Shown here: piece by piece, positions 1 through 64,000 of the stretch
Layout of the letters: the number at the start of each line of letters is the position of its first letter
How positions within the stretch are numbered: position 1 is the first letter of the stretch
NCBI RefSeq assembly: GCF_000010425.1
Contig: NC_008618.1
Span: 1,853,946 to 1,917,945, forward strand
DNA: 64,000 nt
DNA from: Bifidobacterium adolescentis ATCC 15703
Lineage (GTDB): Bacteria; Actinomycetota; Actinomycetes; Actinomycetales; Bifidobacteriaceae
Reading direction: 5' to 3'
Program-made: the position numbers and the translations under genes
The notes under the pieces: model-generated
Told to the model about the DNA's origin: nothing
The model's input: the letters and a program-made list of their open reading frames with translations, nothing else
Database searches by the model: none

Positions 1-805
1 TGAAGGTGAAGCGATCGCGCATGATGTGTTCGTCGGCGTCGGTATCGTCTTTGGCAGCATCATTCTTGTCGTTATCGTTGCCGTTTTGAGCCGACGCGGC
101 ATCCTTGTCGGCGTCATTCTTACCGTTCTTGTCGGCATCGTCGGCATCTTCAGCAGTGTTGCCATCGTTGTCAGCATCGTCCGCATCGCCGGTTTTGCCG
201 TCATCGGCTGTCGCGCCCGCATCGCCATTCGCCACAGCATCCGTGCGATTTTCGCCGGCATGGTCGTTTCGATCGCCGTCTTGAGCCGGTGCAGCACCAT
301 TTGCAGGTACGTCAGCGTTCTCAGCCGTCGGCTGCCTAACCGCCTGCCGTTCCTGCTCCTTCTGCTCATTCGGCTGTTCCGTCTTATCGCACGGCTGCCG
401 CTGTTCCGGCATCGTCTCCGACGGTTGTTCCGGTTGCGATTGCGACTGCAGTTGCGATTGCGCTTGTTCGTTCGATGGCTGATGCGATTCGCCGTCGTCC
501 GTAAGGCATTGTGCGTCGTCATCGTCCGTTGCGGACTGTCCGGCAACATCTTGCCCGGCAATGTCGGCAACGTCCGATCCGACTGCGTTTTCAGCATCGG
601 ATTGTTGTGTCGATTCCGGCTGGCTCGCTGCGGATTCGGCGGCCACGTTGCCGCCATCCGTCACCGTTTCGTCGGCGAACGCGGTCGCGCCGGCTCCCGT
701 GGTGCCGGCCAGCATCGCAATCGTGACAAGCAATGCGGTGAATTTTCCCATCCGCGCGCCACACCGGCTTATGAAGCCGGCAAGCGGGTCCTTCATCCAC
801 TTCAT
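1..805 (-). CDS. Secreted Asp/Gln-rich surface protein, incomplete at window edge
   Basis: A stop-free reading frame runs from an ATG at 805 off the left end, so only the N-terminal 268 residues are visible. A possible in-frame ATG lies at 823. Residues 1-45 form a typical signal peptide: basic start, hydrophobic stretch TALLVTIAMLAGTTG, and a likely cleavage near AFAD. The mature part is low complexity: Gln/Ser/Pro/Glu-rich at about 100-160, then Asp/Asn/Ala/Lys-rich (DADDADNDG, DADKNGKND) to the edge. It looks like a disordered stalk of a wall-anchored protein. It follows a class C sortase on the same strand after about 130 nt, so it may be a sortase substrate; any anchor motif would lie outside the window. 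No enzymatic domain is visible. The plus-strand frames over this stretch are shadows. Confidence 0.75.
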   Translation of the reverse strand, partial: MKWMKDPLAGFISRCGARMGKFTALLVTIAMLAGTTGAGATAFADETVTDGGNVAAESAASQPESTQQSDAENAVGSDVADIAGQDVAGQSATDDDDAQCLTDDGESHQPSNEQAQSQLQSQSQPEQPSETMPEQRQPCDKTEQPNEQKEQERQAVRQPTAENADVPANGAAPAQDGDRNDHAGENRTDAVANGDAGATADDGKTGDADDADNDGNTAEDADDADKNGKNDADKDAASAQNGNDNDKNDAAKDDTDADEHIMRDRFTF

Positions 806-949
806 GACATGTCCATCTCTCATGGCGCTGCGGCGAATTGCCTATGCGCCTCCATGCCTTGAACCTTATGGATGAACGTTTTGAAACCCGTCCCCTCCAT
901 TGATGGGTTCGGGGAACGTACGGACCCGCGAAAATCGCGGCCTTCCCCC

Positions 950-2239
950 TTATCCTTTACGCGGCCAGGCGAAAGCGTGCCGCATGATTCGGTGTCGGGG
1001 CCGCATCGACCGCACGACCATGCAGCACAACAGCATGCCGCCCATCGTGCAAACGATGGTCATGGCGAGCGCGCCCAGTTCGGTCGCACGTTCGTCGCGC
1101 ACGTCGGCCGGATCTGGCGCGGGCAGCGGTATTGCGACGCGATGCCCGGAGACTAGCAGCCGATGCGTGTTGATGCCGTATGGCGTGCAGGTCATCAACG
1201 TCAGCCGGTCTTCGCCGGGCACGATTTTCAACCGTGAGACGTCGTCCGGTTCGATCACGCTGATTCGGTCCACTTCGTATCCCAGCGTCTCGTCCATCAC
1301 TTTGATGTACATGAAATCGCCGTCGTGCAGTTCGTCGAGCCGTGTGAACATCAACGATTTGACCAGGCCGCGATGCCCGGTGACCACCGTATGCGAGTCA
1401 GTGCCGCCGACCGGCAGGCTGGTGCCGTACAGATGCCCTGCGCCGACGGCGAGCACCGGTTCGGACGTACCATGCCGAATCGGCAGTTCCACACCGATTT
1501 TGGGCACCAATACCGTGCCCATGATGCCTGCGCCGGAATCCAGCAGGCCCTGATAGTTCGCGTCCGTGTCCGCCGCGGAAAGCCCGGCACCGCCGGAATG
1601 TGCCGAATCGTCGGCGGTATCAGCATCTCCGGAAGTGCCAGCCGGTCTGGTAGTGAACGGATCGGCCGCCTCGCCCAATACCGGCTGTCCTTCCACGGCA
1701 AGCCGCCGATTGTATGCGCGCGCCCGTTCCAACTCCTCCATCGCCATCGGATACGGCCATCCGGCAACCGTGCGAGCCGCCGAATCGGATGTCTCGGCCA
1801 AGCGCCGCGCGGAATGCGCATGCATGGCGAACGGCAACGACGCGACCACCACCGCGCCCACAATCAGCAGCACGGACACGCACCGCACCAATATGAAACG
1901 AATCCGCCGCAGCCTGCGCGCGCGAACCACATCGGCAATGTCAATCGCCTCGTAAAACGACGGCGTTCCAGCGAACGTTCCAGCAGACGTTCCAGCGAAC
2001 GCAACAGTTCCGGCATGACCACTGTCGGCAGCTGCATCGGCATCAGATCCGACTCCGGCGCCATTGCCGATGCCATCGTTATCATCACCGGCATCATAGG
2101 AATCAGCCGAGGCGCCCGCCACGGCACCGAACAGCCGCATGGGCGAACGCAGCACCTCATGCGCATGCACGTAGGAATCCGTCCTGCGGGCGAGCAGACG
2201 GACGGGTTTACTCATCAATCGAGAGGCAGACCAAAACAT
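950..2239 (-). CDS. Class C (pilus-type) sortase
   Basis: Membrane transpeptidase that joins LPxTG-type proteins into pili or to the wall. The C-terminal half holds the sortase core: VVTGHRGL with the catalytic His, then TLMTCTPYGINTHRLLVSGHR with the catalytic Cys and Arg. TCTPYGINTHRL is the class C signature. A transmembrane segment (LVRCVSVLLIVGAVVVASLPF) precedes the catalytic domain, and a hydrophobic stretch near the C terminus (LGALAMTIVCTMGGMLLCCMVV) is the second class C anchor. I chose the ATG at 2239 because AAGGAG lies 6 nt upstream; an upstream ATG at 2260 lacks this. The protein is about 429 aa, longer than usual because of an Asp/Gly/Ala-rich cytosolic N-terminal region (about residues 35-95). 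The only visible partner is the downstream secreted protein. Confidence 0.93.
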   Translation of the reverse strand: MFWSASRLMSKPVRLLARRTDSYVHAHEVLRSPMRLFGAVAGASADSYDAGDDNDGIGNGAGVGSDADAAADSGHAGTVAFAGTSAGTFAGTPSFYEAIDIADVVRARRLRRIRFILVRCVSVLLIVGAVVVASLPFAMHAHSARRLAETSDSAARTVAGWPYPMAMEELERARAYNRRLAVEGQPVLGEAADPFTTRPAGTSGDADTADDSAHSGGAGLSAADTDANYQGLLDSGAGIMGTVLVPKIGVELPIRHGTSEPVLAVGAGHLYGTSLPVGGTDSHTVVTGHRGLVKSLMFTRLDELHDGDFMYIKVMDETLGYEVDRISVIEPDDVSRLKIVPGEDRLTLMTCTPYGINTHRLLVSGHRVAIPLPAPDPADVRDERATELGALAMTIVCTMGGMLLCCMVVRSMRPRHRIMRHAFAWPRKG

Positions 2240-2513
2240 GGGTTTCTCCTTCGAACACACCCATGTTCACACCCGCCATACGAAAGCCCTTGCCCCCTAT
2301 AGGAGGGCTTACCCCTAGAAAGACAACGGTTTCAGGCACGAAACCGGCAATTTTGGCACCAAACCGCGCAGCACCCCACCTACCGGCGGAACGCAGCTCA
2401 GACAAGCCGTTTTTCAGAGGAATGCAAGTCAGACGAATGTAAGCCAGACGAATGCAATCCAGGCGGACGAGCCCCGCAAATCCTTAAAAAACAGAAAAAG
2501 TCAAAGAAAGCGC
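2240..2513. other. Intergenic region upstream of sortase
   Basis: No gene is supported here. It contains a 15-nt tandem repeat (separate entry) just upstream of the yggS end, and G/C runs around 2295-2315 that could form a weak hairpin. It should hold the sortase promoter, but I see no convincing -35/-10 pair. Confidence 0.5.
2420..2464. repeat. 15-nt tandem repeat, three copies
   Basis: Three head-to-tail copies with period 15: GAATGCAAGTCAGAC (2420-2434), GAATGTAAGCCAGAC (2435-2449) and GAATGCAATCCAGGC (2450-2464). The second differs from the first at two positions and the third at three. They lie between the end of yggS and the sortase gene. A 15-nt period could be read as a five-residue coding repeat, but no gene is open across it. 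Confidence 0.8.
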
Positions 2514-3332
2514 TCAGATGAACGCACGCTCACCGAAAATCGCAGTGCCGACGCGCACGATGGTGGAACCTTCGGCGATGGCCAGTTCCATGTCGCCGGT
2601 CATGCCCATCGACAGTTCCCGGCAACGGTCCGTGCCCGGTTCGCCGGATGCGAGGATGAGGTCGCGGGTCTTGCGCAGGTGCGAGAAACCGCGGCGAATC
2701 ACCGTTTCGTCGTGCACATGCGCGCCGATCGTCATCAGTCCCTGCAATTCGATGCCGTCCAACGTGCCGATTTTCTGCGCGATGCGGATGGCGTGCGCCG
2801 GATCGCAACCGGATTTCGATTCCTCGCCGGATTCGTTGACTTCCAGCAACACGCCGACAGTAATACCGCGAGCCACGGCTCTACGTGAAATTTTTTCTGC
2901 CAAATCGATTGAATCGACCGATTCGATAGTGTCGACCACCGGCAGCACTTTGCCGATTTTATTGCTTTGCAGCTGGCCGATCAGGTGGAATGGAATATGC
3001 TCCGCCGCAGCATCCGGCGCGGCGCCTGCGACGCCCAGCGAAAACCCGCGTTCCGCGCATCGCCGTGCCAGCCCTTCGGCCTTCGCCGTCACTTCCTGCG
3101 GACGGTTCTCGCCGATCATGCGCACGCCGGCATCAATCGCAGCCATGATTTCGCCGATGTCGCGCGTCTTCGTGGCGGCCAGCAGGCGCACGGAGCCGGC
3201 TTCGCGTCCGGCTTGTTCCTCAGCTGCCGCGATGCGGTCGAGCACACGATGCACGCCGTCCGTGATCTCACGTGCGCGCGCATCGTCGATCACCTCGTTG
3301 GCGAGGTTCTTGTGATCCATGTATGCAGTCAT
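2514..3332 (-). CDS. yggS: YggS/PROSC-family PLP homeostasis protein
   Basis: Cytosolic pyridoxal-phosphate-binding protein that buffers PLP and affects amino-acid metabolism; the family has no proven catalytic activity. The 272-residue product shows the alanine-racemase N-terminal barrel: LLAATKTR with the PLP lysine near residue 54, IGENRPQEV, FHLIGQLQSNKIGKVLP, and the late LSMGMTGDMELAIAEGSTIVRVGTAIFG. These are diagnostic for the family. The ATG at 3332 follows AGAGGTGG at short spacing. The gene stands alone; in many Gram-positives it lies beside sepF, which is not seen here. Confidence 0.95.
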   Translation of the reverse strand: MTAYMDHKNLANEVIDDARAREITDGVHRVLDRIAAAEEQAGREAGSVRLLAATKTRDIGEIMAAIDAGVRMIGENRPQEVTAKAEGLARRCAERGFSLGVAGAAPDAAAEHIPFHLIGQLQSNKIGKVLPVVDTIESVDSIDLAEKISRRAVARGITVGVLLEVNESGEESKSGCDPAHAIRIAQKIGTLDGIELQGLMTIGAHVHDETVIRRGFSHLRKTRDLILASGEPGTDRCRELSMGMTGDMELAIAEGSTIVRVGTAIFGERAFI

Positions 3333-3450
3333 CGTCCACCTCTCGCAAATTCATTCGACCGCCGGTCCGCGGCCGGCACCACCGTTTCCGGCATGTCGGC
3401 TGATATTTCGATATCAGTGTTACCAGAAAACCGCCGACAACGTATAAAGA

Positions 3451-3506
3451 AGCCCGCGCGATGACCTGAAGTGAAGCGATAAAGCGGTCATAAATTCGCG
3501 CGGGCT
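3451..3506 (-). terminator. Terminator-like hairpin downstream of HTH gene
   Basis: AGCCCGCGCG plus ATGACC (3451-3466) pairs with GGTCAT (3486-3491) and CGCGCGGGCT (3497-3506), with a five-base bulge. On the minus strand the stem is followed by TTCTTTAT. It lies about 110 nt beyond the end of the minus-strand gene at 3620, so it probably ends that transcript. Confidence 0.7.
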
Positions 3507-3619
3507 ATAAAACTAGACGGCAGCAGAAGGGGGACTTCAAAGACTCCGTCTGCACATTTAATGTATCAGATAAATGCGCGCGAACCGCCGGAAAAACCAA
3601 TAAATCTGAAAACTTTTTT

Positions 3620-4039
3620 TCAGATTTTATCCCCCTTGCGTAGTCCCTCCACCAAACGCTCCAATTTATCGACGCGATCACTCAACACCATCACCTGGCA
3701 TACCAGCGATTGGATCTTGCCCAACGGCACTTCCGACATCGCATTGTGGCTGTCCACAGCCGTATCATGCGGTTCCGGCTCTTCGGCCGCCTTGCGCATG
3801 ATGTCCTCGTCACGCTTCCAGCGTGCGATATTGCGTTCGATGCGCTTGTGCCCGATGACCGATGGGCTCAATCCCGCGGAAATGAAGATCGCAGTTGGCT
3901 TCTCCCCCTGCAGATACCGCCTCATGCAGTCGATTTGGAATTCCCTCGCATACGTGATTCTGCTGTCCGTCACCGCGTCGATCGACGGCAATGTACGCAG
4001 GTATTCGATTTCCGCTCTACTGAACTGTCGCTTCGTCAT
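3620..4039 (-). CDS. Small helix-turn-helix protein, transposase-accessory-like
   Basis: A predicted 139-residue cytosolic protein. Residues 1-75 resemble the HTH module found next to IS3-type and other transposases: FSRAEIEYLRTLPSIDAV, RITYAREFQIDCMRRYLQGE, then IFISAGLSPSVIGHKRIERNIARW. The C-terminal part (about 100-135) is heptad-like (SLVCQVMVLSDRVDKLERLVEGL) and probably a coiled coil for oligomerisation. I chose the ATG at 4039 because AAGGGG lies 6 nt upstream; the longer frame adds 31 Arg-rich residues without a good ribosome site. No transposase catalytic gene or terminal inverted repeats are adjacent, so it is either domesticated or a stand-alone regulator. Function is not known. 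Confidence 0.65.
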   Translation of the reverse strand: MTKRQFSRAEIEYLRTLPSIDAVTDSRITYAREFQIDCMRRYLQGEKPTAIFISAGLSPSVIGHKRIERNIARWKRDEDIMRKAAEEPEPHDTAVDSHNAMSEVPLGKIQSLVCQVMVLSDRVDKLERLVEGLRKGDKI

Positions 4040-4410
4040 ATTCGCCCCTTGTAAATCCCCTTTTGACCGGCCATACCGATAACGCATAGACCGAATTGCC
4101 GAAATCACCACCCAGAATACCGGATGACGCACATCACCTTACGCACACCCCAAACGAAACGCGCGGCCCGTATCACCATGCGCTAAATATCCTTCTCACA
4201 CTGTGAGATACCTCACAGCGACAGCACGTTTCCGGAGCACGCTGCAGCCTCGGCATGGCACGTCACCGCACGTCCAGCAACGCATTCCACAATCGCGTCC
4301 CACGAAACCCGCCGTTCCGGCCGCCGATGCAGGTACAGTTGCAAGCATCGGCGCGACCGGTCTCCGCACCGGCAACACCGAACCGCCCGCCAACGACAGG
4401 AAGGAACCCC

Positions 4411-5568
4411 GTGCCAGGTCGTTTCGCACCCACCCCATCAGGCCGCATGCACATCGGCAACATCTATGCGATGCTCGGCGCATGGCTGTCCGCGCGTAGC
4501 CGCGGCGACGGCATGCTGCTGCGCATCGAAGACATCGACGAACCGCGCGTGGTGCCCGGCGCGGCCGAACTGATGATGGACGATCTGCATTGGCTTGGCT
4601 TGGATTGGGACGGCGATCCGGTGTTCCAATCCGCTCGGCACGACCTGTACCGTGAGGCGCTGCATTGCTTGGAAAACCTGACGATTGACGACGCATACGA
4701 TTCGCCGTTTGACGAGCGCAACGACCACACCCCCGCAGTCGGCAGCGCAGCCAACAACGCAATCGCTGGCACAACCCCGCTGATTTACCCTTGCTTCTGC
4801 TCGCGCGCCGACATCCGCGCAGCCTCCGCACCGCAGGAAGGCGACCGTTTCATGGTGTATCCCGGCACGTGCCGCCGGCTTATCGCCAGCAATCCGGATA
4901 CCGTCCGGCGGCGGCTGGCCAACGGCGACCGCCATTCGCTGCGCATCGCCATGCCCGCCGACACAAACCCGCACGCAACCGTCCAATTCGATGACGCAGT
5001 GTTCGGCCATCAGGAATTCAATCTGGCGCACGACGTCGGCGATACCATCGTGCGCCGCGCCGACGGCCTGTTCTCCTACCAGCTGGTGGTGGTCGTGGAC
5101 GATCTTGACATGGGCGTCGACGACATCGTGCGCGGCCGCGACCTGCTCCGGTCGAACGCCTTGCAAATCGCCATTCGCCGAGCGCTTATCAAGGCGGGAT
5201 TCCGCAAGGCGAAAACGCAGGCCTCTGCACCATCGCAGCACGCACCACAATCGCAATACACCCCATATAACCCCGAAAACCCACGGTACGCGCATCTGCC
5301 GCTTATCGACAACGCGGCCGGCCGCAGGCTCGCCAAACGCGAGCGCTCTTTGGATATGGGGGCGCTGCGCGCGCATGGCGTCACCGCGGAACAGGTTGTC
5401 GGCTATTGTGCGTGGCTGCTTGGTTTGCAGGGCGATTCCGCGCATACCAGTCCGCAGCCGATGAGCGCCGTCGAGGCGTTGCAGGAGTTCGATTGGGGTA
5501 AGGTACGGGCCGATACGGCCGACCGCAGTATCAGCCAAGACGATTTCGACGCGTATTTCGGCCTGTGA
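4411..5568 (+). CDS. gluQ: Glutamyl-Q tRNA(Asp) synthetase
   Basis: Class I synthetase-like enzyme that activates glutamate and transfers it to queuosine in tRNA-Asp; it lacks the anticodon-binding domain of GluRS. Evidence: [15 protein letters not shown] contains the HIGH-type motif, RIEDIDEPR follows, zinc-binding cysteines are in CFCS and YPGTCR, and [10 protein letters not shown] is the KMSKS-type loop. I place the start at the GTG at 4411, preceded by AGGAAGGAA, because the conserved domain begins at [10 protein letters not shown] immediately after; the frame is open back to an ATG at 4255, but that stretch has no family similarity. This gives about 385 aa, longer than the usual roughly 300, because of low-complexity inserts near residues 100-120 (after [16 protein letters not shown]) and 270-290. 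Confidence 0.9.
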
Positions 5569-5578
5569 CAACGGCTGG

Positions 5579-5610
5579 CCGGGTCTCGCCGAATTGCCGA
5601 GACGACCCGG
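5579..5610. terminator. Possible hairpin between convergent genes
   Basis: CCGGGTCTCG (5579-5588) and CGAGACGACCCGG (5598-5610) can pair with a two-base bulge. It lies between the convergent gluQ and DUF3152 genes. There is no clear T-run on either side, so the terminator call is weak. Confidence 0.4.
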
Positions 5611-5663
5611 TCAGTCCGGGAAACAGCAGAAAGCAGCAGAAAATAACGGGAAGCAGTCGACGT

Positions 5664-6566
5664 TCAGCCGATCCACAGCTCCGAGTCAAGCGGATATTCG
5701 TTGACCTTGCAGCCGTCCAAATGCATGGATTGCTCCTGCATCAGCGGCGCCAACTGGCCTTCGCCGGCGCAGGTCGTTTCGTTGTCGATGTGCCCCAGCC
5801 GGTGTCCGACCTCGTGGTTGATCACCATCGTGCGGTATCGCGCCAGGTTGCCGCCGGCGGCGAGCCATTGTTGCGTGCCGCCGTTCCAACGGTCGTCGTT
5901 GACGATCACGTTGTTGTCGACCCTGCAGCTGTATTCCACCGAGCATGATGGCGAGAACGACGTCATTTCCGATGCTTGGGACAGCACGAGATTGAAATCG
6001 CAGTTGCCGTCCGTGGATTGGTCGAATATGGCTCCGGCGCGTGGCCATCCGTGTTCATCGTTGAGGATGCGGAACGCCGCGTTGCCGAATTCGTCGGCCG
6101 AACCGACGTTTCCTTTGGTTGCGATGCAGTAATGGTATTGCGTTACCGGTTTGCCGCTGTTTTGCGCGGTTTCCTGCGCTTTGTTCAGAATCGCGGTTTT
6201 CTCGTCGTCGCCCAGTGCCGCCGATTGCGCGCTCACCGCTTTGGCGACGGCCTGCTCTTCCTGCGATTGTTTGGTTTCCGGTTTGGTTTTTTTGGCCGTC
6301 TTATGCTGATTGGTTTTGGCTGTTTTCTTGGCTGGCTTCTTGGCCGACGTCGAATGCGTGGCTTGTGCCGTCGTCTGCGTGTTCGGCGTCATGCGGACCA
6401 GTAGTGCGTGCACGCTGCAGGACGTCATCGATGCGATCAGCAGGAACAGCACGAGCACCAGCACGGCGGCCCTGCGGATGCGAAACGCCTCAAGCCGTTC
6501 CCGTTGGCCCATTGTGGCGTCGGCTTTCGGATCGAGCGCACGTATGATACGACGAATCCGCTTCAA
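5664..6566 (-). CDS. DUF3152 secreted metalloprotease-like protein
   Basis: An actinobacterial envelope protein of unknown function. The C-terminal 160 residues are a DUF3152 domain: YHYCIATKGNVGS, FNLVLSQASEM, then a zincin-like INHEVGHRLGH (an HExxH-type site in which the second position is E and the third V), and Cys residues that probably form disulfides (CAGEGQ, DGCKVNEYP). One transmembrane helix (VLVLVLFLLIASMTSCSV) near residues 35-55 is followed by a Lys/Thr-rich linker (KKPAKKTAKTNQHKTAKKTK), so the domain is outside. I prefer the TTG at 6566, preceded by GGGAGG at 5 nt, over a TTG at 6605. Proteolysis is inferred from the motif only. Confidence 0.82.
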   Translation of the reverse strand: MKRIRRIIRALDPKADATMGQRERLEAFRIRRAAVLVLVLFLLIASMTSCSVHALLVRMTPNTQTTAQATHSTSAKKPAKKTAKTNQHKTAKKTKPETKQSQEEQAVAKAVSAQSAALGDDEKTAILNKAQETAQNSGKPVTQYHYCIATKGNVGSADEFGNAAFRILNDEHGWPRAGAIFDQSTDGNCDFNLVLSQASEMTSFSPSCSVEYSCRVDNNVIVNDDRWNGGTQQWLAAGGNLARYRTMVINHEVGHRLGHIDNETTCAGEGQLAPLMQEQSMHLDGCKVNEYPLDSELWIG

Positions 6567-6663
6567 TCCAGCCTCCCGATATGGTGATGTTTCTCTCTTC
6601 GGCAACAGTACCAGTCTCAGTCAACATGCCGAAGCCGCCGACCGCCATGCATACCACCTATGC

Positions 6664-6701
6664 GTAAGGCCCGTGGTTCCGGAGGGAATCACGGGCCTTA
6701 C
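6664..6701 (-). terminator. Terminator hairpin after aquaglyceroporin gene
   Basis: A perfect 12-bp inverted repeat: GTAAGGCCCGTG (6664-6675) and CACGGGCCTTAC (6690-6701), loop 14 nt. It is about 40 nt downstream of the minus-strand glpF-like gene. The T-run is poor. Confidence 0.7.
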
Positions 6702-6741
6702 CAGCATGCCAGACGAATGCCGGCAATCGTCAAAGTAATGC

Positions 6742-7473
6742 TCAGGCGAACAGCACCTTGAACAGGAACGCGCCGACGATCGCGCCTGCGATCGGGGCCA
6801 CGACCGGAATCCAGGCCTCGCCCCAGCGGGAATCGCCCTTGTTCGGAATCGGCAGGATGGCGTGCAGGAGGCGCGGCATGAGGTCGCGGGCAGGGTTCAG
6901 ACCAGGGCCGGTCGGGCCGCCCATGGAGGTCACGAGGCCCCACACGATGAAGCCGACGACGATGGACGCGGCGGCCGGGTTCGCCTTGCCCCACGGCAGG
7001 GACAGGCAGCACAGGGCGCCGAGCACCAGCATGAAGGTGCCGAAGAACTCGTTGAGGAAGTAGTTCACGCGGTCGTTGTGCGCGTCGGTGGTGCAGAAGG
7101 TGCCGAGGATGGCTTCGGCATCGTCGGTGTCCTTGTAGTGCGGCAGGTAGGTGACGTACACGATGAGCTGGCCCGCCACTGCGCCGAGCAGCTGGGCGAT
7201 GATGTACGGCAGGACCTCGTTCCACGGGAACATGCCGTTGACGGCCTGCGCGAGGGTCATGGCCGGGTTGATGTGGGCGCCGGAGACGCCGCCGAACATC
7301 AGGACCGGGAACATGACGCCGAAGCCGTAGCCCATGGCGATGTTCAGCCAGCCGGCATGGTAGCCCTTGGTGTTTTTCAGTTCCGCGTTGGCGACAGCGC
7401 CGTTGCCGAAGACCATCAGCACGGCGGTGCCGACGAATTCCGCGGCAAGCTTGGTGAAGAGTGTGTATTCCAC
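6742..7473 (-). CDS. glpF: MIP-family aquaglyceroporin (glycerol facilitator)
   Basis: Integral membrane channel for glycerol and other small neutral solutes. The 243-residue protein has six hydrophobic segments and both pore motifs: SGAHINPAMT and GPGLNPARDL. The Asp after the second NPAR is typical of glycerol-conducting members rather than strict aquaporins. The start is GTG at 7473 with AGAGGAAA about 8 nt upstream. It is monocistronic; no glpK or glpD is adjacent, so use of glycerol as carbon source is not implied by context. The gene symbol follows family resemblance only. Confidence 0.92.
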   Translation of the reverse strand: MEYTLFTKLAAEFVGTAVLMVFGNGAVANAELKNTKGYHAGWLNIAMGYGFGVMFPVLMFGGVSGAHINPAMTLAQAVNGMFPWNEVLPYIIAQLLGAVAGQLIVYVTYLPHYKDTDDAEAILGTFCTTDAHNDRVNYFLNEFFGTFMLVLGALCCLSLPWGKANPAAASIVVGFIVWGLVTSMGGPTGPGLNPARDLMPRLLHAILPIPNKGDSRWGEAWIPVVAPIAGAIVGAFLFKVLFA

Positions 7474-7570
7474 TGCAGTTTCCTCTATTGCTTCTTCTCT
7501 AACGATTCTTACGATTCGTGCGATTCGAGATGAATTGCGATTCCGCTCTGGGCGGACAACAGCGCACTAC

Positions 7571-7592
7571 CTTACTCCGTACGGAGGAAGTA
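7571..7592. promoter_or_regulatory. Palindrome upstream of glpF
   Basis: CTCCGTACGGAG (7575-7586) is a perfect 12-bp palindrome, with TTAC/GTAA extending the symmetry imperfectly. It lies about 100 nt upstream of the minus-strand glpF start and could be an operator, or just a short hairpin between tRNA-Lys and glpF. No regulator is identified. Confidence 0.35.
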
Positions 7593-7630
7593 ATGCGGCT
7601 TTGGGTGGACACATGTCCGAAATACGAAAA

Positions 7631-7655
7631 AGACCCAAGTCATTGGCTTGGGTCT
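7631..7655 (-). terminator. Rho-independent terminator of tRNA-Lys
   Basis: AGACCCAAG (7631-7639) and CTTGGGTCT (7647-7655) form a 9-bp stem with a 7-nt loop. On the minus strand the stem is followed by TTTTTCG, just after the tRNA-Lys 3' end. Confidence 0.9.
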
Positions 7656-7661
7656 TGTCTG

Positions 7662-7735
7662 TGCCCCCTCAGGGATTCGAACCCTGGACACGCTGATTAA
7701 GAGTCAGCTGCTCTAACCAACTGAGCTAAAGGGGC
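7662..7735 (-). tRNA. tRNA-Lys (CTT)
   Basis: On the minus strand the 74-nt sequence folds as a cloverleaf. The acceptor stem GCCCCTT pairs with AGGGGGC, the anticodon arm is GCTGA-CTCTTAA-TCAGC with anticodon CTT, and the T arm is CAGGG-TTCGAAT-CCCTG. The 3' CCA is not encoded. A terminator follows directly. Confidence 0.97.
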
Positions 7736-8133
7736 GTTGGTCTTGGCGAGGTTTTTGTTCTCGCTGAGCACATGGAGTAAATATACTCAGAATCGGAAAG
7801 AACGCAACCCTCGGCGTGTCGCAATCATAAAACCGCCATTTTCCAACGTTTTCAGCAAATCGCCATCTATGGTGCACATCGCGTCATACGACGAAAAATG
7901 CGGCGCGATGGCGCCATAAAATCCAAGTAATCACATTTTCTTCACATTCTGCCGCAATGCAACCACTCCGACAGTCAACGGCACGAACTTTTCCATCACA
8001 CATTTCCACCGCGGCGAGCCGAATAGCACGCATCATCGTCGAGCCCGTCGGCGCGCCAGAGGCCCTTTATAATAAGGACCATGGCGCGTCACAGGAGTAT
8101 ATAACGCGCATCAAGAAGGAGAAAGGCTTACCT
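7736..8133. other. Intergenic region upstream of zinc-ribbon gene
   Basis: No gene is supported. The frame of the downstream gene is open back to 7957, but those residues look non-coding. The stretch should contain the divergent promoters of tRNA-Lys (minus) and the zinc-ribbon gene (plus). TATAAT at 8068-8073 is a plausible -10 box for the latter. Confidence 0.5.
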
Positions 8134-11100
8134 ATGGCATGCCCAAATTGCGGTCAGCCGACCATCGAAGGCGCTAAATTCTGCGCCTCGTGCGGCTCAC
8201 CGCTCACCCAAACGACCGCGGCGGCACCGCAAGCGCCGGCCGCGCCGGAATCCGATGACGGCACCATGCTGTCTTCCGCGCCGCACATGGCACCGGCCCC
8301 GCAGATGCCGACCGCTGCCGTCCCGCTGCCCAATAGCGCCGCACCGGCAGCTCCGCAAACCACCGTCCCGCAGCCCACCACACCGCAACCGGCGGCGCAA
8401 GCACAGCCGACCGCTCAGGCGCAGGCAACGCAACCGGTGGCACCACAGGCCGCGCCGACGCAGCAGTTCCAATACGCGCCATCCCCGGCCCCGCAGCCGG
8501 CAGCAGCGCCGCAGCCAAGCCAGCCGACCCAGCAAATCGCCCGTCCGGCGGCCGATCCCACCATCACCGCGCTGACCACACCGCAGTCCATGAAGACCAT
8601 GGGCGCCAGCCTCGGCATCGGTCTCGGCGCGAGCGTGGTGTTCGCACTGCTCGCATCAATCGTCTTCTTCATGGGCAATGCCGCGGCCAGCAACGGGCTT
8701 GCCGGCATTCCGGGCTTTTCCGACACCGCCTCCTTCCTGGGCAACAACGGTGTGTCCGGCTCCGGCCCGAATTTCTTCCAGATTCTCTTCACCGTGATGA
8801 CGCTCGGCGTTGGCGGTTCGCTGAATCTCAAAACCAGCTCCCAGGGCTTCTCGCTGAGCAATCTCGGCATTGACGCCTCGCACGTCAGCGTGACGCTGCC
8901 GGTCGGACTGCCCGGTGTGGCATTGGCGATCGGCGCCGCGTTCGGCGCATACATGCTGGCACGCAGGTTCGCGCTTCGTTTCAAGTGGACGGGCGTCATC
9001 AGCTCGCTGATCGTCGGCGTGCTGTCCGGCCTGGTGCTGCTGGTCTTCGCCGCCATCTTCCCGGTGACGGTGGGTGGTTCCTACAGCGACTATTCCGCTT
9101 CCGCGTCGCTTTCCGGCGTGTCCTTCCGCACGTTCTGCATGGCGTTCCTGCTGTCGGCGGCCGGTGCGCTGGCCGGCTACGCGTTGGCACAGTATGCGGG
9201 CGATTCGGGTAACGTCTTCTCCGCCGCTTGGCGTTGGGCGCACCGCGCTCGTGGCTTCGTGCGCACGCTGGTCGAATCGTTTGCGATCTACGGCGTGCTG
9301 TTCCTGGTGCTTGGCCTGGTGGCAACAATCGCCATGTCCGCCGCGAACCATCTCGGCGCAGGCGGTCTGCTGCTGGTTCCGCTGCTGTTCCCGGCTCTGC
9401 CGCTTATGCTGATTTCGCTGTCCTCGTTCGGCGGCATCGCCTTCTCGACGTCCAGCTACAGCGCCCATACGATCACGTTGTTCAACGTGTCCTCCCTCAG
9501 CCAGTATGGCTGGATTCTGTGGATCTGCTTCGTGCTGTTCCTGCTTGCCACGTTCTATATCGCGCTGCGTGAGACCGCGCGCAATATGTACGACCCGTAT
9601 TACGCGGGCTGGCAGCATACGTGGAAGGCTCCGGTGGCCGCGATGGTGTTCTGGCTGGCCGCGGAGTTCCTGTTCACTTATTTCGCGGCGGGATACGCCT
9701 CGTCCAGCATGTCGATGACGACCCCGATGTGGTATTTCCTCGTCGCCGGCATCTGGGCGTTCCTGATCGAGGTGGCCGCGATGACGTTCGGTCCGACGAT
9801 GGTGGCGTCCCTGCCGGGCATGTGGCGGATCATCGTCGGTGGCACCGTGCAGCAGACCCCGCAGAACGTGGTCGATTACGTCAAGTCCTGCGATCCGTCC
9901 TACGGCATGAAGAAGACCTCTGCCACGGCGAGCGGCACGACCGCAACAGCGACCATGCCGACGGCTTCGGCTGCCGCACAGCCGGCCAATCCAACTACTC
10001 CGGCAGCTCCGGCCGCATCGGTCCCCCAGCCCGCGACGCCGGCTGCGCCGATGCCCGCGCCCACCGCTCCTACCGCAACGCCTGTTTCACAGGCCGTTCC
10101 ACAACCGGTCGCCCCGACGTCCATGCCCAATACGACAACGGGCAACACGGCAACGGGTGCGGTGCCGCTGCCGCAATCGCCAGCAGGCGCGGCTTCTATG
10201 CCGGTCGCAGCTCCGGGGGCAGGTCAACCGCTCGACCCAAAAACTAAGAAGACGATCCTTATCAGCGGCATCGTAATTGGTTCCCTGATTGTGTTGGGCA
10301 TTGTCTACGGTGTGCTCAACTCGACCGTCTTCAGCGCGAAATCCGTGGCGCAAAGCTATCTGACGGCGATTGCCGACGGCAAGTATGACAAAGCCAATGA
10401 CATCGCCGATCCGCAGGTGGACAAGGACCAGCTCAAGCTGCTGTCCGACACCGTAGCGAAGGCCGACAACGCCACGATCGCCAACCCGCATATCGATAGT
10501 GTCAAAACCGTCGAAGGCGTGGCCAAGGTCAACGTGACGTATTCGCTGAACGGCAAGAACGTCAACGATTCGCTCACCATCAACAAGGACGGGTCGAAGT
10601 TCCTGCTGTTCCCGAATTGGAAGATCTCGAGCCCACTGCTCAAGACCATCACCGTGTCGGTGCCCAATGCCGTGGAATCGTTGTCCGTCAACGGTGTTGA
10701 CGTGACCGCGAAGAATGCGGAGAAGTCGGACAGCAGTACGTGGACGTTGCGCGTCTACCCGGGTTCGTACAAGGTGTCGATCGGCAAGTCAGGGTACGTC
10801 ACCAGCGGCATCACCATGGTGCGCACGAGCGCGGACTCCGATGCCGCCGATCTCAAGATCATGCCTACGGCCAAGCTTAAGGAGGACTTGAGCAAGGCCG
10901 TGAACGCCAAGCTGGACGAATGCGCGAAGTCCACCGACTACGCGCCGGAAGGCTGCCCGTTCGGCTTCGACCTGTACGACGAGGACTACTACCGCAACTT
11001 CGCATGGTCCATCAGCGTCTATCCGAAACTGTCCGACATCGATCTCGATTACGGCACGTTCTCCACCCGGCAGGGCAAGGCGAAGTGCACGTATGAAGAG

Positions 11101-11214
11101 AAGAATTTCGACGATTCGTGGGAGTCTCAGGACGACAGCACCCACTTCACCGTCAACGGCAGCTTCAGCATCAGGGATGGCAAGCTCAGCGTCACGATTG
11201 ACGATGAGGACTGA
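8134..11214 (+). CDS. Large zinc-ribbon, multi-pass membrane protein with extracytoplasmic TcaA-like tail
   Basis: A 1026-residue protein of unknown role. The order is: N-terminal zinc ribbon CPNCGQP...FCASCGSPL (residues 3-28); a Pro/Ala/Gln-rich linker to about 150; about nine hydrophobic segments (about 155-570, for example LGIGLGASVVFALLASIVFF and GGLLLVPLLFPALPLMLI); a second Pro/Ala/Thr-rich linker; another transmembrane helix (ILISGIVIGSLIVLGIVYGVL, about 705-725); then an extracytoplasmic C-terminal region. That region has an NTF2-like part (SVAQSYLTAIADGKYDKAND) and a beta-rich PEGA-like part (LRVYPGSYKVSIGKSGY), reminiscent of TcaA-type envelope proteins. ATG at 8134 is chosen because the zinc ribbon starts there and AAGGAG lies upstream. 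A role in envelope sensing is an inference from this layout. It is monocistronic and ends at a strong terminator. Confidence 0.8.
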   Translation: MACPNCGQPTIEGAKFCASCGSPLTQTTAAAPQAPAAPESDDGTMLSSAPHMAPAPQMPTAAVPLPNSAAPAAPQTTVPQPTTPQPAAQAQPTAQAQATQPVAPQAAPTQQFQYAPSPAPQPAAAPQPSQPTQQIARPAADPTITALTTPQSMKTMGASLGIGLGASVVFALLASIVFFMGNAAASNGLAGIPGFSDTASFLGNNGVSGSGPNFFQILFTVMTLGVGGSLNLKTSSQGFSLSNLGIDASHVSVTLPVGLPGVALAIGAAFGAYMLARRFALRFKWTGVISSLIVGVLSGLVLLVFAAIFPVTVGGSYSDYSASASLSGVSFRTFCMAFLLSAAGALAGYALAQYAGDSGNVFSAAWRWAHRARGFVRTLVESFAIYGVLFLVLGLVATIAMSAANHLGAGGLLLVPLLFPALPLMLISLSSFGGIAFSTSSYSAHTITLFNVSSLSQYGWILWICFVLFLLATFYIALRETARNMYDPYYAGWQHTWKAPVAAMVFWLAAEFLFTYFAAGYASSSMSMTTPMWYFLVAGIWAFLIEVAAMTFGPTMVASLPGMWRIIVGGTVQQTPQNVVDYVKSCDPSYGMKKTSATASGTTATATMPTASAAAQPANPTTPAAPAASVPQPATPAAPMPAPTAPTATPVSQAVPQPVAPTSMPNTTTGNTATGAVPLPQSPAGAASMPVAAPGAGQPLDPKTKKTILISGIVIGSLIVLGIVYGVLNSTVFSAKSVAQSYLTAIADGKYDKANDIADPQVDKDQLKLLSDTVAKADNATIANPHIDSVKTVEGVAKVNVTYSLNGKNVNDSLTINKDGSKFLLFPNWKISSPLLKTITVSVPNAVESLSVNGVDVTAKNAEKSDSSTWTLRVYPGSYKVSIGKSGYVTSGITMVRTSADSDAADLKIMPTAKLKEDLSKAVNAKLDECAKSTDYAPEGCPFGFDLYDEDYYRNFAWSISVYPKLSDIDLDYGTFSTRQGKAKCTYEEKNFDDSWESQDDSTHFTVNGSFSIRDGKLSVTIDDED

Positions 11215-11238
11215 TGCCGGCTAAAGAGCGGATATAGG

Positions 11239-11274
11239 AAAATCCCCCGCACCAATCGGTACGGGGGATTTTCG
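11239..11274. terminator. Bidirectional terminator
   Basis: AAAATCCCCCG and its complement CGGGGGATTTT flank a short loop (11239-11272), with A and T tracts on both sides. It can serve the plus-strand zinc-ribbon gene and the minus-strand rplI operon that converge here. Confidence 0.9.
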
Positions 11275-11354
11275 ATGCTTAAGCTCAGACGTGTTTCAGC
11301 CTGAAGTCATTCACCGCCGGTCCGTAAGGACGTCGAGCGGTGAATGGGGCGAAA

Positions 11355-11801
11355 TCACTCAGCGACGACCTTCACGAAGAAGTTGGCGGTGATTTCCGGG
11401 TGCAGGGCGACGGTTGCCGGGAAGTCACCGGTGGTCTTGATCGGCTCAACGGTGATGTTCTTCGGGTTGACCTCAACCTTGGAGGAGAGCGCGATGGCGA
11501 TCTTCTCTGCGGAGATGCCGCCGAACAGCTTGCCGGACTCGGAGACCTTGGCAGCAATTTCGACGGTGGAACCCTCGATGATTTCCTTGGCGGCAACAGC
11601 CTCTTCGCGGGTGGCGACGGCCTTGGCCAGACGAGCGCGCTTCATGGCCTCGATCTGGGCGGCGGCACCCTTGGACCAAGCGAAGGCCAGGCCCTGCGGG
11701 AACAGGTAGTTGCGGGCGTAGCCGGACTTGACGGCCACGACGTCACCCGGGTGACCCAGGTGATTGACGGACTTGGTGAGAATAACCTTAGTTTCAGCCA
11801 T
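11355..11801 (-). CDS. rplI: 50S ribosomal protein L9
   Basis: Large-subunit protein that binds 23S rRNA domain V. The 148 residues show the classic N-terminal domain ([28 protein letters not shown] and FPQGLA), the central helix rich in Ala/Lys/Glu, and a C-terminal domain ending in [18 protein letters not shown] at 11801 is preceded by AGAGAGG. It is the last gene of the rpsF-ssb-rpsR-rplI operon, 19 nt after rpsR. Confidence 0.98.
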
Positions 11802-11820
11802 TGTTCAAACCTCTCTAAGA

Positions 11821-12069
11821 TCAGCGGCCGGACGTGGCGTACGGCAGCAGGGCCATCTCGCGGGCGTTCTTGATAGCCTTGGAGATCTCGCGCTGCTCCT
11901 GCACGGTGACACCGGTGATACGACGGGAACGAATCTTGCCGCGATCGGAGATGAACTTACGCAGCAGGGCGACGTCCTTGTAATCGATCTCGGTGACCTT
12001 GGCGGCCTTCAGTGGATTCGGCTTCTTCTTAAACGGCTTGACCGGCGGCTGCGGCCTCTTGCGTGACAT
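11821..12069 (-). CDS. rpsR: 30S ribosomal protein S18
   Basis: Small-subunit platform protein that pairs with S6. The 82-residue product contains [19 protein letters not shown] and [30 protein letters not shown], the family hallmark. The N terminus ([13 protein letters not shown]) has no cysteines, so it is a zinc-free form. AAGGAG lies close upstream of the ATG at 12069. It sits between ssb and rplI. Confidence 0.98.
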
Positions 12070-12155
12070 CTTGATGTTCTCCTTAAAATCTGGAAATACT
12101 GCGATTAAGCTGCTTGTTTCGCTGTTCGCCTATGTTGCGGACGGGGTTCGGTCCG

Positions 12156-12815
12156 TCAGAATTCCGGTTCGTCGCTGTCGCCGCCGAATTCGGAGGAACC
12201 TCCGAAGGACTGGGACGCGCCGAAGGAACCGAAGGACGAGCCGGAGTTATCCGAGCTTGACCACGGGTCCGAGGCCGGAGCGGACTGTGCGGGAGCGGCG
12301 TTGACCGGAGCGGAGGCTCCACCCTGATATCCGGCGCCGCCAGCATAGCTGGAGCCACCCTGATATCCGCCGTTGTTGCCGCCGAAACCACCGTTGTTGT
12401 TGGCGTTGTTGTAGCCGCCGCGATTGCCGCTGAAGCCTCCGTTGCCGGACGAGCTTTGACGGGTCACCTGGGCGGTCGCGTAGCGCAGGGACGGGCCGAT
12501 TTCGTCGACCTGCATCTCGATGACGGTTCGCTGGGAACCGTCCTGCGCCTGGTAGGAACGCTGCTGCAGACGGCCTTGCGCGATGACGCGCATGCCCTTG
12601 GACAGACTCTGCGCGCAATGTTCGGCCATGTCGCGCCACGCGGAGCAGCGCAGGAACAGGGCCTGACCGTCTTCGAACTGGTTCGAGTTACGGTTCCAGG
12701 TGCGCGGAGTGGAGGCGATCGTAAAGCTGGCAACGGCGGCGCCGCTGCCAATGGTACGAATTTCCGGATCGGCCGTGAGGTTACCCACCACGGTGATTAC
12801 AGTTTCACCTGCCAT
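12156..12815 (-). CDS. ssb: Single-stranded DNA-binding protein
   Basis: Tetrameric OB-fold protein that coats ssDNA in replication and repair. Residues 1-115 are the OB domain ([49 protein letters not shown]). A long Gly/Asn-rich linker follows (about 120-190, with NGGF/NNGGY repeats and QGG/AGG blocks), then an acidic tail ending DSDEPEF, the partner-recruiting tip; the last residue Phe is the usual one. It lies between rpsF and rpsR, as in most Actinobacteria. Confidence 0.97.
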
Positions 12816-12857
12816 GTCGTTACCTACTTACTTTGCAGCTTAGAAAGCTTGGTTTAC

Positions 12858-13145
12858 TTACTTGCGAAGAATCTTCGTACGGATGACGGATTCGTTCAGG
12901 TTCAGCAGACGATCGAGTTCGTCGCTGGTGGCCGGCTCAGCGGAGTAGTTGACCACGACGTAGTTACCTTCGGTCTTGCCGGCGATTTCGTAGGCAAGCT
13001 TGCGACGGCCCCAGATGTCGATGTTCTCGACGGCACCGCCTTCCTTGGTGACAGTTTCCAGATACTGCTCGGTCAGCTTCTTCAGACCGCGCTCATCCAG
13101 CTCAGGATCAGCAATGAACATCAGTTCGTACTTATGCGCAGACAT
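12858..13145 (-). CDS. rpsF: 30S ribosomal protein S6
   Basis: Small-subunit protein partnering S18. The 95-residue product has HKYELMFIADPELDERGL, IDIWGRRKLAYEI and GNYVVVNYSA, typical of S6. ATG at 13145 is chosen because a near-perfect AAGGAGGTG stands upstream; the longer frame back to 13238 is not homologous. It is the first gene of the operon rpsF-ssb-rpsR-rplI. Confidence 0.97.
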   Translation of the reverse strand: MSAHKYELMFIADPELDERGLKKLTEQYLETVTKEGGAVENIDIWGRRKLAYEIAGKTEGNYVVVNYSAEPATSDELDRLLNLNESVIRTKILRK

Positions 13146-13337
13146 CACCCACCTCCTTCGGACTATCGGCCATGGACCTTCCATGGCAGGAGTGTGTATG
13201 CGTGCTGCCTTCAGGCATCGATAAGTCGCAATGAACATATGGATACGATTGATGGCAACTTGTACAGGCTACCCCGACGCCGCGACGTATCGAAACGGCG
13301 TCTGCCGGGCGCGAAATCACGTGCGGAGGCAAGCAAA

Positions 13338-13361
13338 AAGCCCCGCTCGCAAGCGGGGCTT
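13338..13361 (-). terminator. Terminator of prs
   Basis: AAGCCCCGCT (13338-13347) and AGCGGGGCTT (13352-13361) form a 10-bp stem with a 4-nt loop. On the minus strand it is followed by TTTTGC. It lies 65 nt after the prs stop, before the rpsF promoter. Confidence 0.92.
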
Positions 13362-13425
13362 AATCGCAAAAAATCGTAATAAATCCTGAAATATCACGAT
13401 AGCCGTATGGCAATCGCACGAAATA

Positions 13426-14439
13426 TCAGGCGTAGATGTTGCGCGGACGCATGTCTTCGGGCAGGCCGTTGAGCAGCGTAGAAACGGAGCCGGATTCGAA
13501 CACGGAGCGGATGCCGGCGGCCAGCAGCGGGGCCACGGACAGGACGGTCATGTTCGGCAGGCGCTTCTCTTCGGGCACCGGAACGGTGTCGGTGAGGACG
13601 ATTTCGCGTGCGCCGCAGTTCTTCAGGCGTTCCACGGCCGGGCCGGACAGCAGGCCGTGGGTGGCGACGAGCGTCACGGACTTCGCGCCGGCGTTGTTCA
13701 GCGTGCGCACGGCCTCGCAGATGGTGCCGGCGGTGTCGATCATGTCGTCGACGACCACGCAGTCGCGTCCCTTCACGTCACCGATGATGCCGTGTGCCTC
13801 GGCATGGTTCGGGCGCGTGGTGTCACGGGTCTTGTGGATGAAGGCGAGCGGCAGTCCGCCGAGCTTGGCGGCCCACTGTTCGGAAACCTTGATGCGGCCG
13901 GCGTCCGGGGACACGATGGTGGTGTTCTCCAGCGGCATGCTGTTGCGCACGTAGTCAAGCAGGATCGGCATGGCGGTCAGATGGTCGACCGGGCCGTCGA
14001 AGAAGCCCTGCTCCTGGGCTGCGTGCAGGTCGACCGTCATGATGCGGTCGGCGCCGGCGGAACGGAACAGGTCGAACATGAGGCGTGCGGTGATGGGCTC
14101 GCGGCCCTGATGCTTCTTGTCCTGGCGGGAGTAGCCGAGGAACGGCGCGACCACGGTGATGGAACGTGCGGAGGCGCGCTTCATGGCGTCCACCATGATG
14201 AGCTGCTCCATGATCCACTTGTTGATCGGCTCGGTGTGGGCTTGCATCACGAAGGCGTCGGCGCCACGGACGGGCTCGGTGTAGCGCACGTACATCTCGC
14301 CGTTGGCGAAATCGTATGCGGTGGTCTCAAGTACGTCGGTTCCCAGGTATTTTGCGGTTTCCTGAGCCTGCTCGGGGTACGCGCGACCCGTCACCAGAGC
14401 CAGTTTCTTATCCGGAGTGCCTTCGAGAATCGCCGACAT
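13426..14439 (-). CDS. prs: Ribose-phosphate pyrophosphokinase (PRPP synthase)
   Basis: Cytosolic enzyme that makes PRPP from ribose-5-phosphate and ATP for nucleotide, His and Trp synthesis. The 337-residue protein has the N-terminal region LALVTGRAYPEQAQETAKYLG and FANGEMYVRY, the flexible-loop region YSRQDKKHQGREPITAR, the catalytic DLHAAQEQGFFDGPVDHL, and the PRPP loop CVVVDDMIDTAGT. ATG at 14439 follows GGGAAGG. It lies downstream of the nucleoside hydrolase and ribokinase genes on the same strand, so ribose freed there can feed it, but a terminator separates them. Confidence 0.98.
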   Translation of the reverse strand: MSAILEGTPDKKLALVTGRAYPEQAQETAKYLGTDVLETTAYDFANGEMYVRYTEPVRGADAFVMQAHTEPINKWIMEQLIMVDAMKRASARSITVVAPFLGYSRQDKKHQGREPITARLMFDLFRSAGADRIMTVDLHAAQEQGFFDGPVDHLTAMPILLDYVRNSMPLENTTIVSPDAGRIKVSEQWAAKLGGLPLAFIHKTRDTTRPNHAEAHGIIGDVKGRDCVVVDDMIDTAGTICEAVRTLNNAGAKSVTLVATHGLLSGPAVERLKNCGAREIVLTDTVPVPEEKRLPNMTVLSVAPLLAAGIRSVFESGSVSTLLNGLPEDMRPRNIYA

Positions 14440-14567
14440 GCTTGCCTTCCCAATTGTTCGATATGTGAAAATAAGCCAAACTCCAATATAACAATGCGGG
14501 TGCCCACGGCACGCGGCCGTTGCGGAAGCGTTTCACCATACCGCTCCAAACTGCCGTCGGCAACATC

Positions 14568-14627
14568 AAAAAATCCCCAAGCCATCGACACAGAAGGCAC
14601 ATCTCAACGTCGATGGTTTGGGGGGAA
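14568..14627 (-). terminator. Terminator of ribokinase operon
   Basis: TCCCCAAGCCATCGAC (14574-14589) pairs with GTCGATGGTTTGGGGGGA (14609-14626), with one G-T pair, around a 19-nt loop. On the minus strand it is followed by TTTTTTGATG. It lies just beyond the ribokinase stop and separates that operon from prs. Confidence 0.93.
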
Positions 14628-14642
14628 AACCGGATTACCGGA

Positions 14643-15635
14643 CTATTCGGCGGACGCGAACGCTTCGCGGATCTGCGCCGCGTTGCCGTAGGACGCCTGC
14701 GCGCCGTAGCCGGTGGCCGCGTACGCCGAAACGTACGAGGCGAGTTCGGCGGATTCGGACAGCGCCAGTCCGGACGACAGACCGGCCAGCACGGTGCCCA
14801 TGAAGGAATCGCCGCAGCCGGTGGTGTCGACGGCCTTGACGCGTACCGGGGCGATGCGCTGGACACGGTGTTCCGGATCGTCCGCGGTGCCGTCGAGTAC
14901 CACGGAACCGTCGCCGCCAAGCGTCACGATCGCCTGTTCGAAGCCGAATCCGCGCAGTTCGTCGAGCGCGTGCCACCAGTCGAACGAATCCCAATCGTCG
15001 TTCTCCGGCTCGTCGATGCCGAGCAGTTGCGCCATTTCATGCTCGTTGACGAGCAGGATGTCGGATGCTTCGATCAGTTCCGCCGGCAGGGACGGGGTGA
15101 ACGGCGAGTCGTTGAGCAGCACCTTCACGCCCGCTTCGTGGCACATGCGTGCGGCCGCGGTGACGGTTTCGATGGGGCTTTCCAGGCACAGGCCGAGCAC
15201 TGTGGAGTGGGTCAGCGCGTCACGCACGGATTCGACGTAGTCGACGGTCACCTGCGCGTTGGAGCCGGGCGAGTACACGATGGTGTTCTCGCCGTGCGCG
15301 TCCACGGTGATGACGGTGGTGCCGGACGGGCCGAGCACGCGGCGCACGTGCGTGGTGTTGACGCCCGCTTCGCCGAGCGCTCCGAGCAGGAAGTCGGCGT
15401 TGTTGTCGGAGCCGACCGCGCCGAACATCTGCACGGTGGCGCCGATGCGTGCGGCCGCCGCGGCCTGGTTGCCGGATTTGCCGCCGGGCAGCAGCTGTAG
15501 CGGGCCGCCGGTGATGGTCTCGCCCGGCCCGGGCAGTCGCTGTGCGGTGACGGTGTAGTCCGCGTTCATGGAACCGATCACGGAAACGGTGCCGTGGATG
15601 CGGTCCAGTGCGGAGAGGATTTCTGCTGCGCTCAT
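14643..15635 (-). CDS. rbsK: Ribokinase (PfkB family)
   Basis: Phosphorylates ribose (or a related sugar) to the 5-phosphate. The 330-residue product has the PfkB signatures: GGKSGNQAAAAARIG near residue 50 and the C-terminal VDTTGCGDSFMGTVLAGL, with the catalytic Asp of the GxGD-type motif. A short acidic insert (DEPENDDWDSFDWW) lies near 210. ATG at 15635 follows AGAAAGGAAAG. It is 73 nt downstream of the nucleoside hydrolase and probably co-transcribed with it. Together they turn nucleosides into base plus ribose-5-phosphate. Substrate is inferred from that context. Confidence 0.9.
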   Translation of the reverse strand: MSAAEILSALDRIHGTVSVIGSMNADYTVTAQRLPGPGETITGGPLQLLPGGKSGNQAAAAARIGATVQMFGAVGSDNNADFLLGALGEAGVNTTHVRRVLGPSGTTVITVDAHGENTIVYSPGSNAQVTVDYVESVRDALTHSTVLGLCLESPIETVTAAARMCHEAGVKVLLNDSPFTPSLPAELIEASDILLVNEHEMAQLLGIDEPENDDWDSFDWWHALDELRGFGFEQAIVTLGGDGSVVLDGTADDPEHRVQRIAPVRVKAVDTTGCGDSFMGTVLAGLSSGLALSESAELASYVSAYAATGYGAQASYGNAAQIREAFASAE

Positions 15636-15708
15636 GATCGCTTTCCTTTCTTGCGATTATTGCGATTGCCGACGGTCGCCGCACTTTCACTGCGCGGTTA
15701 TTGTGCTC

Positions 15709-16665
15709 TCACTGCGCTTTGGCGGCGAGGCCGGAGATGCGGGTCATGAATTCGTTGAGGAACCTCGGCACGTCCACGCCGACGGCGACCTTCATGGTCT
15801 TGACCGGGTCGTTGAGGCGGGTTTCGTCGCCGATGGTGCGTCCGCGGGTCGGGCCGTCCACGTCGACCTTCATGTTGATGTCGAGCGTGGTGACGAGCGT
15901 CGGGTCGACGGCGACGCCGACGGCGAGCGGATCGTGCAGGCCGCAGCCGCCGAGGTGCGGCGAGGTGGTCTCGTAGGCCTTGATGTAGAAGTCGGTCATG
16001 TCCGCGAGGAACTTGCCGGCCTTGGTGCCAAGGTCGCGCCACTGTTGGGTTTCCTTATAAGTGAGCAGGGTCTGCAGGGTCACGTCGAGGCCGATCATGG
16101 TGGTCGGGGTGCCGGAGCGGAACAGGTAGTCGGCGGCTTCCGGATCCTGCGAGATGTTGGCTTCCATGCAGGCGTTGCAGTTGCCCGGCACGGTCAGCGC
16201 GCCGCCCATGAGCACCACGCGGCCGATCTCGTCCTTGATTTCCGGAGCCTTCTTCAGGGCGGCTTCGATGTTGGTCATCGGGCCGGTCGGCACGTAGATG
16301 AGGTCCTTGCCGTAGGTCTTGACGGCGTCGATGATGAAGTCGACGGCCGATTCGGTTTCGACGGAACGGTTGGAGTCGGGGATGTCCACGTCGCCGATGC
16401 CGTTGTCGCCGTGGATGAACGCGGAGACGGGCAGCACTTCGAAGCGGTCGGTGGTGCTGGAGTGCGGCAGGCCTTGGTAGACCTTGACTTCCGGGTGGCC
16501 GAGCAGGTCGGTGACGGCGAGCGCGTTGCGTACGCCCTGTTCCACGAGCACGTTGCCGTAGGTGCCGGTGATGCCGATGAGTTCGACTTCCGGGCTGCCC
16601 AGCGCGTAGGAGATGGCGAGCGCGTCGTCGACGCCGGTATCGAGATCAAGAATGAGCTTCTTCAT
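15709..16665 (-). CDS. Inosine/uridine-preferring nucleoside hydrolase
   Basis: Hydrolyses the N-glycosidic bond of ribonucleosides to base and ribose. The 318-residue protein starts MKKLILDLDTGVDDALA, containing the Ca2+-binding Asp cluster (DLDTGVDD). It later shows LIYVPTGPMTNIEAAL, VLMGGAL, and a C-terminal GCGLHDPLAVGVAVDP with the HDP metal/catalytic residues. ATG at 16665 follows AGGAAGG; the frame extends 44 residues upstream but is not family sequence. A perfect LacI-type operator lies about 150 nt upstream and the regulator gene is directly behind it, so nucleosides probably induce the pair. Confidence 0.93.
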   Translation of the reverse strand: MKKLILDLDTGVDDALAISYALGSPEVELIGITGTYGNVLVEQGVRNALAVTDLLGHPEVKVYQGLPHSSTTDRFEVLPVSAFIHGDNGIGDVDIPDSNRSVETESAVDFIIDAVKTYGKDLIYVPTGPMTNIEAALKKAPEIKDEIGRVVLMGGALTVPGNCNACMEANISQDPEAADYLFRSGTPTTMIGLDVTLQTLLTYKETQQWRDLGTKAGKFLADMTDFYIKAYETTSPHLGGCGLHDPLAVGVAVDPTLVTTLDINMKVDVDGPTRGRTIGDETRLNDPVKTMKVAVGVDVPRFLNEFMTRISGLAAKAQ

Positions 16666-16810
16666 GATTGCGCCTTCCTCGTTGATTGGCTGTGACGGCC
16701 GTTCGCGTCCGCGCGGCTGCCGCCTTTGTTGTGTTCTTTTTTTTATGCGATGTTTTATGCGATTGTTGTACGGTGTTGAGTACGGTCTCTGTATCACCTC
16801 ATAACATTAT

Positions 16811-16826
16811 GATAAAACGTTTTATC
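16811..16826. promoter_or_regulatory. LacI-type operator before nucleoside hydrolase
   Basis: GATAAAACGTTTTATC is a perfect 16-bp palindrome with the central CG typical of LacI/GalR-family sites. On the minus strand a -35-like TTGATA overlaps its edge, so binding would block the promoter. A second site with the same core precedes lacI. Confidence 0.85.
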
Positions 16827-16944
16827 AAGATTTCCAAATCATCCTTTCGACGTGCGTGTCGCGGCGGAAAACCGCCCTTTCTCCGATATGCGCCCCACGT
16901 TACACGCGTAATACGCAATACACGCATCGCACGCGCTATGCGCG

Positions 16945-17997
16945 TTATGCGCAAGCGGCCTGCACCAGTTTCGGCGTCAACACCTTCACCTGCGGCGAGG
17001 CGAGCCACGGACGGCCCGCACCGGAATCGCCATCGCCACGTACCACGGCGTCGATTCGACTGCCCAGCATGCCCCAGCCGGCGGCGGCCAAATCGACCAC
17101 GCTCTGTTCGACGGTGGTCATGCGCAAACCCAATCCGAATCGTCTGAGAATGTTGTCGTAGCCGATCACCTGCATGTCTTCGGTGACGTGCAGCCCGCGT
17201 TCCGCCATACGCTGACGGAAGCCGAGCGCCATCACGTCGTTGCAGCAGAACACGGCGGTCGCACCGCCGTCGATGATCTGGTCGGCAGCATGATAGCCGC
17301 CATCGAAACGGTAGTCGCCGGACACGCACAACGCGGGATCGAACCGCTCCCCCGCCTGCTCGATCGCATCCACGAAACCACGGCGACGGTCGGCCGCGCT
17401 CGATTCGGCCACATCGCCCGTCACAATGCCGATGCGCTTGTGCCCGCCTTCCAGCAGGTATTGCGCCGCAAGCCGACCGCCGAGATAGTTGTCGAAGCCG
17501 ACCGCGTCACACCAACCGCATTGCATCAGTCGGTCGATGAGCACCACCGGGCAGGTGACACGCTCCACGTCCTCACGCAACGCGGCGCCGGCACCGGCCG
17601 CGCAGGATTCGCGCGCGGGAATCAGCAGCACGCCATCCACCCCACGTGACGTCAGCCTGCGCAGCAAAGCCTGTTCCGACTCACGCGAATCATCCGAATT
17701 GGCCACAATCAGCGAATACCCCTGCGCCGCGCATTCATCCTCCACGCACTTAGCAAGCGCCGCGAAAAACAAGTTCTCAATATCAGGCACAATCAACGCC
17801 ACCAACTGGGATTGCTTGGTCACCAAGCTTCGCGCACTCTGATTCGGCACGTAATTCAGTTTCTTCGCCGCATCGGCAATGACCTTGCGCTTCCCCTCAG
17901 ACACGCGAGCAGGACGATTATTCAGCACCAGCGAAACCGTCGTCACAGACACCCCTGCGACAGCAGCCACATCCTTCAGCGTCGCACGATACGCCAT
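16945..17997 (-). CDS. LacI-family transcriptional regulator of nucleoside salvage
   Basis: DNA-binding repressor. Residues 1-60 are the LacI HTH (TLKDVAAVAGVSVTTVSLVL) and hinge helix (KKLNYVPNQSARSL). The remainder is a periplasmic-binding-like ligand domain (VALIVPDIENLFFAAL, GVDGVLLIPARE, GHKRIGIVTGD, FCCNDVMALGFRQRM). The 350-residue length is normal. ATG at 17997 follows AAGGGGG. An operator core overlapping the region just upstream indicates autoregulation. Position directly upstream of the nucleoside hydrolase and ribokinase suggests a nucleoside or ribose ligand. Confidence 0.93.
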   Translation of the reverse strand: MAYRATLKDVAAVAGVSVTTVSLVLNNRPARVSEGKRKVIADAAKKLNYVPNQSARSLVTKQSQLVALIVPDIENLFFAALAKCVEDECAAQGYSLIVANSDDSRESEQALLRRLTSRGVDGVLLIPARESCAAGAGAALREDVERVTCPVVLIDRLMQCGWCDAVGFDNYLGGRLAAQYLLEGGHKRIGIVTGDVAESSAADRRRGFVDAIEQAGERFDPALCVSGDYRFDGGYHAADQIIDGGATAVFCCNDVMALGFRQRMAERGLHVTEDMQVIGYDNILRRFGLGLRMTTVEQSVVDLAAAGWGMLGSRIDAVVRGDGDSGAGRPWLASPQVKVLTPKLVQAACA

Positions 17998-18007
17998 CCA
18001 AACCCCC

Positions 18008-18021
18008 TTAAAACGTTTATC
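18008..18021. promoter_or_regulatory. LacI operator in front of the regulator gene
   Basis: TTAAAACGTTTATC shares 12 of 14 aligned bases with the perfect operator at 16811-16826 and keeps the CG centre. It lies about 10 nt upstream of the lacI ATG, next to its ribosome site, consistent with negative autoregulation. Confidence 0.75.
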
Positions 18022-18198
18022 CCTCCAGCATAAATACCATGGAATCCTGACGCGCCCAGCATCGCAATAACAAACAAATTCCTTTCACAGCAAAATAATC
18101 CGCACTATTTCCACCGGTAAATCGTTTCTCGGAAGTGTTTTTGCATACTCGCAACGTTTGTCCAAAATGAGAGACGCACAAGAAGAAAGGAACCAGCA

Positions 18199-18486
18199 AT
18201 GCGGCCAACCACGCAGAAAAACAATGCGAGACAGCGCAAAACCATCGCCATCGTCGCAGTGGTCGCAGTGGTCGCCATCGCACCCACCAAACGCTATGAG
18301 AGGTCGAGATCTCCGTCCGTGCGTAGAAACTCCATCAGGTTGAGATGCCTTACGCCGTCACGTTGCATTGGCAGCTGGTCCAAACTGAACCGGTATTTCG
18401 GATACCCGTCAGCCAGCTTCGTGAACGGACGGAATTCACGCTCCTCAACATTAGGATCCTGCACACTCATCGACACCTGCACATAG
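18199..18486 (+). CDS. Short ORF with an N-terminal membrane segment, probably a truncated gene start
   Basis: A 95-residue frame with a good ribosome site (AAGAAAGGAACC) before its ATG. It begins with a basic N terminus and a hydrophobic stretch (TIAIVAVVAVVAIA, residues about 15-28), like a signal anchor. After about residue 33 the codons run antisense to the AAA-ATPase remnant on the other strand, so the downstream residues are unlikely to be original. It looks like the 5' end of an exported-protein gene cut off by a rearrangement. It could still be expressed as a small membrane peptide. Confidence 0.35.
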   Translation: MRPTTQKNNARQRKTIAIVAVVAVVAIAPTKRYERSRSPSVRRNSIRLRCLTPSRCIGSWSKLNRYFGYPSASFVNGRNSRSSTLGSCTLIDTCT

Positions 18487-18930
18487 GCGTACCGTTCCTG
18501 CTTACGCACAATGAAGTCGCACTCCAGCTTACCAATAATGCCCACGCTCACCTCGTAGCCTTCGACCTCAAATGCACGTACAGCGCATTTTCCAAGGCTG
18601 GTCCGTAACTCATTCGCGTACCAGCGTTACGCGCGAATCGTATGCCAGGATCCGCAAGATAATACTTCTCCCCTCCTCTCAACGACCTGCGCGAACGCAA
18701 ATCGAATCGCGGGCATTTGTAGAGGACCTTCGCACTCTCCAACAGCCGGACATAGTTCGCAAGAGTCTCACGTTTGACCGTCACGCCTTCGCCATGTTTC
18801 ATATAGTCGACGATCCCCGACAGATTCGTGGGAGCTGCATAGTTGTTGATGAGATAGTCCTGCACACGCTGGAAGGTATCGCGGTGACGCACCACTTTGC
18901 GTGCGGCTATGTCTTTGTTGAAGATCTGCC
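18294..18930 (-). pseudogene. Decayed AAA ATPase (DUF4143-type), C-terminal part with frameshift
   Basis: Only the C-terminal domain of an AAA+ ATPase with DUF4143 remains. The frame from about 18930 reads IFNKDIAARKVVRHRDTFQRV, then TVKRETLANYVRLLESAKVLY and KYYLADPGIRFA, up to ENALYVHL near 18565. There the frame is lost; the homology continues in another frame as GYEVSVGIIGKLECDFIV, then YVQVSMSVQDPNVEEREF and a natural C terminus ending at 18294. The N-terminal P-loop domain is absent and a stop lies upstream in frame. These proteins usually have about 400 residues, so about half is missing. It overlaps antisense the truncated ORF at 18199. Confidence 0.85.
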
Positions 18931-19281
18931 CTATGACCTACCACGACCAAGAACCTAACCCACGAAAACAGCAGAAGCCCCTCAACTCTTCAATTCCACT
19001 ACAAAGGTCACATCACGGCATACGCACGCCGACGCGCGTATGCGTGCACGACTCCAGCAACGAGCCGTACCCGCCGTTAGATGGCAGGCTTCAGTATCAT
19101 GACGCCATGCGTTAGCGTCACCATGCAACGATAGGAACACACTATTCAATAGTGCATCATGAAAGCGTGACGTTGCCCTTGCGCAGGTGCCGTAAGACTC
19201 CGCGGACAAAGCAATGAGGCTTCCCCGTGAGAAGGGAAGCCTCATATTCCATTCATTCTATTCAGCGATGATGACGCCGAA
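18931..19281. other. Intergenic region
   Basis: No convincing gene. GCATACGC (from about 19019) and GCGTATGC (to about 19044) can form an 8-bp hairpin. The terminator of the MFS-CBS gene sits at the right end. The minus-strand frame across this stretch has no recognisable features. Confidence 0.5.
19213..19248 (-). terminator. Terminator of the MFS-CBS gene
   Basis: ATGAGGCTTCCC (19215-19226) pairs with GGGAAGCCTCAT (19234-19245) around a short loop. It is about 40 nt after the minus-strand stop at 19282 and is followed there by TGCTTTGT. Confidence 0.8.
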
Positions 19282-21333
19282 TCACCGATCATCCTTTGGG
19301 AACAACGCGTCGAAGGCATGTTCCATCACGGACTTACGGCGGATCACACCGACGAGCCTGCCATCACCATCCACCACCGGCAGTTTCTTGAACTGCTTCT
19401 TGGCGAGGATTCGGGCCACCTCTCCAACATGCTGGTCGGGCGTGGCGGCAACGACCTTATGCGTGGCGATGTCCATCACCTTCTTGCCGGAGAGCGCCTG
19501 CACCTTGGAGGCCACGGTTTCGTCGTCGAACACCACCATCGTCGAACCGGTGCCGGTGGAAACCGTACGGGATTCATAGGTGGCAATCGATTTCATGACA
19601 TCGCCGTCACTGACGAAGCCGACGAGCCTGCCATCGCCGTTCACCACGGGAAGGCTGGAGACGTTGAGGCGGATGAACTCGCGCACCACATGCGTGATGT
19701 CATCGCTGTCCAGGCAGCTGTAGGGCTGATCGTCCATAATCCCGCCGATGGACTGTTCCTGGGCCTGCTTGAACAGGGAGGCAGCGGGGGCCACGTATGC
19801 GCCGGCGTAGTGATGCTCGGCGGGCTGACCTTCAGTGGTTTCGACCGCGACTTCGGCGGAGGCTTGCGCCTCGTAGGCCTTGGCGTTGCGTGCGGCCTTC
19901 TCCTTGGCACGGCTGGTGACGGTGAAGATGCAGATGATCAGGGCGACCAGCGAGATGGCGGCGCACAGCAGGTAGGAGAACGCGATGCCGCTGGCCGTGG
20001 CGGACTTCACACCCTGGGACATGTGCGAGGCGGTCACGGATGTTTCTGCGGTGACCAGAAGCGAGGTCGCAATGGCTGCCGCGATCTGGCGGCCGGTGTT
20101 GGCGATGGCGTTGCCATGGGCGATCATGTCGTTCGGCAAAGCGTTGACGCCCCAAGTGTTGATCGGCATGTTGGCGATAGCCTGACCGGATGCCTGCAAT
20201 GCGCAGAACACGGCGACAAACAGCACTGATGTCCTGGTGTTGATGGTGCCGAGAAGACCAAGAGAGATGGTCATGAGCGCAAGGCCGCCGATGCCCACGC
20301 CGCGCGGGCCGAATTTGTCGAATGCGGCACCGGCGACCGGACTCAGGATGATGCCGACCGCCGCGGCGGGCAGCATGACCATGCCGGTGACGGTGGCGGA
20401 TTGGCCGAGCACATTCTGGATGAAGATAGGCAACGTCACGTTGGTTGCGGCGACTGCGGCGTTGATCAGAGTGACCAGAATCGCGGAGTTGCGGAAGTTG
20501 CGGGTGGCAAGGGTGTCAACGCGCAACAATGGCTCATCGAGCTTGACTTGCTTGTATACGAATGCGACGAAGGCCACAAGACCAACGACGATTGAAATAA
20601 TGACGACCGGACTGGCCCATCCCATCGTGGAAGCGGACGAGAAGCCATAGAGCAGGCCACCGAACGCGATGGTCGAAAGGATCACGGACAGGATGTTGAG
20701 CTTTGGGTTCTTCAACTCGCCGACGTTCTTGAGCATCATCGTGCCTCCGACAAGGATGACCAGTGCCACAATTGCGATGCCAATGAACATCGGGCGCCAT
20801 CCGAAACCGTCAATCACCAGACCACCGACAACCGGGCCGATAGCCGGGCCGGCGGCCATGACGATACCGGCCATGCCCATGGCGGTGCCGCGCTTATCCG
20901 GCGGATAGACGAGCATCGGCACTACGGCGACCAATGGCAACAGCACGCCGGAGCCGGCGGATTGCAGTATGCGTCCGACGAGCAACAGCACGAAATTCGG
21001 CGCGACGGCACACAGCAGTGTGCCGACCATGAAAGTGGCAAGGGCTCCGGCGAAGAGCTTTCGGGTGGAGAATTTATCAATCAGATAGCCTGAAATCGGC
21101 ACCATGATGCCCGATACCAGCATGTAGACGCTGGTCACCCACTGCACGGTGCCGGTGGTGATATTGAAATCACGCATCAGTGCCGGCAAGGCCGGTGACA
21201 TGACGGTCTGGTTGAGCAGCGCGATGAACGAGCCGACGACGATCACGCCCACGACGATGAATCGGGCGTGCGAATCAATAGGCTTTACGGAACTGGCGGC
21301 GGACCCGAATTCCGCGGTTTTCTGTGAGGTCAC
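19282..21333 (-). CDS. DHA2-type MFS drug exporter fused to a C-terminal CBS-domain pair
   Basis: A 683-residue membrane protein. Residues about 25-490 form a 14-helix MFS transporter of the DHA2 (EmrB/QacA) type: LLNQTVMSPALPALMRDFN, WVTSVYMLVSGIMVPISGYL, GRILQSAGSGVLLPL, and GIVMAAGPAIGPVVGGL (motif C). Residues about 545-683 carry two CBS modules, VREFIRLNVSSLPVVNGDGRLVGF and ILAKKQFKKLPVVDGDGRLVGV, which usually bind adenine nucleotides. GTG at 21333 is preferred because AGAAGGAAAT lies upstream; the frame is open to 21405. CBS fusion suggests that export is gated by nucleotide or energy state. The long leader carries a possible leader peptide and attenuator. Confidence 0.9.
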   Translation of the reverse strand: MTSQKTAEFGSAASSVKPIDSHARFIVVGVIVVGSFIALLNQTVMSPALPALMRDFNITTGTVQWVTSVYMLVSGIMVPISGYLIDKFSTRKLFAGALATFMVGTLLCAVAPNFVLLLVGRILQSAGSGVLLPLVAVVPMLVYPPDKRGTAMGMAGIVMAAGPAIGPVVGGLVIDGFGWRPMFIGIAIVALVILVGGTMMLKNVGELKNPKLNILSVILSTIAFGGLLYGFSSASTMGWASPVVIISIVVGLVAFVAFVYKQVKLDEPLLRVDTLATRNFRNSAILVTLINAAVAATNVTLPIFIQNVLGQSATVTGMVMLPAAAVGIILSPVAGAAFDKFGPRGVGIGGLALMTISLGLLGTINTRTSVLFVAVFCALQASGQAIANMPINTWGVNALPNDMIAHGNAIANTGRQIAAAIATSLLVTAETSVTASHMSQGVKSATASGIAFSYLLCAAISLVALIICIFTVTSRAKEKAARNAKAYEAQASAEVAVETTEGQPAEHHYAGAYVAPAASLFKQAQEQSIGGIMDDQPYSCLDSDDITHVVREFIRLNVSSLPVVNGDGRLVGFVSDGDVMKSIATYESRTVSTGTGSTMVVFDDETVASKVQALSGKKVMDIATHKVVAATPDQHVGEVARILAKKQFKKLPVVDGDGRLVGVIRRKSVMEHAFDALFPKDDR

Positions 21334-21426
21334 AGCATTTCCTTCTGTTGGTAACGGCATGTGTGGGCGATCCGGCCCCATACTTGTGTCAAGACGCGGG
21401 GACACCGATGAGTCCGGGGTAAAGGA

Positions 21427-21476
21427 AAAGCCGCCATCCGTTCCGCATTCATATACGGCAAACGATTCGCGGCTTT
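21427..21476 (-). promoter_or_regulatory. Possible attenuator hairpin in the MFS-CBS leader
   Basis: On the minus strand AAAGCCGC (21476-21469) can pair with GCGGCTTT (21434-21427), followed by TCCTTT. The 8-bp stem has a 34-nt loop with further partial pairing. It lies between a short ORF with a strong ribosome site and the exporter start, which is the geometry of a leader-peptide attenuator. Unproven. Confidence 0.4.
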
Positions 21477-21563
21477 GCGTAAGTTGATGGCTATGGTGAG
21501 CGATTCATGCGACGTCGACCGCGGATGGGCCATCGGTGCATCCCGGCATAAGGCGTGTCCCCG

Positions 21564-21674
21564 CTACACCAGCATCGAAAAAAGGGACATTTGTGGATTG
21601 GCAAACAGAACATTGCCGACGAACGACCCACGGCAGGTGCGTGCGATGAACATCGCGTAGCGATACAGGTTCAT
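21564..21674 (-). CDS. Possible 36-residue leader peptide upstream of MFS-CBS gene
   Basis: ATG at 21674 has AAGGAG exactly 5 nt upstream, one of the best ribosome sites in this window, and the frame stops with TAG after 36 codons (MNLYRYAMFIARTCRG, then SFVGNVLFANPQMSLFSMLV). There is no similarity I recognise. It is on the same strand as, and 230 nt upstream of, the exporter GTG, with a hairpin in between. Alternatives are a decayed gene start or a chance ORF. The strength and spacing of the Shine-Dalgarno site are the main evidence. Confidence 0.45.
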   Translation of the reverse strand: MNLYRYAMFIARTCRGSFVGNVLFANPQMSLFSMLV

Positions 21675-21937
21675 GGCATCTCCTTGACGGGTCTTCGTAC
21701 GGCAGACATCGAGAAGCCTATCATCATTCAGATCGACGGTGAAACCCACGCATGCCCGACAATACACAAAATCTTTACAAAAGGATTGGGCTTACCGCAT
21801 ACGATCCGCCTGGGTAGCGGTCCGAGGATGAATCAGGGGCGAGCCAAGGGTTGCGTCTCGTGTTTCCGCCATGATGTCTGGCAAAATAGTGAAGCCGGAC
21901 ATGCGAGGCATCGACCGGAATCGGAAAGGGGCAAATC
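21675..21937. other. Intergenic region between divergent units
   Basis: Separates the minus-strand exporter leader from plus-strand yccF. No conserved gene is visible. A ribosome site GGAAAGGGG directly precedes yccF. Promoters must lie here, but none is clear enough to call. Confidence 0.45.
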
Positions 21938-22303
21938 ATGCGAGTTCTCGGCAATATCCTGTGGATCATTCTTGGTGGGTTGGCCATCGCAATCGGATGG
22001 GCATTGGTGGGACTGATTCTGTGCATCTCCATCATCGGCATCCCGTTCGGCCTTCAAGCGTTCAAGAGGGCGGGACTCACCCTGACGCCGTTTGGCAAAA
22101 CCGTGCAATACGGCGGCGGAGTCGGCTCTGCCTTGGCCAACATCCTGTGGGTGGTGCTGGTCGGCTGGTGGATGGCGTTCGGCTATCTGGGAGCCGGCGT
22201 ACTCAACTGCATCTCCATCATCGGTATTCCGTTCGGATTGCAATCGTTCAAGATGGCCAAGCTTGCGCTCTGGCCATTCGGAGCGGAAATCGTCAACCTG
22301 TAG
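21938..22303 (+). CDS. yccF: YccF-family inner membrane protein
   Basis: A small 121-residue membrane protein of the YccF (DUF307) family, function unknown. It is an internal duplication: each half has a hydrophobic helix pair and the family motif CISIIGIPFGLQAFKRAGL (about residues 29-47) or CISIIGIPFGLQSFKMAKL (about 88-106), followed by PFG. The start ATG at 21938 follows AAAGGGGC. It appears monocistronic. Confidence 0.95.
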   Translation: MRVLGNILWIILGGLAIAIGWALVGLILCISIIGIPFGLQAFKRAGLTLTPFGKTVQYGGGVGSALANILWVVLVGWWMAFGYLGAGVLNCISIIGIPFGLQSFKMAKLALWPFGAEIVNL

Positions 22304-22305
22304 AT

Positions 22306-22398
22306 TCCAAATACTACAAAGCCGCCAAAGCAACCCTTGGCGAGGCGGCCACCGACGTCAACAATTGGATTGACCAGCAAGCCGCCAAGGCCGAATAA
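22306..22398 (+). pseudogene. Possible C-terminal gene fragment after yccF
   Basis: Directly after the yccF stop, one frame reads SKYYKAAKATLGEAATDVNN, then WIDQQAAKAE and a stop. The helical, Ala/Lys/Glu-rich composition and normal codon use look like the real C-terminal end of a protein, but there is no start codon or ribosome site. Probably a remnant; it could be chance. Confidence 0.3.
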
Positions 22399-22482
22399 TA
22401 AAACACACATTATGCTGCTGCAGCAGCCAGTCCTTGCAGAACAATGTCATGACAAAGGCCCGAGGAGGCGGCGCTGCCGCAG

Positions 22483-22638
22483 ATGTTCCGCTCCCATGGA
22501 GAGGATGTGATGCGTCGCGCGATGGCCGTGGTGAACGTAGTGAACCAGACGAGCACGCTCGTTCCCGCCGTGCTCGGCGGCGTGCTGTACGCGGCGGTTC
22601 TAGGACGGGATTCCATCACCTTCGCTCTGGACAGCTGA
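22483..22638 (+). pseudogene. Possible fragment of a membrane protein
   Basis: The frame from ATG at 22483 reads MFRSHGEDVMRRAMAVVNVV, then NQTSTLVPAVLGGVLYAAVLG and a short tail before the stop. It has protein-like composition and one hydrophobic segment, and coding-like sequence continues about 30 nt upstream to a stop without a ribosome site. It resembles the C-terminal end of an integral membrane protein, family not recognised. Likely a remnant at the border of the polysaccharide locus. Confidence 0.3.
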
Positions 22639-22938
22639 GACATCAAAGCCATGTGTGGATATGCAAACGGCCGCCATCAATCATGGTGATGTTGGCCGTT
22701 CACGTCCCATTAAATATACTTTCGCACCGTATCTGGCTTATATACGGCAGATTCGGGAGACTTGGATTCACAGCTGGGTCATTAGGCCAGAACGTACATC
22801 CGGCTCTCGCAGCCATTTCCTGACGAAGCCAACTACTTGCAGCACGTTATTTCCCAATCGCCACTTACCGGACCCAATTGCCAGGCTGCGCCGCATCCGC
22901 CATGACGCACCGTCGCAAACGCTCCCGTCTGACGCGCT
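22639..22938. other. Intergenic region at the locus border
   Basis: No gene is supported. The stretch is mixed in base composition and marks the change from housekeeping genes to the polysaccharide locus. No terminal inverted repeats or attachment-site duplications were seen. Confidence 0.45.
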
Positions 22939-25310
<2,372 letters not shown>

Positions 25311-25499
25311 ACCGCCACTATCGCATAACTATTTGACTGCGCTTAAGAACATGCCTTGGTTTCATTCATCATTCAGATACCCACCAGCTACCATCAAGAC
25401 ACCTACTCGTCCAGACACACTGGCTAATATATAGCTCGGTTTTACATGCTCATAAACCCCCGTTTACACAAGGGGTTATTTGCCGTGAAGGAAGCGACG
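25311..25499. promoter_or_regulatory. Divergent promoter region
   Basis: Lies between the minus-strand DUF2142 gene and the plus-strand LtaS-like gene and must hold promoters for both. AACCCCC (about 25456) and AGGGGTT (about 25471) can form a short hairpin in the LtaS-like leader. No clear -35/-10 pair is called. Confidence 0.4.
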
Positions 25500-28082
25500 A
25501 TGCCTTATATCCAGTCTGCCGTTCATGCCTTCGAGCCTTCATACGTCAGGCATTCCAAACAATCGTTTATAGGCGGAACTTACCGGACACTGGCTGACGA
25601 GAGCATGATAGACACCCCCTCTTGTTTCGATGTGCGCCACCGCGCGGAACTGTACACGCATAAAGCCCCTCTTCATGCGGAACCCGCGCACCGAAGCATC
25701 TACATACCGGAAACGGAAGCGTCCGTCGCACCATGTGATACGGATATTCTTGCGATTACGGACGAGCAGTATATTTCCTCTTTTGCTGCAGAGGCGCAAG
25801 TTAATGGCAATCACGCATTACAGGCAATGCCGCGCACTCTTCAAACGGTTCGGACGGCCCTGACGACTGCCGGGCATAGCTTGAAACGAATTGGCCAGAC
25901 TATTGCCAGTGCGGCTCACGCCACCGCACGCGTCACACGTACCGCTGCGACCACGGTGCGTAACGCATGGCGCACCTTCACGAGTTTCAAAGCCGTCCAG
26001 CTTATCATCAAGTTCTTCCGGGGTGCGCATGCCTTGTGGAAGAAACGCATGAAGTTCTCTTATGCGTTCTATACCGCAGTGTTCTTCCTGCTCACTTCAG
26101 CCGAAGTCATTTTCCTGCAATGGGGCATGTACTCCGAACCGAAATATAGTAAAGGAAGTAAAATTTCCGAAACCGCGAAGATTCTTCAAAGTGTATCCGG
26201 GAAAACAACCCAATTCATCTGTCAAATGTGGCTTGAGAATAGATATAACTTCTTATTCAACCTATTTGCTCTCACCATCATCTATCTTGCTTTCATCTTC
26301 ATCACGAATCGTTTCTGGATTGCCACTGCTCTTTTCGGAGTCTTATTCACCGCCTACGGTGTAGCCAACCATATAAAAATGCAATTACGAAACGAGCCAA
26401 TCATTCCTGCCGATCTGACTTTTGTCGCAGGCGGAAACTCAGATAAACTCCTTTCCTTCATTCCAAAAGAAAATCAACAATTCGTAAATTCCTCAATCAG
26501 TGTTGTTATATGGCTCGCTTGCCTCTGCGCACTTTTCTTTATCATTGACGGTAGAAGACAATTCATTCCTTGTTCATGGAGACATCCATTCTCAAATCCA
26601 GGAATCCTCATTGGCTCGTTGACACGCATTTTCGCAGCTATAACCTGTATCGGTATCGTTTGTTCTTATTCATTTAATCTCAGCGTCCCAGGTTCTTGGG
26701 CTTACTCTTTTGCCGGCAATCTCGGATACACGCCTTCGTTATTTGACGCAACTCTCGATGCCAAAACCAATGGTCCTGCCACCACTTTTCTAAGTCTCAC
26801 CAAAACAAAAGTAATGGATAAACCGGAAAACTATAATCGCAAAACGATGGATAAAATAGCCCAAAAATATGATTCGATGGCCCATTCCATCAATGCTAAC
26901 CGGAAATACAACATCACGGACAGCACCGTTATTATGATTCTGTCCGAAACGTTCTCCAACCCAACACGAGTACCGAACATTAGCTTCTCAACAGATCCCA
27001 TTCCAAACATTCACCAGATTGAAGAAAATACCACTTCTGGACTCATGCTTTCTTCCGGATACGGCGGAGGAACCGCTAATATGGAATATCAGGCACTTAC
27101 CGGCCTGAACCTCACTAATTTTGACGATTCTCTCATAATTCCATTCCAACAGCTTGTGCCGAATCAAAAAGCCCCTTATGCTTTCAACCAAATCTGGAAC
27201 ACCCGCTATGGCACGTCCGGTTCGGACGCAGTGCATCCGTATTACCAAAACATGTACTTGCGGGATACCGACTATCGTAAATTCGGATTTGCTCACCTAC
27301 GCACACTTGATAGCAAGCCAAAAATCACGCACAAGCAAACCTCTGATTACAATCCGTACGTTACCGATGAAGCGGCTTATCAAAACGTGTTGGACCTTGT
27401 GAATAACGAGACGCATCCACAATTCCTGCAATTATCAACTATGCAAAACCATATGCCCTACACCGGTTGGTACCCAGATAATGAATTTACCGAGGCGGAT
27501 TCATCAGTCGATATTTCAACAGAAGAGCACCAAAATCTCGAGACATATGTCAAAGGGCTCAGCCTCACCGATCAGGCTACAGCATCTTTTCTAAACCAGC
27601 TAAACTTGATCGACAAACCAGTCACTGTTATTTTCTACGGAGATCATCTTCCTAGCATTTACTCAACAGCCGAACAAGACCCTAAGAATTCATCCGTCCT
27701 GCATGAAACCGATTATTTCATATGGTCTAACAGCGCTTCTCCATCAAACGGAACAAAACTCGCAGATACAGATGCTGCTTATATATCCCCAAATTACTTT
27801 ATGGCGCTTGCCGCTTCTCATATGAACGCTAAAGTATCCCCCTATCTCGCTTTGCTAACCATGTTGCACAACAATCTTCCGGCTTCGAGCCGAGTAGCAT
27901 TCGCCACAGGCGGAGTCAGCTCTGGAGATGAAACAAATCTCGACCAAGTAGGTAATCAAATCTCCAAGAAAGCCTTATCGAAAGAGGCAAAACAATTGTT
28001 GCTCGATTACAGGCTCGTTCAATATGATATGACCGCAGGCAAAGGGTACCTAGCCGATACGAACTTCACCAAAATAAAGTAA
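25500..28082 (+). CDS. LtaS/GacH-like phosphoglycerol transferase
   Basis: Membrane enzyme of the LtaS-type alkaline-phosphatase superfamily, expected to transfer glycerol phosphate from phosphatidylglycerol to a glycan. About 860 residues. An unusual soluble N-terminal region (about 1-180) precedes about five transmembrane helices (about 185-430; for example FYTAVFFLLTSAEVIFLQWG). The extracytoplasmic sulfatase-like domain (about 480-860) has ILSETFSNP with the metal-binding Glu, GGGTANMEYQALTG with the nucleophile Thr, TMQNHMPY, and VIFYGDHLPS. ATG at 25500 is preferred over 25446 because GAAGGAAG lies upstream. It sits among rhamnan and glycosyltransferase genes, so the glycan rather than a teichoic acid is the likely acceptor, as for streptococcal GacH. 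That is inference. Confidence 0.85.
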   Translation: MPYIQSAVHAFEPSYVRHSKQSFIGGTYRTLADESMIDTPSCFDVRHRAELYTHKAPLHAEPAHRSIYIPETEASVAPCDTDILAITDEQYISSFAAEAQVNGNHALQAMPRTLQTVRTALTTAGHSLKRIGQTIASAAHATARVTRTAATTVRNAWRTFTSFKAVQLIIKFFRGAHALWKKRMKFSYAFYTAVFFLLTSAEVIFLQWGMYSEPKYSKGSKISETAKILQSVSGKTTQFICQMWLENRYNFLFNLFALTIIYLAFIFITNRFWIATALFGVLFTAYGVANHIKMQLRNEPIIPADLTFVAGGNSDKLLSFIPKENQQFVNSSISVVIWLACLCALFFIIDGRRQFIPCSWRHPFSNPGILIGSLTRIFAAITCIGIVCSYSFNLSVPGSWAYSFAGNLGYTPSLFDATLDAKTNGPATTFLSLTKTKVMDKPENYNRKTMDKIAQKYDSMAHSINANRKYNITDSTVIMILSETFSNPTRVPNISFSTDPIPNIHQIEENTTSGLMLSSGYGGGTANMEYQALTGLNLTNFDDSLIIPFQQLVPNQKAPYAFNQIWNTRYGTSGSDAVHPYYQNMYLRDTDYRKFGFAHLRTLDSKPKITHKQTSDYNPYVTDEAAYQNVLDLVNNETHPQFLQLSTMQNHMPYTGWYPDNEFTEADSSVDISTEEHQNLETYVKGLSLTDQATASFLNQLNLIDKPVTVIFYGDHLPSIYSTAEQDPKNSSVLHETDYFIWSNSASPSNGTKLADTDAAYISPNYFMALAASHMNAKVSPYLALLTMLHNNLPASSRVAFATGGVSSGDETNLDQVGNQISKKALSKEAKQLLLDYRLVQYDMTAGKGYLADTNFTKIK

Positions 28083-28147
28083 ACTCTATTGTCAAGAGAC
28101 GTACAATCTTTCGATGCCACATTACATCAAGGAAACAAGGACAGGAC

Positions 28148-29191
28148 ATGGCTACTTCAAGACCTTTGGTTTCAATAATCGTCCCCGTATACAATTCGGA
28201 ACGATACCTGCCATATTGTGTGGAATCGATTTTGAATCAGTCTTATACCAATCTTGAAATAATTCTCGTGGATGATGGATCAAAAGACACCTCTCCACGT
28301 ATTTGCGACGACTATGCGGAGAAAGATTCTCGCGTTATTGTTATTCACCAGAAGAACGGGGGCATCGCCAAAGCCCAAAACACCGGATTGGATGCAGCTC
28401 ACGGTGAATATATTGCATTCGCCGACAACGATGACATCCTGGACAGCCGAAATATTGAATTGTTGCTGCACGCAATTCTAAATACCGGAGCTGATATGAG
28501 CAAGGGAAGATGGCAGCAATTCGGCGTCTCCCAACTAGCAGAAATCAAAGCACGCGCCGCCCAAGGATCTGCTGCGCCGGACAAAACAACTTCCTTTAAA
28601 AATCCTCTGCACGCATATCAAACCGTGTTCTGCAAGAGTCTACGTATTTTGGGAAATCTGCTTGGCAAGAACTCTGAAGCTCTCTATTTCAACGAGGCAA
28701 ACTGGTGTCGTCTGTACAAACGCGAATTGTGGGACGGGCTCCGTTTCGATCTGGGACATTATGCCCAAGATATTCGCATGGCGGCCCCTCTTTACTCCAG
28801 AATGAAGCTGGTGACCGACATAGATTCCGTGCTCTACTACTGGCTGCAAGAACCAGATTCCGTAACTCACTCTAAACGCACACCAAATTTCTGGCATGAT
28901 AATGTAACCGCCGCCGCAAAAAATTTCCAAGCCACTCTTGATCAGGGCATTGTCCCTTGCCGTAACTATTTCGGTCTAGTGGCGAGTGTCAAAGACGAAG
29001 AAAAAGTGCTACGTAACTCCAGTAATGAAGTTACCGATGCAGATTGGCAAAATCTGCAGGATGACTTGACATTATCGAGTCAGCTTATTCTTAAGCTGAC
29101 TCCACTGCAAAGGCTCCATTGCTATATTTTGTTTATAATTCGACATTATGAAAACAAAATATATGATCGCAAAATTCATGACATGAAGTAA
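28148..29191 (+). CDS. Family 2 glycosyltransferase
   Basis: Cytosolic GT-A enzyme that adds a sugar from a nucleotide donor to the growing glycan. The 347-residue protein opens with PLVSIIVPVYNSERYLPYCV, followed by EIILVDDGSKDTS and the metal-binding FADNDDILD (DxD-type). A Lys/Trp-rich acceptor part and a basic C terminus follow. ATG at 28148 is preceded by AAGGACAGG. It is 65 nt downstream of the LtaS-like gene and probably in one operon. Sugar and acceptor cannot be told from sequence. Confidence 0.92.
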   Translation: MATSRPLVSIIVPVYNSERYLPYCVESILNQSYTNLEIILVDDGSKDTSPRICDDYAEKDSRVIVIHQKNGGIAKAQNTGLDAAHGEYIAFADNDDILDSRNIELLLHAILNTGADMSKGRWQQFGVSQLAEIKARAAQGSAAPDKTTSFKNPLHAYQTVFCKSLRILGNLLGKNSEALYFNEANWCRLYKRELWDGLRFDLGHYAQDIRMAAPLYSRMKLVTDIDSVLYYWLQEPDSVTHSKRTPNFWHDNVTAAAKNFQATLDQGIVPCRNYFGLVASVKDEEKVLRNSSNEVTDADWQNLQDDLTLSSQLILKLTPLQRLHCYILFIIRHYENKIYDRKIHDMK

Positions 29192-29319
29192 AGTCATGTG
29201 CATACGGAAAGCAAATGCTCATCCGTATCACTTTGCTGGAATAAAGACCTTTAAAAGGCGATAAGGGCTATACAAAAAAGCATGCAAAAACATGCACACC
29301 TTGAAAGGTGGCAACAATA

Positions 29320-30651
29320 GTGCCGCATTTTTCGATTCTGGTACCTGCATATAATGTAGCAGACTATATTTCAGACTGCCTTGAAAGCGTCATATCTCAA
29401 ACCTTCACTGATTTCGAAGTTATAGTCGTAGATGACGGAAGTACTGATCAAACTGCTGAGATAGTTCAAAATCTGCAAAGCAAAGACGCCCGAATCCGTC
29501 TAATCCGACTCACGCATAACTCAGGACGCCATGTCGCGAGGAAAACAGCAGTTGACTCATCCACTGGTACATACACGCTGTTCCTTGATGCAGATGATGC
29601 AATTGAACCTCATCTGTTGGAGCTACTTGATTTCGTATCCAAAAAACATGATGCAGATATGATCAGGTATGGTCTGTCAGTTATTCCAGGAACCGACCAA
29701 GACAAGAAATGGGCATTCGACTATGAAGCAATGTTTAACAGTGCTGACGGAGAGCTCCATGGAGACGATATCTTAAAAGCATCTTTCTCCTTCGATTTCA
29801 AGCAATGGGTTTCATGGAACATTCATACAACCATGTATCGCTCCGATATTGTTAAGTCCAGTTTTAAGGAAATGCCAGCAGAACGTCTTAACAAACTTGA
29901 AGATGCTTACGAATATCTCGTTTTATGTTCACGTGCAAGAACGCTATATCCAATAACCGAGCTACGTGGACTTCAATATCACATCGGAAGGGGCATCTCT
30001 GGAAGGGCACGATATTCCATCGATAAATTCATGCAAGATCAACGTTCTGTACATGATGTCGTTCTCGCCGCTCAACGATTTAGCAACACACAGCATGTTC
30101 CAGCAATTCAAACGGCGACCAATTGGCTGAGCACACGTGCCGTCTCAATTATTCAAGATGATTTCCAAGAAAGACTGGCACCTGAAGAATGCGAATCCGC
30201 ATTACAAAGCATCGCCCAAACCTGGAATAAAGAAACAGCCTGTCAAATTCTTTGCAATTGCCTTGAATCACGCGTCTGGTGGTTTTGCAACATGAACAGC
30301 TATCCCGCAGACAACGATCCCGTCATTTACTGGAAAATCGCTTTCTCCCATATGATGGATTCCGTTTCTTTCAAGGATGTTTTTATCTCTAATAAAGAGT
30401 TACAGAAGCAAGCAGCACATATTTATGAAGCGCTCTCCGAACTCGATCGTCGAATCGCTGAGAAAAACCAAGAAAATTCTGCACGAGAAGAGGCATATAA
30501 GCAAGCCATCATAGACGAAAACAAGCAAGCCATCATAGAAGAATATAAGCAGACGACATTACCTTACCGCATAACCAATGCCTTGCTTCCAAATGAAACA
30601 CGTAGACGGAGAATTTTCAACCACCTCATTAACAAGCAGAATAATCAATAA
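29320..30651 (+). CDS. Family 2 glycosyltransferase with coiled-coil tail
   Basis: GT-A glycosyltransferase: HFSILVPAYNVADYISDCL, EVIVVDDGSTDQTAEI and LFLDADDAIEPH with the DxD motif. About 443 residues. The last 80 are charged and helical, with an 8-residue duplication (KQAIIDEN, KQAIIEEY) that comes from a 24-nt repeat near 30499-30540, consistent with a coiled coil. GTG at 29320 is preferred to GTG 29308 because the GAAAGGTGG site then has about 10 nt spacing. It follows the previous glycosyltransferase and ends at a strong bidirectional terminator. Confidence 0.9.
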   Translation: MPHFSILVPAYNVADYISDCLESVISQTFTDFEVIVVDDGSTDQTAEIVQNLQSKDARIRLIRLTHNSGRHVARKTAVDSSTGTYTLFLDADDAIEPHLLELLDFVSKKHDADMIRYGLSVIPGTDQDKKWAFDYEAMFNSADGELHGDDILKASFSFDFKQWVSWNIHTTMYRSDIVKSSFKEMPAERLNKLEDAYEYLVLCSRARTLYPITELRGLQYHIGRGISGRARYSIDKFMQDQRSVHDVVLAAQRFSNTQHVPAIQTATNWLSTRAVSIIQDDFQERLAPEECESALQSIAQTWNKETACQILCNCLESRVWWFCNMNSYPADNDPVIYWKIAFSHMMDSVSFKDVFISNKELQKQAAHIYEALSELDRRIAEKNQENSAREEAYKQAIIDENKQAIIEEYKQTTLPYRITNALLPNETRRRRIFNHLINKQNNQ

Positions 30652-30654
30652 TTG

Positions 30655-30707
30655 TTTGTGTTAATGATGGCCCAGGGGTAACGTCACTGGACCATCATTA
30701 ACACAAA
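30655..30707. terminator. Bidirectional terminator between convergent units
   Basis: A 16-bp perfect inverted repeat, TTTGTGTTAATGATGG (30655-30670) and its complement (30692-30707), with more pairing inside the loop. It lies between the plus-strand glycosyltransferase and the minus-strand ABC ATPase. Confidence 0.88.
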
Positions 30708-30746
30708 CATACATACAATTAATTAAAAGACAAATATGTATTGTCT

Positions 30747-31991
30747 TTATTTACGCTTCCTTATTATCATCGCTTTCTCATTCAGCAGTGCATAATCTTC
30801 ATGATCTGGGTTGTTAATAGAAAACACGCACCCATTAGCCTCATTCGTAAAAGCAACCATTTTGGTTTCTGAGTCTGCCGAGTCGCCATCATCAACACGC
30901 ACACTGGCATACAGGCGGTATACCCCACTATTAAGCATGTCAATCGGCATCTCCAGTGCAAATCGATGTTTTCCACTACTTGTCTGCACAAGAGTGCGTG
31001 AACCGGAATCATAGACGATGCCTCCGCGTTTCAGATCCAACAAGTTCACAGCAACATAATGCGTCCCAGAATCCTTATACTCGTATACCACATCAAATTG
31101 GAACGGATGTTTTCCATCAGTTGATAAATCAGACTTCGGGACTATTTTCAATTCTGGAACAGTGGCGTTTAATCCTATCGCATATTCACCATTTTGCTTC
31201 TTTTTCTCTGGCAAAGGTTCATTGCCTTTGAGATTGTCCAATGTATATTGATCCGCAACTTGGTTTTTGTCACCACTAACGACAATTTCTCCGTCACGGA
31301 TGAGAATGGCTTTATTACAATACTTTTTTACTGCATCCATGCTATGAGTCACGAGAATAACAGTTTTATTCGGGTCTGCCTGGACCTTCTTGAAAAATGC
31401 ATCACATTTACGTTGAAACGCCTCGTCTCCAACTGCAAGTACTTCATCTAGAACAAGAATGTCACCTTGCGCTTTGATTGCAACGGAAAAAGCAAGTCGA
31501 ACCTGCATACCTGAAGAATAGTTCTTCAGTTTCTGATCCATGAACTCTTCAAGCTCAGCAAATTCGACAATATCGTCATACATGGCGTCTATCTCCGAAT
31601 GACTGAACCCCAGGAGAGCACCATTAAGATAGACATTCTCTCGACCAGTCAGTTCCGGGTTAAAACCAACACCCAATTCAATGAAAGGAACTAGCTTTCC
31701 ATAGACATCTACACTACCTTGGTCTGGAACGTAAATCTGTGAAATAATCTTTAGTAATGTGGATTTACCGGAACCGTTACGTCCTACCACACCGAAGAAA
31801 TCACCGCGATGGACCTCGAAATCAATATCACGAAGAACTTTCTGCTCTGTATATCCTTTGATCCCCTTGGTCCAATTCAGAAAAGCCATTTTCAAACCAG
31901 TCGCTTGCTCCGTCGGCAAGCGAAATGACTTAGCTACATGACTGACTTTTAATACTACTGGGGAGTCTTGCATCTTTTTATTTTCCCTCAC
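30747..31991 (-). CDS. wzt: Polysaccharide ABC exporter, ATP-binding subunit with glycan-binding tail
   Basis: Wzt/TagH-type ATPase powering export of an undecaprenyl-linked glycan. Residues about 10-240 are the ATPase: Walker A GRNGSGKSTLL, signature NYSSGMQVRLAFSVA, Walker B ILVLDEVLAVGD, switch His in VTHSMD. Residues about 270-410 are a beta-rich Wzt C-terminal domain (PFQFDVVYEYKDSGTHYVAV), which in O-antigen systems recognises the glycan end. That suggests export of a completed, end-modified chain. The start is GTG at 31991, four nt after the permease stop; ATG at 31973 is an alternative. It forms a pair with the permease upstream. Confidence 0.93.
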   Translation of the reverse strand: MRENKKMQDSPVVLKVSHVAKSFRLPTEQATGLKMAFLNWTKGIKGYTEQKVLRDIDFEVHRGDFFGVVGRNGSGKSTLLKIISQIYVPDQGSVDVYGKLVPFIELGVGFNPELTGRENVYLNGALLGFSHSEIDAMYDDIVEFAELEEFMDQKLKNYSSGMQVRLAFSVAIKAQGDILVLDEVLAVGDEAFQRKCDAFFKKVQADPNKTVILVTHSMDAVKKYCNKAILIRDGEIVVSGDKNQVADQYTLDNLKGNEPLPEKKKQNGEYAIGLNATVPELKIVPKSDLSTDGKHPFQFDVVYEYKDSGTHYVAVNLLDLKRGGIVYDSGSRTLVQTSSGKHRFALEMPIDMLNSGVYRLYASVRVDDGDSADSETKMVAFTNEANGCVFSINNPDHEDYALLNEKAMIIRKRK

Positions 31992-31994
31992 CGT

Positions 31995-32831
31995 TTACAG
32001 CACCTCCGCAAATTTAGCGCTGTACCTACGAAACACCTGAATTCCTAATACAAAAATCACAATTGAAAGTACATATGGCAACGCACACAGCAAGGGATTG
32101 CCAACATACGTCCAGACTGTTGGAATATATTCTGGAGACAAAAGATTATGCCGGATATCCATAATTACTTGAGTACTAGGTACAAGTAACAGAAACTTCG
32201 AAGCCCAAGCAAAATCAGGAGCCCTTTGCGCAATCATAGTAATCGGATAGATAATAGGTGTCGCATAGAATAAAGCCTGCGTAATCACATCCCAGATATG
32301 CGCTACATCTCGAAAATACACATACAAGCTTCCCAGTAATAATGTCACTCCAAGCGTCAACAAATAAAATTGCATAATGTTAAGAGGAAGCAACAGAACC
32401 CTCCACGTATAATGCGCATGTGCAAAAAAACCAAAGCAAATAACCACAACAAGGTTGATACCCAAAGAAATCAACGCGCCCATAGCAGTAGAGGCAACAA
32501 TAATGTAATTTGGAAAATGCACTTTACGAAGCAAATCGCCACGATCTACTATGCCACGCATTCCCATGCTGGTAGCTTCAGTGAAAAAAGACCACAAACA
32601 CGTACCGCACAACAATGAAATCGGGAATGTAGGTGTTCCATCTGTAAATTTCAGGAACCTCACAAAAACTACATACATAACCGCGAACAACATCAACGGT
32701 TTAAGAACGGACCACGCCATTCCTAGAACCGATCCTTGGTAACGAAGCTGAAAATCGGTCTTCACAAGCTCTTTAAAGACAACCATGGAATAACGGTATC
32801 GTTTTCTAAAGCGTTCTAAGACATTCTCCAT
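31995..32831 (-). CDS. wzm: Polysaccharide ABC exporter, permease subunit
   Basis: ABC-2 type membrane subunit that forms the glycan channel with Wzt. The 278 residues show about six transmembrane helices and family motifs: DFQLRYQGSVLGMAWSVLKPL near the N terminus, ISLLCGTCLWSFFTEA, and YFRDVAHIWDVITQALFYATPIIYP. The ATG at 32831 is the first codon of MENVLERF. It is first in the minus-strand pair with wzt (gap 3 nt). Divergent to the rgpF-like gene. Confidence 0.93.
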   Translation of the reverse strand: MENVLERFRKRYRYSMVVFKELVKTDFQLRYQGSVLGMAWSVLKPLMLFAVMYVVFVRFLKFTDGTPTFPISLLCGTCLWSFFTEATSMGMRGIVDRGDLLRKVHFPNYIIVASTAMGALISLGINLVVVICFGFFAHAHYTWRVLLLPLNIMQFYLLTLGVTLLLGSLYVYFRDVAHIWDVITQALFYATPIIYPITMIAQRAPDFAWASKFLLLVPSTQVIMDIRHNLLSPEYIPTVWTYVGNPLLCALPYVLSIVIFVLGIQVFRRYSAKFAEVL

Positions 32832-32964
32832 AAAAAGAATATATTAGCAGGAGCCCCAAATCCTATCGAGGGTATGAAGTCATCTCCAGAATATTCTCAT
32901 ACATCACCTATCAGCGCTATACTTTCTATGTTTGAGAGTCTTATAGAAAATAAGGATTATTGGA
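32832..32964. promoter_or_regulatory. Divergent promoter region wzm / rgpF-like
   Basis: A 133-nt AT-rich spacer between divergent export and rhamnan genes. It must carry both promoters; TATACT (32920-32925) resembles a -10 box for the plus strand. The rgpF-like ATG follows AAGGATTATTGG. Confidence 0.45.
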
Positions 32965-34908
32965 ATGTTACTCACCCAATCTTCAATCAACCGACTCGGC
33001 ATCTTCTTCTTCTATGATTCCGATGGAGTTGTGGATGACTATGTCCCTACCCTGCTAGCTGGATTCAAACCTCATTTCTCCGAAATGACCATCGTCTGCA
33101 ACGGAAAACTCAACGAGGCAGGGCAATCAATTTTGTCCAGGTATACCGACAACCTCATCATTCGTCCCAATACAGGTTTCGATGTTTGGGCATATAAAAC
33201 CGCCCTTGATTCCTATGGATGGGAAAAACTTGAGCAATTCGACGAGATCGTTCTTTTTAATGCAACGATTATGGGACCCGTCTATCCGTTCGCCGAGATG
33301 TTCGAAACAATGAATAAGCGCGATCTTGATTTCTGGGGCATCACTAAATTCCATAAAGTTCCACAAGATCCATTCGGGCGTAGCCCGTTCGGATATCTTC
33401 CCGAGCACATTCAATCTCATTTCCACGCTTATCGAAGAAGCCTTGTGCAGAGTAAAGAGTTCCAGGATTACTGGAACAATATGCCGCAGATTAACAGCTA
33501 TTATGATTCCGTTGGAATGCATGAATCGTTATTCACTAAGCGCTTCGCTGATTTGGGATTCAAGTGGGACGTTTATGTCAATACCGATGATTTAGAAGGA
33601 TTCACTTATGGTCCGATTACTTTTGCGGCCAAAACTCTTATCAAGGAAAAGCGCTGTCCCATCTTCAAGAGGCGATCGTTCTTCCATGATTACATGGATA
33701 CGTTAAACCAATCAGCCGGCAACGCAGCTTTGGATTTATTCGAATATCTGCGAGACCACACCGATTACGATGTCAATCTAATCTGGCAAAACGCATTACG
33801 CACGATGAATCTCGCGGATCTCGTCAAAAACCTGCATCTCGATTTCGTGATGCCGTCAAATATCACTACGCCGATTCCTGAAGGTAAGCGTATAGCGCTG
33901 ATTATGCATTTGTACTACATGGATTTGCTCGATAAAACGCTGGAATATGCAAAATCCATGCCGGAAGGCTGTGACTTCATCTTCACCGTCGGGTCCGAAG
34001 AAAACGCAAAGCTGGTACGGGAACGTTGTAAAGGACTGCCTTATAACGTCGATGTTCGTGTCATCCAGAACCGTGGACGAGATGTAAGCGCATTGCTAAT
34101 CGGCGCCGGTAAAGATTGCCTGAAATATGACTATGTGTGCTTCGCTCACGATAAGAAAGTGACACAGCTTTCTCCATACAGCATTGGAGATGGCTTTGCC
34201 TACAAATGTTTCGAGAATATCTTAGGCAGCAAGGCATTGGTGAGCAATATTATCAATCACTTCGAGCAGGATCCGCATGCCGGTTTACTTGCACCAACAT
34301 CGCCGAATCACGCCGACTATTTCGGTAATTTCGCAAGCCTATGGGGTCCGAATTTCGAAGGCACCAAAAAAATGCTTGAAGAGACTTTAGGCGTTAAAGT
34401 ACCTTTGAATCCATACAAGGAACCAATCGCACCTTTGGGCACTATGTTCTGGTTCCGTCCAAAAGCATTGCACCAACTGTTCGATATTGATTGGAAATAC
34501 GAGGATTTCCCGCCTGAACCAAACAAAATCGATGGATCCATGTTGCATTTCATCGAACGAGCTTACGGATACCTGCCTCAAGCCAATGGATATTACACAG
34601 GTTTCGTATATTCCGATCATTTCGCTCGCATTGAGCTTACCAACCTGTCATTTGATGTACAGACACTTGCGGGTAGTACGGCACCTTATCTCGACACTAC
34701 ACTGCGGGGAACCTGTCTGAATGTTGCGCGTGGATTCACATTGCGAGCCGCTATTTTGCTGTGGTTCAAGCGAACACTGGTGGGCACTCCGTTTGCATAT
34801 CATTTAGGCGCTAGGGTTATGAAGCTGTACCGTCATATCCGTCATCCGAAGACGTATAAAGAGAGGTATGGGAACAGTAACGCCCATTTGAAGAAGGATC
34901 GTGCATGA
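32965..34908 (+). CDS. rgpF: RgpF-like rhamnan synthesis protein
   Basis: Glycosyltransferase-like protein of the rhamnan synthesis F family, which in streptococci extends or branches rhamnose polysaccharide. About 647 residues: LGIFFFYDSDGVVDDYVPTL near the start, NLIIRPNTGFDVWAYK, EIVLFNATIMGPVYPF, then a second domain RIALIMHLYYMDLLDKTLEY, QNRGRDVSALLIGAG, YDYVCFAHDKKV, and APLGTMFWFRPKAL. These blocks are diagnostic for the family. ATG at 32965 follows AAGGATTATTGG. It is translationally coupled to the downstream acyltransferase through an ATGA overlap. Found with rmlABCD and an ABC exporter, as in Rgp loci. Confidence 0.92.
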   Translation: MLLTQSSINRLGIFFFYDSDGVVDDYVPTLLAGFKPHFSEMTIVCNGKLNEAGQSILSRYTDNLIIRPNTGFDVWAYKTALDSYGWEKLEQFDEIVLFNATIMGPVYPFAEMFETMNKRDLDFWGITKFHKVPQDPFGRSPFGYLPEHIQSHFHAYRRSLVQSKEFQDYWNNMPQINSYYDSVGMHESLFTKRFADLGFKWDVYVNTDDLEGFTYGPITFAAKTLIKEKRCPIFKRRSFFHDYMDTLNQSAGNAALDLFEYLRDHTDYDVNLIWQNALRTMNLADLVKNLHLDFVMPSNITTPIPEGKRIALIMHLYYMDLLDKTLEYAKSMPEGCDFIFTVGSEENAKLVRERCKGLPYNVDVRVIQNRGRDVSALLIGAGKDCLKYDYVCFAHDKKVTQLSPYSIGDGFAYKCFENILGSKALVSNIINHFEQDPHAGLLAPTSPNHADYFGNFASLWGPNFEGTKKMLEETLGVKVPLNPYKEPIAPLGTMFWFRPKALHQLFDIDWKYEDFPPEPNKIDGSMLHFIERAYGYLPQANGYYTGFVYSDHFARIELTNLSFDVQTLAGSTAPYLDTTLRGTCLNVARGFTLRAAILLWFKRTLVGTPFAYHLGARVMKLYRHIRHPKTYKERYGNSNAHLKKDRA

Positions 34909-35972
34909 CAGACAACGTTCCTTTTACTAAACCTACTATGCCCGATACGACGAAGCAAAAAGGTAAACGTCCACGACTTTTTTATCTAGATCTAGTCCGT
35001 GCAATTGCCGCGATTCTCATCGTTATCACGCATTTCAATAACCCATACATGATCGGGCACCCTGTATTCGCTTACGAACCATTTGGTATCTATATCGGTG
35101 GCTTAGGCGTTTCCCTGTTCCTGATTATTTCCGGCGCCGCCTTGATGTATACATACGGCGAGTCCGAAAAATTAAACTACAGGCATTTTTACTACAAGCG
35201 TTTTATTGGAATCTATCCAATGTTTTGGATTGCTTTCATTATCGCTAATGCCTATCTTTTTTTGCGTAACGGTGGACATGTATTCGCGAACGCTCCAAAA
35301 TGGACGTTAATTTTCTCCGTGCTCGGCATTGACGGGTTGGTGGCCAATACTTCACTTCCAACGTTCTATACACTTGGCGAATGGTTCTTGGGATTCATCC
35401 TCATTTTCTATGTGGTATTTCCATTATTGAGGTACGGAGTAAAAAAACATCCCCTCATCACTGGATCTGTCGCTATTGCATTGTATGCCTTGACGCTTTA
35501 TTTTCATCCAATGCCCCTTGGACTACCATCCGATTTATTGCTTACAATGAGGTTGCCTGAATTACTGTTTGGCATGTATTTCATTCAGTACATCAGAAAA
35601 ATACCAACCTATGCAGCCGCAGCAGCTTTATTATTCCTTGTTGTACAAGAAATTCATCCACTGTTTAGCGGATCCTTTGCCGTGACCATTGTAGGAATTT
35701 GTGCATTTGCAGTTATAGTCTATACTGCAAAATGGCTTGATGTACAACCTATTCGGATACCAGTAAATTCTGTATCAAAATATTCGTATCCTATTTTCTT
35801 AGTCCACCATGTTTTGATTTCACAGGTATTCACAATTATTAACTGTACTGCCTTGTCACGCTTTGACGGTTATCTACTATTTTTTGTAGATTTTATGATA
35901 ATCATGACATTGTCAATTGCTTTATACAGACTCGAAAAAAAGACCATCAGCTACATACAATCAATGTTTTAA
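34905..35972 (+). CDS. Acyltransferase-3 (OafA-like) membrane protein
   Basis: Multi-pass membrane O-acyltransferase expected to acetylate or otherwise acylate the polysaccharide. The 355 residues include LFYLDLVRAIAAILIVITHF with the catalytic His, GVSLFLIISGAALMYTY, and RFIGIYPMFWIAFII with the conserved Arg. About ten hydrophobic helices follow. The start ATG overlaps the rgpF-like stop as ATGA (34905-34908). A strong terminator follows. The acyl group is not known. Confidence 0.9.
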   Translation: MTDNVPFTKPTMPDTTKQKGKRPRLFYLDLVRAIAAILIVITHFNNPYMIGHPVFAYEPFGIYIGGLGVSLFLIISGAALMYTYGESEKLNYRHFYYKRFIGIYPMFWIAFIIANAYLFLRNGGHVFANAPKWTLIFSVLGIDGLVANTSLPTFYTLGEWFLGFILIFYVVFPLLRYGVKKHPLITGSVAIALYALTLYFHPMPLGLPSDLLLTMRLPELLFGMYFIQYIRKIPTYAAAAALLFLVVQEIHPLFSGSFAVTIVGICAFAVIVYTAKWLDVQPIRIPVNSVSKYSYPIFLVHHVLISQVFTIINCTALSRFDGYLLFFVDFMIIMTLSIALYRLEKKTISYIQSMF

Positions 35973-35979
35973 AAGTTAT

Positions 35980-36016
35980 ATAAGTGCCCAGAGGTATCCC
36001 CTCCTCGGGCACTTAT
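35980..36016 (+). terminator. Terminator after rgpF-acyltransferase operon
   Basis: ATAAGTGCCC (35980-35989) and GGGCACTTAT (36007-36016), with an inner GAGG/CCTC pairing and TTT after the stem. Confidence 0.88.
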
Positions 36017-36082
36017 TTTAAGCATCTTTCTCATGTAAACTGAACATTTGTAACTTTCAAGGCCACTGCCCCCCCCTGGTCA

Positions 36083-36195
36083 GGATTCGAGCATGGATTG
36101 TCCATGCCGCTGCCTCATGTTGAATTCGCCGGCGTCAATCCATATCGTGTTGTGCACGGTGCGGCTAAGGATGGCGCCACCGCCTAAATGGCAGC
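36083..36195 (-). pseudogene. Remnant resembling an IS21-type IstB helper ATPase
   Basis: On the minus strand one frame reads GGGAILSRTVHNTIWIDAG, then EFNMRQRHGQSMLES and a stop. This resembles the C-terminal end of IstB-like transposition ATPases (AILxRxVHNxxWI followed by a short NMR segment). No P-loop part, istA gene or terminal repeats are found nearby. The sequence is GC-richer than its neighbours. It is a short trace of a past insertion, with moderate to low certainty. Confidence 0.45.
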
Positions 36196-36326
36196 ACATC
36201 ATTCCTCGACGGCCAGATGGGTTGGGAGCATGGTACCGACCGCCTTGTCATCCGATTTCGTTTCCATATCAAGCTGAGGTTGATTATCAAAGCGAAGTAT
36301 CGCCTTGGCTTGATACGTAATAATCG
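36196..36326. other. Non-coding stretch next to the IS-like remnant
   Basis: No supported gene. Composition matches the remnant rather than the AT-rich flanks, so it may be part of the same lost element. Confidence 0.4.
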
Positions 36327-37826
36327 TCAAGAAGTGCGATTGGCCTCCTTTGGTAATAACGCTGGCCTCGAAACGAGCAAATATTCATGTAAGCCAATCT
36401 TATATTGACGATATATCCATATTGCTAGCAAAGGGAGTACATAGTACATCTGTAAGGAATACCGAAAAGCAGCAACTGGTGAAAAAGCAAGCAAGGAAAT
36501 CAAGATACAAAGCAACGGCAAAGACATGATTACAAATTTACGCAAACATCTCATACGATATGCGATTATGCATCCTACAACAAATAGCCATAATGGTAAA
36601 GCTCTGTCAAAGAAGATCAGATTAAATGAATCTGAGATTACAGGGATTCCCATACTTTCAATTTTGTTATAAAGTTTCGAAGGCACCGAACGCATATACG
36701 TATAATGCCCCTTAAATTGATTAAGGTACTCGTCACTACATTTATTCCCCATCTTTTGGCATGTAGAACGCGTATAAATATCGTGATCCATGAAGTCAGT
36801 ATCAATAAATTGGGTGGAAGGCGTACTAGTTATCTGCCAATACGGCTTCATAAGATCCAAATAGGCCGATACATATTCTCCAAAATTATTAATTCCTGTT
36901 TCAGCCCAAAATTTAATAAAATCTGAAGATAATTCAACCTGTTTTTTCCCTGGAGCATAATTGAATTTCACAGGATCTGCATCAAATGGCAGATACGACT
37001 CCACCCATACCTCTTTATCATGAATAGACTGAAAATATTTATCAGCCTCTTTGGAAATTTTACCTCCATCATGATATACGCGAGCAACCTGTTGAACCGG
37101 CACAGACATCAGCTCTTGAGATGGCGAAGGCTCTGCCTTAAGAACATGCGAAAAAAGAAAAGAGGACATCCCAGTCAGGACAAGAAGACATGCTGCAATA
37201 GCACCAATACGCTTACGCTGTTTTTTATAAATACAAAAAAGAACCGTAATAACTACGATTGCAATTAATACTGCATTCTTACGCAACTCATATTCGCAAT
37301 ATAATAACAGTCCAAAGCCAAGACAGAAAGAAAAACGCTCAAACGATTTACCGACGGTCGTCATAACCTCAACAATCTGCACCGTCAAAGGTAATAAGAG
37401 AATCGCAAAAACAACATCAGAACTATATAACAGATTATATAAAACATACGTCGGGCATAAGGCAAAACAAAGCAGGGCAATTCGGTAGCCTTTTCTTCCA
37501 TAAAAACCAAGTTCTTTCATCTTGCATAAGGAATACATCACTGCAACAGTGAAAATACCAATTTGGACTAAACCATATACCCCAAAAGACCTTGTCATAT
37601 ATATGAAAGGAAACGCTAAGTACCCCCATAATAACGAGTGCCACTCTGAAGGACTTCCCGAAGCAATATCTGCAATCGTATTTTGATGATCAGCTTGAAT
37701 ATATCCTGGATAAGTCATACCCCAAACAATAAGAGAGGGAAGAGCTAGGACAAGCATATCCATGCTAAGCCGTAACCATCTTTTTTTAATATCCGAATGC
37801 GTCAAGCCAACTTCTACAGCGCCCAC
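36327..37826 (-). CDS. Multi-pass membrane protein, DUF6020/GT-C-like
   Basis: A 499-residue membrane protein with about ten hydrophobic helices and an extracytoplasmic loop (about residues 235-400). The N-terminal block WGMTYPGYIQADHQNTI followed by SGSPSEWHSLLWGYL resembles the first loop of GT-C-type enzymes with an Asp (QADHQN) that often is catalytic, as in DUF6020 proteins. That suggests a lipid-linked-sugar glycosyltransferase acting outside. GTG at 37826 with AGGGGG upstream is the start. It lies 10 nt downstream of a polyprenyl-phosphate-type GT2, a usual donor-making partner of GT-C enzymes. Confidence 0.7.
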   Translation of the reverse strand: MGAVEVGLTHSDIKKRWLRLSMDMLVLALPSLIVWGMTYPGYIQADHQNTIADIASGSPSEWHSLLWGYLAFPFIYMTRSFGVYGLVQIGIFTVAVMYSLCKMKELGFYGRKGYRIALLCFALCPTYVLYNLLYSSDVVFAILLLPLTVQIVEVMTTVGKSFERFSFCLGFGLLLYCEYELRKNAVLIAIVVITVLFCIYKKQRKRIGAIAACLLVLTGMSSFLFSHVLKAEPSPSQELMSVPVQQVARVYHDGGKISKEADKYFQSIHDKEVWVESYLPFDADPVKFNYAPGKKQVELSSDFIKFWAETGINNFGEYVSAYLDLMKPYWQITSTPSTQFIDTDFMDHDIYTRSTCQKMGNKCSDEYLNQFKGHYTYMRSVPSKLYNKIESMGIPVISDSFNLIFFDRALPLWLFVVGCIIAYRMRCLRKFVIMSLPLLCILISLLAFSPVAAFRYSLQMYYVLPLLAIWIYRQYKIGLHEYLLVSRPALLPKEANRTS

Positions 37827-37836
37827 GAAAAGCCCC

Positions 37837-38790
37837 CTACCTTTTTTGCATTCGATAATCTCGCGTTACATAATTCGTATCCATAATGAAACGTCTACGA
37901 CTATTTTTAGCAAGCGTATCCTGAATGAAACCCAACACAATGCATAGCAGACCAATGACAATAAGCATGACCGCCCCGATTAGAGTCGGAAAACGTTGAA
38001 CCTGCCCAGTACGGAAGAAATCAAATACCACCGAACCGGTAAGTACGAATCCAATTATTCCAACTAGTAAACCTAATCCACCAAAAAAAGGCAACGGTTT
38101 ATATTCCCTAATCAACCTGAATATAGTGGAAAGGACTTTAAAACCGTCACCAAACGTATTCAGCTTACTAACTGACCCATCTGGACGATCCCGGTATTGC
38201 ACAGGTAATTCATATAACCGAATATTATTATCAAGGCTATGAATCGTCATCTCGGTTTCGACCTCAAAGCCCTTAGATAAAACAGGATAGGTCTTTACAA
38301 AAGAGTATGAAAAAGCCCTATAGCCAGTCATAACGTCAGTAACGTTAGCGGAAAACAGTGAATTAATCACTCCGCGTACTGTTCGATTTCCAAAATTATG
38401 GAATGGCCTTTTATTTTCTTGAAAATATGTTGAGCTTAATCGATCCCCAATAACCATATCGTAGCCTTCAAGGACCTTCTCCACCATGTGTGAAGCAGCT
38501 TCTGCCGGATATGTATCATCCCCGTCTGTCATGACATATACATCTGCATCAATGTCCTCAAACATTGCACGGATGACATTGCCTTTGCCTTGCCTAGGTT
38601 CTCTACGAACTTGTGCGCCAGCTTGACATGCTATCTCAGCGGTCCTATCCGTCGAGTTATTGTCATATACGTAAATATCGGCTTTCGGCAGTGCTTTCCG
38701 AAAATCACGAACGACTTTTCCGATAGTAACTTCTTCGTTGTAGCACGGAATCAACACTGCAATCGAAGGTTCTTCATTTTGAATAAGCAT
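37837..38790 (-). CDS. Polyprenyl-phosphate-type family 2 glycosyltransferase
   Basis: A 317-residue GT2 similar to dolichol/undecaprenyl-phosphate sugar transferases. SIAVLIPCYNEEVTIGKVV and VYDNNSTDRTAEIA begin the GT-A domain, VYVMTDGDDTYPAE holds the DxD motif, and GKGNVIRAMFEDID matches this subfamily. Two C-terminal transmembrane helices (FGGLGLLVGIIGFVLTGSVVF and GAVMLIVIGLLCIVLGF) anchor it. It probably makes a lipid-phosphate sugar on the inner leaflet for the DUF6020-like enzyme encoded next. ATG at 38790. Confidence 0.9.
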   Translation of the reverse strand: MLIQNEEPSIAVLIPCYNEEVTIGKVVRDFRKALPKADIYVYDNNSTDRTAEIACQAGAQVRREPRQGKGNVIRAMFEDIDADVYVMTDGDDTYPAEAASHMVEKVLEGYDMVIGDRLSSTYFQENKRPFHNFGNRTVRGVINSLFSANVTDVMTGYRAFSYSFVKTYPVLSKGFEVETEMTIHSLDNNIRLYELPVQYRDRPDGSVSKLNTFGDGFKVLSTIFRLIREYKPLPFFGGLGLLVGIIGFVLTGSVVFDFFRTGQVQRFPTLIGAVMLIVIGLLCIVLGFIQDTLAKNSRRRFIMDTNYVTRDYRMQKR

Positions 38791-38818
38791 TTTGGGAATT
38801 GCCCTGTTCCATTCACCT

Positions 38819-39652
38819 TCAGTTTTTCATTATTTTATTAATTTTAGAAGCATCGCCCCACACGCCCGGCGAATCGTATGGACGATCAGGGAACGCGCCA
38901 TAGTCGAGCTTAATATTGAGATCATTCTCCTTGATATAGCGCTCGACGCGTTCAGCCAATGTCATCGGTTCACCAGTGCAGCAATTAATGACGCCATCAA
39001 CCGCATCCTGCGAAACAACTGCACTAATCTGACGCGCAAGCTCATCTACATCGATGAAATCATACTTATTTTTACCTGTAGTGAATGGGAAAGTCGCTTT
39101 GCCATCATTCGCTGCCTGTAGCAGCTTTGAGAAAATAGAGTTACCGTGAGCATCGTCGCCAACAATGTAATAAGCACGAATCCATTGCGCAGTTGCATCA
39201 TATTCCTTGGCAAGCATTAAAGTCGCCTCACGCAACGCATTCTTAGCGATTCCATACATAGAAGCAGGATGGCACGGAGTGTTTTCATCAATCGCGCCTT
39301 CCCAATAACCAACTTCATGCATGGTTCCCATAACAGCGATTTGCTTGAGCCCAGAGTCAAGCATGTGCTTCAGGAAGCGATAATGATTGGACAAATCACC
39401 CATATGGTTATCCGAATTATGCTTAAAGCCATCACGCCAAGCCATGTGCAGGCATACATCAGGAGCCCCTAGCTCCTCAAATAAATTATCATTTGGCTCA
39501 AAAATATTTGCTTGTACTTTTGTGGCGCGTTCATCGACACCATCAAGCCGTAAATCCGAAGCAATGACGTCCTGTCCAGCATCAAGCAATGCGCTCACGA
39601 CATGACGTCCAATATATCCGCCAGCACCAGTTACCAAAATTTTCTTAGCCAT
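38819..39652 (-). CDS. NAD-dependent epimerase/dehydratase
   Basis: SDR-family sugar-nucleotide enzyme of about 277 residues: KKILVTGAGGYIGRHVVSAL (GxxGxxG), DVCLHMAWRDG, and SMYGIAKNALR with the catalytic Tyr and Lys. It is shorter than typical 4-epimerases and resembles NAD(P)-dependent 4-ketoreductases. Substrate is unknown. The ATG at 39652 precedes the motif directly; the frame is open to 39691 but without better ribosome site. It lies 28 nt upstream of the GT2 on the same strand, and divergently from rmlB copy 2. Confidence 0.88.
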   Translation of the reverse strand: MAKKILVTGAGGYIGRHVVSALLDAGQDVIASDLRLDGVDERATKVQANIFEPNDNLFEELGAPDVCLHMAWRDGFKHNSDNHMGDLSNHYRFLKHMLDSGLKQIAVMGTMHEVGYWEGAIDENTPCHPASMYGIAKNALREATLMLAKEYDATAQWIRAYYIVGDDAHGNSIFSKLLQAANDGKATFPFTTGKNKYDFIDVDELARQISAVVSQDAVDGVINCCTGEPMTLAERVERYIKENDLNIKLDYGAFPDRPYDSPGVWGDASKINKIMKN

Positions 39653-39728
39653 ATTTACAAAGTCTACCAGCAGGCTCCCCGCAGGAAACAAGCGATTGAA
39701 TGTCTAGCCCAATTTTCACGTTTTTTAG

Positions 39729-40787
<1,059 letters not shown>

Positions 40788-40800
40788 GGGGATGGATTTC

Positions 40801-42222
40801 ATGGATTTCGAAAAGGACCTGAGGGCCGTGGAGACGAACATTCCCGGACTGGTCGTGTTCGACCTGCCGGTGCATGGCGACAACCGCGGCTGGTTCAAGG
40901 AGAACTGGCAGCGCGCGAAGCAGACAAAACTGGGCCTGCCCGATTTCGGGCCGGTGCAGAACAACATCAGCTACAACGCGAAGAAGGGCGTGACGCGTGG
41001 CATCCACGCGGAGCCGTGGGACAAATACATCAGCATCGCGGCCGGCAGCGTGTTCGGCGCGTGGGTGGACCTGCGTCCGGGCGAGAGCTTCGGCCAGGTG
41101 TACACGACGGTTTTGGATCCGTCGAAGGCGATTTACGTGCCGCGTGGCGTGGGCAACAGCTTCCAAGCGTTGGAGGACGGTACCGTGTACACGTACCTCG
41201 TGAACGCGCACTGGAGCCTGGAGCAGAAGAAGACGTACACGTTCGTGAACCTCGCCGACCCGGACCTGCATATCGACTGGCCGATCCCGCTGGAGGACTC
41301 CGAACGATCCGAGGCGGACCTGCACCATCCCATGCTGAAGGATGCGAAGCCGATGGCCCCAAAAAAGACTTTGGTGCTTGGCAGCAAAGGCAAATTGGGA
41401 CGTGCAATTCGTGAATACGCTGAAAGCCATTCATTGGAGAATTTCGAATATCACGATGCCGATACCTTTGATATCTCGGACACCGCCTCTTATGAGAATA
41501 TCGATTGGGATTTATATGGCACCATTATCAATGCGGCAGCCTATACTTCCGTCGATGGGGCAGAAACGCCTGAAGGTCGCAAAGCTGCTTGGACTATAAA
41601 CGTTCGCGGTGTTAGGAACCTTGCGAAGATTGCCACAGAACACAGAATCACTTTGGTGCATATTTCCAGTGACTATGTATTTGATGGCACTCTCCAATTC
41701 CACAAGGAAGATGAGAATTTCGCGCCACTAAGCGTTTATGGCCAAACTAAAGCCGCTGGCGATGCATTAGTAGAGAACGTTCCCCAGCATTATCTGATTC
41801 GTTCTAGCTGGATTATTGGAGAAGGTCGTAATTTCGTAACCCGAATGCTGGATCTTGCTCAATCTGGAGCTACGGCAGAAGCTCCGAACGATCAGTTCGG
41901 TCGACTGACTTTTACGGATGACATGGCTGGAGCAATTTTCCATCTTCTGAATAGCAACGCCCCTTACGGCACCTATAACATGACAGGCTCGGGACGTGTC
42001 GTGAGCTGGTTTGATCTTGCTCAAATTATTTTTGCTGCAGCAAATGCCGACAATTCAAAGATTATTGCAAATTCCGTCGAAGAATATGCCAAGGAGAATA
42101 ACGCAGCTTTGCGTCCGCATAATTGTTCGCTTGATTTGAGCAAAATCGAAGATGCCGGTTATCAGCCCGCCGACTGGGAGACATCTCTTCATGACTATCT
42201 TGCAAAGGAACTCAACAAATGA
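40801..42222 (+). CDS. rmlCD: Bifunctional dTDP-4-keto-rhamnose 3,5-epimerase / reductase (RmlC-RmlD fusion)
   Basis: One 473-residue protein for the last two steps of dTDP-L-rhamnose synthesis. Residues about 1-185 are Rml[31 protein letters not shown] with the catalytic His, [13 protein letters not shown]. Residues about 195-473 are Rml[14 protein letters not shown] (NAD site), [32 protein letters not shown] (Tyr/Lys), PHNCSLD. Start ATG 40801 has GAGGGG at 9 nt; ATG 40792 is too close. The RmlC half is GC-rich and the RmlD half AT-rich, with a change near 41350 at the domain junction. It is followed by rmlA with an ATGA overlap. Confidence 0.95.
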
Positions 42223-43121
42223 AAGGCATCATTTTAGCAGGAGGATCTGGTACACGTCTGTATCCTCTGACTACGGTTACTTCTAAGCAGCTGTTGCCGG
42301 TCTATGATAAACCGATGATTTATTATCCGTTGAGCGTGCTGATGATGGCCGGTATCCGAGATATCCTCATCATTAGTACGCCACAGGATTTGCCCAACTT
42401 TGAACGTCTTCTTGGTGACGGCAGCCAATATGGCGTGAATTTCAGCTATAAGGTACAGCCGTCACCTGATGGTCTTGCTCAAGCCTTTATTATCGGTGAA
42501 GAGTTTATCAATAACGAACCGTGTGCGCTCGTTCTTGGGGATAATATCTTCTATGGCAATGGATTAGGCAAGACCTTACGCCGTGCAGCATCAGTTGAAC
42601 ACGGAGCCACTGTATTCGGTTATTACGTTGACGATCCGGAACGTTATGGTGTCGTTGAATTTGATGACAATCACAGGGCCGTCTCAATCGTAGAAAAACC
42701 GAAGCATCCAGCTTCCAACTATGCTGTCACTGGTCTTTATTTTTACGACGCTCGTGTCACCGAGTTTGCTAAACAAGTCAAACCAAGTGCGCGTGGCGAA
42801 TTGGAGATTACAGACCTAAATAAAATGTATCTCGAAGACGGCAGTCTGCGTGTTCAGACATTGGGTCGTGGTTATGCTTGGCTTGATACAGGTACTATGG
42901 ATTCTTTATATGAAGCTGGAGAATTCGTGCGTACAGTGCAGCGCGCACAAGGTTTGCCGATTGCCGTCGCCGAAGAAATTGCATTCGAAAACGGATGGAT
43001 TACAACAGATCAACTTATGGATGCAGCCATTAAATATGGTAAATCTCCGTATGGCAAACACCTCAAAGATGTTGCGGATCATAAGATTATTTCGCAACCT
43101 GATGATGATCCATTGAAATAA
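42219..43121 (+). CDS. rmlA: Glucose-1-phosphate thymidylyltransferase
   Basis: Makes dTDP-glucose from dTTP and glucose-1-phosphate, the first step to dTDP-L-rhamnose. The 300-residue protein begins [18 protein letters not shown] (nucleotide loop), then [36 protein letters not shown] and GYAWLDTGT, all RmlA signatures. Length is normal. The ATG overlaps the rmlCD stop (ATGA). Codon use is AT-rich like the RmlD half. A strong terminator ends the rmlB-rmlCD-rmlA operon. Confidence 0.97.
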
Positions 43122-43133
43122 TAAAATGCATGT

Positions 43134-43171
43134 ATGAGTGGGGTCCAATTGGAAAATTGGACCCCACTCAT
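43134..43171. terminator. Strong bidirectional terminator after rmlA
   Basis: A 17-bp perfect inverted repeat: ATGAGTGGGGTCCAATT (43134-43150) and its complement (43155-43171), loop 4 nt, followed by ATTTTA. It serves rmlA and the convergent acyltransferase gene. Confidence 0.93.
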
Positions 43172-43208
43172 ATTTTAAAAAATTACAGAGATATCGGCTT
43201 TTTTACCT

Positions 43209-44324
43209 TTACTTTTGTCTCTTGTTCTCACTGGCAACCATGCTCCAGAGTTTATCGAACCAAGCACCACGATGCCGATTAATCGTCATATCAAAAAGCA
43301 GCCCCCTTAATAAATCAAGGGCGCTTGCAACCACACATACAATAATAATACAAAGAATAGCTTGTGCTATTGCATATTTTGAATCATAAAAATCAGATAA
43401 TACAATCCATTTAGACCACAGTTGTTCACGAATAAAAGGCTGCTCAGTAGCAAGATATACACCAAAAGAAGAAGTAGCAATCATATTGATTACGCTACTA
43501 TGGAATGTCGCTCTCCGAAGTAATTCAAACAGACCAAAACTAATCATCAAAATCGGAATAGACCATTCTTTTTCAACTGGCCAAAGAAAATCCATAAGGA
43601 GACTTGAATTATCGGGGATTAACATTGGAAGAGCTATATTCCATATCAAAATAACCAATGTTCCTAAAACAACCAAAATTGCAGCATAATTAGCCTTAAT
43701 TTCTTTCATATACCATTTGTAATATGAAATAAGCACAAAGACGTATTCAAATCCCACTACGCTAAGGCCATTATCTAAGTTAGAACCTGGAATTAGAGCC
43801 AGCGCTCCCCATAAGACAAATAACACCACACAGCATTTTTTATGATTCTCTTTTCCTAAATATCTAAGGCATGGAAGAACAAATGGAAGCAAAACCAAAA
43901 AAATAGCATAACTACTTACATACCACCATTCATTTCGAGTTAGTGGAAAGAACATATTCAACCAACTGAACCACCAGTCATTCACAGTTCTAGGCTCAGA
44001 GGAAGGAAGGGCCAATTGACAGCACATACCTACGATATTCCAGAAGAATAGTTCTCTCCAAAGAAGCCAAATTTTACGGATAGCACCTTGTAAAGTCACT
44101 CCTTTATCCGCAAGAAACCAAACTGAAATAAACAAAAAAAGAGCGATACCGATTTTTCCCGGAGCAAGATACAGCATCTGGAAAAATAGTCTTTTTACGC
44201 AAAAGGGCTCATTAAATAAATCAAACGTAGAATGACAAAGCAAATGATGCGAGACAATAAGAACCACTGCAACGATTCTCAATAACTCAATTCCAGATTC
44301 TCTTGATTTACCTCGTTTACTCAT
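43209..44324 (-). CDS. Acyltransferase-3 family membrane protein
   Basis: About 371 residues, ten or so transmembrane helices. ESGIELLRIVAVVLIVSHHLL contains the paired His typical of wall-glycan O-acetyltransferases, and WWYVSSYAIFLVLLPFV and FGVYLATEQPFIREQLW match the family. The start ATG 44324 is preferred (GAGAGAAG upstream) over 44351. It lies at the right border of the AT-rich polysaccharide locus, downstream of the GH25 gene on the same strand with a 41-nt gap. It probably acylates the same glycan. Confidence 0.87.
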   Translation of the reverse strand: MSKRGKSRESGIELLRIVAVVLIVSHHLLCHSTFDLFNEPFCVKRLFFQMLYLAPGKIGIALFLFISVWFLADKGVTLQGAIRKIWLLWRELFFWNIVGMCCQLALPSSEPRTVNDWWFSWLNMFFPLTRNEWWYVSSYAIFLVLLPFVLPCLRYLGKENHKKCCVVLFVLWGALALIPGSNLDNGLSVVGFEYVFVLISYYKWYMKEIKANYAAILVVLGTLVILIWNIALPMLIPDNSSLLMDFLWPVEKEWSIPILMISFGLFELLRRATFHSSVINMIATSSFGVYLATEQPFIREQLWSKWIVLSDFYDSKYAIAQAILCIIIVCVVASALDLLRGLLFDMTINRHRGAWFDKLWSMVASENKRQK

Positions 44325-44365
44325 TTCTTCTCTCTTAAAACCCATCCCCATTCATCTAGGACGTC

Positions 44366-46057
44366 CTACACTCCAAATGCATACGTTCGTGTCTCAGTCA
44401 AGAGACCATTGGAGGTATACAATTCAAAATGCGTCCAATATATCCCTTTTTTTGGATACCAACGAGCCCATTGTCCTTTCCAGCCCGCAACCCACGTCTT
44501 CTTTTGTGTATCATATATTTTAATTTGATAATTTCCCCTTGGATTATCTGAGTTGACACCAAGCAAAATGCCATTCTTTTCGTATCCCGCATATGTGCCG
44601 TTAATTCTGCCGGATCCTGGAGCATACGCAAAAGCAATCGTTTGTTCATCAATCTTCTGCTTTGAATTAGCGTCTCTTACTTCACAATGAAGCCAATAAG
44701 TACCCTCATTATCTGCCCATCCAGCCCAATTCGAAGATGACCAATCCGCAATTGTTTTCCACACACCCGCATTTACATCGTAGGACATCCACTTGTATTC
44801 CAAAGCCTGAGTATTCGCTTCCACTGCAGCGCCAACCGCTATATCTTCAGCTCGAATTACCCAAGTCAAATCAACGCTGGATTTAAATTCTTTATTACCG
44901 AAAGCATTCATATCCACGGAACCGCTGATGCCATTGATCTGACCGGAGCTGGTGTACTGCCAACCACGATCGTTGGTACTGAATGCGGTAAATCCCATTT
45001 GAGCACCATATTGCGCCACCCAACGGGTCTTCGCATGGATGCTTGCGCTATTCAACGGACCATTCAGATAATTGGTGTACGAATACACGCCGAGATTTTG
45101 ATATCCACCCGACTGCAATGCGTTGTACCATGCATCGGCAATGCCGTTATACACATTCGGATCAGTCGGCGGAGTGTGCCCTGCCCAAGACCATTGTTCA
45201 AGATCGTAAAACACTGGGTATCTCAGATCGTTTGGATCCACTCCCATCTGACGGAGCTTGGCAACCACATCATTGCCTTCCGCACGAGCGCAATTCGCAT
45301 CATATGCATACGAATACCAGTAGATACCGAATGGAATGCCTAAACGTTTGCATTCATTAATATTGCGCTGTGCTTTCTTATCAGCACTATTACCCCAGCC
45401 ATAACCCAAACGGATAATCGCGCCTTCCGCACCATCAGCTTTCGCTTTGGCCCAATCAATGTCGTTCTGCCATGAAGAAACGTCGACTACGCCCTTGGCC
45501 TGCTGAACGAACAAATTGTTTTTGTAATCAAAGAATGCTTTCGTATTGTTATAAGTTCCCCAATGCGCGCCATACTGGTTGCCGTCGAACCTGGCAAGCT
45601 GTACCGTCGACTTCACCTTCGAAGAGGACTGTTTCACAGGCTGTTTCACGGCGTCTTTCACATCCGAAACACTTACTGGAATGAATGACTTTCCATCCGT
45701 CTTAGCCAATGGGTCAGGCTGCTGATCTTGAGTGCCAATCAACTGCGGATCAGTTACCACTTCGCCGGTTTCAATATCTTGCACGTCACCTTCAGGAGTG
45801 ACGGCAAGATTCTGTGAAACCATAGTGGAATCGTCCGAAATGTTTTCGCTTACCGTTTCCGGCAGCGTCGCGTTCGGATTGTCCGGCATGCTGTTTGACG
45901 AATTCTGCGCATCATCCACAGTTGCGGCAAAAGAACTTGGCGTATCCTCAATCGCAATATCCTGCATGGCGTAAGCCGGCACCACGGCAACGGAAACCGT
46001 CATTGCAACCACGGAAGCGGTGGTCGCAATCTTCATCAAGCTTTTCGGCGATATCAT
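44366..46057 (-). CDS. Secreted GH25 muramidase (lysozyme-like)
   Basis: Exported peptidoglycan hydrolase of the GH25 family. The 563 residues show a signal peptide (IATTASVVAMTVSVAVVPAYA, cut near residue 30), an Asp/Glu/Ser-rich linker (about 30-160), then GH25: KGVVDVSSWQNDIDWAKAKA, GAIIRLGYGW, IPFGIYWYSYA, and PVFYDLEQW with the catalytic Asp/Glu pair. The C-terminal 170 residues hold repeated Trp/Gly-rich modules (WKTIADWSSSNWAGWADNEG, WVAGWKGQWARWYPKKGIYW), probably glycan binding. ATG at 46057 has a GAGAGAGG site. It lies divergent to the membrane protein/esterase pair. Wall remodelling is the likely role. Confidence 0.92.
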   Translation of the reverse strand: MISPKSLMKIATTASVVAMTVSVAVVPAYAMQDIAIEDTPSSFAATVDDAQNSSNSMPDNPNATLPETVSENISDDSTMVSQNLAVTPEGDVQDIETGEVVTDPQLIGTQDQQPDPLAKTDGKSFIPVSVSDVKDAVKQPVKQSSSKVKSTVQLARFDGNQYGAHWGTYNNTKAFFDYKNNLFVQQAKGVVDVSSWQNDIDWAKAKADGAEGAIIRLGYGWGNSADKKAQRNINECKRLGIPFGIYWYSYAYDANCARAEGNDVVAKLRQMGVDPNDLRYPVFYDLEQWSWAGHTPPTDPNVYNGIADAWYNALQSGGYQNLGVYSYTNYLNGPLNSASIHAKTRWVAQYGAQMGFTAFSTNDRGWQYTSSGQINGISGSVDMNAFGNKEFKSSVDLTWVIRAEDIAVGAAVEANTQALEYKWMSYDVNAGVWKTIADWSSSNWAGWADNEGTYWLHCEVRDANSKQKIDEQTIAFAYAPGSGRINGTYAGYEKNGILLGVNSDNPRGNYQIKIYDTQKKTWVAGWKGQWARWYPKKGIYWTHFELYTSNGLLTETRTYAFGV

Positions 46058-46329
46058 CGTCAGCCTCTCTCACAAAACGCATTTTCACTCGTTGACGCAA
46101 TTGCACACGCAAAACTTAAGTGTATTCTGAGATGTCCCCACTCAAAATAAAGCAGATGGATTCCAAACCAAACTTCACATTTACCGAATATGCCACAACA
46201 TGAAGTGCTGGCATTCGGAAGTGGAACGGGTAACATACCTTATGTATTGTCATTTGGGAACAGAGGACCTTGTCGGACCACCTCCAATAGACAACATCAA
46301 AACGGTATCACGGACTCCTGGAGGAAAGC
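46058..46329. promoter_or_regulatory. Divergent promoter region GH25 / membrane protein
   Basis: A 272-nt spacer between divergent genes. No ORF is supported. GGAGGAAAGC is the ribosome site of the plus-strand gene at 46330. No operator symmetry is evident. Confidence 0.45.
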
Positions 46330-46980
46330 ATGGCACGGCACGAAAAGCAGCCGGACAAAGCTGACGGTCAAACAAATAGCGTCCGTAAGCCCCGAACGTT
46401 CAGCAGTACCGCGACCGTCGAAACCAGCAAACCCGACAATTCCGTTAACATCACCAATCGTAACGGAAAGCCTGAAACAGACGCATCAGGGGTTTCCTAT
46501 CAAACAAACACCAAAGATTCATTCCAAATCGCCATATCGCAAGGCGTGCAAGATGGCGACACTTGGGTACATAACCATGTCAAGAACTTGATTCGCCGTT
46601 CCATCATCGTAGCCGTTATCGTCGTTGCGGTATGCATTGTGGTCTTCGGCGTCATGGGCGTGAGAACATCGCAGAAAATGCGCGAACTGAATGCCATTAA
46701 CGACTGCAGAGACGCGGTTGCCACCATGAACGCTTCATATTCCAAGGATTTCCAGCTCAAGGGAAAGATTGTCGACGCATTTTCCAGCATGGATTCCTCA
46801 TATGATCTGGAAAAGCTCAGCACCTTGTATCAGGAAGAAGTCAAATCGCCGAAGGCGCTTGACTGCAAAGCCGACCCGTCCGGGACCACCAGCAAAGCCA
46901 ACACCGAACGAGCCGCATATGACAAACAGGCCAGAACCTTCGAGCGGGCGTTGACAAAGAACGAGGCAAATCAGAATTGA
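46330..46980 (+). CDS. Single-pass membrane protein, unknown function
   Basis: A 216-residue protein with no recognised family. The N-terminal about 85 residues are hydrophilic, Ser/Thr/Asn-rich; one transmembrane helix (IIVAVIVVAVCIVVFGVMGV) lies near 90-112. The C-terminal about 100 residues are helical and charged, with two Cys (INDCRD and LDCKADP) that could form a disulfide outside. GGAGGAAAGC precedes the ATG. Its stop overlaps the start of the esterase as TTGA, so the two products are made together, and this protein may be its membrane partner. This pairing is the only functional hint. Confidence 0.8.
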   Translation: MARHEKQPDKADGQTNSVRKPRTFSSTATVETSKPDNSVNITNRNGKPETDASGVSYQTNTKDSFQIAISQGVQDGDTWVHNHVKNLIRRSIIVAVIVVAVCIVVFGVMGVRTSQKMRELNAINDCRDAVATMNASYSKDFQLKGKIVDAFSSMDSSYDLEKLSTLYQEEVKSPKALDCKADPSGTTSKANTERAAYDKQARTFERALTKNEANQN

Positions 46981-48632
46981 ATACGAAACGATTGGCAAGA
47001 ACGGCACTTGCCGTTATCGTAACCGTAGGAATAGTCGTTGCCATCATCGTCGGGTGCGGCCCCAAATGGGGCAACGGTTCAGCATTGCACCAAAACGAAG
47101 AAACCGCACAGTCCTCAAATTCGCAGGTTTCCGTGACTTTGCCTTCCTACTACATGGAAAATATGGTCTTCCAGCGCAATCAGCCGTTAGTGGTCAAAGG
47201 AACCGTCAAATTCGCGCATGCCAGCAAACAGATTGACGCATCGAAACTATCCGCAACACTTGCCCAAGGCAAGATGACTGCGAGCGCCACTGCGAAAATC
47301 GCAAAAAATGGTTCGTTTACTTGCACGCTGAACGCACAGAAAGCAAGCCTCGAGTCGTATTCGTTACAGGTGAAGTACGACGGCAAAGTCGTAACGGAAC
47401 TGGCGAAAGTGTATGTGGGCGACGTGTTCGTGGCGGCCGGCCAATCGAACATGGAACTCAACTATACGCAGTATTACCCGGAGAACAGCGCCAATTTTGG
47501 CAACGGAATCATCAAAGAGACCGATCTTCCAAAACCACTCGTCGACAAGAACGTGAAATTCGTTATCGCAGATCATGATGTGAAGAACACGGATTTTCCG
47601 CTGGCCAACGTCAACCTGAACGCTGGCGCGTGGCTGAATGCGGATTCCACGAACTCACTGCATTTGAGCTACTTGACACAGCAGTTCGCACTTCAGCTGC
47701 GCGCGAAGCATCCTAACGTGCCGGTCGGCATCATCCAGACCGCGTGGGGCGGCACGCCTATACGCAGACATGTGCGCGGCGGAGATATCTACGCGAACCA
47801 TATTGCACCGTTGAAAGATTTTCATGTGGCAGGTGTGCTCTGGTACCAAGGATGCGACGATGCGATGAATTTTGCGACCGCCACGGAGTATGAGTCGCAG
47901 ATGACCGCGCTGATCAACCAGTACCGTACCGTATTCGGACGCAAGAATCTGCCGTTCCTATACGTGCAACTCGCGCGATGGACGAACTATCAGTACACAC
48001 AGAACGTACGTGAAGCGCAGCGGACCACGCTTGACAACGCGAATCTGCAAGACCGTTCCAATGTGGCGATGACGGTTTCCCTTGACACCGATAAAGGCAC
48101 ATCCGCGCTGATTCATCCACTCGGCAAGGATATTCTGGGCGCGCGTATGGCCGCGCAGTACCTCGCCATGGAAAACGGTACGAAAAACGCTGTCAGCGTA
48201 CCTAACGGACCGCTTATTGAACGTGCACGGCATACTGTGGACGGCAAAATCGCCCTGTCTTTCCAAATCGGCACCGCAAGCGGACTGAAAGCGATGCAGC
48301 CGAACTATACGAAGAGCGCAAGCGCGAGCGCACCCGATTATACGAAAAATTCGAAAGCGACCCCTCTTGACGGTATCAGCAATATCGTAATCCCAACGAC
48401 TGCGGCATTGCAGGGATTCGAGGTTGCCAACTCTTCCGGGCAATGGGTACCGGCCAACGCCATCATCAGAGGCAACCAGGTGGTGCTCAGCGCGGCCAAT
48501 GGAACGCCACTTGACAATCTCAGCGGTATAACCCAGGTGCGTTACCTGTTCAGCGGCAATCCGAAGTGCGCGAGCATCCTGTACAACGACTTTAATCTGC
48601 CGGCTAGCCCATTCATCACTATTGTTGAGTGA
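46977..48632 (+). CDS. Sialate O-acetylesterase-like lipoprotein (SGNH hydrolase)
   Basis: Extracytoplasmic carbohydrate esterase. The N terminus has a signal peptide ending IIVGCG, a likely lipobox with the Cys near residue 23. The body shows a beta domain, then VFVAAGQSNMELNYTQYYP with the catalytic Ser, VGIIQTAWGGTPIRR, VLWYQGCDDAMNF, and SALIHPLGKDILGARMAAQY with the catalytic His, as in the SASA family. About 551 residues. The start is TTG at 46977 overlapping the upstream stop (TTGA), so translation is coupled. Substrates may be O-acetylated host glycans or the cell's own acylated polysaccharide encoded next door. Confidence 0.88.
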   Translation: MNTKRLARTALAVIVTVGIVVAIIVGCGPKWGNGSALHQNEETAQSSNSQVSVTLPSYYMENMVFQRNQPLVVKGTVKFAHASKQIDASKLSATLAQGKMTASATAKIAKNGSFTCTLNAQKASLESYSLQVKYDGKVVTELAKVYVGDVFVAAGQSNMELNYTQYYPENSANFGNGIIKETDLPKPLVDKNVKFVIADHDVKNTDFPLANVNLNAGAWLNADSTNSLHLSYLTQQFALQLRAKHPNVPVGIIQTAWGGTPIRRHVRGGDIYANHIAPLKDFHVAGVLWYQGCDDAMNFATATEYESQMTALINQYRTVFGRKNLPFLYVQLARWTNYQYTQNVREAQRTTLDNANLQDRSNVAMTVSLDTDKGTSALIHPLGKDILGARMAAQYLAMENGTKNAVSVPNGPLIERARHTVDGKIALSFQIGTASGLKAMQPNYTKSASASAPDYTKNSKATPLDGISNIVIPTTAALQGFEVANSSGQWVPANAIIRGNQVVLSAANGTPLDNLSGITQVRYLFSGNPKCASILYNDFNLPASPFITIVE

Positions 48633-48704
48633 TCTTTGTTGGGGGCCGCCGCTAGATAAACCAATACGGGCGGGATAAGTACGGGCGGTCTGAGCCGTTG
48701 CTGG

Positions 48705-48731
48705 GCCTGCTTGGTCATGTTTTGAGCAGGC
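48705..48731 (+). terminator. Weak hairpin after esterase gene
   Basis: GCCTGCT (48705-48711) and AGCAGGC (48725-48731) form a 7-bp stem about 75 nt after the stop. The T-run is poor. Confidence 0.4.
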
Positions 48732-48923
48732 TGTTCCGGCTTCTGGTTTGGATTCTGGTTTCCCGCTTAAACTATGAAGACTGCTGCAGCATCACAGAAA
48801 CTAGACAAATGTCATTTTCCCACCGGTTTATTTAGGCACATTCCCCTCCTACTATGGCATACGGAACGAACGCGAGCGCACAATCACAGATCGAATGCAA
48901 ACGTGCGCAGGAGAGGAATCACC

Positions 48924-49817
48924 ATGAGGAATCGTATTGCAGCAGCTGCAGCGGCGGGAATATTAACCATCGGCATGGCCGTCCTGCCTTCCGCGGCTTC
49001 GGCCAGTGAAGTCGCACCGTCTACGGACGGATTGGCCGGCAGCACCGCCATCAGCGGGCAGATCGACCAGGATATGGCCGTGTGCACCGATCAGGCGTGC
49101 GAGGCCGTGCAGCACTTGAACAAGACGAATCAGCAGATCAAGTCGGATATGGAAACCGCCAAGCAGCACGCCGAGCAGCTGCATCAGAACGCGCACGAGG
49201 ACGCCGACGCGCTTCGCCAGTACGGCGAGCAGGCCTGGAAGAACTACCAGGAGGACCGCGAGGATATAAAGAATGCGATTGACGGCGCGGTCAAGCGCGG
49301 TCAGGAGCGTCACGACGCTCTGCATCAGGATATGCAGGACACGCAGGCCCACCTCAACCAGATGCATGCCGATATGAAGGAGACCCACGACGAACTCAAG
49401 ACGAGGCATGACGCGTTTGCGGCGAGCAGCCACCAGTGGCATCAGTCGTTCATCGCGGCGCTGAAGGACGCGAACTCCAAGACGGGTCAGCAGGGCGGCT
49501 CATCCGTTGCTACCGGCACGCATGGCATCACGGCTGGAACGAATGCCGGTACGACCGTTACTGGAGTCAACGGCACCACTGGCACTGTGCGCACGGCTGC
49601 CGACACTGGCGCGAATGGTGCTGCAACTGGATCCGTCACAGCTTCCGGCGATCAAACCGCCGCGTCCACCGGCGCGCTGACCAAGTCGGAATATGGACAG
49701 CTTGCACAAACCGGCATCGGCATTTCCCTTGCCTGCGCAGCCATTCTGCTGCTTGCCGGCCTTGCCTACGCCATGAAGACGTTCGTGCAGTATAAGCGCG
49801 AAACCAGCGAAGACTGA
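48924..49817 (+). CDS. Coiled-coil surface protein with LAQTG sortase signal
   Basis: A 297-residue secreted protein. Residues 1-35 form a signal peptide (RNRIAAAAAAGILTIGMAV, cut near SASA). Residues about 60-190 are a long charged helix with repeated KxxxExxH patterns (KSDMETAKQHAEQLHQNAHE, QDMQDTQAHLNQMHADM), probably a coiled coil. A Gly/Thr/Ala-rich linker follows to about 260. The end is LAQTG, a hydrophobic helix (IGISLACAAILLLAGLAYAM), and a basic tail. LAxTG is the motif used by class E housekeeping sortases in high-GC Gram-positives. ATG at 48924 is chosen for its GGAGAGG site and signal peptide; the frame is open to 48774. Confidence 0.87.
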   Translation: MRNRIAAAAAAGILTIGMAVLPSAASASEVAPSTDGLAGSTAISGQIDQDMAVCTDQACEAVQHLNKTNQQIKSDMETAKQHAEQLHQNAHEDADALRQYGEQAWKNYQEDREDIKNAIDGAVKRGQERHDALHQDMQDTQAHLNQMHADMKETHDELKTRHDAFAASSHQWHQSFIAALKDANSKTGQQGGSSVATGTHGITAGTNAGTTVTGVNGTTGTVRTAADTGANGAATGSVTASGDQTAASTGALTKSEYGQLAQTGIGISLACAAILLLAGLAYAMKTFVQYKRETSED

Positions 49818-49854
49818 GCCGGCTCGCTGCCGGACAGCGTTTGCTTCATCGACT

Positions 49855-49897
49855 CATGAAAAAACGGTCTCGAATATATCGGGACCGTTTTTTCATG
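49855..49897 (+). terminator. Terminator after LAQTG protein gene
   Basis: CATGAAAAAACGGTC (49855-49869) and its near complement GACCGTTTTTTCATG (49883-49897) form a long stem with a TTTTTT side arm. Could work on both strands. Confidence 0.9.
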
Positions 49898-50070
49898 CGC
49901 GTTTTTCGTATGTGCTTTTCATCTGCTATACGCATTGTTGCGATTCAATTGGAATGACGTAGTACAGCGACGTACAATGCAGCGCGGAGCGCGCGTACCA
50001 TGCGTGAACCGCGTGTATGTCCAGTATTCCCACTGATTTGTTACGTTGGCCGTTCTGATCAGTCCACTGG

Positions 50071-50667
50071 TCAATTCGCATAATGGGGAGCGCTGCTGGC
50101 GATTCGCGGCGACGGCGTATCGTCATTCCCCGCCGTCCGTCCGGTACTACCCGCGCTCCCCACATCGCCGGCCTTTTCAGCATTGCCGATGTTGGTTCTA
50201 CGCAACGACCCCGCGGCCAACGAGCGGATAGATCGCCTGCGCTGCGCCTGTTCCGTCTGCGAAGCGGACTGAATTGCGGGAAAAGCGCCCGTTACGGGAC
50301 GAATACGACCGGTTGCGGTCGGAATAAAGCTTGGTGGCAAAACCTGCGTTGTGATGGCGCTTATGGATGCCATTTGCGGCTGCTGCGTATTATCAGGACC
50401 ATCCGCAGCGTCTTTTTCTTTCACGGTTTGCGATTCTTCCGCACGATTCGCGTCATCATTCGCATCCTCGCCCGTTTGCAAGGCAGACCCAGCTTCGCTC
50501 TGCTTTTCTTGTTTTTCCTGCTTTTCCTGCGGAGCGGCCTGCACATCACTCTGCAATACGATTGGCGATGAATTCGAACGGCGTCGGGCAAGCGCCGCCA
50601 GAGAGTCACGAGTATCAGCATCGCGTTGGTCAGTCTGCTGGCTGCCGGCAGCCGTCTTGTCAACCAT
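50071..50667 (-). CDS. Predicted disordered cytosolic protein, unknown function
   Basis: About 198 residues, no family recognised, no signal peptide or membrane segment. Composition is Gln/Ala/Ser/Thr/Glu-rich with a Lys/Gln/Glu run (PQEKQEKQEKQSEAG), so mostly disordered. Two short similar Arg clusters occur, LAALARRRSNSS near residue 25 and RRRSIRSLAAGSLRR near 145, which might bind nucleic acid or membrane. ATG at 50667 is selected for an AGAGAAAGAAG site; the open frame extends upstream to 50880 with non-protein-like sequence. It lies alone. Coding is supported by length and codon pattern only. Confidence 0.55.
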   Translation of the reverse strand: MVDKTAAGSQQTDQRDADTRDSLAALARRRSNSSPIVLQSDVQAAPQEKQEKQEKQSEAGSALQTGEDANDDANRAEESQTVKEKDAADGPDNTQQPQMASISAITTQVLPPSFIPTATGRIRPVTGAFPAIQSASQTEQAQRRRSIRSLAAGSLRRTNIGNAEKAGDVGSAGSTGRTAGNDDTPSPRIASSAPHYAN

Positions 50668-51029
50668 CGTCGTGCTTCTTTCTCTCAACGTCACGATTTC
50701 GAGCGTAACGTAGCGCAGCGCAAAAGTGCGCGTAAAACGACGATGTACGCAACTCCCCCACCGAATCGCAATCAAATATCGACATATGAGGGCAAACAAT
50801 CCCATTATTGAGACCACAGACTGGCACCAATAAGCCGCAGCATGGCAATCAGAGACTTTCCTGGATGCCGGCCCGTACACGCGAGACTTGCGATACGGGA
50901 CGATTCAAAAAACCGAGGCCAACGAAAGAAGCATTCGGAGGGAATCTGGAAGGAACCGGAAAACGGAGTGGAAAAGAAGGAACCCCAGAAACCGAATGAT
51001 TCCAACGGTTTTCGGGGTTCCAATCCGGG
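50668..51029. other. Intergenic region with tRNA-Ser terminator
   Basis: No gene supported. The right part carries the terminator of tRNA-Ser at 50979-51021. The promoter of the disordered-protein gene must lie near 50700-50760. Confidence 0.5.
50979..51021 (-). terminator. Terminator of tRNA-Ser
   Basis: GGAACCCC (50979-50986) pairs with GGGGTTCC (51014-51021), and inner AAACCG with CGGTTT. On the minus strand it is followed by TTCTTTTCC, 9 nt after the tRNA 3' end. Confidence 0.9.
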
Positions 51030-51114
51030 CGGAGAATACGAGATTCGAACTCGTGAGGCTGTTACACCAACACGCTTTCCAAGCGTGCGCCATAGACCAC
51101 TAGGCGAATTCTCC
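51030..51114 (-). tRNA. tRNA-Ser (GGA)
   Basis: An 85-nt type II tRNA on the minus strand. The acceptor GGAGAAT pairs with ATTCTCC, discriminator G. The anticodon arm ACGCT-TGGAAAG-like loop holds GGA. A long variable arm (GTTGGTGTAACAGC) and T arm with TTCGAAT follow. CCA is not encoded. Confidence 0.96.
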
Positions 51115-51387
51115 AATTATGCAACGCTTTCCGGTGTCTATCCGTTAAGCGCAACTTGACTAGAATACAACAGGACTGGCAGAAGACCAAATCGGCGTGT
51201 CGCTCTACCAAATCTGCAAAAGATATAGAGCTCCAATATCGGTTCAAGGTTAGTGACGTTTTGCAAGACTCTCCAATAATCCGGCCCAACATGTACATCT
51301 CGTATTCACGCAACATAGAATGACGGATAACCACGGATGGCGTTTAATGACCGACTGTCGTCCACGTAAGCGTAAAAGGAGCGGATG

Positions 51388-51996
51388 ATGATCAGCCGAG
51401 AGAACTACGACATACTGAAGGAAAAATACGGAGATGCGTCCAGCTGGGCCGTCTGGAACACGGATTACGCGGATTCCAAGCCCAGCCGCAATATAAACGA
51501 TCTGAGCGTATTCGACTCCCCGAATCTGTCCGAATTGAACACTGGCTTCGTGTTCGTGGGGCTGAACCGCTCCGGTAAACCCAAGGACGGCAACGCGGAG
51601 AAAAAGCCGGACAAGCCGAAGGATCCGTGGTTCAATTTCCATGCGGGAAGGAACGATTTCAAACTGCGATATGCGCTGCAGGGCACACGGTATTGGGGAA
51701 GCTACATAACCGACGCAATCAAGGATTACCAAGAAACCGATTCCGGTGAAGTGGAAAAGACACTCAAAAGTAACCCGGAACGCGTTGATGAGAACCTCAA
51801 GGGATTGAGGGAGGAGCTCGAGCTACTCGGTGGCAAGCCTGTATTGGTGGCTCTCGGATACGCCGCCGAGAAAAATCTGAAATGCATGAAGTCGGAAGGG
51901 TATGAAGTGGTCAGAATATTGCACCCCGCAGCCTTCATCGGCAAAAAGAAGTATCGCGATAAAGTGCTGAAAGTCTTGGACAACATTCAAAAATAA
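51388..51996 (+). CDS. Uracil-DNA-glycosylase-like protein, uncharacterised
   Basis: About 202 residues, cytosolic. Key blocks are FVFVGLNRSGKP near residue 55, WFNFHAGRNDFKLRYALQ, YWGSYITDAI, KPVLVALGYAAEKNL and ILHPAAFIGKKKYRDKVL. The pattern of a GLN-type motif early and an HPA(A/S) motif late is shared with DUF1643 and other uracil-DNA-glycosylase-superfamily proteins, where they frame the active site. Activity is not proven. ATG at 51388 gives AAGGAG 7 nt spacing; ATG at 51385 is a close alternative. It lies alone between tRNA-Ser and the rRNA operon. Confidence 0.7.
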   Translation: MISRENYDILKEKYGDASSWAVWNTDYADSKPSRNINDLSVFDSPNLSELNTGFVFVGLNRSGKPKDGNAEKKPDKPKDPWFNFHAGRNDFKLRYALQGTRYWGSYITDAIKDYQETDSGEVEKTLKSNPERVDENLKGLREELELLGGKPVLVALGYAAEKNLKCMKSEGYEVVRILHPAAFIGKKKYRDKVLKVLDNIQK

Positions 51997-52100
51997 CGAG
52001 ACATTCAGCTCCGAACCACATCTAACCATCTAATCCGGATGGGCATGAGAGAAAAATGGGGGTTCCCGGAGCGCGAACCCGACGGGAACCCCGGAAACGA

Positions 52101-52142
52101 AAAAGGGGCCTCCCGGGAGCCAAAGGCTCGACCGGGAGGCCC
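52101..52142 (-). terminator. rRNA operon terminator
   Basis: GGGCCTCCCGG (52106-52116) pairs with CCGGGAGGCCC (52132-52142), with an inner GAGCC/GGCTC pair. On the minus strand it is followed by CCTTTTTCG. It lies just beyond the 5S rRNA. Confidence 0.95.
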
Positions 52143-52150
52143 AACATGTG

Positions 52151-52267
52151 AAGCGGCGGCGTGCTACTCTCCCACACCCTCTCGAGTGCAGTACCATCGC
52201 CGCGCCTGGCCTTAGCTACCGGGTTCGGAATGGGACCGGGCGTCTCACCAGGGCTATGACCACCGCA
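52151..52267 (-). rRNA. rrf: 5S ribosomal RNA
   Basis: The minus strand reads GCGGTGGTCATAGCCCTGGT, then CCCATTCCGAACCCGG, ending with a GCCGCCGC complement that closes the terminal stem. About 117 nt. Ends are estimated to within a few bases. It is the last gene of the operon. Confidence 0.95.
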
Positions 52268-52474
52268 AAACCGCGATCACGGAACGACAACCAAAACATG
52301 GCGGCCATTCCGGCCATTATGTTATGAACCGTGGCGGTCTGGGAACCGGCTAGCGGACGCGAGGCAAAGCCTACCGTTGTATCGTTCAGTGACCATCCCA
52401 ACGCATATTGCCGTCCAGGACGATCCAGCACAGGAAAGACGCGGAACCAATCCCGCAAAAGGATCGGAATGTTA

Positions 52475-57523
<5,049 letters not shown>

Positions 57524-57525
57524 AA

Positions 57526-57954
57526 ACCTTTTCATGAAGAGACATCGACACGATGACTCTCGAAATAAGAAAATTGACGATCGCCTTATAAGGAAAGGCG
57601 CATCGCACAAAAACCTCGCCGCCGTTTGACCGATCCCTCGGCACCACGCGTCAGCGTGGCCGGCAACGAACTGGCAATCATTGACTATAAAGAAGTAGTA
57701 CAAATACGCTCTTGAGTTCTCAAACCACCACCACTCACCCACCTCGCAATCCGGAGTGAACCGGACCACTCGCTGAGCGGCAGCAAGAGATAAACTTACA
57801 GCACGATCGCGATCCGCGCAACCCGGGCCGCATGAACAACGCGTGAACCGTTGGAAATCCAACGTTCCATCGGCGTGTCGAAACTTGACAAATCAGAGCC
57901 TCTTGTTCTCCCAATCGCCTATTTCGACGCCACGCAGCCACGCAACACACGTGA
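57526..57954 (-). promoter_or_regulatory. rRNA operon leader and promoter region
   Basis: A 430-nt region with no supported gene upstream of 16S. It contains the boxA-like element. On the minus strand TTGCGC followed 17 nt later by TAAGTT (near 57820-57790) is one candidate rRNA promoter, but this is weak. Confidence 0.5.
57713..57725 (-). promoter_or_regulatory. boxA-like antitermination element in the rRNA leader
   Basis: The minus strand reads GTTTGAGAACTCAAG, the same core as in the spacer. Position between promoter and 16S fits an antitermination signal. Confidence 0.75.
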
Positions 57955-60132
57955 TCACTGGCAGTTGAACTGGTACAACGCCCAGCCCTTCGCATATGAA
58001 GCCATATTCGAATAATCCTGAACCTTGCGCATCGTGCCATCTTTGGCGTACTGGTCGATCAGCTTTTGATCGTGGAACGTGTCGTACTGCTGCTTGAACG
58101 TGAACATCTGCAGGCTCGGCGCCTGGCCACCCATGCTCAGGAAGTATGCATCGCCATCCGCGCTCAGCGGGCAGACGGTATTCGTCAGCACCTTGCCGTC
58201 GCCCGACGCGAACGCATTCTCCGTCTGACCGAAAATCGCACCATTCTTCTCGGCCTTCGCGTTGTAAATCGGGAACAGCATATCCGCGCCGTACATCGCC
58301 GTCGCATACATGGAACCGTTCAGCGGATCGGAAACCACCACCGAATCGGTACCAGTCTCCTTCACCACCTTCTTGAGAATCTTCTCCTTCGTGGCAGTGA
58401 GCTGCTCGTCCGGCCGCGCATCGTCAATCGTCATATTCGCATAGACGGCATCCGACAGGGCGGAACGAACAGTATTGCCGAATTGGCAGGAAATGGCGAG
58501 CGCCGCAAGCAGAACAATCGCAATGATTTTCGTGACGTTCGGCAGACGGCCGGCACGCAACAATACGACGGCGGCGAAGACGATCAGCGGCAGCACGCCG
58601 AACGGAATCATGGTAAGCGGTCGGGTTTCGGCGCGATACCAGGCGGCGGCCACGATGTTGGGGAACCAGCCAGTCAGCGCGGTCGAGCAGACGTAGACAA
58701 GACCGACCAGGAAGAAGGCCAGCAGAATGGCGATCGCGTCGCGGCGGAGTTGCGAGGCGTCGGAACGTGGAGTGCGGTAGCTGACGGAAGTCTTGCGATT
58801 CCTACGATCGGCAGGCATAGCCGCAAAATCGGCAACCTGTTCGTGCGGTTGCGCTGACGTGCTATCGGATGCACGGTCAATCGCAGAAGCGCCGGGCACA
58901 GTAGCGGAATCGGCGCGATTGGCGGCGAACCATTGCGGGCGGATGATGGCTGCGACGGTGACGGCAAACGCGATCAGCACGATTGCGGCCATGAACCAGC
59001 CTTGCACGCCGCCGATATTGTCGGTGACGTAGATTTTGAGCGCTTCGGGCACCGTGCGGTTCGGAACGAAGGTGTGGAACCAGCTGGCGGGATTGAAGTA
59101 GCGGTCCGATTTGTAGCTGGACATCATGTATACGAGGAACACGGCGGCGCCGAGAACCACTACGCCAGCAAGGCCTGCGATGGCTTTCCACGGCAGTCGC
59201 GTCAGTACGAAGGGGGCCATGAGCAGGAGCCAGGTGAACACGATGCGCGGATGGGCGAACATGCAGACGCCGGCAGTGACGAAGAACCATATGATCCATT
59301 TGACGAGGTGTTCGCGGGTGGCGAGCGCGTCGAGCAGGCGAAGTGTGGCGTACAGCCAGAACGGCAGAAGCGTGGCGGCCAGGCCGAAGGCGATCAGCGG
59401 ACCGGAAGCCAGCATTTGGAAGGGGTGCGAGGCGGAAGCGACGGCGAGCGGGGGGATGATGAGCGCGAGTATCGCGGGGAATAGCGGAACTACGACAGAC
59501 GCGACATTGCGGGCCGAGGACTTTCGTGCGTTCGCAAATCGGGGGGAGCATACGGATTGTGCCGAATGCGACAGGCGACGCGTGAAATAGGAAGCGTACA
59601 GCTGAATCGCAATCGGCCAAACCAAGCCGGATGTGGCCAGCCAGACCGTGTTGAACGCGACGTAAATCGACAGATTGACGCCGAACAAGCTGGCGAGCTT
59701 AATCATGCCGGCTGCAAGCAGATGGAACAACGGCGGATAGTATCCGTCGTTCGGCCACAGGTGGGTGGCCGCGCCGACGCCTTCGCCGAGGATCTTGCGG
59801 ATGAAGTAATAGTGCGCGGGCGCGTCGATTTCGTGCAATGGGTTCGTCCAAGCGGCGGAACCGTGCGGAAACCAGGCCCATACGATCGCAGCGGCGAGCG
59901 CGACGCCGATGGCGGAACAGACCGGCAGTGCGATGCGGGATAAGCGGGGAACGGCGGAATCGCAAGGCAAAGGCAAAGTATCGTTCGTCGTCTTGCTTGA
60001 TATCTTGTCCGTCGTTTTAGCCGTCGTTTCGTCTGTCGTCTTGCTTGCGGCGACTGCGCTGTCGGCTTCATCGACTGCGTCGTCGGCCGCTGTGGGAATC
60101 GTATTGTCTGTGCTGTGCTGCTTCATCGCCAT
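57955..60132 (-). CDS. Large multi-pass membrane protein, DUF6541-like
   Basis: About 725 residues. A Thr/Lys/Asp-rich cytosolic N terminus (about 1-60) precedes about 12 transmembrane helices. The first external loop NPLHEIDAPAHYYFIRKILG followed by YYPPLFHLLAAGMIKLASLF resembles GT-C enzymes with an acidic residue in loop 1, and the family is close to actinobacterial DUF6541 proteins. The C-terminal about 180 residues form an extracytoplasmic domain (SVVVSDPLNGSMYATAMYGA). This suggests an envelope glycosyltransferase using a lipid-linked donor, but no catalytic proof exists. ATG at 60132 (MAMKQHS) is chosen since upstream codons in the 60333 frame look non-coding; ATG 60126 is an alternative. 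Monocistronic; lies upstream of the rRNA operon on the same strand. Confidence 0.75.
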   Translation of the reverse strand: MAMKQHSTDNTIPTAADDAVDEADSAVAASKTTDETTAKTTDKISSKTTNDTLPLPCDSAVPRLSRIALPVCSAIGVALAAAIVWAWFPHGSAAWTNPLHEIDAPAHYYFIRKILGEGVGAATHLWPNDGYYPPLFHLLAAGMIKLASLFGVNLSIYVAFNTVWLATSGLVWPIAIQLYASYFTRRLSHSAQSVCSPRFANARKSSARNVASVVVPLFPAILALIIPPLAVASASHPFQMLASGPLIAFGLAATLLPFWLYATLRLLDALATREHLVKWIIWFFVTAGVCMFAHPRIVFTWLLLMAPFVLTRLPWKAIAGLAGVVVLGAAVFLVYMMSSYKSDRYFNPASWFHTFVPNRTVPEALKIYVTDNIGGVQGWFMAAIVLIAFAVTVAAIIRPQWFAANRADSATVPGASAIDRASDSTSAQPHEQVADFAAMPADRRNRKTSVSYRTPRSDASQLRRDAIAILLAFFLVGLVYVCSTALTGWFPNIVAAAWYRAETRPLTMIPFGVLPLIVFAAVVLLRAGRLPNVTKIIAIVLLAALAISCQFGNTVRSALSDAVYANMTIDDARPDEQLTATKEKILKKVVKETGTDSVVVSDPLNGSMYATAMYGADMLFPIYNAKAEKNGAIFGQTENAFASGDGKVLTNTVCPLSADGDAYFLSMGGQAPSLQMFTFKQQYDTFHDQKLIDQYAKDGTMRKVQDYSNMASYAKGWALYQFNCQ

Positions 60133-60558
60133 CCATCGTAGCCGAAGCCGCGAAAGCAAGCCACAAATCGCAATCGCACCTGCATTTTGTAATCCAAAAC
60201 TGGACCGTGCGGCAACAAAAGCTGGAAAGGCATCTAAAAACGGATGGAACATGCGCGGGATGGGCGCAAGACGGACGCGGAACGCGGGAAGAATAGGCGG
60301 ACGTAGAGCGGAGACGAGCGCGAGCAGGAACAAAATCGCCGCTTATCCAACCTTCGATTTTCAGGAAGTATTCAGACTTCACACAGAGGTATAACAGTGT
60401 TGCGCAAGAAAACAATCACGTTGGATGGGCAGGATGATTGCACGGGGCGCATTGCGCTGTGAGCGTACTCGCTGTCGTTGCTTGACTGTGTGCGTCCCGG
60501 CCAACGCTGGCGTCGGCATGCGTCGACGCGTAACTACAGAGAACTGGAGAAGTACCGC
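60133..60558. other. Divergent intergenic region
   Basis: Lies between the minus-strand membrane protein and the plus-strand FtsX-like gene. Long frames here are unsupported. The plus-strand gene has a GGAGAAG site at its ATG. Confidence 0.5.
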
Positions 60559-61959
60559 ATGTTCGTTCTCAAGAACGCATGGGCTGCGCTCGGTCGCGTC
60601 AAATGGCGTACCGCGCTGACGGCTTTGCTTGCACTGCTGGTGTCGTTCTCAGCCGCCGTGGATCTGGCGGTGCTGAGGGCAGATGACAAGGCGAATAACG
60701 AAACATACCAATCGCAGAAAGCTTCGGCGGTAATTCGGCCGAGCGCGAAAGTCACTGCGAAACGCGACGGCGCGGACTCCAATTACACCGCCAATTACAT
60801 GACGTGGGACATGTACACCAAGTACGCGGAAGCGGTGCAGAAGAACAACTTGACGTTCGAATACACGCTCGCCACGTCGGTGCCGGTGCGCGCCAGCAAG
60901 TCGCTGCAGGCGATCGCGGCGAAAAGAGACACGAGCGAGGACAAGACCGGCGGCAACCTGACGTTGCAAGCCTTCTACACGAACGATGCGGCGAAAATCA
61001 ACGACTACGGCACGTTCAAAGTGGTCAAGGGCAAGCAGCTGAACTACAAGACGGCCAACGACGGCGTGCTGGTCTCTCAGGCAGTGGCCAAGAAGAATAA
61101 TCTCAAAGTGGGCGACAAGGTGACCGTCGGCAATCCGACGAAGGCTTCCGAAACCTACAAATTCACCGTGCGCGGCATCTACGAGTACACCGGCGAGACG
61201 CCGGCCGGATACGGTTCCGACGCGAAATACGCGAAAGACAACCGCGAGAACGTGGTGTACACGTCGTACATCAACTTCGCGCAAAGCGGTCTGGATGTGG
61301 CCGGCACCAAGGGCTGGGCCATCCCGAACCTCAACATCATCTTCACGCTGACCGATTCGGCCACATACAACAAGTTCGTGCGACTGGTGACAAAGGCCAA
61401 GCTGGACACGTCGAAGTTCACGATCTCATCGCCGTCGCTTGATGCGTACAAGAAGCGCATCGCACCGCTGGACGCCGCCGCCAAGGCCGCGCGCACGGCG
61501 TTGTTGGCGACCCTGATCGTCGGCGGGCTCGCGCTGCTGGCATTGGTGCTGTGGGCCGCGATCGGTGGACGCCGTGACGAAATCGGCATGGCGATGGTTT
61601 CCGGCGTCACCAAGGGACGTTTGGGATGGCAATTCATGCTGGAAACGTTCATGATGACCGTTCCAGGCTGGGCAATCGGATTGATTGCCGGCGCGCTGCT
61701 GGCCAAGCCGCTTGGCACCGCATGGGCCGGTGGACAGGCTGTGGCCATCACATCCGCATCCGTGTGGAACATGATCTGGTACGGACTGGGCGCCTGCCTG
61801 GTTCTGGGCATCATCGCGTTCATGCGCGTGGGATTCTTCGATTTGGGTCAGCTGTTCGCAGGCCGTTCTGACGATTCGAACGAATCTGCCGAAGCGAAGA
61901 ACGCAGACGAGCCGGAGGAAACAGTCGAGTCGACGGAACGTACGGAGGTGAACGCATGA
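60559..61959 (+). CDS. FtsX-like ABC permease
   Basis: A 466-residue membrane protein of the MacB/FtsX type. TM1 (TALTALLALLVSFSAAVDLAV) near residues 16-36 is followed by a large extracytoplasmic domain (about 40-320). Then come three C-terminal helices: LLATLIVGGLALLALVLWAA, MMTVPGWAIGLIAGALLA, and WYGLGACLVLGIIAFMRV. The loop after TM2 has the FtsX coupling segment GGRRDEIGMAMVSGVTKGRL. The acidic tail ends in EETVESTERTEVNA. ATG at 60559 follows GGAGAAG; the frame is open to 60478. It overlaps the ATPase gene by ATGA. Such pairs move lipoproteins or peptides, or transmit force to hydrolases. Confidence 0.88.
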   Translation: MFVLKNAWAALGRVKWRTALTALLALLVSFSAAVDLAVLRADDKANNETYQSQKASAVIRPSAKVTAKRDGADSNYTANYMTWDMYTKYAEAVQKNNLTFEYTLATSVPVRASKSLQAIAAKRDTSEDKTGGNLTLQAFYTNDAAKINDYGTFKVVKGKQLNYKTANDGVLVSQAVAKKNNLKVGDKVTVGNPTKASETYKFTVRGIYEYTGETPAGYGSDAKYAKDNRENVVYTSYINFAQSGLDVAGTKGWAIPNLNIIFTLTDSATYNKFVRLVTKAKLDTSKFTISSPSLDAYKKRIAPLDAAAKAARTALLATLIVGGLALLALVLWAAIGGRRDEIGMAMVSGVTKGRLGWQFMLETFMMTVPGWAIGLIAGALLAKPLGTAWAGGQAVAITSASVWNMIWYGLGACLVLGIIAFMRVGFFDLGQLFAGRSDDSNESAEAKNADEPEETVESTERTEVNA

Positions 61960-62999
61960 GCGAGAAAGACGTGAAAGACAACGAAACCGAAGCATTGAAC
62001 AACGATGCTGCGGAAAACGCGGACATCGAGGCGGGCGAAACCGATATGGCCACGTCGATCGAATCGGTCGATTTCGCGGTGGTGTATGACGATGGAGGCG
62101 ATTCCATCGCAACCGAATCGGCAGAAAACGCGGAAAATACGGAAGGCATCGCCACGGAAGACAGCGTTGCCAGCGACAACGCGAATCGCGTGAACGAAAC
62201 GCTCGCATTGGGCGCGACCGACGACGAACAGTCGCTCGACCAGCACGAAACCGTACAGGCGGACTCCGCAACCAGCGTGTCATCGCAGATCGACCGCGAA
62301 ATCAAACATCATCGCAAGAAGGACGCATTCTTCTTCAAAGCGAACCCGACATTCGCGCTCGACCATGTGACGGTGCACAACCGCAAAACCGGTCGCAACG
62401 TGCTCAACGACGTTTCCCTGGCGTTCCATGCCGGCGCGACCCACGCGGTGCTGGTGGATGCCGAAGATGTCGAACAGCATCAGGCGCTGGTGGCCACCAT
62501 GGTCGGCATGATGCGGACGACCAGCGGCAACGTGATGCACAAAAGCACGAACCTCGCCGACGCGACACCGGTCGACGTGCTTGGACACCGCATCGGTTTC
62601 ATTCCGCAGCGGTTCGCCGTGCGCGGCGACCTTGACGCGGAAGGCAACGTGTTGTACGCCATGGACGCGTCGAACCGCAATTTCCTGCAGCCCAAGCCGG
62701 TGATTGCGCGCGAGCTGCTCAAGCGCGTGGGATTCGAGGAAGTGACTTCCGGTCTGCCGGTGGGCAAGATGAGTGCGTTGGACCAGCGTCGTGTGGCAAT
62801 CGCGCGTGCGCTGAGCTGCGAGGCGGAGGTGATTATTGCCGACGAGCCGACCGCTGGATTGAACCGTGACGACGCCGCCGTGGTGCTGGGGCTGCTGAAG
62901 AAGGCCAAGCGCGATGAAGATCGTAAGCGTGCGATTATTGTGGTGACCGATAATCCGGAGGTCGCCGATCAGATGGAGCATTGCGCGGAGCTTGAGTAG
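61956..62999 (+). CDS. ABC-transporter ATPase-like protein lacking the Walker A motif
   Basis: 347 residues. An acidic N-terminal extension (about 1-120, rich in Glu/Asp/Asn/Ala) precedes an ABC ATPase fold (about 125-347). Where Walker A (GxxGxGKS/T) should be, the protein reads VLVDAEDVEQHQALV, with no P-loop glycine pattern and no GK(S/T). The Q-loop (IGFIPQRF) is present. The signature is MSALDQRRVAIARAL instead of LSGGQ. Walker B is intact (VIIADEPTAGL). The switch region is VVTDNPEVAD, so the usual His is missing. The start ATG overlaps the FtsX-like stop (ATGA), so the pair is coupled. It may be a pseudo-ATPase or need a canonical partner. A strong terminator follows. Confidence 0.85.
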   Translation: MSEKDVKDNETEALNNDAAENADIEAGETDMATSIESVDFAVVYDDGGDSIATESAENAENTEGIATEDSVASDNANRVNETLALGATDDEQSLDQHETVQADSATSVSSQIDREIKHHRKKDAFFFKANPTFALDHVTVHNRKTGRNVLNDVSLAFHAGATHAVLVDAEDVEQHQALVATMVGMMRTTSGNVMHKSTNLADATPVDVLGHRIGFIPQRFAVRGDLDAEGNVLYAMDASNRNFLQPKPVIARELLKRVGFEEVTSGLPVGKMSALDQRRVAIARALSCEAEVIIADEPTAGLNRDDAAVVLGLLKKAKRDEDRKRAIIVVTDNPEVADQMEHCAELE

Positions 63000-63020
63000 C
63001 GAGCGGCGTTCTGCGAGGCG

Positions 63021-63067
63021 AAAGCCTTGCGGACTGGTGTTGCATGCCAGTCCGCAAGGCTTTTTTC
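63021..63067 (+). terminator. Terminator after FtsX/ABC pair
   Basis: AAGCCTTGCGGACTGG (63022-63037) and CCAGTCCGCAAGGCTT (63047-63062), loop 9 nt, followed by TTTTCG. Perfect 16-bp stem. Confidence 0.96.
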
Positions 63068-63108
63068 GTGCTGGTTCGTTCCGGTTCATTCTGGGCGCAT
63101 GTCATATG

Positions 63109-63533
63109 CGCTATGTGTGGCAGATTCTTTCATCTTTGGAATCTCAAAACCGCTATGTGTGGCAGGTTGTTTGACGCATCGTGAGTTAGAGGGGCGGTTT
63201 TATGCCCCCCCTAATGTATGGCGGGAAAGAGAAGTGCCACAGATAGCGGCTTTCACTTTTCCGTAGATGGAGAATCTGCCACAGATAGCGGTTTTCAGTG
63301 CGCAAAACTCGGGCGGCGGCCAGGCTTCGAGGAATTTTCGGGTGTATCTCGCTTATGAATGGCGGATTTTTCCGCTCGACGCGTGCTATCTCGCTTATAG
63401 ATGGCGGATGGTTTTGCCGCATGAGACTTAGAGGGGATTGAACTTGCCCCCTAACACCTAGTCTTTCTGAGACACCCGCCATTCATAAGCGAGATAGCAT
63501 CCGGCAGACACCGAAATCCGCCATTCATAAGCG
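63109..63533. repeat. Intergenic array of short related repeats in alternating orientation pairs
   Basis: At least eight copies of a 15-16 bp motif. Type A: CGCTATGTGTGGCAG at 63109-63123 and 63151-63165 (plus), and its inverse TGCCACAGATAGCGG at 63235-63249 and 63277-63291. Type B: CGCTTATGAATGGCGG at 63350-63365, CGCTTATAGATGGCGG at 63392-63407 (plus), and CCGCCATTCATAAGCG at 63476-63491 and 63518-63533 (inverse). A and B are variants of one pattern (CGCT, AT, then TGGC(A/G)). In every pair the two copies are exactly 42 nt apart. A degenerate copy, CTAATGTATGGCGG, lies at 63211-63224. No ORF is supported. Function unknown. Confidence 0.9.
63184..63453. repeat. Pair of G4/C5 hairpins with shared arms
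   Basis: GTTAGAGGGG...CCCCCCCTAA (about 63184-63214) and CTTAGAGGGG...CCCCCTAA (about 63427-63454) have the same arms, TTAGAGGGG and CCCCCTAA, with different loops. They lie between the repeat pairs, about 240 nt apart. Confidence 0.7.
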
Positions 63534-63548
63534 AGATAAGTAGGTTCG

Positions 63549-64000
63549 CTACTCGGCGATGCGCATGTGGTACTGCTCGGCGAGCGGTTTGACGTCGAGG
63601 ACGCCGTAGCGTTCCAGAAGGCGCAGCCATTCGCGCTTGTTGCTTTCGCCGAAACGGGCGGCCTTGCGCGTGTAGGCTTCGGCGGTCAGGAACTTCGGCG
63701 GAATCGACTTGCTGTTGTACTTGTCCGCCACCATGACGACCTCCTGCTCGAGGTTCATCGGCACGTAGTCGGCCGGGGGCAACGGCAATCCCTGCGATTC
63801 CACGGTTTCGCGGGTGAGGCCCACACCTGTGTGGTTGCGTGCGAACTGGGCGATCGATTCGTCAACGCCCTCGTTCAGCAAGTATTCGTAGCCTTTGAGC
63901 CCGTGCTGAACATAGTGCGGACCGTCGAATTTGAGCGGTTCGCCGTCGGAACCGTCCTGCTTGAGCAGGAAATACGTGCCGATGTCGTGCAGCAAACCGC
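63549..64000 (-). CDS. HD-domain phosphohydrolase, incomplete at window edge
   Basis: The C-terminal 150 residues of a minus-strand gene that continues past the right end. It starts in view at GLLHDIGTYFLL, an HDIG metal-binding motif, followed by YVQHGLKGYEYLLNEGVD, FARNHTGVGL, and a conserved block EQEVVMVADKYNSKS. This is the HD superfamily of nucleotide or phosphate ester hydrolases. The first His of the HD motif set lies outside the window. No start can be given. Substrate is unknown. Confidence 0.85.
   Translation of the reverse strand, partial: GLLHDIGTYFLLKQDGSDGEPLKFDGPHYVQHGLKGYEYLLNEGVDESIAQFARNHTGVGLTRETVESQGLPLPPADYVPMNLEQEVVMVADKYNSKSIPPKFLTAEAYTRKAARFGESNKREWLRLLERYGVLDVKPLAEQYHMRIAE

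Follow-up and report, generated by a model that had tools for sequence, protein, structure and literature searches.

Helically phased four-site palindromic repeats of Bifidobacterium and their linkage to genes for DUF559 proteins

A single intergenic site of Bifidobacterium adolescentis ATCC 15703 (genome G000) carries two adjacent palindromic repeats, which we term elements A and B, between two convergent genes. To their left the window (the whole stretch of 64,000 nucleotides that was analyzed) encodes an ABC-transporter ATPase (61956-62999, + strand), the 3' end of which faces the elements, and a terminator-like hairpin (63021-63063) precedes element A. To their right lies a gene on the - strand with its 3' end at 63549, which is annotated as coding for an HD-domain protein. 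Both elements display the same layout, namely a copy of a motif R on the + strand, a second copy 42 nt on, about 60 nt with a central palindrome, a copy of R on the - strand and a last one 42 nt on. The features of the site are given below, with the limits of the two elements being the coordinates of a covariance model to whose seed both of them belong.

63105-63293, no strand: element A, a complete four-site palindromic element with type A R (covariance model 123.6 bits, E 4.6e-30; G000:C1:1917050-1917238)
63109-63123, + strand: A-R1, CGCTATSTGTGGCAG (motif scan)
63151-63165, + strand: A-R2, 42 nt after A-R1 (motif scan)
63185-63214, no strand: central palindrome of A, GTTAGAGGGG..CCCCCCCTAA (read from the sequence; hairpin in the fold)
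63234-63248, - strand: A-R3, with one mismatch (motif scan)
63276-63290, - strand: A-R4, 42 nt after A-R3 (motif scan)
63346-63536, no strand: element B, a complete four-site palindromic element with type B R (covariance model 168.8 bits, E 5.0e-42; G000:C1:1917291-1917481)
63345-63365, + strand: B-R1, TATCTCGCTTATGAATGGCGG (motif scan)
63387-63407, + strand: B-R2, with two mismatches, 42 nt after B-R1 (motif scan)
63427-63454, no strand: central palindrome of B, CTTAGAGGGG..CCCCCTAA (read from the sequence; hairpin in the fold)
63476-63496, - strand: B-R3 (motif scan)
63518-63538, - strand: B-R4, 42 nt after B-R3 (motif scan)

A preliminary description of this DNA had pointed to an array of at least eight related motif copies in alternating orientation pairs, with exactly 42 nt between the members of a pair. 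All eight copies were located in the orientations it gave, and the start-to-start distance is 42 in each of the four pairs; what it took to be one array resolves into two four-site elements about 50 bp apart. The R motif differs between them, being CGCTATSTGTGGCAG in A and TATCTCGCTTATRRATGGCGG in B. The type B pattern finds four matches with up to three mismatches, against a mean of 0.00 over 100 shuffles. The shorter type A pattern is weaker when taken alone (six matches with up to three mismatches, a shuffle mean of 2.92 and 7 of 100 shuffles reaching six); its four true copies show 0-1 mismatches, and what is improbable is their arrangement rather than the motif count. The type B R is itself an imperfect palindrome, ATCTCGC-N8-GGCRGAT, with half-sites that by eye are steadier than the middle, which varies between genomes. 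As the layout is palindromic, A and B fold as long hairpins far below their shuffles (z -9.2 to -12.1). Elsewhere in the window, a solitary R-like site, TATCTGGCTTATATACGGCAGATT (22730-22753, + strand), stands with no partner sites and matches positions 3-35 of a half-element model (E 2.8e-4); it is probably the remnant of an element. A blastn search of plasmids and phages recovered no match to the window stretch.

The two elements belong to a family of palindromes of approximately 180-225 bp that combine a tandem R pair, a central palindrome and an inverted R pair. A covariance model (R1) built from 17 elements recognizes the repeat in 53 of the 112 Bifidobacterium genomes (E <= 1e-4) and, across the Bifidobacteriaceae, in 61 of 189 genomes from 4 of 16 genera (E <= 1e-3); blastn with element B alone detects the repeat in 13 of the 112 genus genomes. 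These genome counts are a lower bound because the model misses divergent R types: genome G002, for instance, has no model match, yet an element in it is revealed by a model-free scan. The copies and their 42-nt spacing recur in the genus, which refutes the reading as a local accident that the preliminary description had set against its own. In the single contig of G000 (2,089,645 bp), the model gives 11 elements and one weak fragment. The genus and family searches scored few candidates per genome, and the copy numbers from them are likewise lower bounds; wider scans found strand-matches numbering 66 in G014, 65 in G008, 46 in G111, 43 in G030, 26 in G019, 20 in G040 and 18 in G060, the elements being about half as many. 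Genomes scanned in this more generous manner hold about 9 to 33 copies each, with their geometry intact. Solitary and partial forms are also found, such as the inner-pair-only copies in G027, and different types recur within about 300 bp of each other, as do A and B in the window, at 121 kb in G000, in G069 and twice in G008. At a further locus of G000 (G000:C1:1724533-1729705, L158) half elements in reversed order are separated by 5 kb that includes IS-type sequences, and they seem to be the parts of a broken element.

The geometry of the family is strikingly constant. The R1-R2 spacing is 42 on both arms in every match of a scan that allowed 41-43, and when 30-60 was allowed, 53 of 54 matches were at 42 and one at 51, in a set of 51 loci already known to hold elements, some of which contain the same element twice. 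The proposal that 42 nt corresponds to four turns of DNA holds and can be extended, as the total length of the elements also steps by about one helical turn. Across seven genomes, 118 of 127 elements fall into the length classes 180-182, 188-193, 200-204, 211-215 and 222-226, i.e. about 181/191/202/213/223 and thus one DNA turn apart; the nine outside these classes measure 184 (two), 185 (two), 206, 219, 235, 241 and 259. The lengths are those of full-length + strand matches, comprising the complete set of 54 from G008 and G111 and 73 among the matches listed for five other genomes. Their periodicity at 10.5 has a resultant of 0.66 with a Rayleigh p of about 5e-25, which is overstated as copies within a genome are related, and the two separate length sets agree. 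The optimum lies at 10.6 and 10.9 for the two sets taken singly and at 11.0 for the pooled lengths, and the largest peak reaches 0.71 vs 0.32 for the 99.9% peak of uniformly drawn lengths. Length steps of one turn are what equal facing of the sites on duplex DNA predicts.

Outside the window, the same genome encodes a 308-residue protein (G000:C1:527106-528029) with a match to the Pfam DUF559 family (E 1.5e-5), and this gene together with an adjacent amidohydrolase gene is flanked by two type B elements. Searches with the protein matched 81 of 112 genomes at E <= 1e-8. When the best DUF559 matches of 30 genomes were considered as the close loci, a model-free scan found an element starting 5-286 bp after the DUF559 stop codon in 25 of them, and the covariance model added L256 and L266, so that an element lies 3' of DUF559 in 27 of the 30. 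Two loci, L275 and L282, have no element; L270, which was not counted, has a weak model match on its upstream side and, about 220 bp downstream, a stretch resembling R. The scanner gave no match on 67 kb of block-shuffled sequence. Among loci hand-chosen from the homologue list, distant paralogues (29-34% identity) had a downstream element in none of 20 cases, their stray signals being one 13-bit model match and one scanner match to a tandem repeat, and intermediate homologues had one in 2 of 20, both of them second DUF559 copies in the element-bearing genomes G008 and G111. Named records, which partly represent the same genomes, show a downstream element at 26 of 37 Bifidobacterium loci, about 15 of which have the order element-amidohydrolase-DUF559-element, including those of B. 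ruminantium, B. reuteri, B. callitrichos, B. myosotis and B. felsineum. The 42-nt element was found at none of 14 DUF559 loci from other genera or family-level bins.

A DUF559 match better than 1e-40 is present in 40 of the 53 genomes that bear elements. A close DUF559 is absent from the other 13, seven of which have only a distant one with E > 1e-40 (G004, G051, G065, G079, G095, G097 and G102) and six none at E 1e-8 (G005, G045, G055, G059, G060 and G078), with two of these six being less than 80% complete. Conversely, 12 of the 59 genomes with no model match carry DUF559 at E <= 1e-40. The DUF559 copy of G029 has an in-frame stop, consistent with the element-bearing genomes that lack DUF559 having lost the gene.

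An AlphaFold2 model of the DUF559 protein has a mean pLDDT of 85.5 and a pTM of 0.86. Residues 181-284 of the predicted model match the catalytic domain of I-Bth0305I (3r3p; Z 10.3, rmsd 2.0, 93 aligned residues) and also Vsr at Z 7.0, where a Z below 8 may reflect a common arrangement. Residues 20-175 match residues 57-195 of the AbiEi antitoxin (6y8q; Z 9.6, 129 aligned), with the AbiEi residues before 57 lying outside the aligned range, and Rv2827c at Z 6.1, below the safe level of 8 for this tool. Neither Foldseek nor a sequence profile against the PDB gave a match at E <= 0.001, the best for the latter being 0.032. Pfam searches with 26 family members recovered DUF559 in 18 and REase_MTES_1575 in 15. 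Four residues, E183, D216, H233 and D240, are invariant in all 26 sequences, and we take them to constitute the EDxHD motif. Their invariance fits an active nuclease, the roles of the individual residues being our interpretation. The predicted architecture is that of an AbiEi-like domain combined with a nuclease of the EDxHD/Vsr type. The neighbors of the gene were annotated at one locus, L237, and are the amidohydrolase and metY-like genes.

Comparisons between loci indicate that the R variant follows the DUF559 allele and not species relatedness. For instance, the DUF559 proteins of G069 and G019, both with type A elements, are 72.6% identical and those of G000 and G027, both with type B, 69.8%, vs 60.9% for G069 (type A) and G000 (type B). 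For the adjacent amidohydrolases, the identities are 94.7% (G000 and G069) and 83.1% (G000 and G027). Over 19 loci, the correlations are 0.80 for R with DUF559, 0.70 for R with the amidohydrolase and 0.93 for DUF559 with the amidohydrolase; a partial Mantel test on these loci gives r 0.58 (p 0.0005) for R with DUF559 given the amidohydrolase and -0.23 for the reverse. The second DUF559 copies of G008 and G111 each adjoin an R variant that differs from the one at the first copy. Of 14 elements read in G008, ten carry the first-copy variant, one (besides the second copy's own element) a second-like variant and two a third variant. Six of the nine read in G111 carry the first-copy variant and two a variant with no DUF559 found beside it, and the second-copy variant occurs beside its gene and nowhere else among the nine; in this genome the comparison of the two paralogs bears out the correspondence halfway.

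We also examined the occupancy of equivalent sites in related genomes. The intergenic site of the window was read in nine genomes. There is no element in G018, G019, G037, G040, G060 and G069, where the spacer is short and in most cases includes a terminator-like hairpin, and other palindromes occupy the site in G027 and G051 (20.7 and 12.1 bits). As the site is occupied in G000 alone, A and B are private to that genome among these nine; of the 111 loci holding the neighboring gene, 30 were scored with the covariance model, and a high score was obtained for G000 alone. One aminotransferase gene is followed by an element in G000, G019 and G040, with the type differing at this common position: B in G000 (L010) and A in G040 (L039). 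A comparison of four close genomes over 0-100 kb each uncovered presence/absence variation at four sites, at none of which was there a clean empty site, the intergenic DNA being too changed to place the junctions. At one of the four, G060 has a full element (G060:C1:11054-11234) and G019 (G019:C1, about 11.0 kb) a sequence that reads as one fused R, as if the element had shrunk to its outermost sites; we made no use of this single case.

The segment with the amidohydrolase and DUF559 genes has one orientation relative to the metY-like gene in G000, G027 and G029 and the opposite orientation in G069, G018, G019, G037 and G040. Both ends of the segment lie at elements in all eight genomes, those of G027 being inner-pair-only copies. 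Given the relationships suggested by the neighboring proteins, at least two inversions appear to be needed, and these could also come from ordinary recombination between repeats. In G045 and G059, the amidohydrolase gene occurs with one element and no DUF559; G051 has neither.

What the computations establish is a family of elements with a regular geometry, which is linked to DUF559 and varies along with it, and an interspecies inversion of a segment bounded by two copies. We consider it probable that A and B are duplex-DNA site arrays for a cognate AbiEi/EDxHD (DUF559) nuclease, and that the dispersed copies are non-autonomous and spread via this enzyme. Each element would offer four sites of about 23-25 bp, two per arm on the same helix face, around the central palindrome, such that two enzyme assemblies could sit in mirror image. 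We infer that the DUF559 protein binds R and cuts or nicks at the array; repair, or synapsis of two arrays, might then give rise to new copies, losses and inversions of the intervening DNA. The cutting would drive spread by break repair, in a homing-like manner rather than by conventional transposition, and the dispersed copies would depend on the enzyme as REPINs do on RAYTs. The preliminary description had offered a binding array and a non-autonomous mobile repeat as separate possibilities; the sequence data favor both, and they are probably two sides of one thing. As a more tentative proposal, one to which we would give somewhat less than even credence, this could constitute a further mode of spread of short bacterial repeats, in which a dedicated AbiEi/EDxHD nuclease propagates a helically phased four-site palindrome of duplex DNA by break repair, the enzyme allele and the site variant are exchanged jointly at fixed loci, and paired elements serve as an inversion switch for the intervening genes.

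The fixed helical phasing and the conserved R sites would also fit if the elements were operator or nucleoid sites of benefit to the host, with DUF559 being a repressor or chromosome organizer and the arrays a regulon or domain markers. AbiEi-family proteins are described as repressors that bind inverted repeats, and positions such as the aminotransferase site are common to several species (G000, G019 and G040). Moreover, element density is higher near the contig start, with 30 of the 68 elements of five genomes (G000, G014, G019, G040 and G060) in the nearest fifth; the contig start was shown to be dnaA in three of the five, and G030 was tested apart with an assumed origin. However, orthologous copies enter this enrichment repeatedly, and G014 additionally has copies close to the terminus. 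The restriction of the window copies to G000 among nine genomes, the location of the linked element 3' of the DUF559 gene and not at its promoter, and the invariance of the nuclease-type residues speak against such host sites too, and we regard them as unlikely.

The dispersal of the elements, their terminal inversion and the variable occupancy of the window site are also in keeping with degenerate MITEs that were once mobilized by an ordinary DDE transposase, its autonomous copy since lost, the DUF559 link then being an insertion hotspot. However, a hotspot would not be expected to place elements with matching R variants beside a single gene family in 27 of 30 genomes. A scan of 50 elements (k 2-9, 15 offsets) found no target-site duplication at a consistent offset, with some cells above expectation (e.g. 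8 vs 2.2 for k=2 inside R and 4 vs 1.4 for k=4); these 50 remained from 53 scanner matches after removal of three artefacts, and in a few the wrong R set the register. As R contains TA, a duplication of TA would go unseen. Under the nuclease reading, homing-like break repair would leave no target duplication. A half-element model (R2) detected no autonomous element with the same ends in four genomes. Two sets of candidates for one were rejected: the halves of G000 at 1724533 and 1729641 are element parts split by IS-type sequences, and their order is not that of transposon ends; the isolated halves in G069 are degenerate elements or located at a contig end. A recombinase-in-trio origin of the ends was dropped, as a literature search for it was empty. 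The chance that the elements are such MITEs is accordingly a small one.

A structured non-coding RNA, which the preliminary description had also proposed, or a bidirectional terminator between convergent genes would account for the strong predicted hairpins and for the position of the window site. We compared the arms of 40 of the 42 elements from two genomes (19 from G045 and 21 from G059), namely those with a 60-nt centre. The arms are no more alike within than between elements for R1:R4 (p 0.47 in G045, 0.96 in G059) or R2:R3 (p 0.06 and 0.76), and for the spacers between the R sites the resemblance within an element is lower than that between elements (upper-tail p 0.99 and 0.96). The latter dissimilarity (L173-L188 of G045, L193-L212 of G059) suggests that palindromic elements may hide a polarity. 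Only at the centre is there a weak sign of pairing within elements, in G045 (p 0.03) but not in G059 (p 0.14). The lack of covariation between arms within elements argues for a duplex-DNA site array and not an RNA, and the predicted hairpins then follow from the agreement of all four sites with a single motif. RNAalifold reports two-sided changes in 26 of 42 pairs, which can arise from subtype differences between genomes and hence do not demonstrate pairing. Rfam matches in the window are confined to rRNA and tRNA, with no family at the gathering score across the element region; the best below it is MIR810 (47 bits vs a gathering score of 170), and these sub-threshold matches were set aside as mostly miRNA models that fit any long hairpin. 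One element (L005) sits between divergent start codons, which is at odds with a terminator between convergent genes. With uncoupled arms and lengths quantized by the DNA turn, the RNA was rejected, and we regard either version of this explanation as very improbable.

Some DUF559 genes in genomes with no four-site matches have palindromic repeats of another kind, with related sites, at their flanks; this pattern comes from an inverted-repeat scan of 12 loci made without a null and is to be read as a lead. The loci concerned, among them L376, L377, L379 and L385, include two-site repeats on both sides of DUF559 in G062, G033, G061 and G021 (among them the B. pseudolongum group) and, in G006, flanking pairs 22 nt apart, i.e. 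about two turns. A four-site palindrome with 41-nt spacing and an R near CTATCTGCCTTAAGTGCG lies beside DUF559 at L394 (G026:C26, 1210-1452), and L386 and L387 have no such flanking repeat. In 320 kb of G061, 11 matches were found with up to four mismatches, four of them the flanking ones, vs a mean of 4.0 and a maximum of 10 for shuffled patterns; there are no further convincing copies of the two-site repeat in that stretch. At L292 of G052, a tandem repeat of a CACACGCCCGGGGG-like unit runs from about 2800 at the contig end. That the elements are the marked ends of a DUF559-based selfish or defense cassette and the dispersed copies dead debris, as the flanking repeats of the B. pseudolongum group and the G061 result might suggest, is the least probable of the explanations, given the roughly 9 to 33 geometrically intact copies per genome and a PADLOC search that was blank for two of three DUF559 proteins with one weak mREase_II match for the third.

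Judging from the repeats with two sites or a 22-nt spacing around DUF559 genes in other Bifidobacterium lineages, further DUF559 proteins may be repeat-bound nucleases. The partnership of repeat and enzyme looks to be undescribed: the portion of the literature on Bifidobacterium repeats, MITEs, palindromes and DUF559 that is openly accessible holds nothing matching, which, as it mostly leaves aside subscription journals, is no proof of novelty. If the nuclease reading is true, it would suggest a function for part of DUF559, which Pfam still lists as of unknown function, and represent a second independent origin of the REPIN/RAYT lifestyle around a nuclease fold other than that of the HUH transposases. 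It could also be what gives rise to inversions and to differences between species in this major genus of the human gut.

MITEs, ERIC, BIME and RUP-type repeats are small non-coding palindromic elements that are dispersed in genomes. The elements described here differ from these in their strict 42-nt double sites and in that neither a target duplication nor a DDE transposase partner was found. With AbiEi and Rv2827c, the likeness resides in the predicted N-terminal domain of the DUF559 protein, which aligns to the C-terminal fold of AbiEi (Z 9.6; Rv2827c Z 6.1), and in the sites: two inverted repeats of 23 bp are bound by AbiEi and four by Rv2827c (PMC7319586), and the Bifidobacterium elements hold four sites of about 23-25 bp. 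Unlike in those proteins, the AbiEi-like domain is fused to a nuclease-like domain, and the repeats are 3' of the gene and dispersed rather than in a promoter, with no toxin gene adjoining DUF559 at L237, the one locus annotated. With the EDxHD homing endonuclease I-Bth0305I, the DUF559 protein shares the predicted fold of the catalytic domain (Z 10.3), and the dimer target of nearly 60 bp recorded for I-Bth0305I (PMC3943268) is about the size of one element arm (65 bp). In contrast to such endonucleases, the DUF559 gene is free-standing beside the repeats and not inside its own target (e.g. an intron), the targets are multi-copy palindromic arrays, and the protein has an AbiEi-like partner domain.

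Membership in the REPIN/RAYT systems was rejected by the Y1 transposase test: PF01797 is over the cut-off in 7 of 112 genus genomes and not in G000, and instead of a Y1 (HUH) transposase the linked gene is DUF559. A REPIN has two inverted REPs forming one hairpin, whereas the Bifidobacterium elements that were read have four sites, phased on duplex DNA, and arms without covariation. Since the defining RAYT is missing, the elements may be said to work like REPINs without being REPINs. REPINs are short palindromic extragenic repeats in inverted pairs with lineage-specific variants and solitary remnants (PMC3116915), and all of these are seen in the Bifidobacterium family too. Likewise, in both systems the dispersed copies share their motif with those adjoining one enzyme gene, which in Bifidobacterium is DUF559, at 27 of 30 loci.
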